A DNA stretch of 64,000 bases from Epilithonimonas sp. JDS (lineage in GTDB: Bacteria; Bacteroidota; Bacteroidia; Flavobacteriales; Weeksellaceae), in assembly GCF_021261315.1 (NCBI RefSeq), contig NZ_JAJSAX010000002.1:744001-808000 (forward strand), given 5' to 3'. Each line of letters opens with the position of its first letter. Position 1 is the first letter of the stretch. A model generated the notes under the pieces. That model searched no databases. It worked only from the letters and a program-made list of their open reading frames with translations, and was not told where the DNA came from. Both the position numbers and the translations under genes were made by a program. Below are positions 1 to 64,000 of this stretch, piece after piece.

Positions 1-96
1 GTACAGCTGAATTTATCGACTTACACAAGCGGCGTTTACATCTTGAAAGTGACTTCAGATAAAACCACGGAAACATTCAAAATAATCAAAAAATAA
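1..96 (+). CDS. C-terminal tail of a T9SS-secreted protein (5' end outside window)
   Basis: Frame 1 is open from the first base to a TAA at 94-96 and gives 31 residues. They read as the last strands of a type A T9SS C-terminal sorting domain: LNLSTYTSGVYILKV followed by a basic end, FKIIKK. The same signature ends the three complete secreted proteins in this window. In the family this domain directs export across the outer membrane by the type IX system and is cleaved at the surface. The cargo domain lies upstream of the window, so its function cannot be told. A strong terminator follows directly. Confidence 0.85.
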   Translation, partial: VQLNLSTYTSGVYILKVTSDKTTETFKIIKK

Positions 97-120
97 GAAT
101 TTTTTCATTTTATTAAGTTT

Positions 121-153
121 AAACCCGGCGATTTCGATTGTCGGGTTTTTTTT
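121..153 (+). terminator. Intrinsic terminator with UUCG loop
   Basis: A 12-bp stem (121-132 with 137-148, two G-T wobbles) closes on a TTCG tetraloop and runs into eight T residues. It ends the T9SS gene that enters the window and insulates the tetR promoter downstream. Confidence 0.9.
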
Positions 154-180
154 AATGATTTAAATTAAATTTTAATAAAT

Positions 181-194
181 ATACCGATTGGTAT
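181..194. promoter_or_regulatory. TetR operator copy 1 (ATACCGATTGGTAT)
   Basis: A 14-bp dyad-symmetric site, ATACC-GATT-GGTAT, lies just upstream of the -7 box of the tetR promoter. The identical 14-mer, with matching flanks on both sides, recurs at 846-859 before the next gene. Identical palindromes before a TetR gene and its neighbour are the usual arrangement for an autoregulated repressor; binding itself is inferred. Confidence 0.85.
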
Positions 195-204
195 TTAAAT
201 TGTA

Positions 205-212
205 TATCTTTG
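205..212 (+). promoter_or_regulatory. -7 promoter box of tetR (TATCTTTG)
   Basis: TATCTTTG matches the Bacteroidota -7 consensus TAnnTTTG. It lies 21 nt before the ATG at 234 and 10 nt after the operator, so bound repressor would cover the polymerase site. The box overlaps the TTG at 210, which rules that TTG out as the start codon. Confidence 0.75.
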
Positions 213-233
213 CAAAGTCAATTCAGTTACAAA

Positions 234-827
234 ATGTCAAAAGCAGAAAAAACCAGACAGTTCATCATCGAAAGTACAGCAGAACTTTTCAACAAGAAAG
301 GTTATGCAGGAACGTCTCTGGCTCATATTTCTGAAGCTACAGGATTGACGAAAGGCAGCATCTATGGTAATTTTGCAAACAAAGATGAAGTCGCAAAAGA
401 AGTTTTTCTCTACAATGCAAAACGCCTCTCAGCAGCGCTTGACAGTCGTTTGCAACCAGAAATGACCAGCCGAGAAAAGTTGATTGCCATTCTGGATTAT
501 TACAAAAATTCGTGGGACAGCAATTTTTCCCGAGGTGGCTGCCCACTAATGAACACGGCTGTCGAAGCCGACGACACAATGCCTTTCCTTAAAAATGAAG
601 TTGCAAAAAGCTTCGCCGGATGGTCAGAAAAAATTGCAAGAATTTTGGAAGAAGGAAAATCCAAGGATGAAATTATCGACTCCATAAATTCGGCAGATTA
701 TGCCAATTTATTTATAATGCTCATAGAAGGCGGAATCTTACTTTCGAAAACTACAAACAGTCAAAATCATCTAAACAACGCTTTGGAAAGAATCATTAAA
801 ATCATCGATACAGAATTAGTCAGATAA
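234..827 (+). CDS. TetR/AcrR family repressor, NemR/AcuR-like
   Basis: A 197-residue dimeric repressor. The N-terminal helix-turn-helix covers about residues 8-55, with the typical recognition segment GLTKGSIYGNFANKDE. The ligand domain carries RGGCPLMNTAVEADD, a motif shared with NemR/AcuR-type regulators. Its Cys103 is the only cysteine in the protein and aligns in position with the redox cysteine of NemR; that sensing role is inferred. ATG 234 is chosen because an upstream in-frame TTG (210) falls in the promoter box. The gene sits ahead of a quinone-oxidoreductase-like gene and an SDR gene. Identical palindromes before this gene and the next suggest it represses both itself and its neighbours. 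Confidence 0.9.
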   Translation: MSKAEKTRQFIIESTAELFNKKGYAGTSLAHISEATGLTKGSIYGNFANKDEVAKEVFLYNAKRLSAALDSRLQPEMTSREKLIAILDYYKNSWDSNFSRGGCPLMNTAVEADDTMPFLKNEVAKSFAGWSEKIARILEEGKSKDEIIDSINSADYANLFIMLIEGGILLSKTTNSQNHLNNALERIIKIIDTELVR

Positions 828-845
828 AAAAATTTATACAGAAAT

Positions 846-859
846 ATACCGATTGGTAT
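846..859. promoter_or_regulatory. TetR operator copy 2 (ATACCGATTGGTAT)
   Basis: An exact second copy of the 14-bp palindrome at 181-194. It lies between the tetR stop codon and the oxidoreductase ATG, 12 nt before that ATG. No clear TAnnTTTG box is seen here, so it may control an internal promoter or act as a roadblock to read-through from tetR. Confidence 0.85.
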
Positions 860-871
860 TAAATAAATACT

Positions 872-1873
872 ATGAAAGCATTCACAATAAAACATTACAG
901 TAAAACCGATCAGCTCGAACTCACGGAAGTTCCAAAGCCAAAAATCAAAGAAAATGAAGTTCTGGTAGAGATCTACTCAGCAAGTGTCAATCAATTGGAC
1001 AGCAAACTGAAAAATGGCGAATTCAAGCTGTTGCTACCTTACAAGTTCCCTTTGATATTAGGACACGACGTCGCAGGAATTGTTGTAACGGTTGGCTCAA
1101 ACGTAAAAAATTTCAAAGTTGGTGATGAGATTTTCTCTCGCGTTCCCGACTTCCAAATTGGGACATTTGCAGAATTCATCGCCATTGATGAGAACTTTGT
1201 GGCTCCAAAACCAAAGAATATTTCGATGGAAGAAGCCGCTTCTATTCCACTTGTTGGTTTGACGGTTTGGCAGGCATTTATTGAAAAAGCTAATCTCAAG
1301 AAAGGACAAAAAGTGTTTATCCAAGCTGGGTCAGGTGGCGTTGGAACTTTTGCGATCCAATTGGCAAAACATTTGGGTGCTTTTGTAGCAACAACGACGA
1401 GTGAAAAGAATTTTGAATTAGTAAAACAACTCGGAGCCGACGTTGTCATCGATTATAAAACACAGGATTTCGAAAACACTCTTACCGATTACGATCTGGT
1501 GCTTAACAGCCAAGACCAAAAAACATTAGAAAAATCGCTTAGAATATTAAAATCAGGAGCAAAATTGATTTCAATCTCAGGACCGCCGGATAAAGATTTT
1601 GCTAAAGAAATCGGACTGAACTTCTTAATGAAATTGGCAATCTCCCTTTTAAGTTTCAAAACTAAAAAACTAGCGAAAAAGCAAAACATCAATTATTCCT
1701 TTCTTTTTATGCAAGCCAATGGAAATCAACTCACACAAATTTCAAAACTCATAGAATCCGGAATCATCAAACCAATCATAGACAAAATATTTCCTTTCGA
1801 ACAGACCAACGACGCAATCAATTATGTGGAAAGTGGCAAAGCAAAAGGAAAAATCATTATTAAAATCAAATAA
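872..1873 (+). CDS. Zinc-independent MDR-family NADP-dependent oxidoreductase (quinone-oxidoreductase-like)
   Basis: A 333-residue medium-chain dehydrogenase/reductase. It has an N-terminal GroES-like fold with the LGHDVAGIVVTVG segment and a Rossmann fold with the NADP-binding loop GSGGVGTFAIQLAKHLGA at about residues 150-167. The cysteine and histidine ligands for structural and catalytic zinc are absent, which places it with quinone oxidoreductases and enone reductases rather than zinc alcohol dehydrogenases. It starts 12 nt after the second TetR operator and is followed by an SDR gene after 13 nt. A role in reducing quinones or reactive enones under TetR control is inferred; the substrate is unknown. 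Confidence 0.88.
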   Translation: MKAFTIKHYSKTDQLELTEVPKPKIKENEVLVEIYSASVNQLDSKLKNGEFKLLLPYKFPLILGHDVAGIVVTVGSNVKNFKVGDEIFSRVPDFQIGTFAEFIAIDENFVAPKPKNISMEEAASIPLVGLTVWQAFIEKANLKKGQKVFIQAGSGGVGTFAIQLAKHLGAFVATTTSEKNFELVKQLGADVVIDYKTQDFENTLTDYDLVLNSQDQKTLEKSLRILKSGAKLISISGPPDKDFAKEIGLNFLMKLAISLLSFKTKKLAKKQNINYSFLFMQANGNQLTQISKLIESGIIKPIIDKIFPFEQTNDAINYVESGKAKGKIIIKIK

Positions 1874-1886
1874 CAAAATCATCATT

Positions 1887-2648
1887 ATGAACACAACCAA
1901 CAACACCATCCTCATCACCGGCGGAAGCGCAGGAATCGGATTCGAAATCGCAAAATTATTGTCTGAAAAAGGCAACAACGTTATCATCACCGGAAGAAAT
2001 GAAGAACGCTTAAACCAAGCCGCTTCAAAACTTAATAATGTAAAAACAATGGTTTCCGACGTGTCAAATCCGGAAGATGTGGCGCAGTTAGTCAAACAAA
2101 TCAACACAGATTTCCCTCAACTGAACATGGTCATCAACAATGCCGGACGTGCCTCGGTCTACAATCTAATCGCAGAAAATGCCAACGCCTTTGAAAAAGC
2201 GGAAGACGAAATGCTGACCAATTACTTGTCAATCATCAGACTTAATGAGAAACTTTTACCTTTACTGAAAAAGCAGGAAAACCCAGCCATCGTGAATGTT
2301 TCCTCCATTGTAGCTTTCGTTCCAAGCGGTCTGGCAAGCTATTCCGCAAGCAAAGCAGCACTGCATTCTTACACCCAATATCTTCGTTTGGCTTTGAGCA
2401 AAGAAACCAATGTCAAAGTTTTTGAATTGATGCCACCATTGGTAGACACCGAATTCTCTGCACCAATTGGAGGTAAAGCAGGATTATCACCAACTTTGGT
2501 TGCTGAGGAACTGGTTTCTGCTTTAGAAAAAGACACCTTCGAAATCCGCGTTGGGCAGACAGAAGATATGTACAGATTATATTTATCATCACCAGAAGAA
2601 GCTCTGAAATTGATGAACCACGTAGGAATCGAAGAAATCGTTTCGTAA
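1887..2648 (+). CDS. Short-chain dehydrogenase/reductase (DltE-like SDR)
   Basis: A 253-residue SDR. The coenzyme motif is GGSAGIGFEIAK at about residues 13-24, the structural motif is NNAG, and the catalytic tetrad includes Ser in NVSSIVAF and Tyr/Lys in SYSASKAA. The composition resembles the DltE/YqjQ branch of NADP-dependent reductases. The ORF is open further upstream into the oxidoreductase gene, but ATG 1887 gives the standard SDR N-terminus. The 13-nt gap to the previous gene points to one transcript with it, so it probably belongs to the same TetR regulon. Substrate unknown. Confidence 0.9.
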   Translation: MNTTNNTILITGGSAGIGFEIAKLLSEKGNNVIITGRNEERLNQAASKLNNVKTMVSDVSNPEDVAQLVKQINTDFPQLNMVINNAGRASVYNLIAENANAFEKAEDEMLTNYLSIIRLNEKLLPLLKKQENPAIVNVSSIVAFVPSGLASYSASKAALHSYTQYLRLALSKETNVKVFELMPPLVDTEFSAPIGGKAGLSPTLVAEELVSALEKDTFEIRVGQTEDMYRLYLSSPEEALKLMNHVGIEEIVS

Positions 2649-2666
2649 ATCAAAACAATTATTTGG

Positions 2667-2773
2667 GCAGCTATTTCCGTCCTCCGTTCCCGCTATTTTT
2701 TGCCTCAACGATTACCTTTTAATTGTACGTTAATAATCCGCAAAAAATGAGCTCCACTCAGGCCGGGCTGCGG
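2667..2773. repeat. Dispersed intergenic repeat family A, copy 1
   Basis: The left arm begins GGCAGCTATTTCCGTCC and ends CCCGCTATTTTTTGC. The right arm begins GCAAAAAATGAGCTCC and ends GGCCGGGCTGC. The arms are imperfect inverted copies, and the central part (about 2703-2739) differs from that of the second copy at 50273-50380. The element lies between two genes and codes for nothing recognisable. Confidence 0.85.
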
Positions 2774-2894
2774 TTTTGACATAAAAACAATATACCAAAT
2801 AAAAACACTATTTTGCCATTCCGTAGAAAGTCAGATGAACCAGATTCCTGATGAATCACGAACTGACCGCTAAATTGTATTTAAAATCAACTTT

Positions 2895-3605
2895 ATGATA
2901 TCCAATTTACCACCATACATCTTAGTAACTTTCGGACTTACAACGATTGCGACGTTGTTATTATTTATTGGGATCATAAAAAATTCCAGCCTGGAAATAA
3001 TCCGGAAAAAGTCAGGTTTAATTACAGTTGGATTAGTTGTTTGGTTACTTCTGCAAGCGGTTTTAACATTAAATAATATCTACAATACCCATCTGCAGTC
3101 GCTGCCACCAAAGATAATGCTATTGGGAATCTTGCCTCCGATTTTGATCATCACGCTATTATTTGCAACTTCAAAACAAAGACGGTTCACAGACAGTCTG
3201 CCGCTTAAAAACATTACTTATCTTAATATAGTAAGAATTCCTGTGGAGATAGTTCTCTTCTGGCTTTTCATCAACAAAGCTATTCCGGAATTAATGACTT
3301 TTGAAGGCAGAAACTACGATATTCTTGCCGGGATTTCCGCGCCTGTAATAGCTTATTTAGTTTTCACAAAGAAGAAATTAAGCCGGAACGTATTATTGAT
3401 TTGGAACTTCATCTGTCTTGGACTTTTGCTGAATATCGTCGTTAATGCTCTGCTTTCCGCACCTTCTCCTTTACAGAAATTTGCTTTTGAACAACCAAAT
3501 ATTGCCATTTTAAATTTCCCTTTCAGCTGGCTTCCGACTTTTATAGTTCCGGTTGTACTGTTCGGACATTTAGTTTCAATCCGACAATTATTGAGGAATA
3601 ATTAA
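2895..3605 (+). CDS. Integral membrane protein of unknown function (about 7 helices)
   Basis: A 236-residue protein made almost wholly of hydrophobic segments. About seven helices can be counted, for example LVTFGLTTIATLLLFIGII near the start and FSWLPTFIVPVVLFGHLVSI near the end. Loops are short and basic, and there is no signal peptide apart from the first helix. I do not recognise a family; the pattern (repeated short helices with few charged residues) suits a small inner-membrane protein. It stands between repeat A and a 7-nt-period tract that leads into the thioesterase gene, and could share a transcript with it. Confidence 0.7.
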   Translation: MISNLPPYILVTFGLTTIATLLLFIGIIKNSSLEIIRKKSGLITVGLVVWLLLQAVLTLNNIYNTHLQSLPPKIMLLGILPPILIITLLFATSKQRRFTDSLPLKNITYLNIVRIPVEIVLFWLFINKAIPELMTFEGRNYDILAGISAPVIAYLVFTKKKLSRNVLLIWNFICLGLLLNIVVNALLSAPSPLQKFAFEQPNIAILNFPFSWLPTFIVPVVLFGHLVSIRQLLRNN

Positions 3606-3607
3606 AT

Positions 3608-3663
3608 AGTTTAAATCTAAAACCTAAATTCTGCCACCTGGAATCTAAAACCTAACACCTACC
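3608..3663. repeat. 7-nt-period tract, 8 units
   Basis: Eight consecutive degenerate heptamers (AGTTTAA, ATCTAAA, ACCTAAA, TTCTGCC, ACCTGGA, ATCTAAA, ACCTAAC, ACCTACC) run without a break of phase to 1 nt before the thioesterase ATG. They fill nearly the whole intergenic gap. Confidence 0.8.
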
Positions 3664-3664
3664 A

Positions 3665-4105
3665 ATGAATCCATTAGAACATATGAAAACCCTCATCGGG
3701 AAAGAATTCGCAGATTCGCCGTCGCCCTTTATGCGCTGGCTGAAACCGACTGTAATCTCTGTCGAAAAAGGACATCTGGAATTCCAGTACACGATCCGCC
3801 GGGAATGGCTGAATCCTATTGGGAATCTGCACGGCGGCGTGACTGCAGCGATTATCGATGACGTTTTAGGAGCGACAATGTTCTCTTTGAACGAGCCAAC
3901 TTTTTATACAACCATCAATAATGTCATTGACTATTTTGGAATTGCGAAAGAAGGTGAAAATATCATTGCGGAAACACACATCACGAAATTGGGTAAACAG
4001 TTTGTCAATGCTACCTGCGAAATCTGGAATGCCGAAAAAACAAGATTGATCGCCAAAGGAACATCCAATCTATTTAAAACCGAAATTAGGAAATCAAATG
4101 CCTAA
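3665..4105 (+). CDS. PaaI-family hotdog-fold thioesterase
   Basis: A 146-residue hotdog-fold protein. The active-site helix region reads GNLHGGVTAAIIDDVLGATMF at about residues 55-75, with the HGG motif and acidic residue expected of PaaI/YbgC-like acyl-CoA thioesterases. Length is normal for the family. It hydrolyses an acyl-CoA or acyl-ACP thioester in the cytoplasm; the acyl group cannot be deduced. fabF lies 118 nt downstream on the same strand, which suggests but does not prove a lipid-related role. Confidence 0.85.
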   Translation: MNPLEHMKTLIGKEFADSPSPFMRWLKPTVISVEKGHLEFQYTIRREWLNPIGNLHGGVTAAIIDDVLGATMFSLNEPTFYTTINNVIDYFGIAKEGENIIAETHITKLGKQFVNATCEIWNAEKTRLIAKGTSNLFKTEIRKSNA

Positions 4106-4223
4106 ATTTGGAGATTCTTATTCCTAACATAATATTTAAGGAATAAAGATAATGGCAGAAACCTGAGAACATATCTTCTTCGATCAAATCTGCCTACAAT
4201 ATTTAAAATTTAAAATTAAATCA

Positions 4224-5459
4224 ATGAAACGAGTTGTAATTACCGGAATGGGAGCTGTAACGCCTTTGGGAAATGATGTCGAAACCTTTTGGAAAAACAG
4301 TTTAGCGGGAGAAAGCGGCGCTGCAACCATCACGCACTTCGATCCGGAAAAATTCAAAGTGCAGTTTGCGGCTGAGGTCAAAAACTTTACACCAGACAAA
4401 TATCTGGATCGCAACGAAATCAAACGAAGCGACCTTTTTACACAATTCGCAATCTACGCTTCTGCTGAAGCAATGGAAGATTCGGGTTTGGACTTAGCGA
4501 GCATCGACCCTTTTGACATTGGCGTCATTTGGGGAACAGGACAAGGCGGAATGCAAACTTTTGAAGATGATGTCGTTGCCTTTGCTACTGGCGATGGAAC
4601 ACCAAGATTCAGTCCGTTCTTTGTACCGAAACTGATTGCGAATATGGCTTCCGGAATGATCTCGATGAAATATGGTTTACGTGGAATCAATTACACGACG
4701 GTTTCTGCTTGTGCGACAGCAAATACTGCGTTTATGGATGCCTTCAATTACATCCGTTGGGGAAAAGCGAAAATCATTGTGAGCGGTGGTTCGGAAGCGC
4801 CTATCACTCAGGCTTCTGTAGGCGGATTTTCGTCAATGAAAGCTATGTCTACAAGAAATGACGATCCAAAAGCAGCAAGCAGACCTTATGATGTGGAACG
4901 TGACGGATTCATAATGGGAGAAGGTGCCGGCGCATTGGTTTTGGAAGAATATGAACACGCCAAAGCAAGAGGTGCAAAAATCTACGCAGAACTGATAGGT
5001 GCTGCAATGACCGCCGACGCTTACCATATGACCGCGCCGCATCCGGAAGGAATTGGTGCTGCAAAATCTATGGAACTGGCTTTGGAAGATGCAAACATCA
5101 CTTTCGATCAAGTCGATTATCTGAATCCACACGCCACTTCTACGCCACTTGGAGACTTGGCAGAACTGAATGCCGTTACCAAAGTTTTCAAAGGAAGTCC
5201 GAATCTGGATATCAGCGCAACCAAATCTATGACGGGACATTTGCTGGGAGCAGCCGGCGCGGTTGAAGCGATATTGTGTATCAAAGCGATTCAGAACAGC
5301 ATTATTCCACCGACGATTAATATTTTAAATCTTGATGAGAATATTCCGGAAGGGATTAATATCGTGACTGAACCTAAGGAAAAAGAAATCAACATTGCGA
5401 TGAGTAATGCTTTTGGTTTTGGAGGACATAACTCGACGGTTATATTTAGGAAGATTTAA
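4224..5459 (+). CDS. fabF: 3-oxoacyl-[acyl-carrier-protein] synthase II
   Basis: A 411-residue condensing enzyme of type II fatty acid synthesis that extends acyl-ACP with malonyl-ACP. The thiolase fold is complete: nucleophile Cys163 in SACATANTA, His303 in NPHATSTPLGD, Lys334 and His339 in KSMTGHLLGAAG, and the C-terminal GFGGHN loop. Length and spacing match E. coli FabF almost exactly. No acpP or other fab gene is adjacent, so this may be a second copy in the genome; that cannot be checked here. It is followed by an inverted-repeat element and a bidirectional terminator. Confidence 0.95.
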   Translation: MKRVVITGMGAVTPLGNDVETFWKNSLAGESGAATITHFDPEKFKVQFAAEVKNFTPDKYLDRNEIKRSDLFTQFAIYASAEAMEDSGLDLASIDPFDIGVIWGTGQGGMQTFEDDVVAFATGDGTPRFSPFFVPKLIANMASGMISMKYGLRGINYTTVSACATANTAFMDAFNYIRWGKAKIIVSGGSEAPITQASVGGFSSMKAMSTRNDDPKAASRPYDVERDGFIMGEGAGALVLEEYEHAKARGAKIYAELIGAAMTADAYHMTAPHPEGIGAAKSMELALEDANITFDQVDYLNPHATSTPLGDLAELNAVTKVFKGSPNLDISATKSMTGHLLGAAGAVEAILCIKAIQNSIIPPTINILNLDENIPEGINIVTEPKEKEINIAMSNAFGFGGHNSTVIFRKI

Positions 5460-5463
5460 AATA

Positions 5464-5585
5464 AACCACATAGACACATAGATAAAGGAGTCTTAAAGAT
5501 TAAATAATCAAAATTAAATAGAAAAGCTATTTTTCCTTTTTAAGCTAAATCTTTAAGTTTTTAAAAACTATGTGTCTATGTGGTT
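5464..5585. repeat. Nested inverted-repeat element (family C), intact copy
   Basis: The ends are perfect 18-bp inverted repeats (AACCACATAGACACATAG at 5464-5481 and its complement at 5568-5585). A second perfect 10-bp pair, CTTAAAGATT and AATCTTTAAG, is nested inside. No ORF is present. A degenerate copy follows the DUF808 gene at about 34897-34975. Confidence 0.85.
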
Positions 5586-5602
5586 AAAATTATTTAAAAT
5601 AT

Positions 5603-5632
5603 AAAAGGCTTAGTTTTCACTAAGCCTTTTTA
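5603..5632. terminator. Bidirectional terminator between fabF and the HugZ-like gene
   Basis: An 11-bp perfect stem, AAAAGGCTTAG with CTAAGCCTTTT (5603-5613, 5620-5630), has A residues before and T residues after, so it can stop both converging genes. Confidence 0.85.
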
Positions 5633-5649
5633 TATAGTAGAAATCTTTA

Positions 5650-6180
5650 TTACTTCTGTGTATGATTGATATCGTTTCTGTGTTCCATGATTTCAAGATT
5701 CGCATCTACAAAATAAGCACTTCCGAAACCATTCACGTACGCACCCTTCACAGGATGAAGCGCAACTAAGATAAAATCTGTCATTTCGTTCAAAACATCT
5801 ACTATTTTTCCGTGTCTTTCTTTCAGTTTTCCAACCACATTGTTCCAGTCCGCAGAATCTCTCTCGATTTGAGAAGTAGAAACCTCAACAGTCAGTCTTT
5901 CTCTTGCGTAAACCTGTTTCGTCGTAGACTCATCCTCGATGAACATTGCAGAAACTTTTCTACCTTCCGAAAGATTCTTCGTGTGTTTTGCCATAAAAGA
6001 AACCAGAATATAGAATTTGTTGTCAATCTCCACAAACGGCGCGTAGCTCGCATTCGGCGTTCCTTCTGCATCTACAGTTGCCAACGTAACGCTAAGTGTT
6101 CTGGCGATTAATTCTTTTACTTTTGGAGCAACCGGTTTTGCATCTCTCTTCGCTTCTTGTGTATGTGTACTTTCACTCAT
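5650..6180 (-). CDS. HugZ-like pyridoxamine-phosphate-oxidase-fold protein
   Basis: A 176-residue split-barrel protein. After a polar N-terminus, the strand region LSVTLATVDAEGTPNASYAPF (about 30-50) is typical of FMN-binding split barrels, and the C-terminal YVNGFGSAYFVD segment is typical of HugZ-type haem-utilisation proteins. HugZ enzymes open the haem ring to release iron; whether this one binds haem or only a flavin cannot be decided. It is shorter than classical HugZ (about 250) and lacks the extra C-terminal domain. It is divergent from ahcY, with its own -7 box (6275-6282, minus strand). Confidence 0.75.
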   Translation of the reverse strand: MSESTHTQEAKRDAKPVAPKVKELIARTLSVTLATVDAEGTPNASYAPFVEIDNKFYILVSFMAKHTKNLSEGRKVSAMFIEDESTTKQVYARERLTVEVSTSQIERDSADWNNVVGKLKERHGKIVDVLNEMTDFILVALHPVKGAYVNGFGSAYFVDANLEIMEHRNDINHTQK

Positions 6181-6274
6181 AATGTAAATTTATTTTGAAT
6201 AGATATTAATTTGGATGTTAATGAAAATCAATTGAAAATGATAAAATCAATGTTTATCAGCGTTCATTACTTTG

Positions 6275-6282
6275 CAAAAGTA
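6275..6282 (-). promoter_or_regulatory. -7 box of the HugZ-like gene (TACTTTTG)
   Basis: Read on the minus strand this is TACTTTTG, a full match to TAnnTTTG, about 95 nt before the start codon. The leader is therefore longer than for most genes here. Confidence 0.6.
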
Positions 6283-6374
6283 GTTATTTAGAATTAGAAT
6301 AAATAATTTTGGTTAATGTATAATTTCATATAATGGATCACACTTCTTAATTTTTATATCTTAATTATATATTG

Positions 6375-6382
6375 TAATTTTG
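6375..6382 (+). promoter_or_regulatory. -7 box of ahcY (TAATTTTG)
   Basis: A full match to TAnnTTTG, 45 nt before the ahcY ATG. No clear -33 element is visible upstream. Confidence 0.65.
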
Positions 6383-6427
6383 CAACTTAGTTTAAAAAAC
6401 TGATTTTAAATTTATTTCATTATAAAT

Positions 6428-7741
6428 ATGAGTACAACAACACAATACGTTCCTTATAAAGTTAAGGATATTTCCTTAGCAGAATGGGGAAGAAAAGAAA
6501 TCACTTTGGCGGAAGCTGAGATGCCAGGTTTGATGTCTATCCGTGAAGAATTCGGACCATTGCAACCACTTAAAGGCGCTAGAATCGCAGGATGTCTTCA
6601 CATGACAATCCAGACTGCAGTTTTGATCGAAACTTTGGTAGCACTAGGTGCTGAAGTAACTTGGTCTTCTTGCAACATCTTCTCTACTCAGGATCACGCC
6701 GCTGCTGCAATTGCTGCTGCCGGAATTCCTGTTTACGCCTGGAAAGGTCTTAACGAAGAAGAATTTGACTGGTGTATCGAGCAGACTCTTTTCTTTGGTG
6801 AAGACAGAAAACCATTGAATATGATTCTTGATGACGGTGGAGATTTGACCAATATGGTTTTTGACAGATATCCGGAATTCACAAAAGACATCAAAGGACT
6901 TTCTGAAGAAACCACAACCGGTGTTCACAGATTGTACGAAAGAATGAAAAACGGAACTTTGGTAATGCCTGCAATCAACGTGAATGATTCTGTTACCAAA
7001 TCTAAATTCGATAACAAATACGGTTGTAAAGAATCTGCAGTAGATGCTGTAAGAAGAGCGACAGACCTTATGCTTGCCGGAAAAAGAGTTGTAGTTTGCG
7101 GATACGGAGACGTTGGTAAAGGAACTGCAGCATCTTTCAGAGGAGCTGGTTCTATCGTGACTGTGACTGAAATTGACCCAATCTGCGCGCTTCAAGCTGC
7201 AATGGACGGATACGAAGTGAAAAGATTGGACACAGTTGTTGACAATGCTGATATCATCATTACAACTACAGGAAACTTCAACATCGTAAAAGGAAACCAC
7301 TTCCTTAAAATGAAAGATAAAGCAGTAGTTTGTAACATCGGTCACTTCGACAACGAAATCGATATGGCTTGGTTGAACGAAAACTACGGTCACACAAAAT
7401 CTGAAGTGAAGCCTCAGGTTGACATCTACACCATCGAAGGTAAAGAAGTAATTATTCTTGCAGAAGGAAGATTGGTAAACCTTGGTTGCGCAACTGGCCA
7501 TCCAAGTTTTGTAATGTCTAACTCATTCAGTAACCAGACTTTAGCTCAAATCGAACTTTGGACCAACTCTGCAGCTTACGGAAATGAAGTTTATATGTTG
7601 CCAAAACATTTGGATGAAAAAGTAGCAGAATTACACCTTAAGAAATTAAGCGTAGAATTGGAAACCCTTACACCAGAACAAGCTGATTACATCGGCGTTG
7701 ACGTGAAAGGACCTTTCAAACCGGAATATTACAGATACTAA
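6428..7741 (+). CDS. ahcY: S-adenosylhomocysteine hydrolase
   Basis: A 437-residue enzyme that splits S-adenosylhomocysteine into adenosine and homocysteine, relieving product inhibition of methyltransferases. Visible marks are the substrate region [16 protein letters not shown], the catalytic-Lys/Asp segment [15 protein letters not shown], the NAD loop [11 protein letters not shown] at about residues 226-236, and the conserved C-terminal KPEYYRY that reaches the neighbouring subunit. It is of normal length for the bacterial form. The codon choice is cleaner than in neighbours, as expected for a highly expressed gene. It has its own promoter and terminator. Confidence 0.97.
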
Positions 7742-7743
7742 AT

Positions 7744-7778
7744 GCTGGAAGTCAGAAGTCGGAAGATGGATGACGAAA
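7744..7778. repeat. 7-nt-period tract, 5 units
   Basis: GCTGGAA, GTCAGAA, GTCGGAA, GATGGAT, GACGAAA: five in-phase heptamers start 2 nt after the ahcY stop codon and run up to the terminator. A less regular heptamer-like run (CTC/CCA-rich) continues at about 7841-7887 and inside repeat B1 at about 7931-7968. Confidence 0.65.
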
Positions 7779-7788
7779 ATATAATAAG

Positions 7789-7818
7789 AACGCTTCAGAA
7801 TTTTCTGGGGCGTTTTTT
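7789..7818 (+). terminator. Terminator of ahcY
   Basis: A stem of up to 12 bp with two wobbles (from AACGCTTCAG to CTGGGGCGTT) is followed by eight T residues. Confidence 0.8.
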
Positions 7819-7888
7819 TTATCTTTACAACATTCTAAAACTCATTCACTCTCCGACTCTCAAACCCTCAAACTCCCCCACCCAATCA

Positions 7889-8003
7889 GGAGCTATTTCC
7901 CGCTATCCGCTATTACTCCTCGCGCCATCGCTCTCCAACCCCAAACCCACCAATTCTCCAACCCAACTGTGGGGTAACCGCTACTATCGGGGCTATGGGT
8001 TTT
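7889..8003. repeat. Dispersed intergenic repeat family B, copy B1
   Basis: The left end is GGAGCTATTTCCCGCT and the right end is ATCGGGGCTATGGGTTTT. Inside are complementary TTACTCC and GGGGTAA arms flanking a variable core. Copies: 59807-59901 (same orientation), 39699-39810 and 61421-61531 (opposite orientation). It fills most of the gap between ahcY and yiaA. A 102-codon ORF over this region (7742-8050) is not credible as a gene. Confidence 0.85.
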
Positions 8004-8066
8004 CTCTTTTGATAGAAATTTTCTCAACAAATCTCAACGACTTCAATTGATTTATCAAAAAAAGAA

Positions 8067-8074
8067 TATATTTG
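8067..8074 (+). promoter_or_regulatory. -7 box of the yiaA-like gene (TATATTTG)
   Basis: A full match to TAnnTTTG, 31 nt before the ATG at 8106. Confidence 0.65.
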
Positions 8075-8105
8075 ATATTATAAAATCATTAAAAAACAAA
8101 AACTA

Positions 8106-8498
8106 ATGGCAAAACAAAAAGTGTCAAATGCTTTCGTAGCGGCATCTTGGGTCGCCTTGGGCGCAGGAATGATTGGTTTCATCACAGGACTTGCCCGCGC
8201 CGAAATGGAACTGAATGAGAAAGGCTACTACTTCACCATCCTGCTCTACGGCTTATTTGCTGTAGTTTCTTTACAGAAAGCCGTTCGTGACAAAATGGAA
8301 AATATCAAAGTAACCGATATCTATTACGGACTTTGTTGGTTCGCCACATTATCATCGATCGTTTTACTTGTAATTGGGCTTTGGAACGCGACGATTCTTC
8401 CAAGTGAAAAAGGATTTTACGCCTTTGCATTTTTGCTCGCCCTTTTCGGAGCGATTGCCGTGCAGAAAAATACACGTGATAATATGATGGAAGATTAA
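8106..8498 (+). CDS. YiaA/YiaB-family inner membrane protein
   Basis: A 130-residue protein with two copies of a two-helix unit (about residues 8-55 and 70-122). Each unit holds a hydrophobic pair joined by a short loop and ends in a charged stretch: LQKAVRDKMEN in the first and VQKNTRDNMMED in the second. This internal duplication with the K-x-x-RD-x-M ending is the YiaAB signature. It has four membrane helices with both termini probably cytoplasmic. The function of the family is unknown. It is a single gene with its own promoter and a strong terminator. Confidence 0.88.
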   Translation: MAKQKVSNAFVAASWVALGAGMIGFITGLARAEMELNEKGYYFTILLYGLFAVVSLQKAVRDKMENIKVTDIYYGLCWFATLSSIVLLVIGLWNATILPSEKGFYAFAFLLALFGAIAVQKNTRDNMMED

Positions 8499-8515
8499 AC
8501 TCATATAAATTACAG

Positions 8516-8541
8516 GCTCTCAAATATTTGAGAGCTTTTTT
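8516..8541 (+). terminator. Terminator of the yiaA-like gene
   Basis: A perfect 20-bp palindrome (GCTCTCAAAT and its complement, 8516-8535) is followed by six T residues. Confidence 0.9.
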
Positions 8542-8665
8542 ATTATATTCATAAAAATAACAGCTCTGTCAAAATTTGTAAATTGTAAAATAAATTTTTA
8601 TAAAACATACCCAAAATACATTATTTTAAGCCAACGCTAACTCATCATAATTCTTATTAATAATT

Positions 8666-9226
8666 ATGGAACAAATTATCAAAGACACGACTGCCAATCC
8701 TGCACCATTAGGACTTTTTGGCTTTGGAATGACAACTATTTTATTAAACATCCACAATGCTGGTTTCTTTGAACTCAATGCCATGATTATGGGAATGGGC
8801 ATCTTTTTCGGTGGTTTGCAGCAAGTGATTGCGGGCATTATGGAATGGAAAAAAGGGAACATATTTGCAATGTCAGCATTTACCTCTTACGGATTTTTCT
8901 GGATTTCGCTGGTTACGTTATGGCTTTTGCCTTTGATAGGCGTTGCAAAGCCTGACGGAAATTCGATGGGATGTTATTTAGGAATGTGGGGATTATTTAC
9001 ATTTGCCCTATTCATAGGCACATTGAAAGGAAATACCATTGGGAAGCTTATTTTTGGTTCTCTCGTTTTACTCTTTGCATTGTTGTCCGCAGCTAGTTTT
9101 ACCGGGAACGAAAACATCCACACAATTGCCGGCTACGAAGGGATTCTTTGTGGATCTTTTGCGTTTTATGAAGCAGCAGCTTTAGTCATTAATGAAAAAC
9201 TAGGAAGAAAAGTTTTGCCATTATAA
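8666..9226 (+). CDS. Acetate/succinate uptake transporter, GPR1/FUN34/YaaH (SatP) family
   Basis: A 186-residue membrane protein with six predicted helices. The family motif NPAPLGLFGFGMTT lies at residues 11-24 just before helix 1, followed by GMGIFFGGLQQVIAGIMEWKKGN. SatP-type channels move acetate or succinate with protons across the inner membrane as hexamers. Length matches E. coli SatP (188). No acetate-metabolism gene is adjacent, so the substrate is taken from family knowledge only. Confidence 0.9.
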   Translation: MEQIIKDTTANPAPLGLFGFGMTTILLNIHNAGFFELNAMIMGMGIFFGGLQQVIAGIMEWKKGNIFAMSAFTSYGFFWISLVTLWLLPLIGVAKPDGNSMGCYLGMWGLFTFALFIGTLKGNTIGKLIFGSLVLLFALLSAASFTGNENIHTIAGYEGILCGSFAFYEAAALVINEKLGRKVLPL

Positions 9227-9333
9227 CAGTTTCAAAATACTAAAACTACGCAATCGCCGAGCACTTCTATCGATTCATCCTTGTCTCCTGATACTTTTCT
9301 TAGTAAATTGCTAACTTAAAAATTTCAAAAAAA

Positions 9334-10776
9334 ATGGAATATTCTCAACTGGAACCAAAAGTGATCTGGAAAAACTTCGAAGCACTTAATTCCGTTCCAA
9401 GACCTTCGAAAAAAGAAGAAAAAGTTATCAAATTCATAAAGGAATTCGGGGAAAAACTTGGATTACCAACGACAGTTGACGAAACAGGAAATGTCATCAT
9501 CACAAAACCTGCAACTGCCGGAATGGAAAATCGTCAGCAAATAGTGATGCAATCCCACCTTGATATGGTTTGTCAAAAAAACAACGACGTCGATTTTGAC
9601 TTCGAAACTCAGGGCATCCAGATGTTTGTAGATGGTGATTGGGTAAAAGCGAAAGGAACCACTTTGGGCGCTGACAACGGTTTGGGTGTTGCGACCATAA
9701 TGTCGATTCTTGAAAGTAATGACATTGCTCATCCAGATTTGGAAGCACTTTTCACAATTGATGAAGAAACCGGAATGACCGGCGCTTTAGCTTTGAAACC
9801 CGGACAATTGAAAGGCGAAATCTTATTAAACCTTGACACCGAGGAAGATGACGAAATCGACATCGGATGTGCCGGTGGTGTTGATGTAACAGCGTCTACT
9901 AAATTTGATTTAAATGAAGTTAAAGACAATACTTTTAAAATTGAAATCAAAGGTTTGCAAGGTGGACATTCCGGAATGGATATCATAAAGGGTCTTGGAA
10001 ATTCTAATAAACTTCTTGGAAGATTCTTATTTTTAGCTTTAGAAAATCAAATTCAATTAGTTTCGATTGATGGCGGAAGTTTGAGAAATGCGATTCCTAG
10101 AGAAGCTGTTTCAATATTTTCAGTAGAAAATTCTTCTGAGTTTCTGAAAAAAGCAGAACAACTGAAATCTGAAATTTTAGAAGAATTTGCTTCATTAGAA
10201 AAAGATTTAATTATCAATATCGAAAAAACAGATTCTTCTGAAAATGCGATCAGTTTTGAAGATTCGAAGAAAGTCATTTTTACAATAAATGCCGCTCACA
10301 ACGGCGTTTTCCGGATGAGTCCCGATGTAGAAGGATTGGTAGAAGCATCCAACAATGTTGCAAGAGTCGAATTAAAAAATGGCGGAATCAAAATCCTCAA
10401 TCTAACCAGATCATCCGTTGAATCTACAAAATGGGAAGTTGCAAACCAGCTGAAATCTGCATTTGAAAGCAATGGTCTGAAAACAGAGTTTGGTGGTTCA
10501 TATCCAGGCTGGAAACCAAAACCGGATGCAGAAATCATCCAAGTGATGACGGATCTTTATGAAAATAATTTTGGAGAAAAACCAATGGTTGTTGCCTGCC
10601 ACGCCGGTTTAGAATGCGGCATCATCGGTGCCAATTATCCGAAAATGGAAATGGTAAGTTTCGGGCCAACGATCAAAGGCGCGCACTCGCCGGATGAACG
10701 AGCGAATGTTGCTTCGGTTCAGAAATTCTGGAAGTACACGCAGGAAATTTTGAAAAACATTCCGATCAAGAAATAA
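9334..10776 (+). CDS. pepD: Aminoacyl-histidine dipeptidase (cytosolic non-specific dipeptidase, M20C)
   Basis: A 480-residue metallopeptidase of the M20C group that cleaves dipeptides such as Xaa-His in the cytoplasm. Zinc ligands and catalytic residues are visible in order: His in MQSHLDMVCQ, Asp in LGADNGLGVA, the Glu-Glu pair in TIDEETGMTG, Asp in LNLDTEEDD and the late His in IKGAHSPDERA. The lid domain sits between about residues 200 and 400, including KIEIKGLQGGHSGMDI. Full length for the family (E. coli PepD 485). It is preceded by a near-consensus TACTTTTC box and followed by its own terminator. Confidence 0.95.
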   Translation: MEYSQLEPKVIWKNFEALNSVPRPSKKEEKVIKFIKEFGEKLGLPTTVDETGNVIITKPATAGMENRQQIVMQSHLDMVCQKNNDVDFDFETQGIQMFVDGDWVKAKGTTLGADNGLGVATIMSILESNDIAHPDLEALFTIDEETGMTGALALKPGQLKGEILLNLDTEEDDEIDIGCAGGVDVTASTKFDLNEVKDNTFKIEIKGLQGGHSGMDIIKGLGNSNKLLGRFLFLALENQIQLVSIDGGSLRNAIPREAVSIFSVENSSEFLKKAEQLKSEILEEFASLEKDLIINIEKTDSSENAISFEDSKKVIFTINAAHNGVFRMSPDVEGLVEASNNVARVELKNGGIKILNLTRSSVESTKWEVANQLKSAFESNGLKTEFGGSYPGWKPKPDAEIIQVMTDLYENNFGEKPMVVACHAGLECGIIGANYPKMEMVSFGPTIKGAHSPDERANVASVQKFWKYTQEILKNIPIKK

Positions 10777-10787
10777 CCTTATATTAC

Positions 10788-10816
10788 AATCCGGCTGAAA
10801 TGCCGGATTTTTTATT
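10788..10816 (+). terminator. Terminator of pepD
   Basis: An 8-bp stem, AATCCGGC with GCCGGATT (10788-10795, 10102 nt into the operon-free gap at 10802-10809), has a six-base loop and is followed by a T run. Confidence 0.8.
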
Positions 10817-10884
10817 TTACTTAATATTAATTAAAAATTTAATAATTTAATACAGTCGATATTTAATTTAATTCAAAAATTAAC

Positions 10885-10892
10885 TACTTTAG
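10885..10892 (+). promoter_or_regulatory. -7-like box of the first protease gene (TACTTTAG)
   Basis: One mismatch from TAnnTTTG, 23 nt before ATG 10916. The second protease gene has an equally off-consensus TAATTTAG box, which suggests the tandem pair is expressed by related promoters. Confidence 0.45.
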
Positions 10893-10915
10893 CAAACAAA
10901 TTAATATTAGTGCAT

Positions 10916-13657
10916 ATGAAGAAACAATTACTATGTTTAGGAGTTCTGGGCTTGTTTTTAGGATCCACAAGTGCTTTTACGGCTCAGAATTATATCAATA
11001 AAAAAATCAAAGATGAGCAAGGCAATCTGAGCCTTGTTACTTTTAATCAAAACAGCAATCTGACCTCATCTTCCGCCAACTCGATTTTTGCCGAAGTTCT
11101 GAAATTAGCGCCTAATGTAGAATTAAGATTAAGTCAAAATTTAGCCGAAGGAAAATTCTCGGACGAGAAATACAAAATGTTTTTCAATAATATTCCGGTA
11201 GAATTTGGCGGTTACAATCTTCATTACAAAGAAGGAAAGCTGACCAGTATGAACGGGGAAATCTTCTCTACAGAAAATGCTAAAACCAATCCACAGATCA
11301 CTGCTGCTGATGCATTTCAGAAAGCTTTGAATAGCGTGAAAGCTGAGAAATATATGTGGGAAGATGCTGTATATGTTGCAGAAAATAAGTACAAAAAACC
11401 GGAAGGACAATTGGTTCTACTTCCCGTGCAGACCAATGAGGGAGAGATCAAACTTTTCCTGGCTTATAAATTTGATATTTATGCTGCACAGCCAATCAGC
11501 AGAGCGATTATTTATGTAGACGCAATCGACGGAAGAATTATTTTTTCCAATGCTGTTCTAAAACATCAAAACGATAATCTGATTCAAATTAATTCAAAAA
11601 AGGAAACGCCGATCAGCATTGCAACTGCGTACAAAAATCCACTGGTATTTGAAACCGGAAATGCAGACACAAGATACAGCGGTGCGAAACAGATCGAAAC
11701 CACATTGGTCTCCGGAAGCTATGTGTTGCAAGACGCCACCAGAGGAAATGGCGTGAAAACTTATAACCTTAAGAAATCTTCTACCATCAGCTCAGGTGTA
11801 GATTTTAAAGATACCGACAACAACTGGACCACTGCGGAACATAATAATTCTACATTTGACAATGCTGCATTGGACGCACATTGGGGCGTTGAGAAGACTT
11901 ATGATTACTTCAAAACAACCTTCAACAGAAATAGTTATGACAATGCTGGTGCAGTCTTGAAAAGCTACGTGCATTACGGCAGTAGTTATGAGAATGCTGG
12001 CTGGTCTGGCACCGAAATGATCTATGGTGATGGCGCTTCAACATTCCGTCCGTTGACAGCATTTGATGTGACAGCGCACGAATTGGGACACGCCGTTTGC
12101 GAATATACAGCCGACTTGGCTTACCAGAGAGAATCCGGCGCAATGAATGAAGGTTTTTCTGATATTTGGGGCGCAGTAGTCGAGCACAAATATGCTCCGG
12201 AAAAACAGAATTTCTTGATTGGTGAAGATATTACCATTGCTACTCCAGGTTATTTGAGATCTATGAGCAATCCAAAAGTTGCCCTTTCAAAACAGCCAGA
12301 TACTTACCGTGGAATCAACTGGAAAGCTGCAACTGTAGAAGAAGGCTGTACAACACCGATTGGCGGATCTTTTGGAAACGACTATTGCGGGGTACACACC
12401 AACAGCGGCGTTCTAAACCATTGGTTTTACATTCTCGTGATGGGAAAAACAGGAACCAACGATCTTGGAAAATCTTACAGCGTAACGGGAATCGGCTGGG
12501 ACAAAGCAGAGAAAATTGTTTATAAATTAGAGTCCACTTATCTTACCGCTAACTCTACTTACAAAAACGCGCGGGATTTTGGCGTTCAGGTTGCAAAGGA
12601 ATTATTTGGAGACAAAACCCCGGAAGCTATTGCAACTCAGGATGCTTTCTATGCGGTGGGAATTGGAACGAAATATCTGGCCGTTCCAGACACTACTCCA
12701 CCAACAATTCCTACAAATCTGGTTGCAAGCAATACCAAAGGTACAAGTACTAATCTCAACTGGAATGCTTCTACAGATAATGAAGATATGGACGGCTACA
12801 TCATCTACAAAGACGGTGTTGAAATCGCCAGAATATCTACTTTAACGTATAAAGTGACAGGATTAACCAGACAGACAACTTATAATTTCACAGTCAAAGC
12901 AAAGGATGTTTATGACAACATTTCTGCAGTAAGCAACACCGCCACTGTAACGACTACAAACCAGGTTGAATATTGCACATCCGCAGGAACGAGCACAGCA
13001 GATGAAAAAATCAAACGTGTCGTTTTTGGAACGATTGATAATACTAGTACTGGCACAACCGGCTATGAGGACTTTACAAATCTGTCGACAGAAGTTACCG
13101 AATCCAAATCTTATCCTATCAGCATCACTCCGGTTTGGACAGGCACTGTTTACAACGAAGCGTACACCGTATTTATTGACTGGAATGCAGATGGCGATTT
13201 TGATGATGCCAATGAAAAAGCCTTCACACAAGCCGGAACTAAAAATACACCTGTAACCGGAACCATCACCGTTCCTAGTGGAATTGCTTTCGATACGCCT
13301 TTGGTGATGAGAGTTTCTATGAAATTCAACACCGTGCCGACTGCTTGTGAAACATTCTCTTACGGACAGGTTGAGGATTATACTCTGATCGGTAAAAAAT
13401 TCCTGGCTGTATCCGATGCTGCGAAAGGAAATGCGACTCTTTTATATCCAAATCCTGTGAAAGATCTGATCAATATCCAGTCAAAAGATTCTGCTGAGTT
13501 TTCTTATCAGATTTATAGTGCTGCCGGACAAATTGTTCTGAAAGGTAAATCTGCTGATAAAAAAATCAATGCACAGAATTTGTCTTCTGGAAATTACATT
13601 ATCGAACTGACAGATAAAAACGGAGAGAAAACCACTCAGAAGTTTATCAAAAAATAA
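10916..13657 (+). CDS. Secreted thermolysin-like M4 metalloprotease with FN3, GEVED and T9SS sorting domains (tandem copy 1)
   Basis: A 913-residue exported protease. Order: signal peptide (residues 1-24), FTP/PepSY-type propeptide (about 30-230), M4 catalytic domain with HELGH at 388-392 and the third zinc ligand Glu412 in GAMNEG, the proton-donor region HTNSGVLNHWFY, a fibronectin type III domain (about 595-680), a GEVED domain ending in GQVEDYTL, and a type A T9SS tail beginning NPVKDLIN and ending KFIKK. ATG 10916 is preferred over the in-frame GTG at 10910 because it gives a standard signal peptide. A paralogue of the same layout follows. It should be activated by propeptide removal and act at or outside the cell surface. 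Confidence 0.95.
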   Translation: MKKQLLCLGVLGLFLGSTSAFTAQNYINKKIKDEQGNLSLVTFNQNSNLTSSSANSIFAEVLKLAPNVELRLSQNLAEGKFSDEKYKMFFNNIPVEFGGYNLHYKEGKLTSMNGEIFSTENAKTNPQITAADAFQKALNSVKAEKYMWEDAVYVAENKYKKPEGQLVLLPVQTNEGEIKLFLAYKFDIYAAQPISRAIIYVDAIDGRIIFSNAVLKHQNDNLIQINSKKETPISIATAYKNPLVFETGNADTRYSGAKQIETTLVSGSYVLQDATRGNGVKTYNLKKSSTISSGVDFKDTDNNWTTAEHNNSTFDNAALDAHWGVEKTYDYFKTTFNRNSYDNAGAVLKSYVHYGSSYENAGWSGTEMIYGDGASTFRPLTAFDVTAHELGHAVCEYTADLAYQRESGAMNEGFSDIWGAVVEHKYAPEKQNFLIGEDITIATPGYLRSMSNPKVALSKQPDTYRGINWKAATVEEGCTTPIGGSFGNDYCGVHTNSGVLNHWFYILVMGKTGTNDLGKSYSVTGIGWDKAEKIVYKLESTYLTANSTYKNARDFGVQVAKELFGDKTPEAIATQDAFYAVGIGTKYLAVPDTTPPTIPTNLVASNTKGTSTNLNWNASTDNEDMDGYIIYKDGVEIARISTLTYKVTGLTRQTTYNFTVKAKDVYDNISAVSNTATVTTTNQVEYCTSAGTSTADEKIKRVVFGTIDNTSTGTTGYEDFTNLSTEVTESKSYPISITPVWTGTVYNEAYTVFIDWNADGDFDDANEKAFTQAGTKNTPVTGTITVPSGIAFDTPLVMRVSMKFNTVPTACETFSYGQVEDYTLIGKKFLAVSDAAKGNATLLYPNPVKDLINIQSKDSAEFSYQIYSAAGQIVLKGKSADKKINAQNLSSGNYIIELTDKNGEKTTQKFIKK

Positions 13658-13677
13658 AATTTAAAATTAATCTCATC

Positions 13678-13705
13678 AAAGCTTCCAAATCTGGAAGCTT
13701 TTTTT
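13678..13705 (+). terminator. Terminator of protease copy 1
   Basis: A 10-bp stem (AAAGCTTCCA with TGGAAGCTTT), a four-base loop and a T run. The two protease genes are therefore separate transcription units. Confidence 0.88.
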
Positions 13706-13835
13706 GTTTAATAATGTTGATCACATAAGTGTTTAATTATCTATTCAAAAACAAATATATCAATCATCCACAACAATTATTATCAAATTTAAACTTTAAT
13801 CACAATTTATTTAATAATAATTAATCAAAATAACA

Positions 13836-13863
13836 TTTGTACTGAATTTTTTAATTAATTTAG
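13836..13863 (+). promoter_or_regulatory. Putative promoter of protease copy 2
   Basis: TTTG at 13836-13839 and TAATTTAG at 13856-13863 are separated by 16 nt. The same TTTG-N16-box spacing is seen at tsaD and at the beta-repeat gene in this window. The -7 box has one mismatch from consensus. Confidence 0.45.
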
Positions 13864-13885
13864 TAACGTAAAAAAAATATATAAG

Positions 13886-16630
13886 ATGAAAAAAAATTTA
13901 CTAAATCTAGGTCTTATAGGATTGCTCGGCTTCACGGCTAACTTAAAAGGACAAGAGTACATTGAGAAAAAAGTAACCGAGAAAAATGGCAACATCAGTC
14001 TCGTGACTTTTAAAAGCGATGCCAAATTAAAATCTAATTCAAAATCTGAATTGTTTAAGGACGTTCTTAAACTTTCTCCAAATTCCGAACTTCGTCTTTC
14101 CAAATTTGAAAAAGATGCGACAGGCAATTTTCTGGATGAGAAATACCAACTCTATTACAATAATATTAAAGTAGAATTCGGAATCTATAATTTGCATTAC
14201 AAAAATGGCAGTCTTACCAGCATGAATGGTGAAATCTTCGGTACTGAAAATGTAAAAACATCACCAAGTATTTCTTCATCATCAGCCTTAGACAAAGCAA
14301 TTACAAGTGTAGGTGCGGAAAAATATATGTGGGACGATTTCGCAAGTAATGTTGATCATTACAAAAAACCAAGCGGAGAACTAGTCCTTCTTCCTTTGCA
14401 GCAGGCAGATGAAACATTTAAACTGACATTAGCTTATAAATTTGATGTTTTTGCATCGCAGCCAATGAGCAGAGCTTATATCTATGTGGATGCTGCCACT
14501 GGAAAAATTCTTTTGACCGACGCCATCATAAAGCACGCAACCCACAACAACGTTTTAACAAAAGATCTTGATACAGAAAAAATGATTTCTGATGTCAAGG
14601 ATTCAAATCTTAAAACGACGCTATCCAACCTGGTTCCTGCAAATGCGGATACGCGTTACACAGGTGCACAGTCGATAGAAACATCTTTGGCATCGTCGGG
14701 CACCAATTATATTTTGTATGACACCACAAGAGGAAGCGGTGTGCGAACATATAATTTGAAAAAGAGCACTACCATCACTAACACAGATTTTACAGATGCA
14801 GATAACAACTGGACTGCTGCAGAATTTAACAATTCGACCTTTGACAATGCAGCTTTGGACGCGCATTTCGGTGTTGAAAAAACTTATGATTACTTTAAAA
14901 ATGTTCACAACAGAGACAGTTATGACAACTTAGGATCAATTCTGAGAAGTTATGTGCATTATGGGAACAATATAAATAATGCTTTTTGGTCAGGCACCTA
15001 TATGCTCTACGGAGACGGCGACAGAACTTCTAACTTTAATGTGTTGACGGCGTTTGACGTAACGGCACACGAGCTTGGTCACGGCGTTTGTGCATTTACC
15101 GCAAATCTAACTTACAACCGGGAATCCGGCGCAATGAATGAGGGCCTTTCCGACATTTGGGGCGCAGTTGTGGAACACACTTATTTACCGAATAAACAGG
15201 CATTTTCCATTGGCGAAGATATCACATTATATTCTCCGTACTACCTAAGATCGATGAGCAATCCGAAATCTGCAGGACAGCCGGACACGTACCGCGGACT
15301 CAACTGGATTCCGGCAACAGTAGCTGAAGGATGCATCACACCAGGTCAAAACACGAATGATTACTGCGGCGTTCATACCAACAGCGGCGTTTTGAACCAT
15401 TGGTACTATGTATTAGTTCAGGGTAAAACAGGAACTAATGATATTGGAAAATCTTATTCAGTAACCGGAATCGGATTTGAAAAAGCAGCCAAAATCGTTT
15501 ACCGATTAGAAACCAATTACCTGACAGCTAACGCTACATATATGAATGCCCGAGATTATGGCATTCAGGCGGCAATCGATTTGTATGGAGCAGCTTCGGC
15601 GGAGGCTATTGCAACACAAGATGCTTTTTATGCAGTAGGTTTGGGTGCAAAATATAATCCAGTTCCGGATACTATAGCGCCGACAACGCCATTAAATCTT
15701 ACTGCTTCCGAAACTACGCACGTTTCGACCTATCTCAAATGGGACGCGGCGACAGATAATTTTGCAATGGACGGATACAACATTTATAAAGATGATGTTC
15801 TTCTGACTTCAACCTACAACACTACTTATTACGTGACGGGACTTACTGCAGCCACCAGCTATAATTTTAAGATTAAAGCAAAAGACGAAGCCGGAAATTT
15901 ATCCGAATTCAGTAATAATGCAGCTGTCACAACTTTAGCAACAGGAAATACTTACTGTACTTCTCAAGCCGGAAACACCAGCTTTATGAAGATCAAAAAT
16001 GTAAAACTAAATACAATTGACAACACAAGTACGAGCGGAAACGGGTATGAAGATTTTTCTTACATCTCAACCAATCTGACGAAAGGAAATCAATACACGA
16101 TCACTTTGACACCGGAATTCAGTTCGACAGCTTACAACTTACGTTATTACATTTATGCGGATTACAACAACAATGGTGTCTTCACAAACACAGGAGAAAA
16201 TGTTGCAACGACTTCCTCTACAGGCACGGTTTCCGCTACATTTACAGTCCCTACAACAGCAGTGACAGGAAAAGTAAGGCTCAGAATTGTGGGATCCTAC
16301 AACGCCGCTACTTCTTGTAATACAAACACTTACGGACAGACAGAAGATTATTCAATCAATCTTCAGAGTGAAGTCTTGGCAGTTTCTGATGTTAATAAAG
16401 GAAATCAAACTCTCATCTATCCAAATCCGGTAAAAGATTTCATCAACATTCAATCAAAAGATTCCAGTGAATTGTCTTACCAGATTTACAATACTGCAGG
16501 ACAAGTGGTTGCGACAGGCAAATCATCTGACAAAAAGATTAATGCTCAAAAACTATCTTCAGGAAATTACATTTTGGAATTGACCGATAGAAACGGAGAG
16601 AAAACCACTCAGAAGTTTATTAAGAAATAA
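13886..16630 (+). CDS. Secreted thermolysin-like M4 metalloprotease with FN3, GEVED and T9SS sorting domains (tandem copy 2)
   Basis: A 914-residue paralogue of the preceding protease with the same domain order: signal peptide, FTP/PepSY propeptide, M4 catalytic domain (HELGH at 395-399, third ligand Glu419 in GAMNEG), FN3, GEVED and T9SS tail. The propeptide and FN3 parts have diverged, while the catalytic core and sorting tail remain close; the last codons share a 29-nt identical stretch with copy 1, which suggests recent exchange or strong constraint there. It is probably a product of tandem duplication. It has its own promoter and terminator. The two copies may differ in specificity or in timing of expression. 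Confidence 0.95.
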   Translation: MKKNLLNLGLIGLLGFTANLKGQEYIEKKVTEKNGNISLVTFKSDAKLKSNSKSELFKDVLKLSPNSELRLSKFEKDATGNFLDEKYQLYYNNIKVEFGIYNLHYKNGSLTSMNGEIFGTENVKTSPSISSSSALDKAITSVGAEKYMWDDFASNVDHYKKPSGELVLLPLQQADETFKLTLAYKFDVFASQPMSRAYIYVDAATGKILLTDAIIKHATHNNVLTKDLDTEKMISDVKDSNLKTTLSNLVPANADTRYTGAQSIETSLASSGTNYILYDTTRGSGVRTYNLKKSTTITNTDFTDADNNWTAAEFNNSTFDNAALDAHFGVEKTYDYFKNVHNRDSYDNLGSILRSYVHYGNNINNAFWSGTYMLYGDGDRTSNFNVLTAFDVTAHELGHGVCAFTANLTYNRESGAMNEGLSDIWGAVVEHTYLPNKQAFSIGEDITLYSPYYLRSMSNPKSAGQPDTYRGLNWIPATVAEGCITPGQNTNDYCGVHTNSGVLNHWYYVLVQGKTGTNDIGKSYSVTGIGFEKAAKIVYRLETNYLTANATYMNARDYGIQAAIDLYGAASAEAIATQDAFYAVGLGAKYNPVPDTIAPTTPLNLTASETTHVSTYLKWDAATDNFAMDGYNIYKDDVLLTSTYNTTYYVTGLTAATSYNFKIKAKDEAGNLSEFSNNAAVTTLATGNTYCTSQAGNTSFMKIKNVKLNTIDNTSTSGNGYEDFSYISTNLTKGNQYTITLTPEFSSTAYNLRYYIYADYNNNGVFTNTGENVATTSSTGTVSATFTVPTTAVTGKVRLRIVGSYNAATSCNTNTYGQTEDYSINLQSEVLAVSDVNKGNQTLIYPNPVKDFINIQSKDSSELSYQIYNTAGQVVATGKSSDKKINAQKLSSGNYILELTDRNGEKTTQKFIKK

Positions 16631-16648
16631 TTTTAAATAACTAAACCA

Positions 16649-16674
16649 AAACTCCCAAGCCCGGGAGTTTTTTG
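16649..16674 (+). terminator. Terminator of protease copy 2
   Basis: AAACTCCC pairs with GGGAGTTT across a six-base loop, followed by a T run. Confidence 0.85.
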
Positions 16675-16701
16675 TTTTAAGATAGATTATTACACACAAA
16701 A

Positions 16702-16726
16702 AAAGCACTCAAAAATTGAGTGCTTT
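16702..16726 (-). terminator. Terminator of slyD
   Basis: An 11-bp stem (AAAGCACTCAA with TTGAGTGCTTT). On the minus strand it is followed by a run of T residues (plus-strand A at 16698-16704). Confidence 0.85.
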
Positions 16727-16753
16727 GCTATATAATTCAGAAAGAATTTTTGA

Positions 16754-17254
16754 TTAATGACCGGAATGACCGTCTTCGCCGTGAGCGTGGCCGTGCGCCA
16801 ATTCTTCTTCTGTTGCCGGACGGGCATTTAGAATCTCAACATCGAAAAACAAACTCTTGCCTGCCATTGGATGATTGAGATCTACGTTTACAGTTTCTGG
16901 AGTTACTTCTACAACCATCGCCTGGAAGTTATTCCCCTGATTGTCTGCTAAAGGCAAAACAGCACCTACCGGAGGCAACTCCTGTCCTTCGAACATCGCT
17001 ACAGGCAATTGTGTAACCGCTTCCGGATCTCTTTCGCCATAGCCTTCTGCCGGTGCAATCTCGAAAGAAGCCTTATCGCCGATATTCAGATTTTTAATTT
17101 CTTCTTCAAATTTCGGAATCATCATTCCAACACCGTAAAGAAATGTTAAAGCGTTTTCTGCAGAAGTTTCTTCCACAAACACTTTCTCTCCACTTTCATC
17201 ATTAGTATGCAGAACGTACTTAAGCGTTACTACATGATTTTTGTCTAATGCCAT
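16754..17254 (-). CDS. slyD: FKBP-type peptidyl-prolyl isomerase, SlyD-like
   Basis: A 166-residue prolyl isomerase and chaperone. The FKBP fold is interrupted by an insert-in-flap (IF) chaperone domain (about residues 70-130), as in SlyD, and the PPIase part shows GMMIPKFEEEIKNLNIGDK. The C-terminus is rich in histidine (AHGHAHGEDGHSGH), the metal-binding tail that in E. coli SlyD delivers nickel. The tail here is short, so a metal role is possible but not shown. It is divergent from radA with a 150-bp shared control region. Confidence 0.92.
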   Translation of the reverse strand: MALDKNHVVTLKYVLHTNDESGEKVFVEETSAENALTFLYGVGMMIPKFEEEIKNLNIGDKASFEIAPAEGYGERDPEAVTQLPVAMFEGQELPPVGAVLPLADNQGNNFQAMVVEVTPETVNVDLNHPMAGKSLFFDVEILNARPATEEELAHGHAHGEDGHSGH

Positions 17255-17404
17255 TTTAAATTATTTAATATTACAATTTTTTGAAGATCTCATTCTTGAT
17301 GTCTCCGCAGCAAAATTAAGCTTTTGAAAATTAAGTGATGAAATTTCAAAATAAAACTTCTTTTGAATCTTTTTCTTTTCCGAATTTTTATTGAACTTCG
17401 CAGA

Positions 17405-18748
17405 ATGGCAAAACTCAAAACTCTCTATTTCTGTCAAAACTGCGGTGCACAATATTCGCAATGGCACGGGCAATGCAAAACCTGTGGCGAATGGAACACT
17501 CTGGTGGAAGAAATCGTTGAAAAAACCACAAAATCTGTGGCTGTAAAATCAAAATCTTCGATCATTAACATCATTGAAGTTGAAGCCATTGAGGAACCAA
17601 GAATCATCACACCTTCCGAAGAACTGAACCGTGTTTTAGGCGGCGGAATTGTCCTGGGATCTGTAACTTTGATCGGAGGAGAACCGGGAATTGGGAAGTC
17701 CACACTTCTTCTCCAATTAGCTTTGAAGATGAAGAAAAAAATACTTTATGTTTCCGGAGAAGAGAGTGCCTCTCAGATTAAAATGCGCGCCGACAGATTG
17801 GCAGAAGTCAAAAATCCGAACTGTTTTCTTTTTACAGAAACGTCGTTGGAAAAGATCATTCACGAGGCTCAGAAATTAGTGCCTGATTTTATGATTATCG
17901 ATTCTATCCAGACTTTGCAATCGCAGCTGATCGAAAGTTCGCCCGGAACAGTTTCTCAAATCCGCGAATGTTCAAACGAAATCATCAAGTTTGCCAAAGA
18001 AAATAACATTCCGGTTTTCCTTGTCGGTCACATTACAAAAGACGGACAAATTGCCGGACCGAAAGTTTTGGAACATATGGTAGATGTGGTTCTTAATTTT
18101 GACGGTGACAGAAATCACCTGTTCAGATTGTTGAGAGCTAACAAAAATCGTTTTGGCTCTACGTCGGAAATTGGAATTTATGAAATGATTTCCAGTGGTT
18201 TAAAAGAAATCAAAAACCCTTCAGAAATTCTTATTACCAAGAAATTTGAGGAACTTTCCGGAAATTCAGTTGCGGTAACGCTTGAAGGCAATCGTCCGAT
18301 GTTATTGGAAATTCAGGCGTTGGTATCGACAGCAGTTTACGGAACACCGCAGAGAAGTTCCACCGGTTTCGATTCCAAAAGACTGAATATGCTTTTGGCT
18401 GTTCTGGAAAAGCGAGCGGGTTTTCAACTCGGATCAAAAGATGTTTTCCTTAATATTACTGGCGGAATCAAGACAGATGATCCAGCTTTGGATCTGGCTG
18501 TAGTCGCTTCTATTTTATCCAGTAATGAAGATATTGCAATCTCCGAACATTATTGTTTTGCTGGAGAAATAGGACTTAGCGGCGAAATCCGTCCGGTTGC
18601 CCAAGTGGAACAACGGATTACCGAAGCTGAAAAATTGGGTTATGAAAAGATCTTCATTTCCAATCTTAATAAACTTCCGAAGAAAAAATTCGGAATCAAG
18701 GTTGAGGAGATCAGTAAGATTGAGGATTTTGTGGAGTCTTTATTTTAA
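17405..18748 (+). CDS. radA: DNA repair protein RadA (Sms)
   Basis: A 447-residue RecA-like helicase that drives branch migration during recombination. Order: four-Cys zinc finger (CQNCGAQYSQWHGQCKTCG, residues about 9-27), RecA core with Walker A GGEPGIGKST, the RadA-specific KNRFG motif in RANKNRFGSTSEIG, and a C-terminal Lon-like S16 domain lacking a working protease dyad. The ORF is open 14 codons upstream, but ATG 17405 gives the usual MAKxKTxYxCQNCG start. It ends in a terminator shared with the converging exported-protein operon. Confidence 0.96.
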   Translation: MAKLKTLYFCQNCGAQYSQWHGQCKTCGEWNTLVEEIVEKTTKSVAVKSKSSIINIIEVEAIEEPRIITPSEELNRVLGGGIVLGSVTLIGGEPGIGKSTLLLQLALKMKKKILYVSGEESASQIKMRADRLAEVKNPNCFLFTETSLEKIIHEAQKLVPDFMIIDSIQTLQSQLIESSPGTVSQIRECSNEIIKFAKENNIPVFLVGHITKDGQIAGPKVLEHMVDVVLNFDGDRNHLFRLLRANKNRFGSTSEIGIYEMISSGLKEIKNPSEILITKKFEELSGNSVAVTLEGNRPMLLEIQALVSTAVYGTPQRSSTGFDSKRLNMLLAVLEKRAGFQLGSKDVFLNITGGIKTDDPALDLAVVASILSSNEDIAISEHYCFAGEIGLSGEIRPVAQVEQRITEAEKLGYEKIFISNLNKLPKKKFGIKVEEISKIEDFVESLF

Positions 18749-18762
18749 ATTAATAAAAAAAA

Positions 18763-18790
18763 TGTGACTCAAGAATAATCCTGAGTCACA
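18763..18790. terminator. Bidirectional terminator between radA and the exported-paralogue operon
   Basis: A perfect 9-bp stem (TGTGACTCA with TGAGTCACA) with A residues on the radA side and an AT-rich exit on both sides. Confidence 0.75.
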
Positions 18791-18821
18791 AATATTGCTG
18801 TCTTTAAGGTCTGGAATATTA

Positions 18822-19607
18822 CTATAAAAATTTGTAGAAACTGGCTACAATACCTGCATTACTCACATTGGTTGGAGATGAGTTTGATGCACCGTCATTA
18901 TGACTTAATCTGAGCCTCACGACTGTTGTCGACGCCAAAGTCAAGACATAGGAATATCTGTAACCCTGAATACCGCCATTAATGGTACCTACACCACTAA
19001 CTATCGATGCAACTTTCAGATCTTTCAATGGAATTGGTGTCCCAGAATTATCTACTATGTCAGCACTCACCACATACAAATGATTGCCAGCAATAAAAAC
19101 TGTGGAGTTGGTGGATGTCGGAGCAGCACCGTCGAAACTTACATCAATCTTATAAGTTCCAGCTGGTAAACTGATTGTAGAACCACCCGCAAAAGTAACA
19201 CCTGGAATAGTATTAATAATTCCTGTTGTGTCAAAGGAAATAATGCTACTGGCTGTTGGTCCGCTTGCAATGACCGCTGTAGCTCCTTTTTTTTCTACTT
19301 TTAAAATCTGATCGTATTCATTATTGATGTACAGCTTTTCCCACTGAGAACCTGTCCAATAGTAATTTCCTTTCGGAAATGTTCCGCCTGTATTGTAAAT
19401 CAATGATCCTTCTGCCGGAGATGCGACAGGAGAAGATGTACTGGAAAGACTGGTCAATGAATATTGCGGAATCAGGACACCTCTGTCTGTAGATGCTACA
19501 TCCAATGCGGCTGATGCATCTGCGGCCGTATTGATTCCGACTTGAGCTGTCGCTAGGTTGAAGCCACAAAACACAATGGCTAAAATAAATAATTTTGAGC
19601 GTATCAT
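18822..19607 (-). CDS. Exported protein with VGINT/LDV N-terminal motif (operon gene 3)
   Basis: A 261-residue protein with a signal peptide (residues 1-21) followed by QVGINTAADASAALDV, a pattern shared by all three genes of this operon. The next segment, GSLIYNTGGTFPKGNYYWTGSQWEKL, resembles motifs seen before the shaft or head of tail-fibre-like and trimeric surface proteins of flavobacteria. The C-terminal half is predicted to be beta-rich, with no cysteines of note. It overlaps the preceding gene by 4 nt (ATGA), so it is translationally coupled. No T9SS tail is seen. Function unknown; a surface or periplasmic structural role is a guess. Confidence 0.75.
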   Translation of the reverse strand: MIRSKLFILAIVFCGFNLATAQVGINTAADASAALDVASTDRGVLIPQYSLTSLSSTSSPVASPAEGSLIYNTGGTFPKGNYYWTGSQWEKLYINNEYDQILKVEKKGATAVIASGPTASSIISFDTTGIINTIPGVTFAGGSTISLPAGTYKIDVSFDGAAPTSTNSTVFIAGNHLYVVSADIVDNSGTPIPLKDLKVASIVSGVGTINGGIQGYRYSYVLTLASTTVVRLRLSHNDGASNSSPTNVSNAGIVASFYKFL

Positions 19608-20431
19608 AATTTTGAACTTTGAATGTGAATAAATGAATTAAGTACTGTTATTCTTCCATTATTTGGCGTATTACCGCCTACTCCATTGGAATAACTGCCA
19701 CCAGAAGTGTGAGCCAGATTCAGTACAAACGAAGTCGTAGTAGCGACTGAAAAACTGAACAGAAAACCAGCAGCATGCTGTTTTGGATTTGTAGCAGCAC
19801 TTGTATTAGATGTCTGATTGTCCTTGATCAAACTGCCATAGATCGTTGCCGGCGTTGTGCTGTCAACAAGTTTGGCAGCATAATTATGAAGATGTGTTTT
19901 AATAGTATTTCCAATTCCGGCAGCAGGATTCTCATCAGCAACCTGAATATTGAAGACCACCTGTACAGAATAATTACCGGGCGGAACCGTCATTACACCT
20001 GTTGCAGGCGTGTAAGAAGCTCCCGTAATACTGTTGAAAGTAGAAGTACCACCTACAACAGGCGCAAAAGTATCATTCGCCAAACCAGCAAGCATAATGG
20101 TAGAAGCTGTATTTCTCACAAGCATATTTGCTACAGAATTTTCTTTGGTTGCCAAAAGGCTCCAACTGCTGTTATTCCATATATAATATCCTTTTGGCAA
20201 AACAGAACTGGTATTGTAAACAATCAGACCTTCTACAGGATTTGCAATGGGCGTTGTATTACTCACAAGATTTGTAATATTGACTCTGGGTGGCAAAAAA
20301 GCCTTGTTTTTACTATTAGACATTTCTAACGCAGCAGAATTATCTACCGTCTGCAGATCTATCCCTACTTGTGATTTGACCGTTTGACTAAAGATCATAA
20401 TCAAAATACTAATCATTATTTTTTTCATCAT
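19604..20431 (-). CDS. Exported protein with VGIDL/LEM N-terminal motif (operon gene 2)
   Basis: A 275-residue paralogue of its neighbours. Signal peptide (1-20), then QVGIDLQTVDNSAALEMSN and GLIVYNTSSVLPKGYYIW, the same two motifs as in the flanking genes. The remaining 190 residues are Thr/Ser/Val-rich and probably beta-structured. Two start codons lie in tandem (ATGATG), the first of which shares a base with the stop codon of the upstream gene. It is part of a three-gene coupled operon read leftward from about 21.3 kb. Function unknown. Confidence 0.72.
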   Translation of the reverse strand: MMKKIMISILIMIFSQTVKSQVGIDLQTVDNSAALEMSNSKNKAFLPPRVNITNLVSNTTPIANPVEGLIVYNTSSVLPKGYYIWNNSSWSLLATKENSVANMLVRNTASTIMLAGLANDTFAPVVGGTSTFNSITGASYTPATGVMTVPPGNYSVQVVFNIQVADENPAAGIGNTIKTHLHNYAAKLVDSTTPATIYGSLIKDNQTSNTSAATNPKQHAAGFLFSFSVATTTSFVLNLAHTSGGSYSNGVGGNTPNNGRITVLNSFIHIQSSKL

Positions 20432-21324
20432 TATCTTAGTTTTGTTAGTTTAATAATTGTACCGCTGGCTAAAACATTAACCAAATCCTGATGTGAGGAT
20501 CCTGTTTTTCTACCAATCTTCACGGTAAGTGACAAGTAATCGGTATCGTTTGAAGATGAAAAAATATGCTGAAAAGTAACCCTGTGTTCTTCCGGACTCA
20601 ATCTGGATAATGTAGAACCTTCAGTTCTTTCATAATAAGAAAAAGCGCTGACCGTATTGGTACTAGGATTATAAGGCTGCACATAAAGGTCACTGTAATA
20701 ACCCATATTCCAGTAAGCTCCGGAAAGTGCAGTTCCTCTGCCAGCATCCGGCGTAGGAGCAGCGATGAGGTAAGAAATTTCAATTTTATAAACACCAGGT
20801 CCCGTGATGATGTCCCAATGCGGGCCAGTTCCACTACTTGTATCATAGGGCTGCAAAACGGTCGTTCCCATTCTGAAACTTAGTCCGGGAATATATCCGG
20901 AATTAATGATCTTATAGTTGTTTGCTGCTGGACCGTTCACGAGGTAATCATCGTGTCCCTGATCACGGTTGTTTAGCTTTGCCACGTTTGCAATCAGACC
21001 AATTGTAGCAACTTTTGGCGTTTCCTTAAAATAAAGTTGTTTGTTCCAGCCACCAGTATTAGCATTAGCTGACGCGTCCCAGCTGTAAAGAGTTTTTGAT
21101 AAAGTGGCTCCAGTATTGTAAATCAGCAATCCATCTTTTGGCGTTGCAGTAATAGGACCTTTGACAGCGGTACTATTAAGCGTAACTCTGGGAATCAATA
21201 AACCTTTGTTTGAACTTGTAACATCCAGGATTGCAGATGCATCGGGAAGATCTGTATTTATGCCTACTTGAGCATTGGCATTAATAAAAAACAGACCATA
21301 CAGAATAAATATAAGTCGTCTCAT
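20431..21324 (-). CDS. Exported protein with VGINT/LDV N-terminal motif (operon gene 1)
   Basis: A 297-residue first gene of the operon. Signal peptide (1-18), then QVGINTDLPDASAILDVTSS and GLLIYNTGATLSKTLYSWDA. The C-terminal part holds Tyr- and Gly-rich beta-prone segments. No lipoprotein box and no T9SS tail were seen, so the product is probably periplasmic or exported as part of a larger assembly. The long AT-rich region before it (21325-21852) must hold its promoter. Function unknown; three coupled paralogues suggest subunits of one structure (inference). Confidence 0.72.
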   Translation of the reverse strand: MRRLIFILYGLFFINANAQVGINTDLPDASAILDVTSSNKGLLIPRVTLNSTAVKGPITATPKDGLLIYNTGATLSKTLYSWDASANANTGGWNKQLYFKETPKVATIGLIANVAKLNNRDQGHDDYLVNGPAANNYKIINSGYIPGLSFRMGTTVLQPYDTSSGTGPHWDIITGPGVYKIEISYLIAAPTPDAGRGTALSGAYWNMGYYSDLYVQPYNPSTNTVSAFSYYERTEGSTLSRLSPEEHRVTFQHIFSSSNDTDYLSLTVKIGRKTGSSHQDLVNVLASGTIIKLTKLR

Positions 21325-21852
21325 TTGTGTGTTTTTTTTAATAAAAATAATTTTAAATTAAAGTTTGCAATAATACTAAAATTATTCGAACTTTAATATT
21401 TTTATAAAAATAATTAAAAATAATTAATAAAGCCTTAAATATTTAGTTAAATATTGAAAACAAAAAATCATTAATTACAGTTTATATTTAAAAATATAAT
21501 TATGAGTGCAAAATCGACAATTATTAAATTTTTAATAATCTTACAAAAAAAATTAAATTTTTAAAAAACTGAGTGTTTGATTGCGATTAGAAGCGCTTTG
21601 CAATATATTTTTATTTTGATAACTGCTATATTTCATTTTATTAATTAACCAGCCATAAAAATTTATTAATAAACGCCACATAATTTGCAGAAAATACTCA
21701 TTACCAACTAAAAAATATTAATTAGAAAAATCTTATAGTAATTATTAAGCAAAGTGCACAATCCCGCAAACATATTTTAAACACATTCGTATTTTAAGAA
21801 ATGATTGTAGTAAATTAGAGTCTTAAAACCTCAAACAAAAAAAACACAGCAT
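21325..21852. other. AT-rich divergent intergenic region, 528 bp
   Basis: It separates the leftward exported-protein operon from the rightward acpH. It is almost entirely A and T, with several short A/T inverted repeats and no ORF above noise. A TATTATTG box (one mismatch) on the minus strand near 21368-21375 could serve the operon. Nothing else is supported. Confidence 0.5.
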
Positions 21853-22425
21853 TTGAATTATCTTGCCCATTCCATTTTATCATTTTCCGACGGACAACTT
21901 GTTGGCAATATGATTGCGGATTTTATAAAAAATAACGAACGGGAAAACTTTCCTCCAGAAATTCAGGAAGGAATCAAACTTCATCGGGCAATCGATACTT
22001 TTACAGATGCACATCCTGCGGTTTCTGAAGCCAAAAAAATCTTCAGTCCGTTGGTAAGACTTTATTCCGGTGCCTTTGTGGATGTAGCTTTTGACTATTT
22101 TGTAGCACATCTCTACACCGAGCAGGATTTAAAAATACATTCTGCAAAAGCTTATAAAATCCTGTGGGAAAATGAAGAATGGTTGCCTGAACATTACAAA
22201 AAAATGCTCATAAGAATGGAGCACGATGACTGGCTGACTAACTACCGACAGGATCAGGGTATCAAATTCAGTATGCAAAACGTACTGCATAAGGCAAAAT
22301 ATCTTGAAAAGGACATTCCTGTTTTCGATGCTTTCCTACAACATAAACCTGAACTGCAGACCTGCTTTGATCAATTCTTTCCCGACATTCTTGCCGAATG
22401 CAAAAACAACTTTGGAATCATTTAG
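21853..22425 (+). CDS. Acyl carrier protein phosphodiesterase (AcpH family)
   Basis: A 190-residue HD-like hydrolase that removes the 4'-phosphopantetheine group from acyl carrier protein, giving apo-ACP. Family marks are MNYLAHSILSFSDGQLVGNMIADFIK at the start, IKLHRAIDTFTDAHP (about 49-63) and the VDVAFDYFVAHLY segment with metal-binding His/Asp residues. The start codon is TTG; it is supported because the protein then begins exactly with the family's MNYLAH. Length is as in E. coli AcpH (193). Physiological role in flavobacteria is not established. Confidence 0.88.
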   Translation: MNYLAHSILSFSDGQLVGNMIADFIKNNERENFPPEIQEGIKLHRAIDTFTDAHPAVSEAKKIFSPLVRLYSGAFVDVAFDYFVAHLYTEQDLKIHSAKAYKILWENEEWLPEHYKKMLIRMEHDDWLTNYRQDQGIKFSMQNVLHKAKYLEKDIPVFDAFLQHKPELQTCFDQFFPDILAECKNNFGII

Positions 22426-22498
22426 ACCGCAAATCTAATACCCTAAAACCCTATTGTAAATATTCTATATTAATATACATTTATCTTTGAATTTTTAA

Positions 22499-22506
22499 TA
22501 TTTTTG
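22499..22506 (+). promoter_or_regulatory. -7 box of the TPR/LuxR regulator gene (TATTTTTG)
   Basis: A full TAnnTTTG match only 16 nt before the GTG start, so the leader should be about 10 nt. A second match, TATCTTTG, lies at 22482-22489. Confidence 0.65.
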
Positions 22507-22522
22507 CAGCTACATCATAACT

Positions 22523-23980
22523 GTGAGACCTACAAAAAAATTAATACTATTTCTATTTTCAATTTTGTGCACATTGACCACAGCACAAAATTACACTCCT
22601 AAAAAAATAGACAGCATTATTATCGGAACTTTCCAGCTCGCCGATAGAAATCAGGCTTTGAAAACAAGTCTTGACACTTACAGTATCTCAGAAAAGTCCG
22701 GATATTACTTAGGAAAAGCAAAGTCACTCAAAGCCATCATCAATTCGTATTTAGGACTTGGAGAGCAGCAAAAAGCTTTGGAAGCTGCAGACAAACTCCT
22801 GGATCTTGCCAGCAGCGAAAATGATGACTACCACTCTGTTCAGGCTCTGATAGCCAAAGCACTAGCTTTTTCTTACCTCGGTTTTTTTGATAAAGCTAAT
22901 GAAACAAGTAGTGCCGCAGAAGTACTTTGCAAAAAAGTCAAAGACAATGATGAGTTCTACAGCTCGATGGGACAGATCTATGCAGGCCGGTCGGAAATCA
23001 TGAATCTACAGTATCAGTCGCCGGAAAAAACCATTAAAAATGATCTCAAAAGCGTAGAGTTTTACAACAAAATTAAAGATCCAAAAAAGAGAAACGGCTG
23101 GCTCGCAATACAGTATTCTAGCGTAGGATACACTTATATTGATCTGGACATGCACAAAGAAGCGCTCTACTACAGCCGCAAAGCGTACCAACTTGCAAAA
23201 TCAGAAAACGACTCTATAAACCAGGCTTTTGGTATGTATGGGATTGGAAACACCTATCTGGAAATGAATCAGCCGGACAGTTCCATTTATTATTACAAAA
23301 AAGCATTACCAATTTTCGAAAAAGCACAGGACATTTATAGACTGCAGTACATCTATGATGATATGGCAAACATCTATGAAAAACTGGGAGACGACAGACT
23401 TTACAGCTATTATTCCAAAAAGTCAAAAGAGCTTTACGATGTTATTAGAAAAAAAGAAAAGATAGAAACTGACCATATTTCGAAGAATATTATTGAGAGC
23501 GAAAAGACTGGCTGGTACAAAAATATGTATCTGATAATTGCAGGTATTATTCTTTTTTTCGTCGTGAAAATGTATTTTACAGTCAAGTACGTCAAAAGAT
23601 TCCGACGAGAAAGACAAAGGCGGGTAAGAACGACAGTTCATCTCTTGGCAAAAGAAAAAGAGCTGGATCAATTGGAATCCAAAGTGAATGACGCTTTTGC
23701 AGAAGTACTGGAACTTGCAAAATGCAATGACTCTTCTTTCCTCAGCCGCTTCAAAGATGTCTATCCGGATTTCTATTACAGACTGAATATGGCATATCCC
23801 GAAATGACCAGTGGACAATTAAAATTTTGTGCATTTTTAAAGCTCAATTTTTCCACAAAAGAGATCGCACAATGTACACACATCTCCGTACGCAGCGTAG
23901 AAATGAAGAAAAGCAGACTTCGCAAGCAACTGAATATCTCTTCAGATATTGATCTGAATAACTGGATGATGAATTTCTAA
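22523..23980 (+). CDS. Membrane-bound TPR regulator with C-terminal LuxR-type helix-turn-helix
   Basis: A 485-residue protein with a GTG start. Order: signal peptide (1-21), a sensor region of about seven TPR-like repeats (30-320), one transmembrane helix (about 336-352, NMYLIIAGIILFFVVKMYF), a basic coiled-coil linker, and a LuxR/GerE-type helix-turn-helix (about 425-480) with TSGQLKFCAFLKLNFSTKEIAQCTHISVRSVEMKKSR. The layout puts TPRs in the periplasm and the DNA-binding end in the cytoplasm, as in other flavobacterial one-protein sensors. The signal and target genes are unknown. Confidence 0.85.
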   Translation: MRPTKKLILFLFSILCTLTTAQNYTPKKIDSIIIGTFQLADRNQALKTSLDTYSISEKSGYYLGKAKSLKAIINSYLGLGEQQKALEAADKLLDLASSENDDYHSVQALIAKALAFSYLGFFDKANETSSAAEVLCKKVKDNDEFYSSMGQIYAGRSEIMNLQYQSPEKTIKNDLKSVEFYNKIKDPKKRNGWLAIQYSSVGYTYIDLDMHKEALYYSRKAYQLAKSENDSINQAFGMYGIGNTYLEMNQPDSSIYYYKKALPIFEKAQDIYRLQYIYDDMANIYEKLGDDRLYSYYSKKSKELYDVIRKKEKIETDHISKNIIESEKTGWYKNMYLIIAGIILFFVVKMYFTVKYVKRFRRERQRRVRTTVHLLAKEKELDQLESKVNDAFAEVLELAKCNDSSFLSRFKDVYPDFYYRLNMAYPEMTSGQLKFCAFLKLNFSTKEIAQCTHISVRSVEMKKSRLRKQLNISSDIDLNNWMMNF

Positions 23981-24321
23981 AACTATTCACTTAAGAATTC
24001 AAGCATTGAGAATCAATATATTAACTTGATGTAGTAGACATGTTGTAGGTTAATTATTGCAGATATTATGTTAAATAGCAATCTTTGCCAATGATTGGAA
24101 AACAGTAATTCATTACTGACTAAATTTATTGCTCAACAGCGCTCGTTCAGATTCTAAAAACACACGGGAGAATGCAGATCTTAAAAGATTAATGTACAAA
24201 TTCTTCAAACGATGATCAGCTGATTTTTCAAAATTCATATCAAACAGCTGATAAAAAAAACAAAGCTTTGAATCCAACAGATTCGAAGCTTTTTATTTTT
24301 CCTAATTATATATTTAAAATT
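23981..24321. other. Intergenic region, 341 bp
   Basis: No convincing ORF on either strand. It holds an 8-bp inverted pair ATCAGCTG/CAGCTGAT (24215-24222, 24245-24252) and a terminator at its right end. The rest is unremarkable AT-rich sequence. Confidence 0.5.
24262..24297. terminator. Bidirectional terminator before the VOC gene
   Basis: A 13-bp stem with one wobble (24262-24274 with 24280-24292), a five-base loop, an A run before and a T run after. It serves the leftward VOC gene and possibly the rightward regulator gene. Confidence 0.85.
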
Positions 24322-24771
24322 TTATCGATGCTGATCTATCAAGATCTTGTTCCCATCCGGATCTGTCAATTCGATATAGGCCGGGCCTTTTGTTTTTTCG
24401 TCAGCTTGCGTTTTTAATTTAATTTGGTCACTTTTTAGTTTTTTCTGAATTTCGCGGACGTCTGTAAACGGATCCACCTCTTTCGCATTCTCGTCCCAGC
24501 CGGGATTGAAAGTCAGAATATTCCCTTCAAAATAGCCTTTGAAAATACCAATAATCGTGGTTCCGTTTTTCATAATGAGATAGTTCTGTTTCAGATCACC
24601 GCCCATTTGGGAAAAGCCAAGTTTTTCATAGAATTCCTTTGATACCTGAAGATCTTTTACATTTAGGCTAACCGAAAAAGCACCCAATGGAAGCTGAGTA
24701 GCATTTTCCTTTTTTTGCGAGAAAACATTGAGTGACATCGAAAATAATAAAAGAAAAATCAATTTTTTCAT
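24322..24771 (-). CDS. VOC (glyoxalase/bleomycin-resistance fold) protein with signal peptide
   Basis: A 149-residue protein with a clear signal peptide (1-18, ending VFSQ) and a single vicinal-oxygen-chelate domain: LGAFSVSLNVKDLQVSKEFYEKLGF at the start and GPAYIELTDPDGNKILIDQ at the end. VOC proteins are usually cytoplasmic, so the export signal is unusual. Metal-ligand positions of glyoxalase I are only partly conserved, so a lyase activity is not assured. Its stop codon lies just after the terminator at 24262-24297. It is 23 nt downstream of the DUF6702 gene on the same strand. Confidence 0.8.
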   Translation of the reverse strand: MKKLIFLLLFSMSLNVFSQKKENATQLPLGAFSVSLNVKDLQVSKEFYEKLGFSQMGGDLKQNYLIMKNGTTIIGIFKGYFEGNILTFNPGWDENAKEVDPFTDVREIQKKLKSDQIKLKTQADEKTKGPAYIELTDPDGNKILIDQHR

Positions 24772-24794
24772 ACCTATACTGATTATTATTAATG

Positions 24795-25298
24795 TTAAAA
24801 TTGCTGATAGAGATAGCGGTCGGGATAATTCAGTTTTTCACTTTTTCTCTGGCCGTTGATGACAATATGGATGATATTCATCTGATCATCATACAGATTA
24901 TAAAGAAAACTGACTGCAGTTTCTACTTTTTTCGGAACAGATAATGGCTCAGATTCCAGATAAATATTGACACTCTCGTGATCTTCTTCAAAACCTACAT
25001 AATTTACCTTTACAAATTGATTATCAGCCTTTAATTTCAGATATTCTGCGGCGTAATTTTCTAATTCTTTGTTGATTTCAGCTTTGTATTTCGGATCTAG
25101 GAAATGAACTGACTTTCCGTACTTTTTGTTGAGTGCATTTTCCAGATCATCCATAAAAAAACGTCCTGTAACCTCAAAAGTCCTGGATTTTGAATTATAA
25201 TTAAACTCTACCGAACCCACGTGGTAAGGATGCAACGTGAATGATAAATTATAAATGATGAATGATAAAATATAAAATATAAAAAGCTGTTTTTTCAT
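24795..25298 (-). CDS. DUF6702-family exported protein
   Basis: A 167-residue protein. The N-terminus MKKQLF leads into a hydrophobic core and then HPYHVGSVEFNYN, the start of the DUF6702 domain that fills the rest. ATG 25298 is chosen because residues before it are polar. The hydrophobic core is coded by a DNA tract with a 7-nt period (25236-25284) and so repeats every seven residues (FIFYILS, FIIYNLS). DUF6702 genes often sit with HupE/UreJ-type genes in Bacteroidota, as here, where the HupE-like gene is divergent 63 bp away. Function unknown. Confidence 0.78.
   Translation of the reverse strand: MKKQLFIFYILSFIIYNLSFTLHPYHVGSVEFNYNSKSRTFEVTGRFFMDDLENALNKKYGKSVHFLDPKYKAEINKELENYAAEYLKLKADNQFVKVNYVGFEEDHESVNIYLESEPLSVPKKVETAVSFLYNLYDDQMNIIHIVINGQRKSEKLNYPDRYLYQQF
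25236..25284. repeat. 7-nt-period tract, 7 units, inside the DUF6702 signal-peptide coding region
   Basis: On the plus strand: CGTGAAT, GATAAAT, TATAAAT, GATGAAT, GATAAAA, TATAAAA, TATAAAA, with no break of phase. Since 21 nt is seven codons, the protein shows a seven-residue repeat in its signal peptide. Confidence 0.8.
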
Positions 25299-25361
25299 CT
25301 CTAGAAAGTAATTGAAGTCAAAATTAATCATTATTTTCGTACGGTTTTCAGAAATTGAACG

Positions 25362-25928
25362 ATGAAGGATTTTCTATTTTATTTGCAGCTGGGCTGGGAT
25401 CACATTATTTCTTTGGATGCTTTGGATCATCAGCTATTTATTCTGGCTCTAATTGCAGCTTACAGTTTCAAAGATTTTAAACGGCTATTGATCTTGGTGA
25501 CGGCTTTTACCATTGGACATTGCATTACGTTGGCTTTATCCAGCTTTGATATTATCCGCGTGAAAAGCGCTTGGATTGAGTTTTTGATTCCCTGCACAAT
25601 TGTGATTACTGCTCTGGATAATATTTTGTTTAAAGGAAAACATCCTTATCAATATTATTTTGCCCTGTTTTTTGGTTTGATCCACGGAATGGGATTTGCG
25701 AACACTGCGCGAATGATGCTGGCGAAAGAACAAGGCATTACAGTACCGCTTTTAGGCTTCAATATCGGCTTGGAGTTGGGACAAATTGCGATGGTTTTGA
25801 TTATCCTGATCATCTTCACGCTTGTCACGAAATTTACCAAACTAAATCAACGGGACTGGCTTCTGATCACCTCATCTGCTGCCGGAGCTGTGGCCTTGCA
25901 AATGGCTTTGGAGAGAATGCCTTTTTAA
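25362..25928 (+). CDS. HupE/UreJ-family membrane protein
   Basis: A 188-residue membrane protein with about six helices. The family pattern is present: GWDHIISLDALDHQLFILAL near the start, the helix with FTIGHCITLALS, and GLIHGMGFANT, all with His and Asp residues inside helices that suggest metal (nickel or other) passage. HupE proteins are linked to metal uptake in other bacteria; the metal for this branch is unknown. Divergent from DUF6702 with 63 bp between the start codons, so the two probably share control. Confidence 0.82.
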   Translation: MKDFLFYLQLGWDHIISLDALDHQLFILALIAAYSFKDFKRLLILVTAFTIGHCITLALSSFDIIRVKSAWIEFLIPCTIVITALDNILFKGKHPYQYYFALFFGLIHGMGFANTARMMLAKEQGITVPLLGFNIGLELGQIAMVLIILIIFTLVTKFTKLNQRDWLLITSSAAGAVALQMALERMPF

Positions 25929-25963
25929 ATTGTACAATGTAGAATGTACAAATTATAATGTAT
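25929..25963. repeat. 7-nt-period tract, 5 units
   Basis: ATTGTAC, AATGTAG, AATGTAC, AAATTAT, AATGTAT in phase, starting at the stop codon of the HupE-like gene. Confidence 0.65.
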
Positions 25964-26069
25964 TTTTGACACCTAAAGATTGTAGCTGACTTGATCGGAA
26001 ATCTTTTTTTTGTCGCTGAAAAAAGGCGAAGAGAAAAATATCGACGAAGTCAAATGATTACTACTCAAT

Positions 26070-26438
26070 TCACTTCAAAACATTCCATCTGGGAATGATC
26101 GCCAGCAAGCCAAGACCGATGTACAGGAACAATACAGTCACATCCGAGTACAGAAATGTGCTGAGAAAGTAATTGTGAAGTGCAAAGTGTATGGCCACAA
26201 ACACCGGGAAAAGAATCACGCCGGCTTTTCTGTAAAGTAAAATCAAAATCCAACTGACAATCACCAAAACATCTACACCAAAAGTATAGTAGAAAAAATT
26301 ACCCGGAATATTGATCTTCTGATGAAGCGAATATTCGGCGTAATCGGTATTGATGCTGAGGAAAAACACCAGGATAATCAATCCGAAAAAAAGGTAATAG
26401 TCTTTGTTGTTTTTGAAGCTTCTGTCTGCTGGTTTCAT
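26070..26438 (-). CDS. Small integral membrane protein of unknown function
   Basis: A 122-residue protein with a charged N-terminus (MKPADRSFKNNKDYY) and four hydrophobic helices, for example YYLFFGLIILVFFLSI and VLVIVSWILILLY. No conserved motif is recognised. It lies between the HupE-like gene and the Lrp regulator, and its start is 64 nt from the Lrp stop codon on the same strand, so it may be partly co-transcribed with it past the terminator at 26456-26479. Confidence 0.65.
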   Translation of the reverse strand: MKPADRSFKNNKDYYLFFGLIILVFFLSINTDYAEYSLHQKINIPGNFFYYTFGVDVLVIVSWILILLYRKAGVILFPVFVAIHFALHNYFLSTFLYSDVTVLFLYIGLGLLAIIPRWNVLK

Positions 26439-26455
26439 CGGATAAAAATATAAAA

Positions 26456-26482
26456 AAAGAGCTTACGAATAAGCTCTTTCTA
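26456..26482 (-). terminator. Terminator of the Lrp/AsnC gene
   Basis: A 10-bp stem (AAAGAGCTTA with TAAGCTCTTT) closes on TTCG when read on the minus strand and is followed by a T run. Confidence 0.85.
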
Positions 26483-26502
26483 TAGAAATTTCTATTAACT
26501 AA

Positions 26503-26973
26503 CTATATACTAACCGCGTTTATCAAACGGTTCTTATCACTGATGAACTCTTCCATAGAGATCATACTTTCTGTTCTCATTACATCCTGGATGTCATCGA
26601 TCTGATAGATGATTTTCTTAGCATCTTCTGTGTTTTTTGCTTTCATTTTGCAGAAGATATTGTATTTTCCGGATGTTACACTAGCCTCTACCACGTTTGG
26701 AATCAAAGCCAACTGCTTCAAAACTTCCTGTGTGTGGTTTGATTTTGTAAGTAAAATACCGATGAATGCAGTGAAGTTGTAATCCAACTTGCTGTAATCG
26801 ATGCTAAGAGATGATCCTAAGATGATTCCTGCGTCTTCCATTTTCTTTACTCTTACGTGGATCGTTCCTGCGGACACGTCCATTTGCTTAGCAATTTCCG
26901 TAAAAGGCATTCTTGTGTTTTCTACTAAGAAATCAAGAATTTTTTTATCGATATCGTCTAATTGATAGTTCAT
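26503..26973 (-). CDS. Lrp/AsnC-family transcriptional regulator
   Basis: A 156-residue regulator. The N-terminal winged helix holds LDDIDKKILDFLVENTRMPFTEIAKQMDVS and VSAGTIHVRVKKMEDAGII; the C-terminal RAM (ligand) domain spans about residues 70-150. It forms octamers and responds to amino acids in the family. The long upstream gap is shared with nothing divergent, since TamB ends 127 bp away on the same strand. Targets are not evident from context. Confidence 0.92.
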   Translation of the reverse strand: MNYQLDDIDKKILDFLVENTRMPFTEIAKQMDVSAGTIHVRVKKMEDAGIILGSSLSIDYSKLDYNFTAFIGILLTKSNHTQEVLKQLALIPNVVEASVTSGKYNIFCKMKAKNTEDAKKIIYQIDDIQDVMRTESMISMEEFISDKNRLINAVSI

Positions 26974-27100
26974 TATTATATTGTTATTTATTTAAAATAT
27001 ATCTAATTTTTTTGCAAATTTAAAAAAAATTAATTTAACTAAAAACAAATATTAAAACATTAACAGCTTTTAACAAAATCATCAAATATGCTGATAATTA

Positions 27101-30100
27101 TCATTTTAATGGCTTCTTTTTTAAGGAATCTTCTTTATTCTGCTCAACATCGGCCGAGTCTCTTTTTATTCTTTCACGTCTTTTGAAGATATATTTGAGA
27201 GAATTAAAACTTTTACTGTACACAACCCCAACGCCATAACTCTGATTCAGTGAGTTTGCCGTTCCCAGACCAAGATTGGAAGGTTTTGAATAAGCTCTGA
27301 GTAATCTGCTTCCATTATTGAGTCGGCTCCAGTCATATTCAATAGTGCCTTCAGCGGATAAGTAATTATTGGTCGTATTATCCATTTTGGTAACCGGAAC
27401 TCCCAATCCTGTTTTCACCTTGATTCTCGGAGACAATGCCAGACTCACACTGGTATTGGCACGATCGGCGGTATTTGAATTGATGTCACCGCTGATATAA
27501 TCAAGATTGACTTGAAATGCACTACTAATCGTGTTTAGAACCGATCCTAACTGTTTGAACAACATATTGTAACCGGTGTTGATCGCTGTATTTTGTAAGT
27601 TAAAATCCAATCCGCCGCTGTTTACCACATTAAAACTATTCAAAACCAGAACGGACCCAAACTGAATCGTCCTTTCATCCTGATTATTCATTTTGGTTGC
27701 CAAAGTTTCTCTTACTTCCGAAGAACTGTCCGGTGCAGAAACGCCAAATTCTATGTCAGGTTTCGTAAGTGTATTTGTGATTTTTGTTGACAGAACCACG
27801 TTAATCGGTTGCGTAAGAGACATTCCCAAGTATTCTCCGGCATTGGTAATTGGTCTGGTATAATTTGCGGTAATATCCAGATCCGGAGTCGTAGGGCTAC
27901 CACTCCATCGGATGATGCTATTCTTTGCAATAAGAAAAGTTCTGTCAAGAATTGCCTTAGAAACGAATGTTCCGTTGTCCACCGTATAAGTGCCGTTCAT
28001 CGTAATGTTTCCGCTCCGTTCCATTCTGAATTTCAAATGATCTGCATCGCCTTTTACGGCAATACTTCCTACTTCATCACCTACCAAAACATTCACCAAA
28101 GTTCCCTTGTCTACACTGATATCAAAATCCATCAGCATATTGGCACCCGATTTTTTCTTTTTTTCTACCGAGAATTTACCTTCGTCATCTCTTTTCAGGA
28201 ATCTTAAAATTTTGAATTCATCAACATTAGATTTAGATGCACTGTTGAAGGTAAAAGTACTATTATTCAGAACTTTCAATCCGTCATTTGGCGTACTGAT
28301 CTCCAATCCTGAAACCGGTCCGCTGACATAAATATCACCCTGACCATAAACACGTCCCCAAAAAAGATCATTATCTTCCTGACTATTATTGATCACCAAA
28401 AGGTTATCTGCCCTCATAATTAAGTTGATTCCCAACGAAGAAAGTGTCTCAAACTGAATAGATCCGGAGATATTCCCTTTAGAATTGGAACGTCCGTCTT
28501 TGATTCCGATATTATTCAAAAGCGCCAAACCTCTCGAAAGATTGATCACGGTATCATCAAAAGAATAATCTACACCCGTGAAGAGAAGTTTAAGTCCAAA
28601 GCCTTTCAAAGCGAGATCACCACTGTAGTCAATATCATTCAAAGGTCCGGAAATCTTGAGATCGCCGGTTGCTTTTCCACGGAAGTTTCCAAAGATTTCT
28701 TTCACAAACTGCTGCGCAAATGCCAGATCAAATTCATTCATTTTTGCATCCACATCCAAAACAGGTGATGATGGATTATTGTCAATAGTTCCGGTAACAT
28801 CAAGTGTGTTTTTTCCTAAAAATTCTGAGGATAATGCCTGAATGCTGACATCAAAAACATTTGGTTTTTCGCTTTTGGTAATCTTCGTTTCAAGATTTCC
28901 CATTGCTTTTCCATTCATAAAAATATCATTCACATCCAGATCCACAAGAGGTTCCAGATTGTTACCCGATTTTTTTATCAGAATTGTTCCATTAGCAGTT
29001 CCTTTAATGTCCATTGGATTTTTACCGCTTCCGAAAGCTAAAAGTTTGGAAATATCCAGATTCTTAACTTCCGCATCGGCCGTGAAATCTTTTGCAGATT
29101 TGAAATCGGCACTTTTCACAAGAAGTTCACTTTCATCCGAAAAGATCCTTAGATTTTGTATTAAAAAGTCCTTTTCTTTTTTCCGATAAGTGATGGAATG
29201 ATTGAGTTCCGGACTTGTATCTACACTCCACGCGACGTCATTAAGCTTTACAGTTGTTGGTTCAAATCTCAAAACATAATCTCCAGCAGGATTTGTAGTT
29301 TGGTTGATGTTGACCGCGTATTCCTTCATTTGTTTTGCCGTCTCATCTTCTAGAGTTCCCAACTTGAAAACTGTTCCGATGTGTAAAACCTGAGAATTTT
29401 CGTTGTTGGCCGAAAGTTTTACATCCTGCAAAACATTGTTGCCGTATTGCGCTCTTTTTACAGTTGCCAGTAATTGTTGATTGAGGTCAGCCGTATTGAC
29501 TCTCAAACTGAGACTGTCAACCATTGCACTGTCTTTCACTTTGTTTAAGTCTGGCTGATAAGTAGCATCGGTTTCTGCCAGAAATTTTTCGGCTTCACTC
29601 AATTCTTTTTTGCCTGTTAAAACATATTTGATTTGAGACGCATCGGCATTAAGAATCAAGTCGTTTGTACTTCCAGTGTAATTTCCGGCAACCTTAGCAC
29701 CGTTTTTAAGTTCCAAATCCGGAACAAAGAAAGAAACCAAACCTTGCTTCACGTCAAAATCAAAATCAAAACTTTGTCCGTTGTACGTTTTCTTTGGCGG
29801 ATTGCCAACCATTATTTTATTAATACTGTTGGTCACCATATTCCCGATATCTTCCAGGTCAAACCTTCCGGATATTCTTCCAGTCACTGTTCCGGGCGCA
29901 TCTACAGAAACAATTCGGTTGCCGTTTTCGAAAAATGCTTTCAGTTTAGAATCCGGAATGTGGAGTTTTTGTTTGCTTGAATTGAGTGTCAATCCTTTGA
30001 TATCAGCATCAAGATTCAGGTCATTCAAATTCGTCATTGAGACTTTTCCGTTCACAAGTCCGCTTACAGAATTGGTGTCGCCTGCATTAATTCCAAAATA

Positions 30101-31750
30101 TCTTAAATTCACATATTGAATATCCGCATTGAAATCGGCAAACAATCTTTTGGTGCTGAAATCTACAATTCCTTTGAACGTTCCTTTCGCATTTGGGTCA
30201 TTAGCAACTACATTTCCGGTGAATCGTTTTTTATTAAGAACACCATCGATGGCGATATTATTTAGGTTTTTGCCCATCAGTTCGATACGAGCAACATCAG
30301 ATTTAGTTTTGATGTACATCGTATTCACATCAAAACCTTCACCCTGAACATTGAATTTGCCCGAGATCAATCCAACCTGTTTATTTTTGGTTAATGCTGT
30401 GACGTTCAAATCTTTCACATCCACATAACCTCTGTATTTAGGACGTTTTGTACTGTAATCTACCAGATTGAAATCCTTCATCTTAGCCTGACCGATTCCC
30501 GTAATCACCTGTCCGCTGGCAAAGATTTGTTTTGGATTTACTTTTACAGAACCGTTGTATTTCATCCTTCCAAAATCATCCGCAATATTCCCCAGCTTCG
30601 AAGCAATGAATTTCGGTAAAGAAGCCTTCAGAGCCTTGTAAGTGAAATCCGCGGATACATTTTTACTTTCGATAAAGAATTTTTTATCAATGACGCCATT
30701 TATTTTTAATCTCTTTGTATTAAGGTTCACATCCTGCGAGCGGATCAAAAAATTATTCAAAGCAAAATCATTCAGCGGACCTGTCATCGTTCCGGAAATA
30801 TTGATCGGCATGTAATTATCCCAATCGGTCACAAAATAACTGAGGTCGTAACCACTGATCTGACTTCCCGGAATGATCTTCAGATCCCAGCTTACCTTAT
30901 GCCCAAAATCTGCAAATCTGGTTTCGGGATCCAGGTTCATCACCGCTTCACCTTGTAACAGCGAATGATCGGTATTGATCGTCAGATTCCCGAACTTCAA
31001 ATGCTTTTTCGTGATTTCAAAGTTGGTAGAAAATGTATCTACAACATGTTCTTTTCCGTAGCGTTTTGTGATCAGGCTGAAGTTTCTAATATCAGCAAAA
31101 ACATCTGCGCCTTCTACTTTCAAAGAAGTCACATTTAGGTTTACTTTTCTTGCATCCAGCCATCTTCCCGCTTCGCCCGGACTGTTTTCGTTCACGATGC
31201 TCGCAATCCCGTTGATGAGATCGATTTTCATATTCATCTTAAACTTCGGTTTCGTAGGATCAGTTGGCGTATCGGACCGGAAATTATCAACATACCGAAT
31301 AAAATTACTGATGCTGTCGCCTTTGTAAGTAATCACCCGAATGACTGGATCAATGATCGTAGCTTGGTTGAATTTAAGATCTCTCGTATTGAAAGCCAAC
31401 GCAAACCAATCAGATTTGGCGCGCAATTCCCTCGCTTTTACAAACTCATATTCCTTATAATCCTTAATTCTAAGGCCTTTGATCTTCACATCGCCAAAGA
31501 AATTGACCTCCACGCTTTCCACCGACATTCTCATTTTGAAATCGCTGTTCAGAAGCTTGATGGCCTCATCTGCAATGTACCGCTTGGTAATCGGAAGATT
31601 GATTGCAATGAAAAGCAGAACCACCAGTCCGATGATTCCGAAAAGTATAGAATTGACGATCCTCCAGAAAAGCGGTGTTCTTTTCTTCTTGACTGGCTGG
31701 TCAATAGCAGGATCTTCGTTTGTTGTGTTTTTATTTTCTAAATTTGCCAT
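27101..31750 (-). CDS. TamB-like translocation and assembly module protein (AsmA/DUF490 family)
   Basis: A 1549-residue protein, the largest here. A basic cytoplasmic start (PVKKKRTPLFWRIVNS) leads into one membrane helix (about 31-52, LFGIIGLVVLLFIAINLPI). The rest is a long periplasmic stretch of repeating beta strands of the AsmA/TamB bridge type, with the TamB (DUF490) domain over roughly the last 450 residues and a basic Lys-rich tail. Such bridges carry phospholipids or assist outer-membrane protein assembly. The start codon faces the TsaD start codon with 5 bp between. TAM partner TamA is not in the window. Confidence 0.9.
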   Translation of the reverse strand: MANLENKNTTNEDPAIDQPVKKKRTPLFWRIVNSILFGIIGLVVLLFIAINLPITKRYIADEAIKLLNSDFKMRMSVESVEVNFFGDVKIKGLRIKDYKEYEFVKARELRAKSDWFALAFNTRDLKFNQATIIDPVIRVITYKGDSISNFIRYVDNFRSDTPTDPTKPKFKMNMKIDLINGIASIVNENSPGEAGRWLDARKVNLNVTSLKVEGADVFADIRNFSLITKRYGKEHVVDTFSTNFEITKKHLKFGNLTINTDHSLLQGEAVMNLDPETRFADFGHKVSWDLKIIPGSQISGYDLSYFVTDWDNYMPINISGTMTGPLNDFALNNFLIRSQDVNLNTKRLKINGVIDKKFFIESKNVSADFTYKALKASLPKFIASKLGNIADDFGRMKYNGSVKVNPKQIFASGQVITGIGQAKMKDFNLVDYSTKRPKYRGYVDVKDLNVTALTKNKQVGLISGKFNVQGEGFDVNTMYIKTKSDVARIELMGKNLNNIAIDGVLNKKRFTGNVVANDPNAKGTFKGIVDFSTKRLFADFNADIQYVNLRYFGINAGDTNSVSGLVNGKVSMTNLNDLNLDADIKGLTLNSSKQKLHIPDSKLKAFFENGNRIVSVDAPGTVTGRISGRFDLEDIGNMVTNSINKIMVGNPPKKTYNGQSFDFDFDVKQGLVSFFVPDLELKNGAKVAGNYTGSTNDLILNADASQIKYVLTGKKELSEAEKFLAETDATYQPDLNKVKDSAMVDSLSLRVNTADLNQQLLATVKRAQYGNNVLQDVKLSANNENSQVLHIGTVFKLGTLEDETAKQMKEYAVNINQTTNPAGDYVLRFEPTTVKLNDVAWSVDTSPELNHSITYRKKEKDFLIQNLRIFSDESELLVKSADFKSAKDFTADAEVKNLDISKLLAFGSGKNPMDIKGTANGTILIKKSGNNLEPLVDLDVNDIFMNGKAMGNLETKITKSEKPNVFDVSIQALSSEFLGKNTLDVTGTIDNNPSSPVLDVDAKMNEFDLAFAQQFVKEIFGNFRGKATGDLKISGPLNDIDYSGDLALKGFGLKLLFTGVDYSFDDTVINLSRGLALLNNIGIKDGRSNSKGNISGSIQFETLSSLGINLIMRADNLLVINNSQEDNDLFWGRVYGQGDIYVSGPVSGLEISTPNDGLKVLNNSTFTFNSASKSNVDEFKILRFLKRDDEGKFSVEKKKKSGANMLMDFDISVDKGTLVNVLVGDEVGSIAVKGDADHLKFRMERSGNITMNGTYTVDNGTFVSKAILDRTFLIAKNSIIRWSGSPTTPDLDITANYTRPITNAGEYLGMSLTQPINVVLSTKITNTLTKPDIEFGVSAPDSSSEVRETLATKMNNQDERTIQFGSVLVLNSFNVVNSGGLDFNLQNTAINTGYNMLFKQLGSVLNTISSAFQVNLDYISGDINSNTADRANTSVSLALSPRIKVKTGLGVPVTKMDNTTNNYLSAEGTIEYDWSRLNNGSRLLRAYSKPSNLGLGTANSLNQSYGVGVVYSKSFNSLKYIFKRRERIKRDSADVEQNKEDSLKKKPLK
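31719..31746 (+). promoter_or_regulatory. Promoter of tsaD inside the tamB coding region
   Basis: TTTG (31719-31722), 16 nt, TAAATTTG (31739-31746), a full match to the Bacteroidota pattern. It lies within the first codons of tamB, and transcription would begin only a few bases before the tsaD ATG. Confidence 0.7.
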
Positions 31751-31755
31751 CTATT

Positions 31756-32772
31756 ATGAGTGCATCTATTATTCTAGGTATCGAGTCTTCTTGTGACGAC
31801 ACTTCTGCAGCCATTATCAGCGGTAGCAAAATCCTGTCCAACATTGCCGCCAATCAGGCGATCCACAACGAGTATGGTGGTGTGGTTCCCGAGTTGGCAT
31901 CCAGAGCGCATCAGCAAAACATCATCCCTGTGGTGGAAAAAGCATTTTCCAAAGCAAATATACAACAAAATGAGATTTGCGCGATTGGTTTTACACGCGG
32001 TCCCGGACTTCTTGGATCTCTGCTTGTTGGAACCTCTTTTGCCAAATCTCTGGCGATGAGTCTGGATGTTCCTTTGATCGAAGTGAATCATTTGCAGGCG
32101 CATATTTTGGCACATTTTATTGATGATGCCAATCCAACACCGCCGACTTTTCCATTTTTATGTTTGACGGTTTCTGGCGGTCACACGATGATTGTTTTGG
32201 TAAAAGATTATTTCGATATGGAGATCATTGGAAAAACGATAGACGATGCAGCGGGCGAAGCGTTTGACAAGATCGGAAAGATCTTCGACCTCGATTATCC
32301 GGCTGGACCAATCATCGATAAGCTGGCGAAAGAAGGAAATCCCGACGCTTTCCAGTTCAACAAACCGAGAATTGAGAATTATGATTATTCATTTAGTGGG
32401 ATCAAAACTTCGGTCTTATATTTTATTCAGAAAGAAGTACGGAAGAATCCGGATTTCATTAAGGAAAATCTGAATGACCTTTGCGCTTCTGTCCAAAAAT
32501 CGATCATCGAAATCCTGATGAAAAAATTGGAAAAAGCTTCTGTTGACCTTAATATAAAAGATGTTGCGATTGCCGGCGGCGTTTCTGCCAACTCAGCTTT
32601 GAGAAAGACGATGGAAATTAATCAAGAAAAACTAGGCTGGAACATTTTCATCCCAAAATTTGAATATACAACAGACAATGCTGCGATGATTGCCATCGTT
32701 GCCAAACTGAAATATGAGCGCGGCGAGTTTACGGATATCAGGACGACGGCGACGGCGAAGTATGATTTGTAG
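31756..32772 (+). CDS. tsaD: tRNA N6-adenosine threonylcarbamoyltransferase
   Basis: A 338-residue enzyme that attaches the threonylcarbamoyl group to A37 of ANN-decoding tRNAs. It shows ILGIESSCDDTSAAI at the start, the metal-binding His pair in NHLQAHILAH, the ASKHA-fold loops LTVSGGHT and DDAAGEAFDK, and AGGVSANSALR near the end. ATG 31756 is chosen over upstream in-frame codons because it gives the family's start and because the region before it is the promoter. Divergent from tamB with 5 bp between. Essential in most bacteria; partners TsaB/TsaE are elsewhere. Confidence 0.96.
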   Translation: MSASIILGIESSCDDTSAAIISGSKILSNIAANQAIHNEYGGVVPELASRAHQQNIIPVVEKAFSKANIQQNEICAIGFTRGPGLLGSLLVGTSFAKSLAMSLDVPLIEVNHLQAHILAHFIDDANPTPPTFPFLCLTVSGGHTMIVLVKDYFDMEIIGKTIDDAAGEAFDKIGKIFDLDYPAGPIIDKLAKEGNPDAFQFNKPRIENYDYSFSGIKTSVLYFIQKEVRKNPDFIKENLNDLCASVQKSIIEILMKKLEKASVDLNIKDVAIAGGVSANSALRKTMEINQEKLGWNIFIPKFEYTTDNAAMIAIVAKLKYERGEFTDIRTTATAKYDL

Positions 32773-32839
32773 AATTTGATTTACCTTCATCCAAAAATAT
32801 TAATTATTGTACTTCTAAACCCCACAAATACATTTTATA

Positions 32840-33397
32840 ATGGAATTACTTTATACAATCAGAGGAAAATATGATAAAGACAATTACGATCATTTTTCTT
32901 GGGATAAATATAAAGATTGGTCAAGAATGCATCACCTTGACGAACTTGTTTCATTAGATGGAATGTTAAATGAATTACTTGTAGAATCTGATTATGATAA
33001 CGAGGATGACTGGAACCACATTCATACATTTGTTAATTACCAGACCGGATTTTTCACAGATTTAGAATATGTTTTCAAAAGATTAATTAGATTAGAAAAC
33101 TATAATTTACTTGCCGTTGTGGTTGAACCTAAGGAAAAATGCGAGTCCATCAATTTGATTGATTATGAATTCATTGGTTACGACTTATTAGATCAAGATT
33201 TTGCAATAAGTGCCTTGACAAATTGTGGAGGTTTTGATGAAACATTTTTACCATCGGAACTGAACAAAAAAGGTCTAATTGATAACTATGAAAAAGCATT
33301 TTACATCAAGGAACAATTATTAATTAATAATCCTGATGAACATCACGCAGATACAAATGTAATTGCTGTTTGGCGTCATAAAACTTTGAGTAAATAA
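32840..33397 (+). CDS. Hypothetical acidic protein, 185 residues
   Basis: A soluble acidic protein with no signal peptide or membrane segment. It has many Asp, Glu, Tyr and Trp residues (SWDKYKDWSRMHHLDELVSL; SDYDNEDDWNHIHTF). I recognise no family. Composition and size resemble immunity proteins of contact-dependent or polymorphic toxin systems, but no toxin lies beside it. It is AT-richer in third positions than tsaD, and a second orphan gene follows after 56 nt on the same strand. Genuine coding is supported by an uninterrupted 185-codon frame with normal codon use. Confidence 0.6.
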   Translation: MELLYTIRGKYDKDNYDHFSWDKYKDWSRMHHLDELVSLDGMLNELLVESDYDNEDDWNHIHTFVNYQTGFFTDLEYVFKRLIRLENYNLLAVVVEPKEKCESINLIDYEFIGYDLLDQDFAISALTNCGGFDETFLPSELNKKGLIDNYEKAFYIKEQLLINNPDEHHADTNVIAVWRHKTLSK

Positions 33398-33453
33398 AAA
33401 TTTTAATCGGATAAAATATACTACGATAACAGCTTCAACCCAAAATAAAATCT

Positions 33454-33858
33454 ATGAAAATATTATTAGAAGAAAAACAACTCGGAACACATTCCAAAAA
33501 GAATTCAAAATATTACTGGATTTTAGAAACCATCACGGGAAGAAATGAAGCACCGGAAGAGTCGGCAGATTTTGAACTGACAAGCTCTGAAACGGGTTAT
33601 ATGCAAAATATCAAAGAAGAAATTCTTGAAAAAATCAATTCTGAAAATGTTTTCAGCTTTCCTTACGAACCAAAAGAAGGCGATTTCTTGTCCATCAAAA
33701 ATAACTTGCGAAAATTTGAATATCTAAATCTCATTTTCATCAACGGCAGTTGGAAAGAAGAAGTCTATTTGTGTTCTCTGCGGGAGTGTGATACAGATAT
33801 CTATACGACAATAAAAACTGGTGTTGCATTTTTAAGCGAAAATGAAATAGCGTTTTAA
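33454..33858 (+). CDS. Hypothetical protein, 134 residues
   Basis: A soluble acidic protein with no export signal. Predicted mix of strands and helices: LGTHSKKNSKYYWILETITG, then a helical middle (YMQNIKEEILEKINSE), then FLSIKNNLRKFEYLNLIF. No family recognised. It follows the 185-residue orphan on the same strand and may form a small accessory unit with it. Function unknown. Confidence 0.6.
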   Translation: MKILLEEKQLGTHSKKNSKYYWILETITGRNEAPEESADFELTSSETGYMQNIKEEILEKINSENVFSFPYEPKEGDFLSIKNNLRKFEYLNLIFINGSWKEEVYLCSLRECDTDIYTTIKTGVAFLSENEIAF

Positions 33859-33962
33859 GTAGATCACAGGTGAAACACTTTCTCAACTTTGCCAAGATTT
33901 AAAAACCGTTAAAAGGCTCATCAATTCCAAACTTTAACCATTGAATTTTAAACTATAAAACT

Positions 33963-33970
33963 TATTTTTG
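33963..33970 (+). promoter_or_regulatory. -7 box of the DUF808 gene (TATTTTTG)
   Basis: A full match to TAnnTTTG, 17 nt before the ATG at 33988. Confidence 0.65.
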
Positions 33971-33987
33971 CATCAAAATAAAAAGTT

Positions 33988-34890
33988 ATGGCTTCAGGAT
34001 TCTTCGCAATCTTAGATGATATTGGTGCATTGATGGACGACATCGCAGTAACCAGCAAACTCGCAACAAAAAAAACTGCTGGAATCCTCGGCGACGATCT
34101 TGCAGTAAATGCAGAAAAAGCAACCGGTTTCCTTTCGTCCCGTGAAATCCCGGTTCTGTGGGCAATTACTAAAGGATCTTTCATCAACAAGCTGATCATT
34201 CTTCCTCTGATTTTTCTTCTGAAATGGTTGTACGAGCCGGCCATCAACTATATTTTGATTCTTGGCGGTGTCTATTTGGCTTACGAGGGAATGGAGAAGA
34301 TCGTCGAATTTCTATTTCACCGCGAAAAGAAAGGTCACGAGGTAGTCGAAGAAAGCACTTTGCCAGAAGAGGACGAAAATTCGGAAAAGTCGAAGATCAG
34401 TTCGGCAATCAAGACCGATTTTATCCTTTCTTTGGAAATCGTCATTATCGCTTTGGGAACTGCGCTGGAAAAACAGCATCCTTTGATCACCCAGATCATC
34501 AGTGTTTCTTTTGTGGCTATCATCGCAACAGTTGGAGTTTACGGACTTGTCGCATTGATTGTTAGGATGGATGACGCTGGATTTTTCCTGCAAAAAAAAT
34601 CCAACAACAAAGGTTTCTTCAATGGACTTGGACAGGTTCTCATCAAAGCTTTGCCAATTGTCATAAAAGTTTTGGGTGTTGTCGGAACAATTGCATTGCT
34701 TTTGGTTTCTGGCGGGATTTTTCACCATTACATCGATGCCGTTCATCATTGGGTTTCAGAAAATATTCCGGCAAACGTTCCTGAGCAGGTGACACAATTT
34801 GGATTGGGGATTGTGTTTGGACTCGCTGCGGTATTACTGATGACGGTTGGTAAAAAGATATTTTCTGCAGTGAAACCTGTTAAGAAATAA
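33988..34890 (+). CDS. DUF808-family (YedI-like) membrane protein
   Basis: A 300-residue inner-membrane protein. The family's start is clear: MASGFFAILDDIGALMDDIAV followed by LATKKTAGILGDDLAVNAEKATGF. Six or more helices follow, with an acidic cytoplasmic loop (LPEEDENSEKSK) and the late helix region HHYIDAVHHWVSENIP. The function of DUF808 proteins is not known; some reports place them in stress tolerance. Length fits E. coli YedI (305). Followed by a decayed copy of inverted-repeat element C. Confidence 0.9.
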   Translation: MASGFFAILDDIGALMDDIAVTSKLATKKTAGILGDDLAVNAEKATGFLSSREIPVLWAITKGSFINKLIILPLIFLLKWLYEPAINYILILGGVYLAYEGMEKIVEFLFHREKKGHEVVEESTLPEEDENSEKSKISSAIKTDFILSLEIVIIALGTALEKQHPLITQIISVSFVAIIATVGVYGLVALIVRMDDAGFFLQKKSNNKGFFNGLGQVLIKALPIVIKVLGVVGTIALLLVSGGIFHHYIDAVHHWVSENIPANVPEQVTQFGLGIVFGLAAVLLMTVGKKIFSAVKPVKK

Positions 34891-34896
34891 TATTTG

Positions 34897-34975
34897 AACC
34901 ACATAGACACATAGAAAATATTTTCACTATCAATAAGCAGGATAAATGGCTATTTTTGACTATATGGTTAAAATT
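34897..34975. repeat. Inverted-repeat element family C, decayed copy
   Basis: The left end GAACCACATAGACACATAG matches the arm at 5464; the right end is degenerate (ACTATATGGTTAAAAT) and the interior is shortened. The -7 box of rsmE (34951-34958) lies within it, so the element now carries a promoter. Confidence 0.65.
34951..34958 (+). promoter_or_regulatory. -7 box of rsmE (TATTTTTG)
   Basis: A full match to TAnnTTTG, 32 nt before the ATG at 34991, inside the decayed family C element. Confidence 0.6.
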
Positions 34976-34990
34976 TAAAATTAATATAAA

Positions 34991-35683
34991 ATGAAACTTT
35001 TCTTTGGACAGATCTTCCCCGACATTATAATTGATTCTGATGAGCAGCAGCACATCGTGAAAGTCCTTAGAATGCGTGAAGGTGAAGAAATCTACCTGAC
35101 CGACGGAAAAGGAAATCTTACCAAAGGAACATTGATCTTTGAAGGCAAAAAAGTGACACTCAACGTTTCCGAGGTCAAAGAAAATCTGCCTGATTTCTCA
35201 CCAAAACTTCACATTGCGATTGCGCCGACAAAAAACATCGACCGCATCGAATTTTTCTTAGAAAAAGCTGTTGAGATGGGGATTTCAGAAGTTAGTTTTA
35301 TCTTAACCGAACAGACCGAACGTAAAAATATCAGCATTGATAAACTGAGAAAGCAGGCAATTGGCGCTTCGAAACAAAGTCTGCGTTCTCACTTTCCAAA
35401 AATTAATGACCTTCAGAAGTTTTCTGAGTTTATGAAAAATTTAGATCCAGAAAATACATTCGTAGCGCATTGTAATGAAAACCTCAATCGAATTTCTTTA
35501 AATGATCTTCCAACAATGGAAAATTACACATTCCTGATTGGTCCGGAAGGTGATTTTTCGGATAAGGAAATTCAGCTTTTGGCGGAGAAAGGTGTCAAAG
35601 CGGTTTCATTAGGAAATCAGAGATTGAGGACAGAAACAGCTGGGATTTTTGTTGCTGCGTGGAATTATGATAAGATGTTCTAG
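34991..35683 (+). CDS. rsmE: 16S rRNA (uracil1498-N3)-methyltransferase
   Basis: A 230-residue SPOUT methyltransferase that modifies U1498 of 16S rRNA. The N-terminal PUA-like domain holds HIVKVLRMREGEEIYLTDGKG, and the C-terminal trefoil knot binds S-adenosylmethionine through FLIGPEGDFSDKEI and LGNQRLRTETAGIFV. Length is normal. Converges on the EamA gene with only 6 bp between stop codons, so transcription probably runs into the opposite gene. Confidence 0.95.
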   Translation: MKLFFGQIFPDIIIDSDEQQHIVKVLRMREGEEIYLTDGKGNLTKGTLIFEGKKVTLNVSEVKENLPDFSPKLHIAIAPTKNIDRIEFFLEKAVEMGISEVSFILTEQTERKNISIDKLRKQAIGASKQSLRSHFPKINDLQKFSEFMKNLDPENTFVAHCNENLNRISLNDLPTMENYTFLIGPEGDFSDKEIQLLAEKGVKAVSLGNQRLRTETAGIFVAAWNYDKMF

Positions 35684-35689
35684 AGCCTT

Positions 35690-36550
35690 TTACAATGAAA
35701 GGATAAAAGAGGAAGCAAGCGATAGGCTAATTCCCAATACTTGCTGTAATTCCAGTCTTTCCTGATAATAAATCCTTGCAAAAATCAATCCGACAATTGG
35801 CTCTAGCAATGCTAAAACTGCAAACATAAAAATGCTGATTTCTGCGATTGCAAAGTTCAAACTCAATGTTCCGATACTGTCAAGAATAATTAAAAAAGTA
35901 ATTTCCCGGAGCGTTTTGGCATTTGCATTTTTGATTTCAAATTGATCTTTTTGAAAAATTGATATTGTGAAACTTACTGCAAAAACGGCTAATTCCAAAA
36001 CAATGCAAAAGAAAAGAATCCCAAATTCTTTGATGTATGGAATGAACAGAAATGCGGTTGACCAAAAAATCCGAGACAAAATCGTAAACCACAATGCTTT
36101 TGATGGCTTTAATTTCTCAAAACCTTTCGAGGAATCAATCAGATAAATTCCGATCGTAATGAGAAGTGCCAAAATGAGTTTTTTACTCGATATCTCTTCA
36201 CGAAAAATAAAAATACTGATGAGAATCCAAATCACTACATTCAACTTGCTGAATCCGATGACTTTGTTTGCACTGCCATATTTCAGAGACGTTACATAGA
36301 AAACCAAACCAAGAGAATTGACTGCACAAAGTCCAAATATCTCCAGAAATTTCATCATGCTAATGTTTGGAAACCTCATAATCCCATAAAAATTACAAAC
36401 TGAAAAAATCACTGAAAAAATAAGAATGCATCCAATACTCCGCATGGCAATCAGCGGATATGTGCCAATAACTTCCCTTGGATTTTTCCAAAGCACGTTG
36501 GTAATTCCGTATGAAAAATGTCCGATGAAAATGATCAGAAAACCTAGCAT
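35690..36550 (-). CDS. EamA/DMT-family transporter
   Basis: A 286-residue membrane protein with ten helices in two EamA halves. The second half ends in the usual pattern (FMFAVLALLEPIVGLIFARIYYQERLELQQVLGISLSLAS). Drug/metabolite transporters of this group export amino acids or small metabolites; the substrate cannot be deduced. Its ATG overlaps the stop codon of the upstream gene by 7 nt (ATGCTAG), which suggests translational coupling with that frameshifted gene. Confidence 0.88.
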   Translation of the reverse strand: MLGFLIIFIGHFSYGITNVLWKNPREVIGTYPLIAMRSIGCILIFSVIFSVCNFYGIMRFPNISMMKFLEIFGLCAVNSLGLVFYVTSLKYGSANKVIGFSKLNVVIWILISIFIFREEISSKKLILALLITIGIYLIDSSKGFEKLKPSKALWFTILSRIFWSTAFLFIPYIKEFGILFFCIVLELAVFAVSFTISIFQKDQFEIKNANAKTLREITFLIILDSIGTLSLNFAIAEISIFMFAVLALLEPIVGLIFARIYYQERLELQQVLGISLSLASSFILSL

Positions 36551-37301
36551 TTCAATCTTTCAAAAATTTGATTCCAACGTTTGAAAGCAGAGATTTCGAT
36601 TTCTTTTTGCAGGTTTTGGAGATAACTTTTTTTATTCACTTCGTCCAGGAAATAGCCTAAAGTAAAATATTGAATCCTGATATATGATGCGATGTCAAAA
36701 GTAAGATGCCTGTCTTTCCAATTGATTTTGAAATCATTAAAATAGTGCGTCGCTTCCCTAATTTTACACAACCCTAGAAGACTCATTATTTTGGTAACCG
36801 AGAAAAGATATTTGTACTTTTCGGGATAATACATTATCCAAATCGAATCGAAATTATCTTCATTATAACTGTCCAATAATTCTTCAGCCTGCTTATATTT
36901 TCCAATGACATTCAGAGCATCTGCAAAATGAACTTTGAAAACAATAGTCTGCAAATGGTCAAAATTTTCTTTGATTGCTAACTGCATTTGTTCTTCAATA
37001 AAATCATTTAGAACGTCAGAATTCTGCGAAAATAAAATGAAAAGCTTTGCAACAGAATATCTGGAAATTGCAAAAATATAATGATTTTCAAACTCCTTTT
37101 TCATCGTTTTAAAAGACTTCTCCAAATCCTTAAAGTCCTTTCTTACATCTGAATCATCTTCCGAAAAGAACCTGCCAAGGATGACAAAACTGTTTGCAAA
37201 AACACCGAAATGTGAAATCTTGAAAGGTTTTCGATTCCTTTCACCGTGGAGATTTCCCGAAAATATAAATCTTCGAATTGTTTTTTGAGTTTGGTTATCA
37301 T
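36544..37301 (-). pseudogene. Frameshifted gene for a helical protein of unknown function
   Basis: Two overlapping reading frames make one gene if a single base is restored near 37255-37262 (TATTTTCGGG on the minus strand). The upstream part starts at ATG 37301 with MITKLKKQFEDLYF. In the other frame coding-like sequence continues SGNLHGERNRKPFKIS, then VFANSFVILGRFFSEDDSDVR, with no stop and no start codon before the first TTG at 37125, and runs to the stop at 36544. The intact product would be about 252 residues, mainly alpha-helical and perhaps TPR-like (KYKQAEELLDSYNED). It overlaps the EamA start. Either a true frameshift mutation, programmed slippage, or a sequencing error in a T run. 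Confidence 0.6.
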
Positions 37302-37343
37302 CAAATCAAAAATAAGAAAAATATTGGGCAAAATTGGGAAAGA

Positions 37344-37371
37344 TTTGAAATGCTGGTTTTTGGTAGTTTTG
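37344..37371 (+). promoter_or_regulatory. Promoter of the beta-repeat/nuclease/hydrolase cassette
   Basis: TTTG (37344-37347), 16 nt, TAGTTTTG (37364-37371), 20 nt before the ATG at 37391. Confidence 0.65.
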
Positions 37372-37390
37372 AATCATTAAAAAAAATAAT

Positions 37391-37741
37391 ATGCCGGAAA
37401 TCAAAGACAAAAAATACGGAAAAACGCTTTTTTACATTGAGGGAAACGAAATTAAAGATAAGAAATTTGGGAAAACTCTATTCTATCTTGACAGTCCGGA
37501 ATTAAGAGAAAAATCCAAATATGGAACCGTGAAATTCTATGTCGATGGGAATGAAATAAAGGAAAAAAGCAAATACGGCACTTTTCGATATTTCGTAGAT
37601 GGCAAGGATGTAAAGGAGAAAACGAAATACGGCGCAGTAAGATTTAAAATAAACAATTCCGACATTACTGGAAAGACTAATTATTTTATAGACGGTGCAT
37701 TGACAAGAGATCAACTGTATGGATTTTTAGCAATTATTTAA
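37391..37741 (+). CDS. Repeat protein with five 17-18-residue beta units (4-fold beta-flower-like)
   Basis: A 116-residue protein built of near-identical units: EIKDKKYGKTLFYIEGN (3-19), EIKDKKFGKTLFYLDSP (20-36), then ELREKSKYGTVKFYVDGN, EIKEKSKYGTFRYFVDGK and DVKEKTKYGAVRFKINNS (37-90), a partial sixth unit, and a short helical end (TRDQLYGFLAII). Alternating Lys/Glu and aromatic residues predict one beta hairpin per unit, closing into a small propeller or flower. It recalls the family called 4-fold beta-flower proteins, though I cannot confirm this. First gene of a cassette; the nuclease-like gene starts 6 nt after its stop. Confidence 0.7.
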   Translation: MPEIKDKKYGKTLFYIEGNEIKDKKFGKTLFYLDSPELREKSKYGTVKFYVDGNEIKEKSKYGTFRYFVDGKDVKEKTKYGAVRFKINNSDITGKTNYFIDGALTRDQLYGFLAII

Positions 37742-37747
37742 TAAAAT

Positions 37748-38326
37748 ATGAATTTTAAAAATATTTTTTCTGAAATAATTAATTCAGAAAACTTCAAAGA
37801 AAAGTTAGAAAAAATCAATCAAAATTATCCAAACCTTAAACAGGAAAATTTCATCAGAAATGTTTTTCTAGAGATAATTAATGAATCTTATTCTAATTCC
37901 GAAAGGAGAGCATTCGCGGAACATCCAAGAGAAAATGGAAGAACGGATTTATCAATTGTAAATATCGCTGATCAATCTATTTTCAAAGTTGAACTGAAAT
38001 TTCAGTTTACAAAAGATGACAATCATTTCCAAAATTACAACAGAGTGGTCGTCAAAGATTTTGAAACAAAAAACAGTGATTTGTTTATCCTGATTGTTTG
38101 TAGTTTCGATGTTGAAAGCAAAAGAGAATTTGATCAAACTTGGGGCATTTCCTCCAACCTACTAAGATTTCATTCCTCTGAAGAAATCTGGAAGCAGAAT
38201 ATAAAAGTCTGCTTTGATGGATTTTTGGAAATATCTAATTTGCAAGAATATGAAATTACAGTTTCCACACCTTATCAGACGAATTATAATTTTTACTTAT
38301 TGGAGAGAAATATTGATATTAATTAA
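37748..38326 (+). CDS. Putative PD-(D/E)XK-fold nuclease
   Basis: A 192-residue protein. A helical N-terminus with Glu42 (FIRNVFLEIINES) is followed by Asp67 in GRTDLSIVN and, after 15 residues, Glu82-x-Lys84 in FKVELKFQF. This Glu...Asp...Glu-x-Lys order with predicted strands is the PD-(D/E)XK signature of restriction-type and repair nucleases. The next strands (DLFILIVCSF) fit the fold. It begins 6 nt after the beta-repeat gene and is followed 16 nt later by a hydrolase gene, so the three form an operon. Target and partner unknown; a defence or toxin role is conjecture. Confidence 0.6.
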   Translation: MNFKNIFSEIINSENFKEKLEKINQNYPNLKQENFIRNVFLEIINESYSNSERRAFAEHPRENGRTDLSIVNIADQSIFKVELKFQFTKDDNHFQNYNRVVVKDFETKNSDLFILIVCSFDVESKREFDQTWGISSNLLRFHSSEEIWKQNIKVCFDGFLEISNLQEYEITVSTPYQTNYNFYLLERNIDIN

Positions 38327-38342
38327 AAATTCTTAAAAAAAT

Positions 38343-38876
38343 ATGAAGACCACATTTCTCTACATCCACGGATTGGGTTCAGACAGGCATTCCAGAAAAT
38401 TCCTCAATGTTAAAGAATATTTCAAAGATGAATTTGCATACGATTTTATAGAATGGAAGAATGAAAGTAATATTTATGAGCTATTGAATAAAGCTGAACT
38501 TAAACTCCAAAACACCAACAAACCCATTCTGTTTGGAGATTCTACAGGTGCCAATTTTGCATATCAACTAAGAGAAAGACTATTGGAACACGGCAAAGAA
38601 TCAATTTTAATTTTGAGCAGTCCACTGCTGGACATTGATGAAAGAATTGCAGATTTCGAATTTCCTAAAGAGATTTTACCTCAGCTGAAACAATATCGAA
38701 ATCCTAAAAACACTATGATAATTGCAACTCAAAGTGATAGCGTTTTGAATCAGAAATGGCTGTTTGAAAAGAATCTCGAAAATGTGCATCTAATCGAAGT
38801 TAATGACAATCATCGTTTAGAAAACTTCAAAGAAAGTCTGGAGGAAATTAGAAATTACATTAAAGAAAATCGATAA
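38343..38876 (+). CDS. YqiA/UPF0227-like alpha/beta hydrolase
   Basis: A 177-residue small alpha/beta hydrolase. YIHGLGSDRHSRKF forms the oxyanion-hole start, GDSTGANFAYQ the nucleophile elbow (Ser in G-D-S-T-G), and NDNHRLENF carries the catalytic His; an Asp in TQSDSVLNQKW completes the triad. YqiA-type enzymes are esterases of uncertain substrate. The nucleophile loop GDSTG differs from the GSSLGG of E. coli YqiA. Third gene of a cassette with the beta-repeat and nuclease-like genes. It converges with the trmH-like gene, 9 bp apart. Confidence 0.78.
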   Translation: MKTTFLYIHGLGSDRHSRKFLNVKEYFKDEFAYDFIEWKNESNIYELLNKAELKLQNTNKPILFGDSTGANFAYQLRERLLEHGKESILILSSPLLDIDERIADFEFPKEILPQLKQYRNPKNTMIIATQSDSVLNQKWLFEKNLENVHLIEVNDNHRLENFKESLEEIRNYIKENR

Positions 38877-38885
38877 AATTTTTAT

Positions 38886-39548
38886 CTAGAAAAAATTTTC
38901 GCTCTGATACCTCTCCAAAATCTCCTTCCCACTTTTAATAGAATTGACAGCCCAGCGGATTTTTAGTTGAAGCAATTTTTCTTCAGACAATTTATAATCA
39001 ATGTCGGATTTCAGGAGTTTCTGTTTGAGTTCGTACATACAGATTGCGGCGGCGACAGAGACGTTGAAGCTCTTTGTAAAACCAAACATCGGGATTGCTA
39101 AAGTTTCATCGGCAAAATCCAACAACTCATCTGTAGTTCCCTCCCACTCGGTTCCGAAGACCAAAGCAATTGGTTCTTCAACTTTATAATCCGGGAGCAT
39201 TTTTGCATTGTTCTCTGCAGAAACGGCGACGATTTTGTAACCTCGATTCTTGATGTTTTTCAGCGATTCTATCGTTCTCGGCATTTTTTCAACTTCAACC
39301 CAAGTGTCTGCACCTTTTGTGACTTTCAGATTTGGATCGAAGAAGTTATCTTTTTCCATTGCCACAACTTTGTGAAAGCCACAAGCTTCTACGCTTCTTA
39401 CAATTGCAGCAGCGTTTCGGAACTGGTAGATATCTTCCATTACCGGCAACACAAAGTCGGAACTTTCCTGAGCATAATGTTCGATTTTTGAACGGCGTTC
39501 TTCGGTCAGGAATTGCTTTAGATATTCGTAGGTAGAATTTGGGTTCAA
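38886..39548 (-). CDS. TrmH-family RNA 2'-O-methyltransferase
   Basis: A 220-residue SPOUT enzyme, probably a tRNA (guanosine-2'-O-) methyltransferase acting at G18. It carries motif 1 (FRNAAAIVRSVEACGF), motif 2 (LVFGTEWEGTTDELLDFAD) and motif 3 (IPMFGFTKSFNVSVAAAICMYELK), where the last two build the knot. The only usable start is TTG at 39546-39548, which lies inside a 7-nt-period tract (39543-39577); no ATG is in frame upstream. The tract may have replaced the native start. E. coli TrmH is 229 residues, so the N-terminus is nearly complete. Confidence 0.9.
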   Translation of the reverse strand: MNPNSTYEYLKQFLTEERRSKIEHYAQESSDFVLPVMEDIYQFRNAAAIVRSVEACGFHKVVAMEKDNFFDPNLKVTKGADTWVEVEKMPRTIESLKNIKNRGYKIVAVSAENNAKMLPDYKVEEPIALVFGTEWEGTTDELLDFADETLAIPMFGFTKSFNVSVAAAICMYELKQKLLKSDIDYKLSEEKLLQLKIRWAVNSIKSGKEILERYQSENFF

Positions 39549-39577
39549 GGTTTTGGATTTAAAGTTCTGAGTTGAGG
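39543..39577. repeat. 7-nt-period tract, 5 units, covering the start of the trmH-like gene
   Basis: GTTCAAG, GTTTTGG, ATTTAAA, GTTCTGA, GTTGAGG in phase. The TTG start codon (minus strand) falls in the first unit. Confidence 0.65.
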
Positions 39578-39698
39578 GCGTAAATTTCGGGAATTTTCTT
39601 TGTTAATCAAAACCAGAAAACATGAGGAACATTCAAGGTTTTGTGTTGATTGTTTTGAAATCTTGATTTGGACGACAAATGTTGAACTAATCTGCAAC

Positions 39699-39810
39699 AC
39701 CCTAGCCCCGATGGGAACGGCATCCTTTTTTGGCTTTATCGAGATCGTCGTTGGTATGCTAACATTTCTGAAAGCCAAAAAAGATATAGTGGACAGCGGG
39801 ATTAAGCTCC
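39699..39810. repeat. Dispersed intergenic repeat family B, copy B4 (reverse orientation)
   Basis: Starts ACCCTAGCCCCGAT and ends AGCGGGATTAAGCTCC. Inside is a perfect hairpin, TTTTTTGGCTTT with AAAGCCAAAAAA. The upstream flank CTTGATTTGGACGACAAA also matches the flank of copy B3 (61405-61421). It fills the gap between the trmH-like gene and yidC; ORFs across it are not credible. Confidence 0.85.
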
Positions 39811-39870
39811 TAAAAAATTTCACGATTGTAAAATGCAACTTTCAATATCTCAGTTTATTTCATAAAAAAA

Positions 39871-39888
39871 GCGGTAAAAAATTACCGC
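39871..39888 (-). terminator. Terminator of yidC
   Basis: A 7-bp stem, GCGGTAA with TTACCGC; on the minus strand it is followed by seven T residues. Confidence 0.85.
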
Positions 39889-39896
39889 CTCTCTAT

Positions 39897-41675
39897 TTAT
39901 TTCTTTTTGTTCTGTTGTTGTGCCTGCTGCTGTTGCGCCTGCTCCATCATCTCTCTCATTCGCTTCTGGAACTTACCTTCTTTTTTCGGTTCCTTCTGTT
40001 TGTTTGCCTGGATCTGTGCGTGGATCTTTTTCTCATCGAGTATGAAATATTTGATGACCAGGATTATCACAATGTTGATCGCATTCGAAACGAAGTAATA
40101 CCAAGATAGACCGGATGCTGAACTGTTTAAGAAGAACAGGAATGTGATCGGGAAGATGTACATCAACACTTTCATATTCGGCATTCCTTCCTGTTGTGGC
40201 TGTTGGATGTTTCCGGAAGTCATCATGGTGTAGATCAAGATCACCACTGTACAAGCTAAAGCGAAAATACTCAAATGTTCGCCTAATAACGGCACTTTGA
40301 AACCAAATTTGATCACATCATCATAAGCTGTCAAATCCGGTGCAAACCAGAAGCTTTTGCCTCGAAGGTCGATCATATTCGGGAAGAATCGGAAGAGTGC
40401 GTAGAACAAAGGAATCTGAACCAATGCCGGCAAACAACCCGCCATTTGATTCACGCCGGCTTTCCTGTAGACAGCCATCGTTTCCTGCTGTTTTTTCATT
40501 GGATCTGCATCCTTGTATTTTGCATTTACTTCGTCAATTTCCGGACGGATGACCTTCATCATTGCACTTAACTTGTGCTGTTTGAACATTACCGGAGACA
40601 AAATTAATTTGATGATAATCGTCATCAGGAAAATAACCCAACCAGCTGCAATGCCCCAAGATGAGATCAAATTGTACATCGGGATGAACGCATACCTGTT
40701 CAATGATCCGATGAATGACCAGCCTAACGGCAGAATCTCGTCGAAGTTTTTGTCGTAAGATTTAAGAAGATCGATATCCAAAGGCATAAAATACCAAGTG
40801 AAATCCTGATTCAGCTCATTTCCTGCCAAAGTCACCTGACCGTTGTAATTGAATTTCTTCAGGAATTCGCCTTCTTCAATGACTTCCTGATTTCCTTTTG
40901 ATTTCGTGAATCCGTTTTTAGCTTCGATCACGGCGGAGAAAAACTGCTGTTTCACCCCGATCCAGTTTAGGGTTTCATCCGGCTCATCCATATCTGTACG
41001 AGCGTCGTAATCGTAGTCTTTATAATTGTTGAAAGCGTAAGAAAACTCGGTGTGAGTCTCTTCCTGCGATCTTCCTTTTTCTGCACCTTTTACGGTGTAA
41101 TCCCAGATAAATTCAGCTTTGCCATCGTTTACCAATGTTGCCAGACCTTGTGTTTTCACCTGAAAATCAACGGTATATTTAGCCTTAAGTGTATAAACAA
41201 ACTGAATGACAGCAGTTCCGATTTTTGAACTTAAGGTTACAGAATTCCCGGCAACAGTCGGTGCAAAAACAAGATCTTTTGTATTGAAGACTTTTCCTGT
41301 TTTATCTTTGAACTGGAAACCATAGCTCGCATTGTTGTTGCTGAAAAGATAAAGAGGTTTTCCTCCGAAAGCTTCATATTTATTCAGTTTCACAGAACTC
41401 AACTGTCCGCCAACACTGGAGAATTCAAGAGCTAACTCGTCATTCTGAAGATTGACTTTCTGAACGGAAGCCGGCGTAACTGTCGCTGCATTCAGGTTGG
41501 TAGCAATTGGTTTTGCTTTGGTGGTTTGCTCAGTTTTTTTGGCATCGATAGCCAATTGTTCCTGTTGGGCTTTTGCGTTTCGGTTTTGGAAATAAAACAT
41601 AAAACCGATAAGAATCATAGAAAAAATACCGAAACTTATCAGCTGGCTTTTATCTAATCCGTTGTTTTGCTGCAT
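39897..41675 (-). CDS. yidC: Membrane protein insertase YidC
   Basis: A 592-residue insertase that places proteins in the inner membrane alone or with SecYEG. Order: N-terminal helix (about 10-27, LISFGIFSMILIGFMFYFQN), a long periplasmic beta domain (about 60-340), then the conserved five-helix insertase core (WVIFLMTIIIKLILSPVMFKQ with the inner Lys/Arg groove; GCLPALVQIPLFYALFRFF) and a basic Gln-rich tail (AQQQQAQQQNKKK). Typical of Bacteroidota YidC in length. In related genomes it usually follows pyrG directly; here an hxlR/SDR module lies between. Upstream sequence holds a short heptamer-like run. Confidence 0.97.
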   Translation of the reverse strand: MQQNNGLDKSQLISFGIFSMILIGFMFYFQNRNAKAQQEQLAIDAKKTEQTTKAKPIATNLNAATVTPASVQKVNLQNDELALEFSSVGGQLSSVKLNKYEAFGGKPLYLFSNNNASYGFQFKDKTGKVFNTKDLVFAPTVAGNSVTLSSKIGTAVIQFVYTLKAKYTVDFQVKTQGLATLVNDGKAEFIWDYTVKGAEKGRSQEETHTEFSYAFNNYKDYDYDARTDMDEPDETLNWIGVKQQFFSAVIEAKNGFTKSKGNQEVIEEGEFLKKFNYNGQVTLAGNELNQDFTWYFMPLDIDLLKSYDKNFDEILPLGWSFIGSLNRYAFIPMYNLISSWGIAAGWVIFLMTIIIKLILSPVMFKQHKLSAMMKVIRPEIDEVNAKYKDADPMKKQQETMAVYRKAGVNQMAGCLPALVQIPLFYALFRFFPNMIDLRGKSFWFAPDLTAYDDVIKFGFKVPLLGEHLSIFALACTVVILIYTMMTSGNIQQPQQEGMPNMKVLMYIFPITFLFFLNSSASGLSWYYFVSNAINIVIILVIKYFILDEKKIHAQIQANKQKEPKKEGKFQKRMREMMEQAQQQQAQQQNKKK

Positions 41676-41849
41676 TATAGAATTTAGTTTAAAGTTTAAG
41701 ATTCTTTATTTGAAAGTCTTCGAGAGCCTCAGACTGACAGTTCAAAAATCTACATCATTTTGGTCTGCAAAAATAGGATTTATTTTTCAGATTCTGTTAT
41801 AAAGACGATTAAGGAAAGAAATTACTTTTTCATAAAATAAATCCTTCAA

Positions 41850-42200
41850 TTATTTGCCAATAATGACTTTTCTGTGTTCCGCTCCCCATTCGGAAAGACT
41901 GTTGATGATGCTTTTTAATTTCAGTCCATAATCGGTGAGCTGATACTGGACGGAAATCGGTTTTGTATCCAAAACTGTCCTTTCCAAAAGTTTGTTCATT
42001 TCCAGATCTTTCAATTCTTTGCTCAGCATTCTGTTTGAGATACCTTCTACATCATTCAGAATGTCAGAAAATCTTCTTTTGTTGTAGAAGCAGATGGAGG
42101 AAATGATGGAGATTTTCCATTTTCCGCTGAGGACGTCCATAGCGTCGTGGACTGCCATAATCTCTTTTTTGTGTTCGTTTTTAAAATCTGTGCAGGTCAT
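41850..42200 (-). CDS. HxlR-family winged-helix regulator
   Basis: A 116-residue regulator of the HxlR/MarR-like group. The motif DVLSGKWKISIISSICF and the wing SNRMLSKELKDLEMNKLLERTV are characteristic. It has two cysteines (Cys3 and one in SSICFYN) that could serve redox sensing, as in HypR and QorR of this family; that is inference. It faces an SDR gene, with six GTTAC pentamers and both promoters in the 103-bp gap. The probable role is to repress itself and the SDR gene. Confidence 0.92.
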   Translation of the reverse strand: MTCTDFKNEHKKEIMAVHDAMDVLSGKWKISIISSICFYNKRRFSDILNDVEGISNRMLSKELKDLEMNKLLERTVLDTKPISVQYQLTDYGLKLKSIINSLSEWGAEHRKVIIGK

Positions 42201-42202
42201 AA

Positions 42203-42250
42203 GTTACTTTGTTACTCAAATGTTACTGTTACTTTTAGTTACAAAGTTAC
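42203..42250. promoter_or_regulatory. Six GTTAC pentamers, putative HxlR operator array
   Basis: GTTAC occurs at 42203, 42211, 42222, 42228, 42238 and 42246, all on one strand, with spacings 8, 11, 6, 10 and 8 nt. The array covers the hxlR start side and its promoter. Confidence 0.75.
42242..42249 (-). promoter_or_regulatory. -7 box of hxlR (TAACTTTG)
   Basis: A full match to TAnnTTTG on the minus strand; it overlaps the last two GTTAC units, so a bound regulator would block it. Confidence 0.6.
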
Positions 42251-42270
42251 GAAAAGATATTTTGTTGATG

Positions 42271-42278
42271 TAAATTTG
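42271..42278 (+). promoter_or_regulatory. -7 box of the SDR gene (TAAATTTG)
   Basis: A full match to TAnnTTTG, 25 nt before the ATG; the GTTAC array covers the region that would hold its -33 element. Confidence 0.7.
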
Positions 42279-42303
42279 CATCACAATATTAAAATATATC
42301 AAA

Positions 42304-43047
42304 ATGAATTTCACGAATAAAAACGTTATCATCACCGGTGGAACTACCGGAATCGGATTTGCAACCGCACAGGCATTCATCGATGCTGGAGCCAATGTAT
42401 GGATCACCGGAAGAAATGAAGAAAATCTTCAAAATGCAGCTTCAAGAATCAACAGTTCCAATTTGAAAACAGTGGTTTCTGACACTTCAAATCTGGAAGG
42501 TATTTCAGCTTTGGAAAAAGCCATTGCAGAAAGCGGAAACAAAATAGATGTTCTTTACCTCAATGCGGGAATCGCCGTCTTCAGCTCTATCCAAGACTCG
42601 ACAGAAGCTGACTTTGATGCGCAGTTCAATACCAATGTTAAAGGACCTTATTTCACTTTACAAAAATTATTGCCTTATCTGAAAGACGGCGCTTCAGTTA
42701 TCTTCACATCATCTACAGTTGCGACGGCCGCGAATTTGGGATCAAGCATTTATTCCTCCACAAAGGGCGCATTGAACAAAATCGCTCAGATCGCAGCAAA
42801 CGAACTGGCTGACAGAAAAATCAGAGTGAACATCGTAAGTCCTGGCGCCGTGAAAACAGAAGGATTGGAGAAAGTAACAACCAGTGAAATCAGGGATCAT
42901 TTCCCTTCAATAATAGCTTTGAACAGATTAGGCGATCCTAGCGAAATTGCAAAAACAGTCTTGTTTTTAGCGTCTGATGATGCCAGCTACATCAGCGGAA
43001 CGGAATTGTTGGTTGACGGTGGTTACACAACATTTGCAAGGAAATAA
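42304..43047 (+). CDS. Short-chain dehydrogenase/reductase
   Basis: A 247-residue SDR of the classical type. It shows the coenzyme motif GGTTGIGFATAQ at about 12-23, NAGIAVF, Ser in IFTSSTVAT, Tyr/Lys in SIYSSTKGALN and the late GTELLVDGGYT motif. It is probably NADP-dependent. Divergent from hxlR and most likely controlled by it through the GTTAC array. The substrate is unknown; HxlR-controlled SDRs often act on aldehydes or quinones (inference). It has a strong terminator shared with pyrG. Confidence 0.92.
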   Translation: MNFTNKNVIITGGTTGIGFATAQAFIDAGANVWITGRNEENLQNAASRINSSNLKTVVSDTSNLEGISALEKAIAESGNKIDVLYLNAGIAVFSSIQDSTEADFDAQFNTNVKGPYFTLQKLLPYLKDGASVIFTSSTVATAANLGSSIYSSTKGALNKIAQIAANELADRKIRVNIVSPGAVKTEGLEKVTTSEIRDHFPSIIALNRLGDPSEIAKTVLFLASDDASYISGTELLVDGGYTTFARK

Positions 43048-43068
43048 TTAATCAACATTATTAATAAA

Positions 43069-43104
43069 AAAACCAGCTGCGAAAACTAATTCGCAGCTGG
43101 TTTT
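43069..43104. terminator. Bidirectional terminator between the SDR gene and pyrG
   Basis: A perfect 15-bp stem (43069-43083 with 43090-43104) around a six-base loop, with A and T runs at either side. Confidence 0.92.
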
Positions 43105-43120
43105 ATATTTAAGCTAAATC

Positions 43121-44731
43121 TTATTTTCCTTTGATCGCAGCAGTAATAAATGCTTTGAATAATGGATGCGGCGTTGCTACCGTACTTTTGTATTCCGGAT
43201 GATATTGAACACCAACGTAGAAAGGATGGTCTTTCATTTCCAAAGTCTCTACCAGTTCTGTTTCCGGATTGAAGCCTGTCGGAACCAAACCTTTTTCCTC
43301 GAAGTCTTTTTTGTAGTCACTGTTGAACTCATATCTGTGACGGTGACGTTCTGAGATGGTTTTAGCACCATAAATTTCTGCTAATTTTGAACCAGCTTTC
43401 AAAGAGCATTTCCACGCGCCGAGACGCATTGTGCCACCTTTGTCCACTACATTTTTCTGCTCTTCCATCAATGCAATTACAGGATCCGGTGTAGAAGTGT
43501 CGAATTCCATACTGTTGGCTTTGCTAAGTTCCAGGACGTTTCTGGCAAACTCGATGGTCATAATCTGCATTCCGAGACAGATTCCCAACAATGGAACTTT
43601 GTTCTCTCTTGCATATCTGGCCGCCTGGATTTTACCTTCGATTCCACGATCTCCGAAACCTGGCGCGATCAAAATACCATCAACATCTTTCAATAATTTT
43701 TCGGCACCATCAACCTCGATATCGCCGCTGTAAACCCATTTGATTTTCACTTCGGTTTCCATATCAGAACCTGCATGGATAAAAGCTTCTGCAATAGATT
43801 TGTAAGAATCCTGAAGCGAAACATATTTCCCAACCAATGCTATTTCTACGGTTTTCTTTGGATTTTTATATTTCTTAAGGAAAGTTTTCCAGTCTTTAAG
43901 ATTTGGTTCTTTTCCTACCGGAAGATTTAATTCTTGTAAAACAACCTCGTCGAAATTTTGTTTCTGTAAATATAATGGTACTTCGTAGATCGTATCCATA
44001 TCGATACATTCGATCACGTTTCCTAAGCCAACATTACAGAACTGAGCCAATTTTGCCTTTTGTTCTTTTGGAATGGTGTGCTCTGTTCTGCAAACTAAAA
44101 CGTCAGCCTGAATCCCGCTTTCCATCAATTGACGTACGGAATGCTGGGAAGGTTTGGTTTTCAATTCACCACTTGAAGCTAAATAAGGCAGCAATGTCAA
44201 ATGAATAACCATCGAATTATTTTTGCCTAATTCCCACTGCAGCTGACGAACACTCTCTATGTAAGGAAGCGATTCGATATCACCAACTGTCCCGCCGATC
44301 TCTGTAATAATGATGTCATAATCCTTTTTGGAAAGCATCTTGATCCTGCGTTTGATCTCGTTGGTAATGTGCGGAATCACCTGAACGGTTTTTCCCAGGA
44401 AGTCACCTTTACGCTCTTTTTCGATAACGGTTTGGTAGATTTTTCCTGTTGTAACATTGTTGTTTTGGGAAGTCGGACTGTCCAGAAATCTTTCGTAATG
44501 ACCAAGGTCTAGATCAGTTTCTGCACCGTCTTCGGTCACATAACATTCGCCGTGTTCGTAAGGATTCAGGGTTCCCGGATCGATATTGATATAAGGGTCA
44601 AGTTTTTGGATAGTTACTTTAAAACCTCTCGATTTTAATAAAAGTCCCAAAGAAGCGGAGACTATTCCTTTACCCAGTGACGATGTCACACCTCCTGTCA
44701 CAAAGATGTATTTCGTTTCTTTTTTACTCAT
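43121..44731 (-). CDS. pyrG: CTP synthase (glutamine-hydrolysing)
   Basis: A 536-residue enzyme that makes CTP from UTP and ATP using glutamine. The N-terminal synthetase domain has the P-loop region FVTGGVTSSLGKGI and DPYINIDPGTLNPYEHGE; the C-terminal class I amidotransferase has the nucleophile in LLGICLGMQ and the HPEYKS His/Glu pair. The frame is open 19 codons further upstream, but MSKKETKYIF at 44731 is the family start, and the -7 box at 44747-44754 lies just before it. In flavobacteria pyrG is normally next to yidC. Confidence 0.97.
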   Translation of the reverse strand: MSKKETKYIFVTGGVTSSLGKGIVSASLGLLLKSRGFKVTIQKLDPYINIDPGTLNPYEHGECYVTEDGAETDLDLGHYERFLDSPTSQNNNVTTGKIYQTVIEKERKGDFLGKTVQVIPHITNEIKRRIKMLSKKDYDIIITEIGGTVGDIESLPYIESVRQLQWELGKNNSMVIHLTLLPYLASSGELKTKPSQHSVRQLMESGIQADVLVCRTEHTIPKEQKAKLAQFCNVGLGNVIECIDMDTIYEVPLYLQKQNFDEVVLQELNLPVGKEPNLKDWKTFLKKYKNPKKTVEIALVGKYVSLQDSYKSIAEAFIHAGSDMETEVKIKWVYSGDIEVDGAEKLLKDVDGILIAPGFGDRGIEGKIQAARYARENKVPLLGICLGMQIMTIEFARNVLELSKANSMEFDTSTPDPVIALMEEQKNVVDKGGTMRLGAWKCSLKAGSKLAEIYGAKTISERHRHRYEFNSDYKKDFEEKGLVPTGFNPETELVETLEMKDHPFYVGVQYHPEYKSTVATPHPLFKAFITAAIKGK

Positions 44732-44746
44732 TAGATTAGGTTTGTG

Positions 44747-44754
44747 CAAAGTTA
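44747..44754 (-). promoter_or_regulatory. -7 box of pyrG (TAACTTTG)
   Basis: A full match to TAnnTTTG on the minus strand, 15 nt before ATG 44731; it excludes the longer upstream start. Confidence 0.7.
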
Positions 44755-44794
44755 AAGCATCTGGAGTTAACCTGCAATTCTGAGTCAAGAAATA

Positions 44795-44827
44795 AAAAGA
44801 GCGGATAGAAAATCTACCCGCTCTTTT
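44795..44827 (-). terminator. Terminator of the HAF-repeat T9SS gene
   Basis: A 10-bp stem, AAAAGAGCGG with CCGCTCTTTT; when read on the minus strand a T run follows. Confidence 0.82.
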
Positions 44828-44851
44828 CGATTAAACTATTAAAAACTATAA

Positions 44852-46846
44852 CTATTCTTTGATGAATTTGAAGGACTTGATCAAGCCGTCAATGTTGGCT
44901 CTGATGATGTAAGTACCTTTGGTCAAATTAGATAATTCAATTTTGTTGTCAGATAATTTCTCTACAGATTTTACTTTCTGTCCTGCAACATTGTAAACCT
45001 CAACTTTAGAAATATCTTTTGCGCCGTTGAAGTTCAGAACATTCTTAACCGGATTTGGATAGATAGAAACATTCGCTTTGTTAATATCAGAAGCTGCAAG
45101 TGATTCTTTGACGTCCAACATATAATCTTCTGACTGTCCGAAGAATGCATCTGTATTGTCACAAGGATTTGTCATAGAAACATCCCAGTTCAGAACAACT
45201 CTCATTCTCGTTTTGCCAATAAGGGCAGTAGATGGAACAGAAATATCTCCTGTAATCTGTGCGCCGTCTGCGCCGTCAGAAGTCATTGCTCCAACTTCGT
45301 AAACTTCACCTGCATCTGTGAAACTTCCATTTTGATTCCAGTCTACGAAAACTGTTGCGTAATCATATCCGCTATTTGTATTCGCTTCCAAAACGAATGG
45401 ATATTCGCTGCCTCTGTAAACTTCACCTACTTTGTCCAGATAATATTCGTTTGGTGTCACTGCATACGGATCTGAAGAATTATCAATGCCGGCAAACTGA
45501 ACTTTGCTAATAGCATCTGTTCCCCATTGCGGCGCACTTGAGCAATACAAATCATTCACTGTAACCTGGAAAGAACATACGTAAACTACTTTTCCGTCTG
45601 CATCTATAAGATTATGAACAACATCTGTTTTCCCGATTGGAAATTGAGCTCCTGATTCGAAACCTGAAACCAAAACTGTAGTCAAACCAGTTGAAGATGA
45701 AGATCCGCAAACGATTGGCAATGTATAATTAACGGCTGCAGAAGTTTGAGTTACATTTGCAATCGTTGTTTCGATATTTTCCGGGCAAGTGATTCTGCAA
45801 TCATTTGTTCCAAGCAAAAGATTATTAAGATTCACAATCCATCCGCCGGCAAAGAAAGGCGGAATTGTGTTGTCAAATCCACAAACGAAATTTCCATTAG
45901 GAGAGATATTCATTCCGGTTCCTAATTTCGTATCAAACGTTGTAATGTTCACGCCATTTCTAGCCAGAACATCTTTCAGGAAAATTGGTCCTGAACCTAA
46001 TGATGGGTGGTAAATAATAACTTCTCTATTACCAGCATCACCAGCATATCCCAATGCAATTCCGTTTTCTGAAACAGAGGTAAAAACTGCTTTTTCAAAA
46101 CCTGAAGGCGGATTGAAAGATTTGTAAATACCGGTTGTGATATCATAGATGAAAGGTTTCCCACCTTTGTAACCTACGATTTGTCCTGCATTATTGATAT
46201 CTGCTGCTTCGCCTGATTCAAGATTTGCCATATCGATGTAGTGGATGGTGCCATTAGCTTCGAAATAAGCCGGCATCCAGAAAGTTCCGGTGGTCACAAG
46301 GTCTTCTCTGTCTGCAAAACCTGCTACTATTCCGCTGCTGTTGACAGCTTCGCCTCTACCATTCACGTAGTTCCCTTCACCGGAAAGTTTGGTCAATGTA
46401 TTCGTTTCTGTGTCATAAAGAAAAGGCCAGCTTGTAAATCCGGTTGCACCAATTTGTCCTGTTACATACTTGCCGTTTTGTGAAATATCATTGGCATTGG
46501 CAAATGAACTGCTGCTTGGCGTTTCCCCTTCGAAATAGCCAATCGTGCTCCAGGTTCCGCCTTTTCTGTAAGCTGCGTAAGCAATACTTTCTTCTTCCGA
46601 GATTGCAACCGAAGTAGCTCCGGCAACATCACCAGCATTGTTGATACGGTTGGTAGCCTGCCCACCTTCTGTAGAGGTAGTCGTATTGGTTGTGTAATTG
46701 TAATAAGCACCGGAATGGATGGCGTTTCCGCTGTCATTGACATCATAAAAACGAGCACCCATTTCGTCGATCAATCTGAACTCCATTTGCTGTGCACTTA
46801 CTGAGGACATTGTGATGCCCAATAAAAGTAGATAGACTTTTTTCAT
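44852..46846 (-). CDS. T9SS-secreted protein with HAF-like repeats, HYR-like and GEVED domains
   Basis: A 664-residue secreted protein. Signal peptide (1-18); a region of repeats of the extracellular HAF type (NNAGDVAGA, DISQNGKYVTG, VNSSGIVAGF, INNAGQIVGY, about 50-340) that may fold as a propeller; an HYR-like domain beginning CPENIETTI; a GEVED domain (QSEDYMLDV); and a T9SS tail starting NPVKNVLN and ending KFIKE. No catalytic motif is seen. A binding or surface-structural role is likely. Divergent from the AraC-type regulator gene with a 233-bp gap, which may mean regulation by it (inference). Confidence 0.88.
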   Translation of the reverse strand: MKKVYLLLLGITMSSVSAQQMEFRLIDEMGARFYDVNDSGNAIHSGAYYNYTTNTTTSTEGGQATNRINNAGDVAGATSVAISEEESIAYAAYRKGGTWSTIGYFEGETPSSSSFANANDISQNGKYVTGQIGATGFTSWPFLYDTETNTLTKLSGEGNYVNGRGEAVNSSGIVAGFADREDLVTTGTFWMPAYFEANGTIHYIDMANLESGEAADINNAGQIVGYKGGKPFIYDITTGIYKSFNPPSGFEKAVFTSVSENGIALGYAGDAGNREVIIYHPSLGSGPIFLKDVLARNGVNITTFDTKLGTGMNISPNGNFVCGFDNTIPPFFAGGWIVNLNNLLLGTNDCRITCPENIETTIANVTQTSAAVNYTLPIVCGSSSSTGLTTVLVSGFESGAQFPIGKTDVVHNLIDADGKVVYVCSFQVTVNDLYCSSAPQWGTDAISKVQFAGIDNSSDPYAVTPNEYYLDKVGEVYRGSEYPFVLEANTNSGYDYATVFVDWNQNGSFTDAGEVYEVGAMTSDGADGAQITGDISVPSTALIGKTRMRVVLNWDVSMTNPCDNTDAFFGQSEDYMLDVKESLAASDINKANVSIYPNPVKNVLNFNGAKDISKVEVYNVAGQKVKSVEKLSDNKIELSNLTKGTYIIRANIDGLIKSFKFIKE

Positions 46847-47067
46847 AATTCTTTTTAAATATTTAGATGTGAAATTTTTCTCAAACTTATTTCTACAATT
46901 TTATATCAAAATAATATCAATTCCTAAAGTTCTACTTCTATAATTCACGAATTTAGAAAGTATTAAAATTTTAAACGATTGACTGACAAGTATTTAAAAA
47001 TAACTAAAATAACAGCAATTTTCATTAATGAAGTATTAAAAATCGTGTATTTCACAAATAAAAAAAC

Positions 47068-47075
47068 TATTTTTG
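47068..47075 (+). promoter_or_regulatory. -7 box of the AraC-type regulator gene (TATTTTTG)
   Basis: A full match to TAnnTTTG whose last base lies 4 nt before ATG 47080. Transcription should begin at or next to the start codon, giving a leaderless mRNA. Confidence 0.65.
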
Positions 47076-47079
47076 TAGT

Positions 47080-48642
47080 ATGTTCAGAGGATTTTTTTTG
47101 TGGTTTTTATTCTTTTCCGGCGTCATTTTGACCTCGGCGCAAAGCAACCCAGAAACTCTGCAACTTCTCGATAAGGCTTACAAAAGTCTCTACGAAAATC
47201 CCGATAACGCATTTCAAATCCTTCAAAACATCGATGAGAATAAAGAATCTGAACTCATCAAAAAACGTGTTCAAATTTTAACTTCCAGAGCGTACAATTT
47301 CAAAGGAGATTACGCAAAATCCATCGAACAATCCATTAGTAAAAATCTGAAGAAAAACAGAAACGACAATGCTTCTTTCTACGCCGATTATGCCTTGGCT
47401 CAGCAATATCAATCATTGAGACTTTACAAACAATCCATCAGAATTTCGCAAAATCTGGTAGATAATGCTTCGAAGATAAAATCACAGCGTTACCCTGAAA
47501 ATCTGTTGGCTTACATCTATCAATTGAATGCATCGAATCTGATGGTTCAGAAAAAATGGAAAGAAGCGGAGGAAAACCTGAAGAAAAGTAATGGGTTGTT
47601 GAAAAATTCGGATGAGGATTTTATCATTTCGATAGAAAATCAGATTTATGAAACTTTTCTCTATATTTCTCAAAATCAAATTGATAAAGCTGAGAAAACG
47701 GCGAATGAAATTCAGACAAAACTTAATAAAACACCGCAATATGTTTTCTTGAGAGCTTTCAATCTAGATAATTTGGGAAGGATTCATTTCCTTAAAAAAG
47801 ATTATGAAAAATCTACAGAAAATCTGAATCAAGGTTTGGAATTGATTCAGAATAAATCCTACGATGCGCTCAAAAACAGAATCTACGATGATTTGTCTAA
47901 GAATTATTTGGCCTTAAAAAATGAAGCACTTTATCAAAAATATTATTCCATCTATAAAGAACAAACCGATAAACTCGATAAAAATAAAAAAGAAGCCATC
48001 CGGAATCTCGTCAAGCTGAACGACCAATACGAAAATCAACGCATTGAAGATTCTCACAAAAACTTCACAACGAATATTCTAATCATTTCCATCATTTGTT
48101 TGATTGGAATCGCAGCCATTATTTTCTTCAGCATTTCTGAAAAGAGAAAGACAAAATCCATCCAGAAACAAATCGATTTCGACCTGAAACAACAGGAATT
48201 CAGCAAGAAAATCGAAGAGAAAGAAATCATTAAAACAGAAAAAACCGAAACTGAAATCTCCAAAAAACCAGTCGTTATCTCCAAAGAAAAAGAAGCAGAT
48301 ATCTTGGCAAGACTTGAGGAATTCGAGAAATCTGAAAACTTCCTGAGCAAGGAAATGTCACTCGCCGTGCTCGCTGGACAACTGGAAACAAACACCAAAT
48401 ATCTGTCGGAAGTCATTAATAAATACAAAGAAAAAAATTACAACAACTACATCAACGAACTCAGAATCAACTACATCGCTTATCTCTTGAAAACCGATTC
48501 GGCTTACCTTAATTACAAAGTGAGTTATCTGGCAGAGAAAGCAGGATTCTCGTCCCACAGCGCATTTACAACCGTTTTCAAATCCGTAACCGGCATTTCG
48601 CCAAACACTTACATTCAGCAACTGACACAGAACAAAAAATGA
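47080..48642 (+). CDS. Membrane-bound TPR regulator with C-terminal AraC-type DNA-binding domain
   Basis: A 520-residue protein. Signal peptide (1-21, SGVILTSAQ), about seven TPR-like helix pairs (25-310), one membrane helix (about 329-348, ILIISIICLIGIAAIIFF), a charged coiled-coil linker and two helix-turn-helix units of the AraC type (about 420-517) with SVTGISPNTYIQQL at the end. Topology puts the TPR sensor in the periplasm and the DNA-binding end in the cytoplasm. A gene for a related protein without the DNA-binding domain overlaps by 4 nt. Ligand and targets unknown. Confidence 0.88.
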   Translation: MFRGFFLWFLFFSGVILTSAQSNPETLQLLDKAYKSLYENPDNAFQILQNIDENKESELIKKRVQILTSRAYNFKGDYAKSIEQSISKNLKKNRNDNASFYADYALAQQYQSLRLYKQSIRISQNLVDNASKIKSQRYPENLLAYIYQLNASNLMVQKKWKEAEENLKKSNGLLKNSDEDFIISIENQIYETFLYISQNQIDKAEKTANEIQTKLNKTPQYVFLRAFNLDNLGRIHFLKKDYEKSTENLNQGLELIQNKSYDALKNRIYDDLSKNYLALKNEALYQKYYSIYKEQTDKLDKNKKEAIRNLVKLNDQYENQRIEDSHKNFTTNILIISIICLIGIAAIIFFSISEKRKTKSIQKQIDFDLKQQEFSKKIEEKEIIKTEKTETEISKKPVVISKEKEADILARLEEFEKSENFLSKEMSLAVLAGQLETNTKYLSEVINKYKEKNYNNYINELRINYIAYLLKTDSAYLNYKVSYLAEKAGFSSHSAFTTVFKSVTGISPNTYIQQLTQNKK

Positions 48643-49760
48643 AACGCTTCCTTTTCATATTCATCCTTTTCTCATTTACCGGAATTTTCAAATCCCAGTA
48701 CAATGAAGAATTGTACAAAAAAGCGTTTTCCTATGTCTATGAAAATCCGGATAACGCGTTGGTTTTAGTTCAGAAAATGCTTAAAAAGGAAGACAATATT
48801 GATAACAAAATAAAGCTGTATCAGCTGCTTTCTCGGGTTTATATGTCCAAACGCGACTTCGACAAATCTTTGGATTGTGTTTTGAAAATGAAAGAACTCA
48901 GCAAATCAATTTCCAATCCTGAACAAAAAATAAAAATCCTAAACTCCATTGCGTTGCAGTATCAAAATATGGGACTTTACAGCAAAACGATGGAATCTCT
49001 GGACGAATATTACAAGCTTTGCCAAACCTTGCCGGACGGGAAATTCAAGACACTTTATTTAGGTTTAAATTCCGCAGTTCGAGGTTTGGTTTATAAAAAC
49101 CAGGATAACAACGAGTTGGCTTTGGAGAAATTCTTCACCGCTTTGGATTACATCAAAAAAGTCGGCAATTACGAGAATTCCATCGCCAATAGCAGCGTCA
49201 TTCTGTACAATGTCGGCTACAGCTATTTCTATCTAAAGAAATATAATGAGGCAGAAAAGTACTTCAGACAATCCGCAGAAGTCGCCAAAGCCGTTCACGC
49301 AGAGAGTTTGGAAGCTTTCGCCTACAAAGGTTTGTCGGAGAATTTTACCGTTCTTGGAAAACATCAGGAAGCCATTGAGCTTTTGAAAAAATCTGTCAAT
49401 CTGTCCAAAAAAGTCGGCGACCTTGTCCTGAGTGAAGGAATTTACAAAGGTTTTTCGGACAATTATCTCGCACTTCAAGATTGGAACAATTATGAAGTCT
49501 ACAACAAACTGTACATCGAGACCAAATTTGCAAGGGAACAAAGCGAACTCGCCTCTCTCAACAAAAGTATCGATGTGCTGAATCAGGAAAACAACAAAAA
49601 AATCGAGGAGCAAAAAGGCAGAATGAGAATCATAAGTTCCGTTATCATCGCCATTTCTGCCGCCGTATTTATTTGGTTTCTTCTTAATTTTATCAAACAC
49701 AAGCGACGCAACAAATTATTAATTGAAAAGCTGAATCAAATCAACAAAATCACTAACTAA
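48639..49760 (+). CDS. TPR membrane protein, sibling of the AraC-type regulator without a DNA-binding domain
   Basis: A 373-residue protein. The start of the mature part (LYKKAFSYVYENPDNALVLVQ) closely matches that of the upstream gene (LLDKAYKSLYENPDNAFQILQ). It has a signal peptide, TPR-like repeats (25-300) and one membrane helix (about 330-350), then only about 20 basic residues. The AraC domain is missing and the frame ends cleanly, so it is either a product of duplication and loss or a dedicated partner. ATGA overlap with the upstream gene implies co-translation. It may form a heteromer with the regulator and modulate it (inference). Confidence 0.8.
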   Translation: MKRFLFIFILFSFTGIFKSQYNEELYKKAFSYVYENPDNALVLVQKMLKKEDNIDNKIKLYQLLSRVYMSKRDFDKSLDCVLKMKELSKSISNPEQKIKILNSIALQYQNMGLYSKTMESLDEYYKLCQTLPDGKFKTLYLGLNSAVRGLVYKNQDNNELALEKFFTALDYIKKVGNYENSIANSSVILYNVGYSYFYLKKYNEAEKYFRQSAEVAKAVHAESLEAFAYKGLSENFTVLGKHQEAIELLKKSVNLSKKVGDLVLSEGIYKGFSDNYLALQDWNNYEVYNKLYIETKFAREQSELASLNKSIDVLNQENNKKIEEQKGRMRIISSVIIAISAAVFIWFLLNFIKHKRRNKLLIEKLNQINKITN

Positions 49761-49763
49761 ATA

Positions 49764-50219
49764 ATGAAGAATATTTTCGACCAAAACGATACGAGCCATT
49801 TCATCAAGAGAATCAATGCGCTTACGGAAGATTCTTTCCCAAAATGGGGCGTAATGTCCGTAGACAAAATGCTGGCACACTGCAACATCACCTACGAACT
49901 CATCTACGAATCCGAAAAACACAAGAAACCAGGCCTCATCACCAAATGGATTCTGAAACGCTTCGTCAAATCAACGGTCGTGAGCGAAACACCGTACAAA
50001 CACAACTCGCCAACGTCCGCAATGTTCGTGATAACAGACAACAAAAGCTTCGAGGACGAGAGAAAACGCATCATCGGATTCATCCAAAAAACCCAGCAGT
50101 TGGGAGCAGAGGCGTTCGAAGGGAAAGAAAGTTTCAACTTCGGAAAACTCACTTCTACCGAGTGGAACAATATGATGGCCAAACACCTGGACCATCATTT
50201 GCAGCAATTTGGCGTTTAG
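49764..50219 (+). CDS. DUF1569-family (DinB-like) protein
   Basis: A 151-residue four-helix protein. The pattern MSVDKMLAHCN, a middle helix pair and HLDHHLQQFGV at the end gives the three His positions of DinB-type metal-binding bundles (His in MLAHC and in HLDHH). Starts 3 nt after the TPR gene, so it is in the same operon. The fold is shared with bacillithiol and mycothiol S-transferases; the activity here is unknown. Confidence 0.82.
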   Translation: MKNIFDQNDTSHFIKRINALTEDSFPKWGVMSVDKMLAHCNITYELIYESEKHKKPGLITKWILKRFVKSTVVSETPYKHNSPTSAMFVITDNKSFEDERKRIIGFIQKTQQLGAEAFEGKESFNFGKLTSTEWNNMMAKHLDHHLQQFGV

Positions 50220-50223
50220 AAAT

Positions 50224-50255
50224 ATTTGGGCAGCTTTTGACTACGTCGGATAGCA
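50224..50255. repeat. Short repeat before family A copy 2
   Basis: GGGCAGCTTTTGACTACGTCGG resembles AGAGCTATTTGACTACGTCG at 59762-59780 just before repeat B2; the shared core is TTGACTACGTCG. Both lie immediately upstream of a larger repeat copy. Confidence 0.55.
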
Positions 50256-50272
50256 ATTTGTCATTATTTTTA

Positions 50273-50380
50273 TGGCAGCTATTTCCGCCCTCCGTTCCCG
50301 CTATTTTTTGCCGGAGATTTTCATCTCAAAAGAAAGTGAAGCCATACGCAAAAAATGAGCTCCACTCAGGTCGGGCTGCA
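50273..50380. repeat. Dispersed intergenic repeat family A, copy 2
   Basis: Left arm GGCAGCTATTTCCGCCC to CCCGCTATTTTTTGC, right arm GCAAAAAATGAGCTCC to GGTCGGGCTGC, as in copy 1 (2667-2773). The core between the arms differs. The conserved arms are 90 percent or more alike by eye. Confidence 0.85.
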
Positions 50381-50494
50381 GATTCGGCATCAAAACAAGA
50401 TTGGTCATCAAATTTGAACATTTCCTCTGTTTAGGAAATCTCTAAAACAGCTGCAAATCCAATCATTAACCTTATTATAAATTAATCAATAATA

Positions 50495-51556
50495 ATGAAA
50501 CTTTTCACACCTATAAAATTCAGAAACATAGAACTGAAAAACCGAATCGTAATGTCGCCAATGTGTATGTATTCTGCGCAAGAAGGCGTTGCAAATGATT
50601 TCCATTTCGTGCATTACGGAAGTCGTGCACAAGGCGGCGCAGGACTTATCATTTTAGAAGCAACAGCCGTAGAACCGCGCGGAAGAATCACCAACAAATG
50701 TCTCGGCATTTGGAACGACGAACAAGCTTTGGCTTTGAAAAAAATCGTGGATTTCGTTCACGAAAACTCGGAAAGCAAAATCGGAATCCAGTTGGCTCAC
50801 GCAGGCAGGAAAGGTTCTATCTCCACAGAAACCAACCGCCAATTGGATTTGGAAGCAGGTTGGGAAACCATCGCACCAAGTCCGATTCCGTTCCATCATT
50901 CAGAAAGAACACCACACGAATTGACTGTTGAAGAAATCAAAGAATTGGTAGAAGATTTCCGAAAAGCAGCAAAAAGAGCGGTTGACGCAGGTTTTGATGT
51001 GATAGAAATCCACGGTGCGCACGGCTATTTGATTCATCAATTTTTATCTCCACTTTCCAACACAAGAACCGACGAATACGGTGGAAATCCAGAAAACAGA
51101 GCAAGATTCCTGATGGAAATTGTGGACACAGTGAATGCTGAAATCACAAACGACATCGCACTTTTCGTGAGAATCTCAGGAACAGAATACGCAGAAAACG
51201 GCTGGAACGTGAACGACAGCGCAGAACTCGCCAAAGTTTTGAAAACCAAAAATGTAGATTTGATAGACGTTTCCAGCGGTGGAAATATCAATGGCGTAAC
51301 GATTCCATTAAGTCCAGGTTACCAAGTTCCATTGGCAGAAGATGTGAAGAAAATTGCAGAAATAGATACAGCTGCAGTTGGACTCATCACCACAGCAGAA
51401 CAAGCCGAAGAAATCCTGGAAAGCGGACAAGCAGATTTGATTTTCCTGGCAAGAGAAATTCTGAGAAATCCATATTTTGCAGTTCAGGCAGCTTGGAAAA
51501 ATGATGAGGAAAATTTCTATCCGCATCAGTATTTGAGAGCGAAACCAGCGAAGTAA
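50495..51556 (+). CDS. NADPH dehydrogenase, old yellow enzyme family (YqjM/NamA-like)
   Basis: A 353-residue FMN-dependent ene-reductase of the YqjM type. The barrel start IVMSPMCMYSA holds the Cys that tunes the flavin; the substrate-binding His and Arg are in LAHAGRKGS and DVIEIHGAHGYLIHQFLSPL; SNTRTDEYGG follows. It reduces activated double bonds with NADPH. Starts with ATG 50495 after an AT-rich leader. It overlaps the next gene by one base (TAATG). A role against electrophiles fits the chemistry; regulation not visible. Confidence 0.93.
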   Translation: MKLFTPIKFRNIELKNRIVMSPMCMYSAQEGVANDFHFVHYGSRAQGGAGLIILEATAVEPRGRITNKCLGIWNDEQALALKKIVDFVHENSESKIGIQLAHAGRKGSISTETNRQLDLEAGWETIAPSPIPFHHSERTPHELTVEEIKELVEDFRKAAKRAVDAGFDVIEIHGAHGYLIHQFLSPLSNTRTDEYGGNPENRARFLMEIVDTVNAEITNDIALFVRISGTEYAENGWNVNDSAELAKVLKTKNVDLIDVSSGGNINGVTIPLSPGYQVPLAEDVKKIAEIDTAAVGLITTAEQAEEILESGQADLIFLAREILRNPYFAVQAAWKNDEENFYPHQYLRAKPAK

Positions 51557-51960
51557 TGATACTTGCACAAATCTTACATTCTCTGTTTTTTATTTTTGTG
51601 AGCTATGTTTTTTATTTGAAGTATAATAATGGAGTTGTAAAACCAAGTTATATCTATTCAATTGTTTTCTGTGGTTTACTCTTTTTTGTTTTTAATTATT
51701 TTTTCAACGGATTATCAAACAAGCTATTTTTCGTCTTGCTGATATTTTCTCTTTCAATTGTGATATTGCAATTTATGAGAAACTTCGTGAATGTATTTGA
51801 AACAAGTAAAAAATTGGAGAATCGAAAACAATTAAAAGAAGACGTTGTATCTGTTCAAGATTTCGTATTCAAAAAATTATTTATCGGATTAATTTGTACT
51901 TATCAATTATTACTCATTTGGATTCCAGGAATTTTTGAGAAGATGATAGAAAATCAATAA
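51556..51960 (+). CDS. Small membrane protein of unknown function
   Basis: A 134-residue protein with four helices (ILAQILHSLFFIFVSYVFYL at the start, FIGLICTYQLLLIWIPGIF at the end) and a basic cytoplasmic loop (KLENRKQLKEDV). No family recognised. Its ATG shares a base with the stop of the ene-reductase gene, so the two are translated from one message. Function unknown. Confidence 0.6.
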   Translation: MILAQILHSLFFIFVSYVFYLKYNNGVVKPSYIYSIVFCGLLFFVFNYFFNGLSNKLFFVLLIFSLSIVILQFMRNFVNVFETSKKLENRKQLKEDVVSVQDFVFKKLFIGLICTYQLLLIWIPGIFEKMIENQ

Positions 51961-51962
51961 AA

Positions 51963-51993
51963 CAAAAAAGCCGTCCTCCGAAAAAGAACGGCC
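51963..51993 (-). terminator. Terminator downstream of the small Cys-rich gene
   Basis: On the minus strand a 7-bp stem, GCCGTTC with GGACGGC (one wobble), is followed by six T residues. The plus strand has no T run after it, so it points to a leftward transcript, that of the 52096-52230 gene. Confidence 0.7.
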
Positions 51994-52095
51994 ATTAACG
52001 AAAAACATATTTCATTATAGAACTGCTAAAATATCAATTATTTTCATTAATAAAAAATATTTAGAGGATTATTTTAAATTATTTCATAAATATAT

Positions 52096-52230
52096 TTAAA
52101 TATTCAGACTTAATCCGCAATCGCAGCAGCGCAAAAGCTGTAAATCATAAATTAACTTTCCTCTTCTGGAAAGTTTTTTGTTTTCTGTGCAACACTTGTC
52201 AGGATCAACAAACTTAGTTGTATCTTTCAT
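52096..52230 (-). CDS. Small Cys-rich protein, 44 residues
   Basis: A 45-codon frame including stop, below the usual length cut-off. The product begins MKDTTKFVDPDKCCTEN and ends LRCCDCGLSLNI, giving five cysteines as CC and CCxC, followed by Gly, in the pattern of a small zinc-binding or rubredoxin-like knuckle. Support: it starts at ATG, uses codons like its neighbours, has a plausible N- and C-terminus, and is followed by a leftward terminator (51963-51993) that fits no other gene. Against: the frame contains a palindrome that could be a plus-strand terminator. Function unknown. Confidence 0.5.
   Translation of the reverse strand: MKDTTKFVDPDKCCTENKKLSRRGKLIYDLQLLRCCDCGLSLNI
52154..52179 (+). 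terminator. Possible rightward terminator within the small Cys-rich frame
   Basis: AACTTTCC pairs with GGAAAGTT over a six-base loop and a T run follows on the plus strand. It could end the transcript of the ene-reductase operon, about 190 nt after its last stop codon. Confidence 0.5.
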
Positions 52231-52235
52231 TTACT

Positions 52236-52243
52236 TATATTTG
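52236..52243 (+). promoter_or_regulatory. -7 box of the DUF2339 gene (TATATTTG)
   Basis: A full match to TAnnTTTG, 17 nt before the ATG at 52261. Confidence 0.65.
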
Positions 52244-52260
52244 TTTACAGAAAACACGCC

Positions 52261-54861
52261 ATGGAAATATTTTTACTTTTGCTCATTTTGGTTTTTGTGA
52301 TCGTCATTCACAGCAAATCGACTTCCAATCATAAAGCAACTCAGGATTCAATTCAGCAGATTCAGGAAAAATTGAATGCATTGAAGGCAGAAATTAACAC
52401 CAAACCTGTTAGCAAGATCGAAACTGAAATTCCGATTATTAAAGAAGAAATCAAACCGGAAATCATTGTTCCAGTTCCAAAATCACCTCCAGTCGTAGAA
52501 GAGATCACAGAAGAAAAACAACCGGAAATTATTGAAAAACCAATTCCTGTTGTAGAAAAAAAATCTCCATCTTCAGAAATTGAAACGCCTCAAACAGAGC
52601 AAAAAGTCGCATTCTCTGTTCAAGATAGAATCAGGGCTTTGGATGGTGATTTCAGAGAAATTTCTACGCCAAAAAAATCTTGGATTGAAAACTTCAAGGA
52701 AAACAATCCGGATATTGAGAAATTCATTGGAGAAAATCTGATTAATAAAATCGGGATTCTGATCTTGGTTCTCGGAATCAGTTTCTTTGTAAAATATGCC
52801 ATTGATAAAGATTGGATCAATGAGCCTGCGCGTGTAGGAATCGGTGTTTTGGCAGGTGCACTTGTAATGGGTGTTGCGCACAGACTGAAGAAAAACTATG
52901 CTGCTTTCAGTTCGGTTTTTGTGGCTGGAGCGATTAGTATTTTTTATCTCACGATTGGAATTGCATTCCACGATTATCATTTGTTCAGTCAGACGGTGGC
53001 GTTTATTATAATGGTTGTCATTACCATTTTCAGTGTATTTGTTTCCGTTTCTTATGACCGAAAAGAACTCGCAATTCTGTCTCTGATTGGCGGTTTTGCC
53101 GTTCCGTTTATGGTGAGCACGGGAGAAGGAAATTACAAAGTTCTCTTCACCTACATTGCGATTCTCAATATCGGAATGCTGATGATTGCTTATTTTAAGA
53201 AATGGAATTTGGTTACTTTACTGGCTTTTATTTTCAGTTGTCTGCTTTATTCAGCCTGGTTTGGAAAAGGTTTCTACGACGACAAGTTACCGTATCGTGG
53301 TGCTTTGTTTTTTGCTACGATTTTCTACCTTATTTTCAGCGTTGCGACGGTCATCAATAATCTCAGGAACAAAGGAACTTTTACAAAACTGGAATATTTT
53401 ATCATAGTTGCCAACACCTTTTTCTATTTCGGAATGGGAATTACCATTATCGAAAACTGGAAACCGGAGTTAAAAGGTCTGTTTACGGTTGCGCTGGCTT
53501 TGTACAATCTGGTTTACGCCCTGTTTTTATACAGAAAATTCGGATTGGACAGAAATGCAATTTATCTCTTATTGGGATTGACTTTGACTTTCGTTACATT
53601 AGCCATTCCAATCCAGTTCAAAGGCAATTACATCACTTTATTCTGGGCTGGAGAAGCAGTTTTGCTTTTCTGGCTGTCTCAGAAATCAAAGATCAGCACG
53701 TTCAAACTTGGTGCAATCATCGTCCAGCTTTTGATGCTGATCAGCTTGATAATGGATTGGGAAAAATATTATTCCGGAAATTTGATGGAACTAAAACCTT
53801 TCATAAACCGAATGTTCATCACAGGAATCGTTTCCGTATTTTCATTGATTTTGAGTTATATTTTATTAAAAAAAGAAAATGATACGACTGAAATTTTCGG
53901 CTTCACATTCTATCCGGCAGATTATCGAAATATCATTTTGGGTGTTCTGATTTTGGTTGGCTATTTCACGGGAATGCTGGAAATCAGTTATCAGACAGAA
54001 GATTACATTTCCAACTACAGTTCTGGAATTTCGTTTTGTGTTTTGTATCATTTTATTTTCAGCGTTGGCTTGATTTATTTTATATTAAAGTTGAAAAGCA
54101 GACTGTGGAACAGCTTTGTCATTATTTTAGCTTCGGCCAATCTTCTATTGTACATCGCATTTTTCTTCCAATTGCCGTTCAACGAATTGAGAGAAAATTA
54201 CACTTTGAATCTTTCTTCCAAATCGGCGTATTTCATTCATTATATTTTATTGATTTGTCTGGCATATTTCGGTTATGTTTTGATTAAATTCAGAAATGAA
54301 AATTCATTCTCAGCGCTTCTCAATCACAAAATTGCTTTATGGGTTTTCGCATTTTTCATCGTTTATGTTTTGAGTAATGAAGTGATGATTCACGGACTGA
54401 TGTTCGGAAATGAAATCGTTTCCAGCTCAGAATTGGCAAAATTCCCTGTAATGAAAGCTGGCGAATTTAATTATGACAAGGAATTGTTTATCGATGATAA
54501 ATTCGAAGCTGCGAAAGTTCAAATCATCAAAATTGGTTATCCGATTCTTTGGGGCGTTTTGTCTTTCGTTTTCCTGATTATCGGCATCAAAAAGCAGAAC
54601 AAACAACTACGAATTATTGCACTTTCTCTATTAGGCATTACGATTATCAAACTTTTTTTCTACGACATCAAAAATGTTTCGGAAACCGGAAAAATCATTG
54701 CATTCATTCTGTTGGGTGTTTTGATTTTAATTATTTCATTCGTTTATCAAAAAATTAAAAAACTGGTAATTGATGAAACCAAACCGGAAATTCCTGACGA
54801 AATTGAAAAAACAAATGAAAAGAACGAACCTAAAAATCCAAACGATGAAGAAATTAATTAG
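52261..54861 (+). CDS. DUF2339-family polytopic membrane protein
   Basis: An 866-residue protein. One N-terminal helix (1-17) leads to a coiled-coil stretch (20-45) and a Pro/Glu/Val-rich spacer (50-115); then about twenty membrane helices fill residues 155-840, starting NLINKIGILILVLGISFFVKYAI. The acidic C-terminus is cytoplasmic or periplasmic. DUF2339 proteins are widespread and not characterised; they often pair with DUF3999 proteins, as here (the next gene overlaps by 17 nt). They may work on a cell-envelope polymer, since the helix bundle resembles glycosyl-transfer carriers (inference, weak). Confidence 0.88.
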   Translation: MEIFLLLLILVFVIVIHSKSTSNHKATQDSIQQIQEKLNALKAEINTKPVSKIETEIPIIKEEIKPEIIVPVPKSPPVVEEITEEKQPEIIEKPIPVVEKKSPSSEIETPQTEQKVAFSVQDRIRALDGDFREISTPKKSWIENFKENNPDIEKFIGENLINKIGILILVLGISFFVKYAIDKDWINEPARVGIGVLAGALVMGVAHRLKKNYAAFSSVFVAGAISIFYLTIGIAFHDYHLFSQTVAFIIMVVITIFSVFVSVSYDRKELAILSLIGGFAVPFMVSTGEGNYKVLFTYIAILNIGMLMIAYFKKWNLVTLLAFIFSCLLYSAWFGKGFYDDKLPYRGALFFATIFYLIFSVATVINNLRNKGTFTKLEYFIIVANTFFYFGMGITIIENWKPELKGLFTVALALYNLVYALFLYRKFGLDRNAIYLLLGLTLTFVTLAIPIQFKGNYITLFWAGEAVLLFWLSQKSKISTFKLGAIIVQLLMLISLIMDWEKYYSGNLMELKPFINRMFITGIVSVFSLILSYILLKKENDTTEIFGFTFYPADYRNIILGVLILVGYFTGMLEISYQTEDYISNYSSGISFCVLYHFIFSVGLIYFILKLKSRLWNSFVIILASANLLLYIAFFFQLPFNELRENYTLNLSSKSAYFIHYILLICLAYFGYVLIKFRNENSFSALLNHKIALWVFAFFIVYVLSNEVMIHGLMFGNEIVSSSELAKFPVMKAGEFNYDKELFIDDKFEAAKVQIIKIGYPILWGVLSFVFLIIGIKKQNKQLRIIALSLLGITIIKLFFYDIKNVSETGKIIAFILLGVLILIISFVYQKIKKLVIDETKPEIPDEIEKTNEKNEPKNPNDEEIN

Positions 54862-56059
54862 TCTTTTTTCCTGTCTAATCATCGGAATTTCATCGGCTCA
54901 AAATTATCAGGGAAAAATAAACAAAGTCTCTGAAAATAGTTTGCATCAAATATTGCTGACGCCGGAAGTTCGTTCTGCATCTCAGAGTAATCTGGATTTC
55001 GTAAGGATTTTCGATTCTAAAAATAATGAAGTTCCTTATATTATTTATAATGGAAAATCGAGTAATTCCAGCTTCAAAAACTTTTCCATCATTTCAAAAA
55101 CTGCAGTTCCGAATGTTGCGACATCCATTATTATTTCCAACGAAAACGCACTGAATCTTGATAATCTGACGTTTAAAATCGCCAACACAGACGTCGATAA
55201 AAAATACAGTATCAGCGGAAGCAACGATCAGAAGGAATGGTTTGGATTGGTAAGCAATAAAATCATAACTGACCTAAGCGAGGCCGGAAAAACGTCTGTA
55301 GAGCGAAATTTTTCTTTTCCATTGAATAATTACAAGTTTCTGAAATTCGATTTCATTGATAAAAATTCTTTGCCAATCAATGTTCTGGAAGCTGGTTTGG
55401 AAGAAAATTATTCCGCTGATCAATCTAAAATTGAATTACAAAACTTCACTCAAAAATTTGAAACCAATAAAAAACTTAAGCAAACAAGAGTCATAATTTC
55501 GTTTCCAAATCCACAAGTGATTGACGGAATCGGTTTCGATATTTCTTCGCCGAGTTATTATCTGCGTGACGCCAGGATTTTGATTAATAAAACAAAAATC
55601 CACAAAAGAAACACGGAGCATTTTGAAGAAAATATCAGTTCTTTTCAACTGAATTCCAAAAGTAAAAACAGATTCGAATTTCAAAGTTTTCTCGCAAAAG
55701 AATTCATTGTAGAAATTGACAATCAAGACAATCCGGTTTTGGAAATCAAAAAAATCCAGCTTTTCCAGTCGCCGGTCAGTATTTTAACCGATTTGAAAAC
55801 GAATGGAAATTACACTTTAAAAATCGATTCCGCGTGGTCGGAACCGCAATATGATTTGGCCAGTTCCGGAATTGATTTTAATCAGAATTATCCCGACGCA
55901 ACGCTTTCGAATTTAGAAAAACTGGATAAGTCAAAACCAAATGAACAAGCAAAAACTTTATGGCAAACGCCATTGTTTATGTGGATTTGCATTGTTTTAG
56001 CAGCTTTGCTTATCGGTTATTTTGCTTTGGGATTGATTAAGGATATGAATAAGAATTAG
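54845..56059 (+). CDS. DUF3999-family periplasmic protein with C-terminal membrane helix
   Basis: A 404-residue protein. Signal peptide (1-19, ISSAQ), a long beta-rich region with FVRIFDSKNNEVPYIIYNG at about 48-66, and a C-terminal membrane helix (about 377-397, LFMWICIVLAALLIGYFALGL). This is the DUF3999 layout. ATG 54845 is used rather than earlier in-frame codons because the signal peptide starts there; the 17-nt overlap with DUF2339 implies a coupled pair. Function unknown, presumably with DUF2339. Confidence 0.82.
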   Translation: MKKLISLFSCLIIGISSAQNYQGKINKVSENSLHQILLTPEVRSASQSNLDFVRIFDSKNNEVPYIIYNGKSSNSSFKNFSIISKTAVPNVATSIIISNENALNLDNLTFKIANTDVDKKYSISGSNDQKEWFGLVSNKIITDLSEAGKTSVERNFSFPLNNYKFLKFDFIDKNSLPINVLEAGLEENYSADQSKIELQNFTQKFETNKKLKQTRVIISFPNPQVIDGIGFDISSPSYYLRDARILINKTKIHKRNTEHFEENISSFQLNSKSKNRFEFQSFLAKEFIVEIDNQDNPVLEIKKIQLFQSPVSILTDLKTNGNYTLKIDSAWSEPQYDLASSGIDFNQNYPDATLSNLEKLDKSKPNEQAKTLWQTPLFMWICIVLAALLIGYFALGLIKDMNKN

Positions 56060-56257
56060 ATTAGAAAAAAACTCAGCATATTGAAAATTTTTTCTTTTTG
56101 CTGTAGCAAGCCACGCTTATCTTATATATGAACAGAAAAGTTACGTTACACCTAGATGCGACCTTATATAAATCTAAATATATAATTTACTTTAAAAATT
56201 AAAAAAGTATATATTAAATAAATAATCTTTCATACATTCGAAAAAAAACAAATAACA

Positions 56258-57226
56258 ATGGCAAAAAAAGTAGATATAGATGTAGCGAAAATTGAATACG
56301 AAGATCATATTAAGGAATTTGAAAAATTCGAGAAAGCTGTAATAGATCAGATTTCAGTTTTAATCAATGAAAATGACATTAAATTAGCTACTCCAATACA
56401 ATCAAGAATCAAAGCATTCGCTTCACTCTCGGAAAAACACGAAAGTGGAAGATTTACAATGAAGAAAAGTATACTTGAGCTTCAAGATCTAATTGGTTTT
56501 AGAATTTTGATGCTTTTTAAGAGGGATGTTGAATCAATAGTAAGACTTATTAATGACAATTTCGAAATATTAAAGGAGTACAATACTGATGAAAAGCTTT
56601 CTGCTGATCAATTTGGTTATTCATCAAAACATTTAACAATTAAAATAAAAGATGAATGGTTAAAAGTTCCTTTGTACAAAAACCTTGGAAAATATACAGG
56701 AGAAATTCAAATTAGAACTTTATCACAACATCATTGGGCTGAAACATCAAATATTCTTCAGTATAAGGATAAAACTAGTGCACCTAGAGAAATACTTAGA
56801 TCTATTGGAAGGGTTTCTGCTTTATTAGAAATGGTGGATTTAGAATACGAACGTTTATTAAATGAACGTGAGAAATATAATGAGGAAATCAAAACTGACT
56901 ATAATAAATCCGAAAAGCTAAATGTTGATACGCTAAAAATAGTTTTAGATAAGAATTTACCCATCAAAAATCGGAAGGATGAAGAACCTTACAGTGAACT
57001 ATTGAAAGAGATTCTAGAATTTGGAATTGATACTTCAGAAGAATTAGAAGATCTGATTGTGAGAAGGAAAGATGAAGTTATGATTGCTGAAAAGGAAGCG
57101 CTTAAGAACAATACAGTGAATCCTAGAGAAGATATTGGCGTATACTATTCATTTGCTGGCTTAATTCGCAGTGTAATGCGTTTTGAAGATGCAGAGAAAT
57201 ATGCGAAGATTAGAGAGAAAAAATAA
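56258..57226 (+). CDS. Stand-alone RelA/SpoT-domain nucleotide pyrophosphotransferase
   Basis: A 322-residue protein. A helical N-terminus (10-45) leads to the synthetase domain (about 47-200) with IQSRIKAF, LQDLIGFRIL (Asp77), GYSSKHLTIKI (120-130), EIQIRTLSQHHWAE (149-162). The remaining 120 residues are helical. No HD hydrolase, TGS or ACT domain is present, so it is not a standard Rel. Candidates are a small alarmone synthetase or a toxin of the ToxSAS/CapRel type, which transfers pyrophosphate to nucleotides or tRNA. It is preceded by 198 bp of AT-rich sequence and no partner gene is adjacent. Signs of transfer: flanking AT content higher than average. Confidence 0.82.
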   Translation: MAKKVDIDVAKIEYEDHIKEFEKFEKAVIDQISVLINENDIKLATPIQSRIKAFASLSEKHESGRFTMKKSILELQDLIGFRILMLFKRDVESIVRLINDNFEILKEYNTDEKLSADQFGYSSKHLTIKIKDEWLKVPLYKNLGKYTGEIQIRTLSQHHWAETSNILQYKDKTSAPREILRSIGRVSALLEMVDLEYERLLNEREKYNEEIKTDYNKSEKLNVDTLKIVLDKNLPIKNRKDEEPYSELLKEILEFGIDTSEELEDLIVRRKDEVMIAEKEALKNNTVNPREDIGVYYSFAGLIRSVMRFEDAEKYAKIREKK

Positions 57227-57280
57227 AAAGAGCGGAGATTATTTTTTATTTCCGCAATTCTGATATTTGCGCTAAACAAA

Positions 57281-57311
57281 AAAACCTTTCCAAAATCGGA
57301 AAGGTTTTCTT
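57281..57311. terminator. Bidirectional terminator between the RelA/SpoT-domain gene and hemL
   Basis: A perfect 11-bp stem (AAAACCTTTCC with GGAAAGGTTTT), A run before, T-rich after. Confidence 0.88.
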
Positions 57312-57314
57312 TAT

Positions 57315-58595
57315 CTAATACTGAAAATTCCTAAAAGCTTCCAGCGTCTTATCAATCTCCGCATCGCCAATTGCAGACGAAATAAACCAAGTTTCATAGC
57401 CACTTGGCGGAAGGTAGATTCCCTGTTCCAAAACCTGATGAAAAAGATTGTTGAACAAGCCAATATTGGAATTATTCACCTCATTAAAATTACTCGCAGA
57501 AGTCACATCAAAGAAAATCGACATCATACTTCCCTTTCGGTTGATTCTGTGTTTGATGCCTTTCTCATTCAGGATTTTTCCAATCTCGAAATCCAAGGTC
57601 TCTGTGGTTTTTGCTAATTTGTTATAAAATTCTGGGTCTTGTTTTATCAATTGCAACGTTTTGAGTCCAGCTCGCATTGCCAAAGGATTTCCGCTCAAAG
57701 TTCCGGCTTGGTAAACGTTTCCTCTTGGCGACAGGTAATTCATAATTTCGTTTCGTCCAGCAAACGCACCTACTGGCAATCCGCCACCAATCACTTTTCC
57801 GTAAGTCACCAAATCGGCTTTCACATTTAAAGCTTCCTGTGCGCCACCAAATGCCAATCGGAATCCCGTCATCACCTCATCAAAAATCAAAAGTGCACCA
57901 TTCGCGTCACAGATTTTTCTTAGGTTTTCAAGGAAATTATTCTCCGGCAAGATGCAACCCATATTCCCGGCAATCGGTTCTACGATGATGCAGGCAATCT
58001 GTTCTGGATTCGCTTTGAAAAGGTCTTCAACTTGTTCAAAATTATTGTACTCAGCCAGCAAAGTATCTTTCGCAGTTCCTTGCGTTACACCTGGCGAATT
58101 GGGGCTTCCAAACGTTGCCATTCCACTTCCCGCCTGAATCAAAAACGAATCCGAATGTCCGTGGTAACAACCTTCGAACTTGATGATTTTCTCTCTTCCA
58201 GTAAATCCTCTTGCCAAACGAATTGCGCTCATACAAGCTTCAGTTCCGGAAGAAACCATTCTGATCTGGTCGATATTCGGGACATTTTCTACAATGTACT
58301 TTGCAATCTCAGTTTCCAATTCTGTTGGCGCTCCGAAAGAAAATCCTTTCTCAGCCTGCAATTTCAAAGCTTCCAAAACTTCGGGATGCGTGTGCCCCAA
58401 AATCGCTGGTCCCCAAGAATTGATGTAATCGATATAGTTTCTGTCGTCTTCATCGGTCAGGTAAGCACCTTTCGCAGACTTCATAAAAAGTGGAACGCCA
58501 CCCACAGATTTGAATGCACGAACCGGCGAATTCACACCGCCCGGAATATATTTGTACGCTTCTTCAAAAAGCGCTGAACTTCTTTGGTATAACAT
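57315..58595 (-). CDS. hemL: Glutamate-1-semialdehyde 2,1-aminomutase
   Basis: A 426-residue PLP enzyme that turns glutamate-1-semialdehyde into 5-aminolevulinate for haem synthesis by the C5 route. Marks: [16 protein letters not shown] at the start, [24 protein letters not shown], the Asp in [12 protein letters not shown], and the PLP lysine in [19 protein letters not shown]. Full length. No other hem gene is in the window. The region upstream (58600-58669) is a 7-nt-period tract, so its promoter must lie in or beyond that tract or the gene is read from the next one upstream. Confidence 0.96.
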
Positions 58596-58599
58596 TGTT

Positions 58600-58669
58600 G
58601 TTGATAGTTGTTGGTTGATAGTTGTTAGTTTTAAATCTAATTTCTAACATCTGGTTTCTAAATTCTAAG
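58600..58669. repeat. 7-nt-period tract, 10 units
   Basis: GTTGATA, GTTGTTG, GTTGATA, GTTGTTA, GTTTTAA, ATCTAAT, TTCTAAC, ATCTGGT, TTCTAAA, TTCTAAG run in phase from just after the hemL start codon (minus strand) into the stop codon of the glucosaminidase gene. It is the longest and most regular such tract in the window and fills the whole gap. Confidence 0.85.
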
Positions 58670-59729
58670 ACCTCGGTTTCTTATTCTGAAGATAAATCAA
58701 TTGTCCGGATTTTGGCTGTTCGCCTTGGTTCATCCTGTTTTTGCTGTACAGTTTTTTCTCCTTGATGGCAAATTTCTGAGCAATATCGTGCATCGTTTCG
58801 CCAGTTCCGGCTTTGTAAGTCGCTTTGTTGCCAGATGAATTTTTACCTTCCAGGAAGATAATGTCGTTTTTCGCCAGTTTAGAACTTTCCAATTCGTTGT
58901 ACTTCATCAGACGTTTTTCGCTGATCCCGAATTTCTTTGATATTTCAGAAATATCAGCATCAACTGGCATTACAAAGAATTTCACACCATCATTCGGATG
59001 ATTTTTCACGAGAATATTTTTCAGAAGTGCAGTTCTGGTTTTGGAATCTACAATATCAGAAACTTTCGATTGCTGATTAGCGTAAGAACCATGAGAATAA
59101 TCCACTTTTATAGTCGGCGGCGTCACTTTGTCATTCTGTCTTTCCTGACTCAGCTGAGCCATAAAAACCGCGTCATTATTAAGAGAAGGATACAATTTCA
59201 AGATCGCATAATACACCTCATCTTTGCTCGTGTTATCAAACTCGTAAAGTTTATAGCGCTCAATTTTATCAATCAAAATATACGCATATCTCGGATTTGT
59301 GGCGTAACCGGCTTTCTTCAATCCGTGCGCCCAGGCTTTGTAATCTTTCGGATTAAGGTCAAAAAGTTTTGTGTAATATTTTCTGGTCGCCAGGAAAACC
59401 GAGTGGTCTTCGTACGATTGTTTCGGATCTTCATACACACGGAAACACTCATTGGGTGCGTCGTCTGTGTGGCTCATCGTCTTGCCCGTCCAGTCTTCTT
59501 TGCATTTGATTCCGAAGTGGTTTTTCCCCAGTTGTGCCAAACGGCTTTGTCCGCCGCCGGTTTCCAAAAGTCCCTGAGCCAAGGTGATGCTCGCCGGAAT
59601 CTTATATTTCTCCATTTCTTCCACCGCGTACGGCGCGAATTTCTGGATGTATTGGTCTTCCGTCTTCCAGGTTTGAGATTTCACCAAGCCTAAAACACTC
59701 ACAAAACCAATCACTAATAACTTTCTCAT
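58665..59729 (-). CDS. Secreted N-acetylglucosaminidase with C-terminal LysM domains
   Basis: A 354-residue peptidoglycan hydrolase. Signal peptide (1-18), glucosaminidase domain of the FlgJ/LytD type (about 25-170) with SITLAQGLLETGGGQSRLAQ (Glu as acid) and NHFGIKCKEDW, then a linker and two LysM-like cell-wall-binding modules (about 245-295 and 305-350; DADISEISKKFGISEKRLMKYN and GETMHDIAQKFAIKEKKLY). It cuts glycan strands in the periplasm during growth or division. Its stop codon lies inside the 7-nt-period tract. Confidence 0.9.
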   Translation of the reverse strand: MRKLLVIGFVSVLGLVKSQTWKTEDQYIQKFAPYAVEEMEKYKIPASITLAQGLLETGGGQSRLAQLGKNHFGIKCKEDWTGKTMSHTDDAPNECFRVYEDPKQSYEDHSVFLATRKYYTKLFDLNPKDYKAWAHGLKKAGYATNPRYAYILIDKIERYKLYEFDNTSKDEVYYAILKLYPSLNNDAVFMAQLSQERQNDKVTPPTIKVDYSHGSYANQQSKVSDIVDSKTRTALLKNILVKNHPNDGVKFFVMPVDADISEISKKFGISEKRLMKYNELESSKLAKNDIIFLEGKNSSGNKATYKAGTGETMHDIAQKFAIKEKKLYSKNRMNQGEQPKSGQLIYLQNKKPRS

Positions 59730-59806
59730 ATTTATTTTTTACAAAATATTTTAATTTTTCAAGAGCTATTTGACTACGTCGAACAGTTACTTAATATTTT
59801 TTATTT

Positions 59807-59901
59807 GGAGCTGTTTCCCGCTATCCACTATTACTCCTCGCGCCAAGGCTAAATCCATCGCCTGCTGTGGGGTAACCGTTACTATCGGGGCTATGGGTTT
59901 C
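59807..59901. repeat. Dispersed intergenic repeat family B, copy B2
   Basis: GGAGCTGTTTCCCGCT at the left and ATCGGGGCTATGGGTTTC at the right, with complementary TTACTCC and GGGGTAA inside. Same orientation as B1 (7889-8003) but a shorter core. Confidence 0.85.
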
Positions 59902-59936
59902 TAAATTCTTTTCAACATTTCCCTACCAAAAGAATT

Positions 59937-60041
59937 TTTGTCATTCCATAGAAAACCCAACGAAGTGGTATGACGGATTCACTCTAGACACAGCCATTCA
60001 ACAAATTCAATCTCATAATTTAGATTCCTACGGAATGACAA
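59937..60041. repeat. Inverted-repeat element of the GTCATTCC type (family E)
   Basis: Left arm TTGTCATTCCATAGA, right arm CCTACGGAATGACAA, about 105 bp overall, with no ORF between. A half copy, GCCATTCCGTAGAAA, lies near 2815-2829. The right arm ends 3 nt before the stop codon of the PLP-enzyme gene. Confidence 0.7.
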
Positions 60042-60043
60042 TA

Positions 60044-60964
60044 TTATGGAAATTCGTTTATCTGAATTCTTCGTTTGCTTTTCAAAAACAAATTCGCGCC
60101 TTTGATGCCTTGCAATCCGCCGGTATGAAAAGCTAGAATCTTTGAACCTTTCGGGAAAAATCCTTTTTCTGCCAATTCAAAAATAGTCTTTATCAGCTTT
60201 CCTGTGTAAATCGGATCCAGCGGAATCTGATATTTCTCAAAGAACCAATTTATAAAACGGACATTCTCTTCTGATATTTTGCCATAACGGTTTTCATCAG
60301 CATTTACCAATTCGAAGTTTTCCTTTCCGCTCCATTCCAGAATTGTCTTTTCCAGCGAATCATCTCTTACAACCTTGATGCCTAAAACCTTTTGACCAGG
60401 TTCCGCAAATTTGGAAATTCCGGCAATTGTTCCGCCGGTTCCAACTGCGGTGCAAAGATAATCAAAATCTTTGGTGTCGTTTCCCAGCATATATTGCACA
60501 CCTTCCACTGCCGATTCATTACTTCCACCTTCTGGAATAATCAGCGAATTTGGATATTGATTTGAAAATTCTTCCGTGATCTTTTCTTTATTCTGATAAT
60601 CTTCTCTTGATACAAAATGAAAATCCATTCCGTTTTTTGAAGCTTCGGAAAGTGTTGGATTTTCGTGCCAATTGTTTTCCAATTCGTTTCCGCGGATGAT
60701 TCCAATCGTCTTGATTCCAAACTCTTTTCCGAATGCAGAAACCGAAGCAATGTGGTTTGAAAATGCGCCACCAAAAGTTATTAACAAAGGATTCTCAGGT
60801 TTTGATTCCAGATATTGGTTGACGTTAAGGAACAGTTTCCAAAATTTGTTTCCGGAAATTGTTGGGTGAATGAGGTCTTCCCTTTTGATGAAAATCTTGA
60901 CATCAAAATTGGTTTTGAGTACTGTGATGGGGATTTTATGTTCCGGGATTTGAAGCATCTTCAA
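60044..60964 (-). CDS. PLP-dependent ACC deaminase/D-cysteine desulfhydrase-family enzyme
   Basis: A 306-residue fold-type II PLP enzyme. PLP lysine in ISGNKFWKL (about residue 40), nucleotide-like loop FGGAFSNHIASVSAFG, and the phosphate-binding loop VGTGGTIAGIS. The pattern IPEGGSNESAVEGVQYM is typical of the ACC deaminase/D-cysteine desulfhydrase group; the exact substrate (ACC, D-cysteine or another D-amino acid) depends on two or three active-site residues I cannot assign. Length is somewhat short (ACC deaminase about 338). No linked gene explains the role. Confidence 0.85.
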   Translation of the reverse strand: MKMLQIPEHKIPITVLKTNFDVKIFIKREDLIHPTISGNKFWKLFLNVNQYLESKPENPLLITFGGAFSNHIASVSAFGKEFGIKTIGIIRGNELENNWHENPTLSEASKNGMDFHFVSREDYQNKEKITEEFSNQYPNSLIIPEGGSNESAVEGVQYMLGNDTKDFDYLCTAVGTGGTIAGISKFAEPGQKVLGIKVVRDDSLEKTILEWSGKENFELVNADENRYGKISEENVRFINWFFEKYQIPLDPIYTGKLIKTIFELAEKGFFPKGSKILAFHTGGLQGIKGANLFLKSKRRIQINEFP

Positions 60965-61053
60965 AAGTAAAAATTTCCAATGAAAGGATGGATGATAAAA
61001 GTTAATTAGTGAAATAATTGATTGTTTTTTCCTACGCTGGAACCAAGATGTCA

Positions 61054-61291
61054 GTGCTTCGCACCTTTTTATTATATATTGACGGTTTCTACCAACATTT
61101 TACAACTTCGTTGCTTTAGAAAGCATAATAAGAATTTATATCTCATTTCTAATTGACACAATCTCCAAGCATAATTGATCTGTACAACGCAAAAGATAAT
61201 TCTCAACTTAAAAGATAATTTTCCTAAAAAGGTCGAAGACCTGAAATCTTGGTAGAAACATTGACAACGCAAAGAGAAAGGTGCGAAGCAC
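61054..61291. repeat. Paired REP-like units in inverted orientation (family D)
   Basis: The outer arms are a perfect 15-bp inverted pair, GTGCTTCGCACCTTT (61054-61068) and its complement (61277-61291). The inner arms are a perfect 11-bp inverted pair, GTTTCTACCAA (61085-61095) and TTGGTAGAAAC (61249-61259). Each unit therefore holds a GGTAG motif followed after about 17 nt by a hairpin GGTGC-GAA-GCACC. A further hairpin GGTC-GAA-GACC (61231-61241) lies between them. Two short ORFs on the minus strand here (61072-61272, 61208-61498) are not credible. Confidence 0.8.
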
Positions 61292-61420
61292 CGGCATATT
61301 GGTTTTTAATATTGCTTTATTTAGTAAACATCTCTGCAATCTTAAAGTTTGAAAACGAACACCGAAATAAAAATTTATTCTGATATGTTCAACTGATATG
61401 AAAACTTGATTTGGATGACA

Positions 61421-61531
61421 AAACCCATAGCCCCGATTGCAGCGAAAATCCTTTTTTGCATGTAGTATGATGAATATTTGCAACAAATCATGAAGCAAAA
61501 AAGATTGCAGCGGAAAGCGGGATTAAGCTCC
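61421..61531. repeat. Dispersed intergenic repeat family B, copy B3 (reverse orientation)
   Basis: Begins AAACCCATAGCCCCGAT and ends AGCGGGATTAAGCTCC; inside, GATTGCAGCG occurs twice in direct orientation and CTTTTTTGC faces GCAAAAAAG. The CTTGATTTGGATGACAAA flank is shared with B4. The gap 60965-61599 holds this element, the family D pair and no gene. Confidence 0.85.
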
Positions 61532-61552
61532 TGAAAATTTCATAATAACAAA

Positions 61553-61578
61553 AAAATCCACCGAAAATGGTGGATTTT
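61553..61578 (-). terminator. Terminator of the split transketolase operon
   Basis: A perfect 10-bp stem, AAAATCCACC with GGTGGATTTT, and a T run on the minus strand. Confidence 0.88.
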
Positions 61579-61599
61579 GTATGATATAATTGCTTTGAA

Positions 61600-62553
61600 T
61601 TATTTAGTTCTTTCGATGATTTTTTTCACTGCTTTTACGACAGCTTCTGCATCGATTTCGTACTTTTTCATCAATTCTGCAGGCGTTCCAGATTCCCCGA
61701 AAGTATCGTGAACGGCTACAAATTCCTGAGGTGTTGGTCTTCTTCTGGACAACATTCCGGCGATTGATTCTCCAAGTCCGCCAAGGAAATTATGCTCCTC
61801 TGCAGAAACTAATTTTCCGGTTTTCTCTACAGACTTAAGGATGATTTCTTCGTCCAACGGTTTGATTGTGTGGATATTGATGATCTCACAAGAGATACCT
61901 TCTTTTTCCAACTCGTCTGCTGCCAACAAAGATTCCCAAACCAAATGTCCGGTTGCAACAATCGTTACATCAGTACCTTCTTGCAAAAGAATTCCTTTTC
62001 CGATCTCGAAAGGCATATCTTCCGGAATAAAAACGGGAACGACAGGACGACCAAATCTCAGATAAACTGGGCCTTCGTGCTCTGCTACGGCTAGAGTTGC
62101 GGCTTTGGTCTGATTGTAATCGCAAGGATTGATCACCGTCATCCCAGGAAGCATTTTCATCATTCCGATGTCTTCCAAAACCTGGTGTGTGGCGCCATCT
62201 TCGCCCAAAGTAACTCCGGCGTGGGAAGCTGCAATTTTTACATTTTTGTTTGAATAAGCAATTGACTGACGGATCTGATCGTAAACTCTGGATGTTGCAA
62301 AGTTGGCGAAAGTCCCAGCGAAAGGAATCTTCCCGTTGATCGTAAGACCTGCTGCCAAGCCCATCATATTGGCCTCAGCAATACCAGTCTGGAAGAATCT
62401 TTCCGGTGCTTTTTCTATAAATTTCTCCATCTTCAGAGAGCCGATCAAATCTGCGCAAAGTGCAACAACATTTGGGTTGGTGTCAGCCAATTCTGCCAAA
62501 CCAGCTCCGAAGCCTGAACGTGTATCTTTTTTTTCTGTGTATGTATATTTCAT
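61600..62553 (-). CDS. Transketolase, C-terminal subunit
   Basis: A 317-residue protein holding the pyrimidine-binding and C-terminal domains of transketolase. It shows NPNVVALCADLIGSLKMEKFIEKAPERFF, the catalytic segment GIAEANMMGLAAGLTI (Glu for TPP activation), HEGPVYLRFGRP and the C-terminal EHNFLGGLGESIAGML region. It works as a complex with the product of the next gene in the pentose phosphate pathway. Starts 21 nt after the N-terminal-subunit gene on the same strand and shares its terminator. Confidence 0.94.
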   Translation of the reverse strand: MKYTYTEKKDTRSGFGAGLAELADTNPNVVALCADLIGSLKMEKFIEKAPERFFQTGIAEANMMGLAAGLTINGKIPFAGTFANFATSRVYDQIRQSIAYSNKNVKIAASHAGVTLGEDGATHQVLEDIGMMKMLPGMTVINPCDYNQTKAATLAVAEHEGPVYLRFGRPVVPVFIPEDMPFEIGKGILLQEGTDVTIVATGHLVWESLLAADELEKEGISCEIINIHTIKPLDEEIILKSVEKTGKLVSAEEHNFLGGLGESIAGMLSRRRPTPQEFVAVHDTFGESGTPAELMKKYEIDAEAVVKAVKKIIERTK

Positions 62554-62574
62554 TTTGATTGTAGTTATAACGGA

Positions 62575-63426
62575 TTAATAATCAGCTGGTGCTTCAAGAT
62601 ACAATTGTTTGAAAGCTGTATCCAACTGCTCATCATTTGGTGCTTTTCCGTGCCAAGCGTGGCTTCCCACCATATAATCTACACCGCTTCCCATCTCTGT
62701 ATGAAGTAAGATAGCGACTGGCTTTCCGTTTCCTGTTTCTGATTTTGCTTTGTTCAAAATAGCAGTTACAGCTTCCAGATCGTTACCGTTTTTTTCTTCT
62801 AAAACTATCCATCCGAATGCTTCCAGTTTTGCGTGAAGATCTCCTAACGGCAAGACATTGTCTGTATCGCCATCAATCTGTCTTCCGTTGTAATCTATTG
62901 TCGAAATGATATTGTCGACTTTCTTTGCCGCGGCATACATAAAAGCTTCCCAATTCTGACCTTCCTGCAATTCGCCATCACCTTGTAGTGTGTAAACCAA
63001 AGAATCATCTCCATCCAACTTTTTGCCTTGAGCTGCGCCTAGAGCTACAGAAAGGCCTTGACCTAATGATCCCGATGCTACTCTGATCCCTGGCAAACCT
63101 TCGTGAGTTGTCGGGTGGCCTTGCAATCTAGAGTTCAGTTTTCTGAAAGTTGCCAATTCTGCAACCGGAAAGAATCCAAATCTTGCCAGAGTACTATAAA
63201 ATACCGGCGAAATATGACCATTGGAAAGGAAAAACAAATCCTCGCCTTTACCTTCCATCGTGAAAGGTAATTTGTAGTTCAAAATTTCTCCATAAAGTGC
63301 TACGAAATATTCTGTACAGCCAAGAGAACCTCCCGGATGACCGCTGTTTACAGCGTGAACCATTCTAAGAATGTCTCTTCTGATCTGCGTTGAAAGGCTT
63401 TTCAACTCTTCAATAGATTTGCTCAT
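62575..63426 (-). CDS. Transketolase, N-terminal subunit
   Basis: A 283-residue protein with the TPP-diphosphate-binding domain of transketolase: VHAVNSGHPGGSLGCTEY at the start, GSLGQGLSVALGAA, and the Mg2+/TPP motif LQGDGELQEGQNWEAFMYA with the N in DYNGRQIDGD. Split transketolase (two genes) is usual in many Bacteroidota. It is first in the operon. The promoter should lie in 63427-63550. Confidence 0.94.
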   Translation of the reverse strand: MSKSIEELKSLSTQIRRDILRMVHAVNSGHPGGSLGCTEYFVALYGEILNYKLPFTMEGKGEDLFFLSNGHISPVFYSTLARFGFFPVAELATFRKLNSRLQGHPTTHEGLPGIRVASGSLGQGLSVALGAAQGKKLDGDDSLVYTLQGDGELQEGQNWEAFMYAAAKKVDNIISTIDYNGRQIDGDTDNVLPLGDLHAKLEAFGWIVLEEKNGNDLEAVTAILNKAKSETGNGKPVAILLHTEMGSGVDYMVGSHAWHGKAPNDEQLDTAFKQLYLEAPADY

Positions 63427-63552
63427 TGTTTAAGATTTACTTTGCTTGCGAAAATACGAATTTTTAATATGTAAATCCAAGCTGAGATCTACATAATCAA
63501 TCCGACTTATGAATAATTAACAGTTTTTATCATTAAAAATATCAAAACAAAA

Positions 63553-63585
63553 AAACTCCAGCGTTTCCACCGGAGTTTATTTTTT
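63553..63585 (-). terminator. Terminator of the outer-membrane protein gene
   Basis: A 7-bp stem (AAACTCC with GGAGTTT) with a T run on the minus strand, directly after the stop codon at 63599-63601. Confidence 0.7.
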
Positions 63586-63598
63586 ATTCTTAAAGAAA

Positions 63599-64000
63599 TT
63601 ATTTCAAATTAAAGTTGAAACCTACAATTACGGCTCCTACAGTTTCTTTTCCAATACCCGGATGATCATCATAGTATCTTCTGTCATATTTTCCAGAGAT
63701 ACTTTGGTAACCTACATAAAGTTCACCAACAGGCATATTGTACATAAACTTTGGAAGAGCATACAAACCTCCGTTCACATTGTCATTGGTTGAGATTCCG
63801 TAACCTAAGTCTAAACCAACTGCTATAGGAGCTCCATTAAATGAATACTTACCTGAAACGGCAACCGGAATAAATCCGAAATCATCACCTTTGTAAGATG
63901 CGTTCCCATATCTGTAACTTTTTGCTACGTAATGAGAATATCCAGTGGCGATACCTAAATCAAAATTCTTAGCAAGATTCCACCTGTAGGCAGCATCAAG
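63599..64000 (-). CDS. Outer-membrane beta-barrel protein, C-terminal part (5' end outside window)
   Basis: The frame is open from the window edge to a TAA at 63599 and gives 133 residues of alternating aromatic and polar residues typical of barrel strands: LAKNFDLGIATGYSHY, FGFIPVAVSGKYSFNG, ALPKFMYNMPVGELYVGYQSIS. It ends with the strand VGAVIVGFNFNLK, a Phe-containing last strand of the type recognised by BamA. Family cannot be fixed from this part. A porin-like or structural role is assumed. Confidence 0.72.
   Translation of the reverse strand, partial: LDAAYRWNLAKNFDLGIATGYSHYVAKSYRYGNASYKGDDFGFIPVAVSGKYSFNGAPIAVGLDLGYGISTNDNVNGGLYALPKFMYNMPVGELYVGYQSISGKYDRRYYDDHPGIGKETVGAVIVGFNFNLK

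Follow-up and report, generated by a model that had tools for sequence, protein, structure and literature searches.

Short tandem repeats in bacterial genomes are usually interpreted as slippage switches or else regarded as junk. In the opa genes of Neisseria, CTCTT pentamers stand in the coding sequence of the leader peptide, and switching occurs at about 1e-3 per cell per generation (PMC3745409). Direct repeats of the heptamer TAACTGA were described for marine Beggiatoaceae, some Cyanobacteria and five Bacteroidetes (MacGregor 2015, PMC4679880). In the Beggiatoaceae genome they mostly point at a start codon a few nucleotides away. One of their strands is stop-rich, while the other one is open and found in open reading frames (ORFs), where it would yield a seven-residue repeat, mostly near protein ends (PMC4679880). 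For Flavobacterium johnsoniae, translation was reported to start without a Shine-Dalgarno sequence, mRNA structure and a low number of AUGs near the start being of importance (PMC6847099).

Here, we describe a heptamer tract inside the coding sequence of a DUF6702 gene of Epilithonimonas sp. JDS. The window, i.e., the whole stretch of DNA that was analyzed, comprises 64,000 nucleotides. With the TAACTGA repeats the family of this tract has in common that tandem heptamers are dispersed and mostly intergenic (PMC4679880). What the tract shares with opa is a repeat unit whose length is indivisible by three, placed in the coding sequence of a signal peptide, a predicted one in our case (PMC3745409). 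The heptameric repeats of Xanthomonas and Nostoc are similar in their unit length, their heterogeneous copies and their intergenic, genome-wide occurrence (PMC4692102).

The DUF6702 gene and its seven-base period

The DUF6702 coding sequence occupies positions 24,795-25,298 on the minus strand and encodes 167 amino acids. The assignment is based on the translation and on Pfam PF20420 (E 9.6e-37, 126.6 bits versus a gathering score of 24, the query being the ORF from 25,331). This longer ORF was ruled out as the gene, since the ATG at 25,298 is kept in 20 orthologues, the next two residues being KK, KN or KR (IK in one case), and several of them possess an in-frame stop shortly upstream of it. 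Twenty nucleotides upstream of the start codon, the sequence TAATTTTG (25,319-25,326, minus strand) was found in 9/9 aligned species. It is a putative promoter -7 element, fitting the Bacteroidetes consensus TAnnTTTG. The divergent neighbour at 25,362-25,928 (plus strand) encodes a HupE/UreJ family protein (Pfam PF13795, E 8.7e-47), and a TGTACAA/AATGTAG period-7 tract was observed at 25,931-25,962 of the window, two bases past the stop codon of this gene.

Codons 5-21 of the DUF6702 gene (25,236-25,284, minus strand) consist of seven degenerate heptamers, as judged from the sequence, Tandem Repeats Finder, the period score and synonymous recoding. On the coding strand, from 25,284 to 25,236, they read TTTTATA (twice), TTTTATC, ATTCATC, ATTTATA, ATTTATC and ATTCACG. 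Sequence and coordinates of this period-7 tract were as the original prediction had described them. The seven units are related, not identical: 2.9 copies are perfect and the remainder is degenerate. Tandem Repeats Finder reported 25,240-25,284 with a period of 7/14, and the sole perfectly repeated portion, 2.9 copies of ATAAAAT (plus-strand reading) with 100% matches, was located at 25,265-25,284. This portion would be the likeliest place for slippage in the tract. In translation, FIFYILS (residues 6-12) is followed by FIIYNLS (residues 13-19), the two being identical at 5/7 positions. Both belong to a signal peptide-like N-terminus of 22 codons, reaching from the ATG to the residue before HPYHVGS (25,233-25,298, minus strand) and defined by orthologue length and hydropathy. 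The MKK start and the hydropathy fit a putative Sec signal peptide.

In a period scan of 464 kb, consisting of the window and 20 segments of 20 kb from the JDS genome placed regardless of tracts, the DUF6702 tract scored 23 and the next period-7 tracts at most 14.5. The 400 kb genome sample happens to include no other place of the heptamer family, and the strength of the other family tracts is therefore not shown by it; one of them (L038) is about 100 bp long. Among 336 genes (395 kb) no lag-7 segment other than the DUF6702 tract scored 11 or more, and when all these genes were recoded synonymously 20 times, the maximum was 15.5, which is below the score of the tract. Given the DUF6702 peptide, a lag-7 identity of 0.68 was observed versus 0.54 expected from random codons, with p = 0.004 using genome codon usage and p = 0.014 using signal-peptide codon usage. 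Thus, the protein alone accounts for part of the period and codon choice for the rest, and the excess due to codon choice is modest.

Using a cutoff of p < 0.03 (genome codon usage), 11 of the 20 orthologues were found at lag 7 and 10 at the multiple lag 14, compared to 2, 2, 0, 1 and 1 at lags 4, 5, 8, 10 and 11; these are related species and not independent counts. For homologues from other genera, a set of 53 that omits 14 loci of the genus Epilithonimonas, the same cutoff gave 6 at lag 7 and 0-4 at five other lags. Five species without the heptamer form, belonging to a nine-species group, showed lag-7 identities of 0.47-0.60 with other units. As a period is found in the other units of the relatives and in 6/53 homologues from other genera, it may partly be a codon habit of T-rich h-regions. 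Bulk autocorrelation of intergenic DNA in the 400 kb sample was discarded as an argument, because the lag-7 excess (z about 4.2) is too weak beside lags 3 and 6 (3.6 and 3.4) and lag 22 (-3.3).

Orthologues and the history of the signal segment

The DUF6702 gene was found in 20 of 23 genomes of the genus; all 20 frames are open, and no frame-broken orthologue occurs among them. Several Epilithonimonas species are filed under Chryseobacterium among the named relatives. Three genomes (G009, G013, G020) yielded neither the gene nor its HupE neighbour, in a search that had no positive control and with G013 being 73% complete; there is thus no sign of frame decay in them. The stretch from the ATG to HPYHVGS comprises 22 residues in 19 of the 20 orthologues and 23 in one. 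Judged by eye, the heptamer form is present in four of them, namely JDS (G000), G005 (E. hispanica, L085), G012 and G014, and lacking in the other 16; no further species with it came up among the sequences inspected, which include the named homologues. The N-terminus is hydrophobic in all 20, with a best 10-residue hydropathy window between 2.39 and 3.42. If anything, the four heptamer forms are slightly less hydrophobic (2.39-3.01 versus 2.75-3.42 for the others). In a set of 67 named homologues, drawn from Epilithonimonas and from other genera and with start codons picked by a simple rule, 66 have 20-31 residues before the motif; the one exception, from a distant MAG, has 40 and is hydrophobic by eye.

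Sixteen orthologues lack the repeat and have an equally long hydrophobic N-terminus; thus, the repeat most likely took the place of an h-region that was there before, and neither created nor lengthened it. The original prediction had presented the tract as non-coding repeat DNA recruited as the h-region of the signal peptide. It does encode the h-region of a signal peptide-like N-terminus; that it created this region or set its length was not supported. Similarly, heptamer DNA had been expected to be missing or of different length in orthologues that keep the HPYHVGS-like sequence. It is missing in 16/20 while HPYHVGS is kept, but the length of the N-terminus is constant except for the single case of 23 residues. 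The Ser12-Ser19 spacing also occurs without the repeat: 12 of the 16 orthologues that lack the heptamer form have both serines, and Ser19-Phe20 is found in 16/16. The same peptide encoded by unrelated DNA, named beforehand as the finding that would make the period a coincidence, was not encountered: the three other species with YNLS- or CNLS-type peptides have heptamer-like DNA (30-32/36 nt identical over codons 9-20).

Trees were calculated with FastTree and IQ-TREE, the gene body being represented by the mature part of DUF6702 together with the HupE neighbour. The mature part of JDS is nearest to G004 (0.84), and codons 4-22 are only 0.46 identical to this species; the corresponding identities are 0.70 to G005, 0.74 to G012 and 0.72 to G014. 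The signal block rejects the gene-body tree (delta lnL 40.7, AU p 0.0005, IQ-TREE), a test based on 75 nt and on a gene-body tree of uneven support (40-100). The gene body rejects the block tree far more strongly than the block rejects the body tree. In the segment tree, species with the heptamer form are split from those with other forms with a support of 99.

Over the heptamer core (codons 9-20) JDS and G005 agree in 30/36 nt, and around it in 7/15 nt (codons 4-8), 3/6 (codons 21-22) and 5/9 (before the ATG). The agreement of JDS with G012 and G014 is 32/36 and 31/36 nt in codons 9-20, 8/9 before the start codon and 0/6 in codons 21-22. The 8/9 nt before the start codon correspond to TTTCTA(G/A)AG, which JDS, G012 and G014 have in common. 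These conflicting histories would reflect either an exchange of the segment between species or repeated overwriting by the same repeat. Start-of-gene segments can carry a history of their own, and readings of such segments call for caution.

A dispersed heptamer family at gene ends

Using a 26-nt heptamer pattern and a limit of three mismatches, 85 matches were found in the JDS genome versus 4 for the reversed control. The pattern was taken from the DUF6702 tract, so that the tract's own four overlapping matches (two with one mismatch) are circular and the others are not. For the 23 genomes of the genus, 1,283 matches were obtained versus 79 reversed. The 26-mer ATTCATCATTTATAATTTATCATTCA has an identical copy at an unlinked site in another species (G003). 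The heptamer family to which the tract belongs is degenerate and scattered over the genome, with a consensus near ATTTATC. The dispersed family, the recoding result and the identical 26-mer all bear out the earlier view of this DNA as a repeat and not a mere quirk of codons. At a stricter setting (two mismatches), 88 of 148 genomes of the bacterial family gave matches: Epilithonimonas 21/21 and others 67/127, with a wide scatter. We observed 132, 38 and 20 matches in G071, G033 and G055 from other genera, and none in 60 of the 127 sampled genomes from other genera. G108 and G114, two genomes from another genus, have many matches to the reversed control rather than to the heptamer pattern. Among the open-access papers listed for heptamers in Flavobacterium, Flavobacteriia and Chryseobacterium, we found no report of an ATTTATC heptamer family, going by titles and abstract openings, which is no proof of absence.

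The family is mostly intergenic, its ATTTATC strand pointing into start codons and its complement coming after stop codons. For 40 of 51 JDS tracts, the ATTTATC strand has a CDS boundary no more than 20 nt away on its 3' side; on the 5' side this holds for 5 of 51. The 40 boundaries are 24 start codons and 16 stop codons of genes on the opposite strand. The median distance to the boundary was 5 nt on the 3' side versus 69 nt on the 5' side, and the closer boundary lay on the 3' side in 45 tracts versus 6 (p 2e-8). Distances were taken from simple ORF calls (longest ORFs, first ATG). The 51 tracts derive from 53 after removal of L045, which counted as inside a CDS, and L054, which has no gene call on one side; the weak tracts L062, L075 and L079 were kept. 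Regions were taken from 51 of the 52 places other than DUF6702, C1:947691 being left out. The position of L045 inside an ORF is due solely to its open strand, which lets this ORF run on to an earlier ATG; given the N-terminus of TrmD-like proteins, L045 is probably a leader. In G001, among the best listed of 78 matches (20 regions, 1 of 23 tracts dropped), a boundary within 20 nt was found on the 3' side for 19/22 tracts and on the 5' side for 1/22.

Among the 54 JDS tracts examined the DUF6702 copy is the only one accepted as coding. By its position inside a CDS it departs from the family rule of lying outside genes, and its orientation and distance of a few nucleotides fit the rule only if one counts the first codon of the conserved mature part as a gene boundary. 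Over 53 tracts the ATTTATC strand contains 1.4% G, an ATG in 4 tracts and few stops, and the complement has an ATG in 50 tracts and, on average, stops in 2.96 of 3 frames. We were aware of the fact that the search pattern partly fixes the G, ATG and stop contents of the two strands; it does not fix the placement. The ATG and stop contents would likely explain the placement rule at the level of the mRNA. A possible one-way growth of tracts toward genes was considered and set aside in favor of such a putative selection on the mRNA.

Individual leaders and downstream tracts were followed through the genus. Just before a start codon, the leader at C12:545072 has a 20-nt core that deviates at no more than one position in 13 of 20 relatives and at 3-5 positions in the other 7; judged by eye, its conservation exceeds that of the preceding stretch. 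The heptamer leader at C12:552605 is common to G008, G011, G020, G022 and G017 (5/20 relatives), G021 has a remnant, and the remaining relatives lack it or have other DNA. Both comparisons were made with 20 of 22 relatives. Intergenic length at C12:552605 was rejected as a test of insertion versus overwriting, since the gaps range from 25 to 846 nt, some with extra DNA, and are too variable to tell. Compared to the 109-bp leader gap of JDS, the gaps in L161, L162, L165, L167, L174 and L175, i.e., G004, G015, G005, G021, G014 and G012, measure about 500-850 bp, and their content looks ORF-like by eye. One kind of gap is common to G004 and G012 and another one to G015, G005 and G014, yet G012 and G014 are sisters in the tree.

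After the stop codon at C1:496081, the 22 relatives have units of the GATAAAT type, TAATTGA, units of the TTAATTG or GTTGGTT type, or DNA without a period. TAATTGA arrays of 6, 14 and 21 perfect copies follow the stop codon orthologous to L033:1478 in L249 (G016), L250 (G009) and L253 (G010). At the same site, interrupted arrays of the TTAATTG type were observed in L245 (G014) and L246 (G012). Taken together, the arrays of both types look as if they grew and shrank. A palindrome-like element of the type CGCAAAGTCGCAAG...CTTTTGCGACTTT fills the gap after the same stop codon in L238, L240, L247, L248 and L254; the genomes with this type are G011, G015, G007, G021 and G002, from both main clades of the genus.

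Within the window, other units with a period of 7 were noted at comparable places next to genes. At 3,613-3,663, ATCTAAA, ACCTAAA and ACCTAAC heptamers occupy the gap up to the start codon at 3,665. At 58,596-58,681, between two minus-strand genes whose start and stop codons enclose 58,596-58,664, CTATCAA/CCAACAA stand directly before the start codon at 58,595, and TTAGAAA/TTAGAAT types lie just after, and reach into the end of, the gene stopping at 58,665.

Explanations and comparison with known systems

We give a probability of roughly two in three to the explanation that a coding copy of the dispersed heptamer family replaced a pre-existing signal-peptide h-region without change of length. 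Elsewhere, the G-poor strand makes up an untranslated stretch right ahead of start codons and its complement a stretch right behind stop codons. In the DUF6702 gene, a member of the family in translatable orientation would have overwritten the h-region of an existing signal peptide. In frame, the ATTTATC unit gives IYHLSFI, which is hydrophobic and free of stops, while the reverse contains two stops in three units. Of the two strands, the ATTTATC strand is the only one open to translation throughout, which would have made the replacement possible. The older state would then be represented by the 16 orthologues that lack the heptamer form, the replacement would have come by copying or recombination from a heptamer tract and not by many point changes, and the gene product would probably be exported as before. 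Gradual point substitution under codon constraint is still conceivable.

A special form of the replacement explanation, in which the heptamer form arose once and the start-of-gene segment moved between species by homologous recombination, is a possibility that we hold tentatively, with the odds somewhat against it. It would account for the conflict between segment and body trees, for the form split, and for the common sequence before the start codon of JDS, G012 and G014; in addition, quite different intergenic segments alternate among species at other sites, too. However, the agreement of JDS and G005 is much lower on either side of the core, and with such a short segment the power is limited. 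More doubtful is a further possibility, in which a process writing 7-nt-period DNA acts on gene-flanking sequence, overwrites it in place and reached the signal-peptide h-region in more than one lineage. Such a process would leave different units or copy numbers at one site across species with the period kept, and would have passed the start codon into the one kind of coding sequence able to bear it, the h-region of a signal peptide.

Another alternative is a coincidence of codons: in an AT-rich genome, the codons of a conserved hydrophobic peptide of the type LSF...LSF could recur every 7 nt by chance. The serines and the Ser19-Phe20 pair of orthologues without the heptamer form, the identity of 0.54 expected from the peptide alone and the lag-7 excess of relatives with other units speak for such a coincidence; nevertheless, a score beyond all recodings, the p-values for the DUF6702 peptide and the recurrence of the heptamers at unlinked sites, once as an identical 26-mer, make it improbable. 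A phase-variable switch as in Neisseria opa, in which gain or loss of a unit by slippage would alter the reading frame and so switch the protein off or on, is harder still to reconcile with the data. The unit is indeed not a multiple of three, 25,265-25,284 holds perfect copies, and the TAATTGA arrays demonstrate that heptamer numbers change between species; yet the tract is mostly degenerate, which is expected to lower slippage, 20/20 orthologues are in frame with a nearly constant N-terminus, and the genomes without DUF6702 lack a HupE match as well. We consider least probable of all that a non-coding repeat created the signal peptide core and lengthened the protein. The repeat does lie inside the coding sequence and supplies most residues of the h-region, but the 16 orthologues without it have a hydrophobic N-terminus of the same length, and the homologues from other genera are similar.

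With the replacement as the preferred explanation, the heptamer family is characterized by a placement and strand rule at gene ends and by one leader kept in much of the genus, and a single copy was absorbed into a coding sequence with the protein length unchanged. This offers a testable case of how a protein can accept a non-coding repeat: solely at places where the open strand, by chance, codes for something that the protein requires anyway.

Compared to the TAACTGA repeats, the JDS unit is near ATTTATC, degenerate and found beside several other unit types. As in Beggiatoaceae, many tracts point at a nearby start codon (24 of 51 JDS tracts within 20 nt), the DUF6702 copy being an exception. 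The start-facing strand is open to translation in the ATTTATC family and stop-carrying in the TAACTGA repeats (PMC4679880), and the DUF6702 coding copy differs from the latter in replacing a signal peptide core at constant length. While the Xanthomonas and Nostoc repeats are G-rich and possible quadruplex formers (PMC4692102), the ATTTATC unit is AT-rich with one strand almost without G. An ATTTATC leader, without ATG and with little structure, fits the start rules of F. johnsoniae, although heptamer leaders are not mentioned in the abstract of that study (PMC6847099). The opa repeats vary in copy number and switch the gene (PMC3745409), whereas the DUF6702 orthologues show no such variation between species, their N-terminus being constant across 20 species, the frame open in 20/20 and the array degenerate. 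Overall, the TAACTGA heptamers are the nearest known kind for the family; for a leader-peptide repeat that can change the frame, the closest parallel is given by the opa pentamers.
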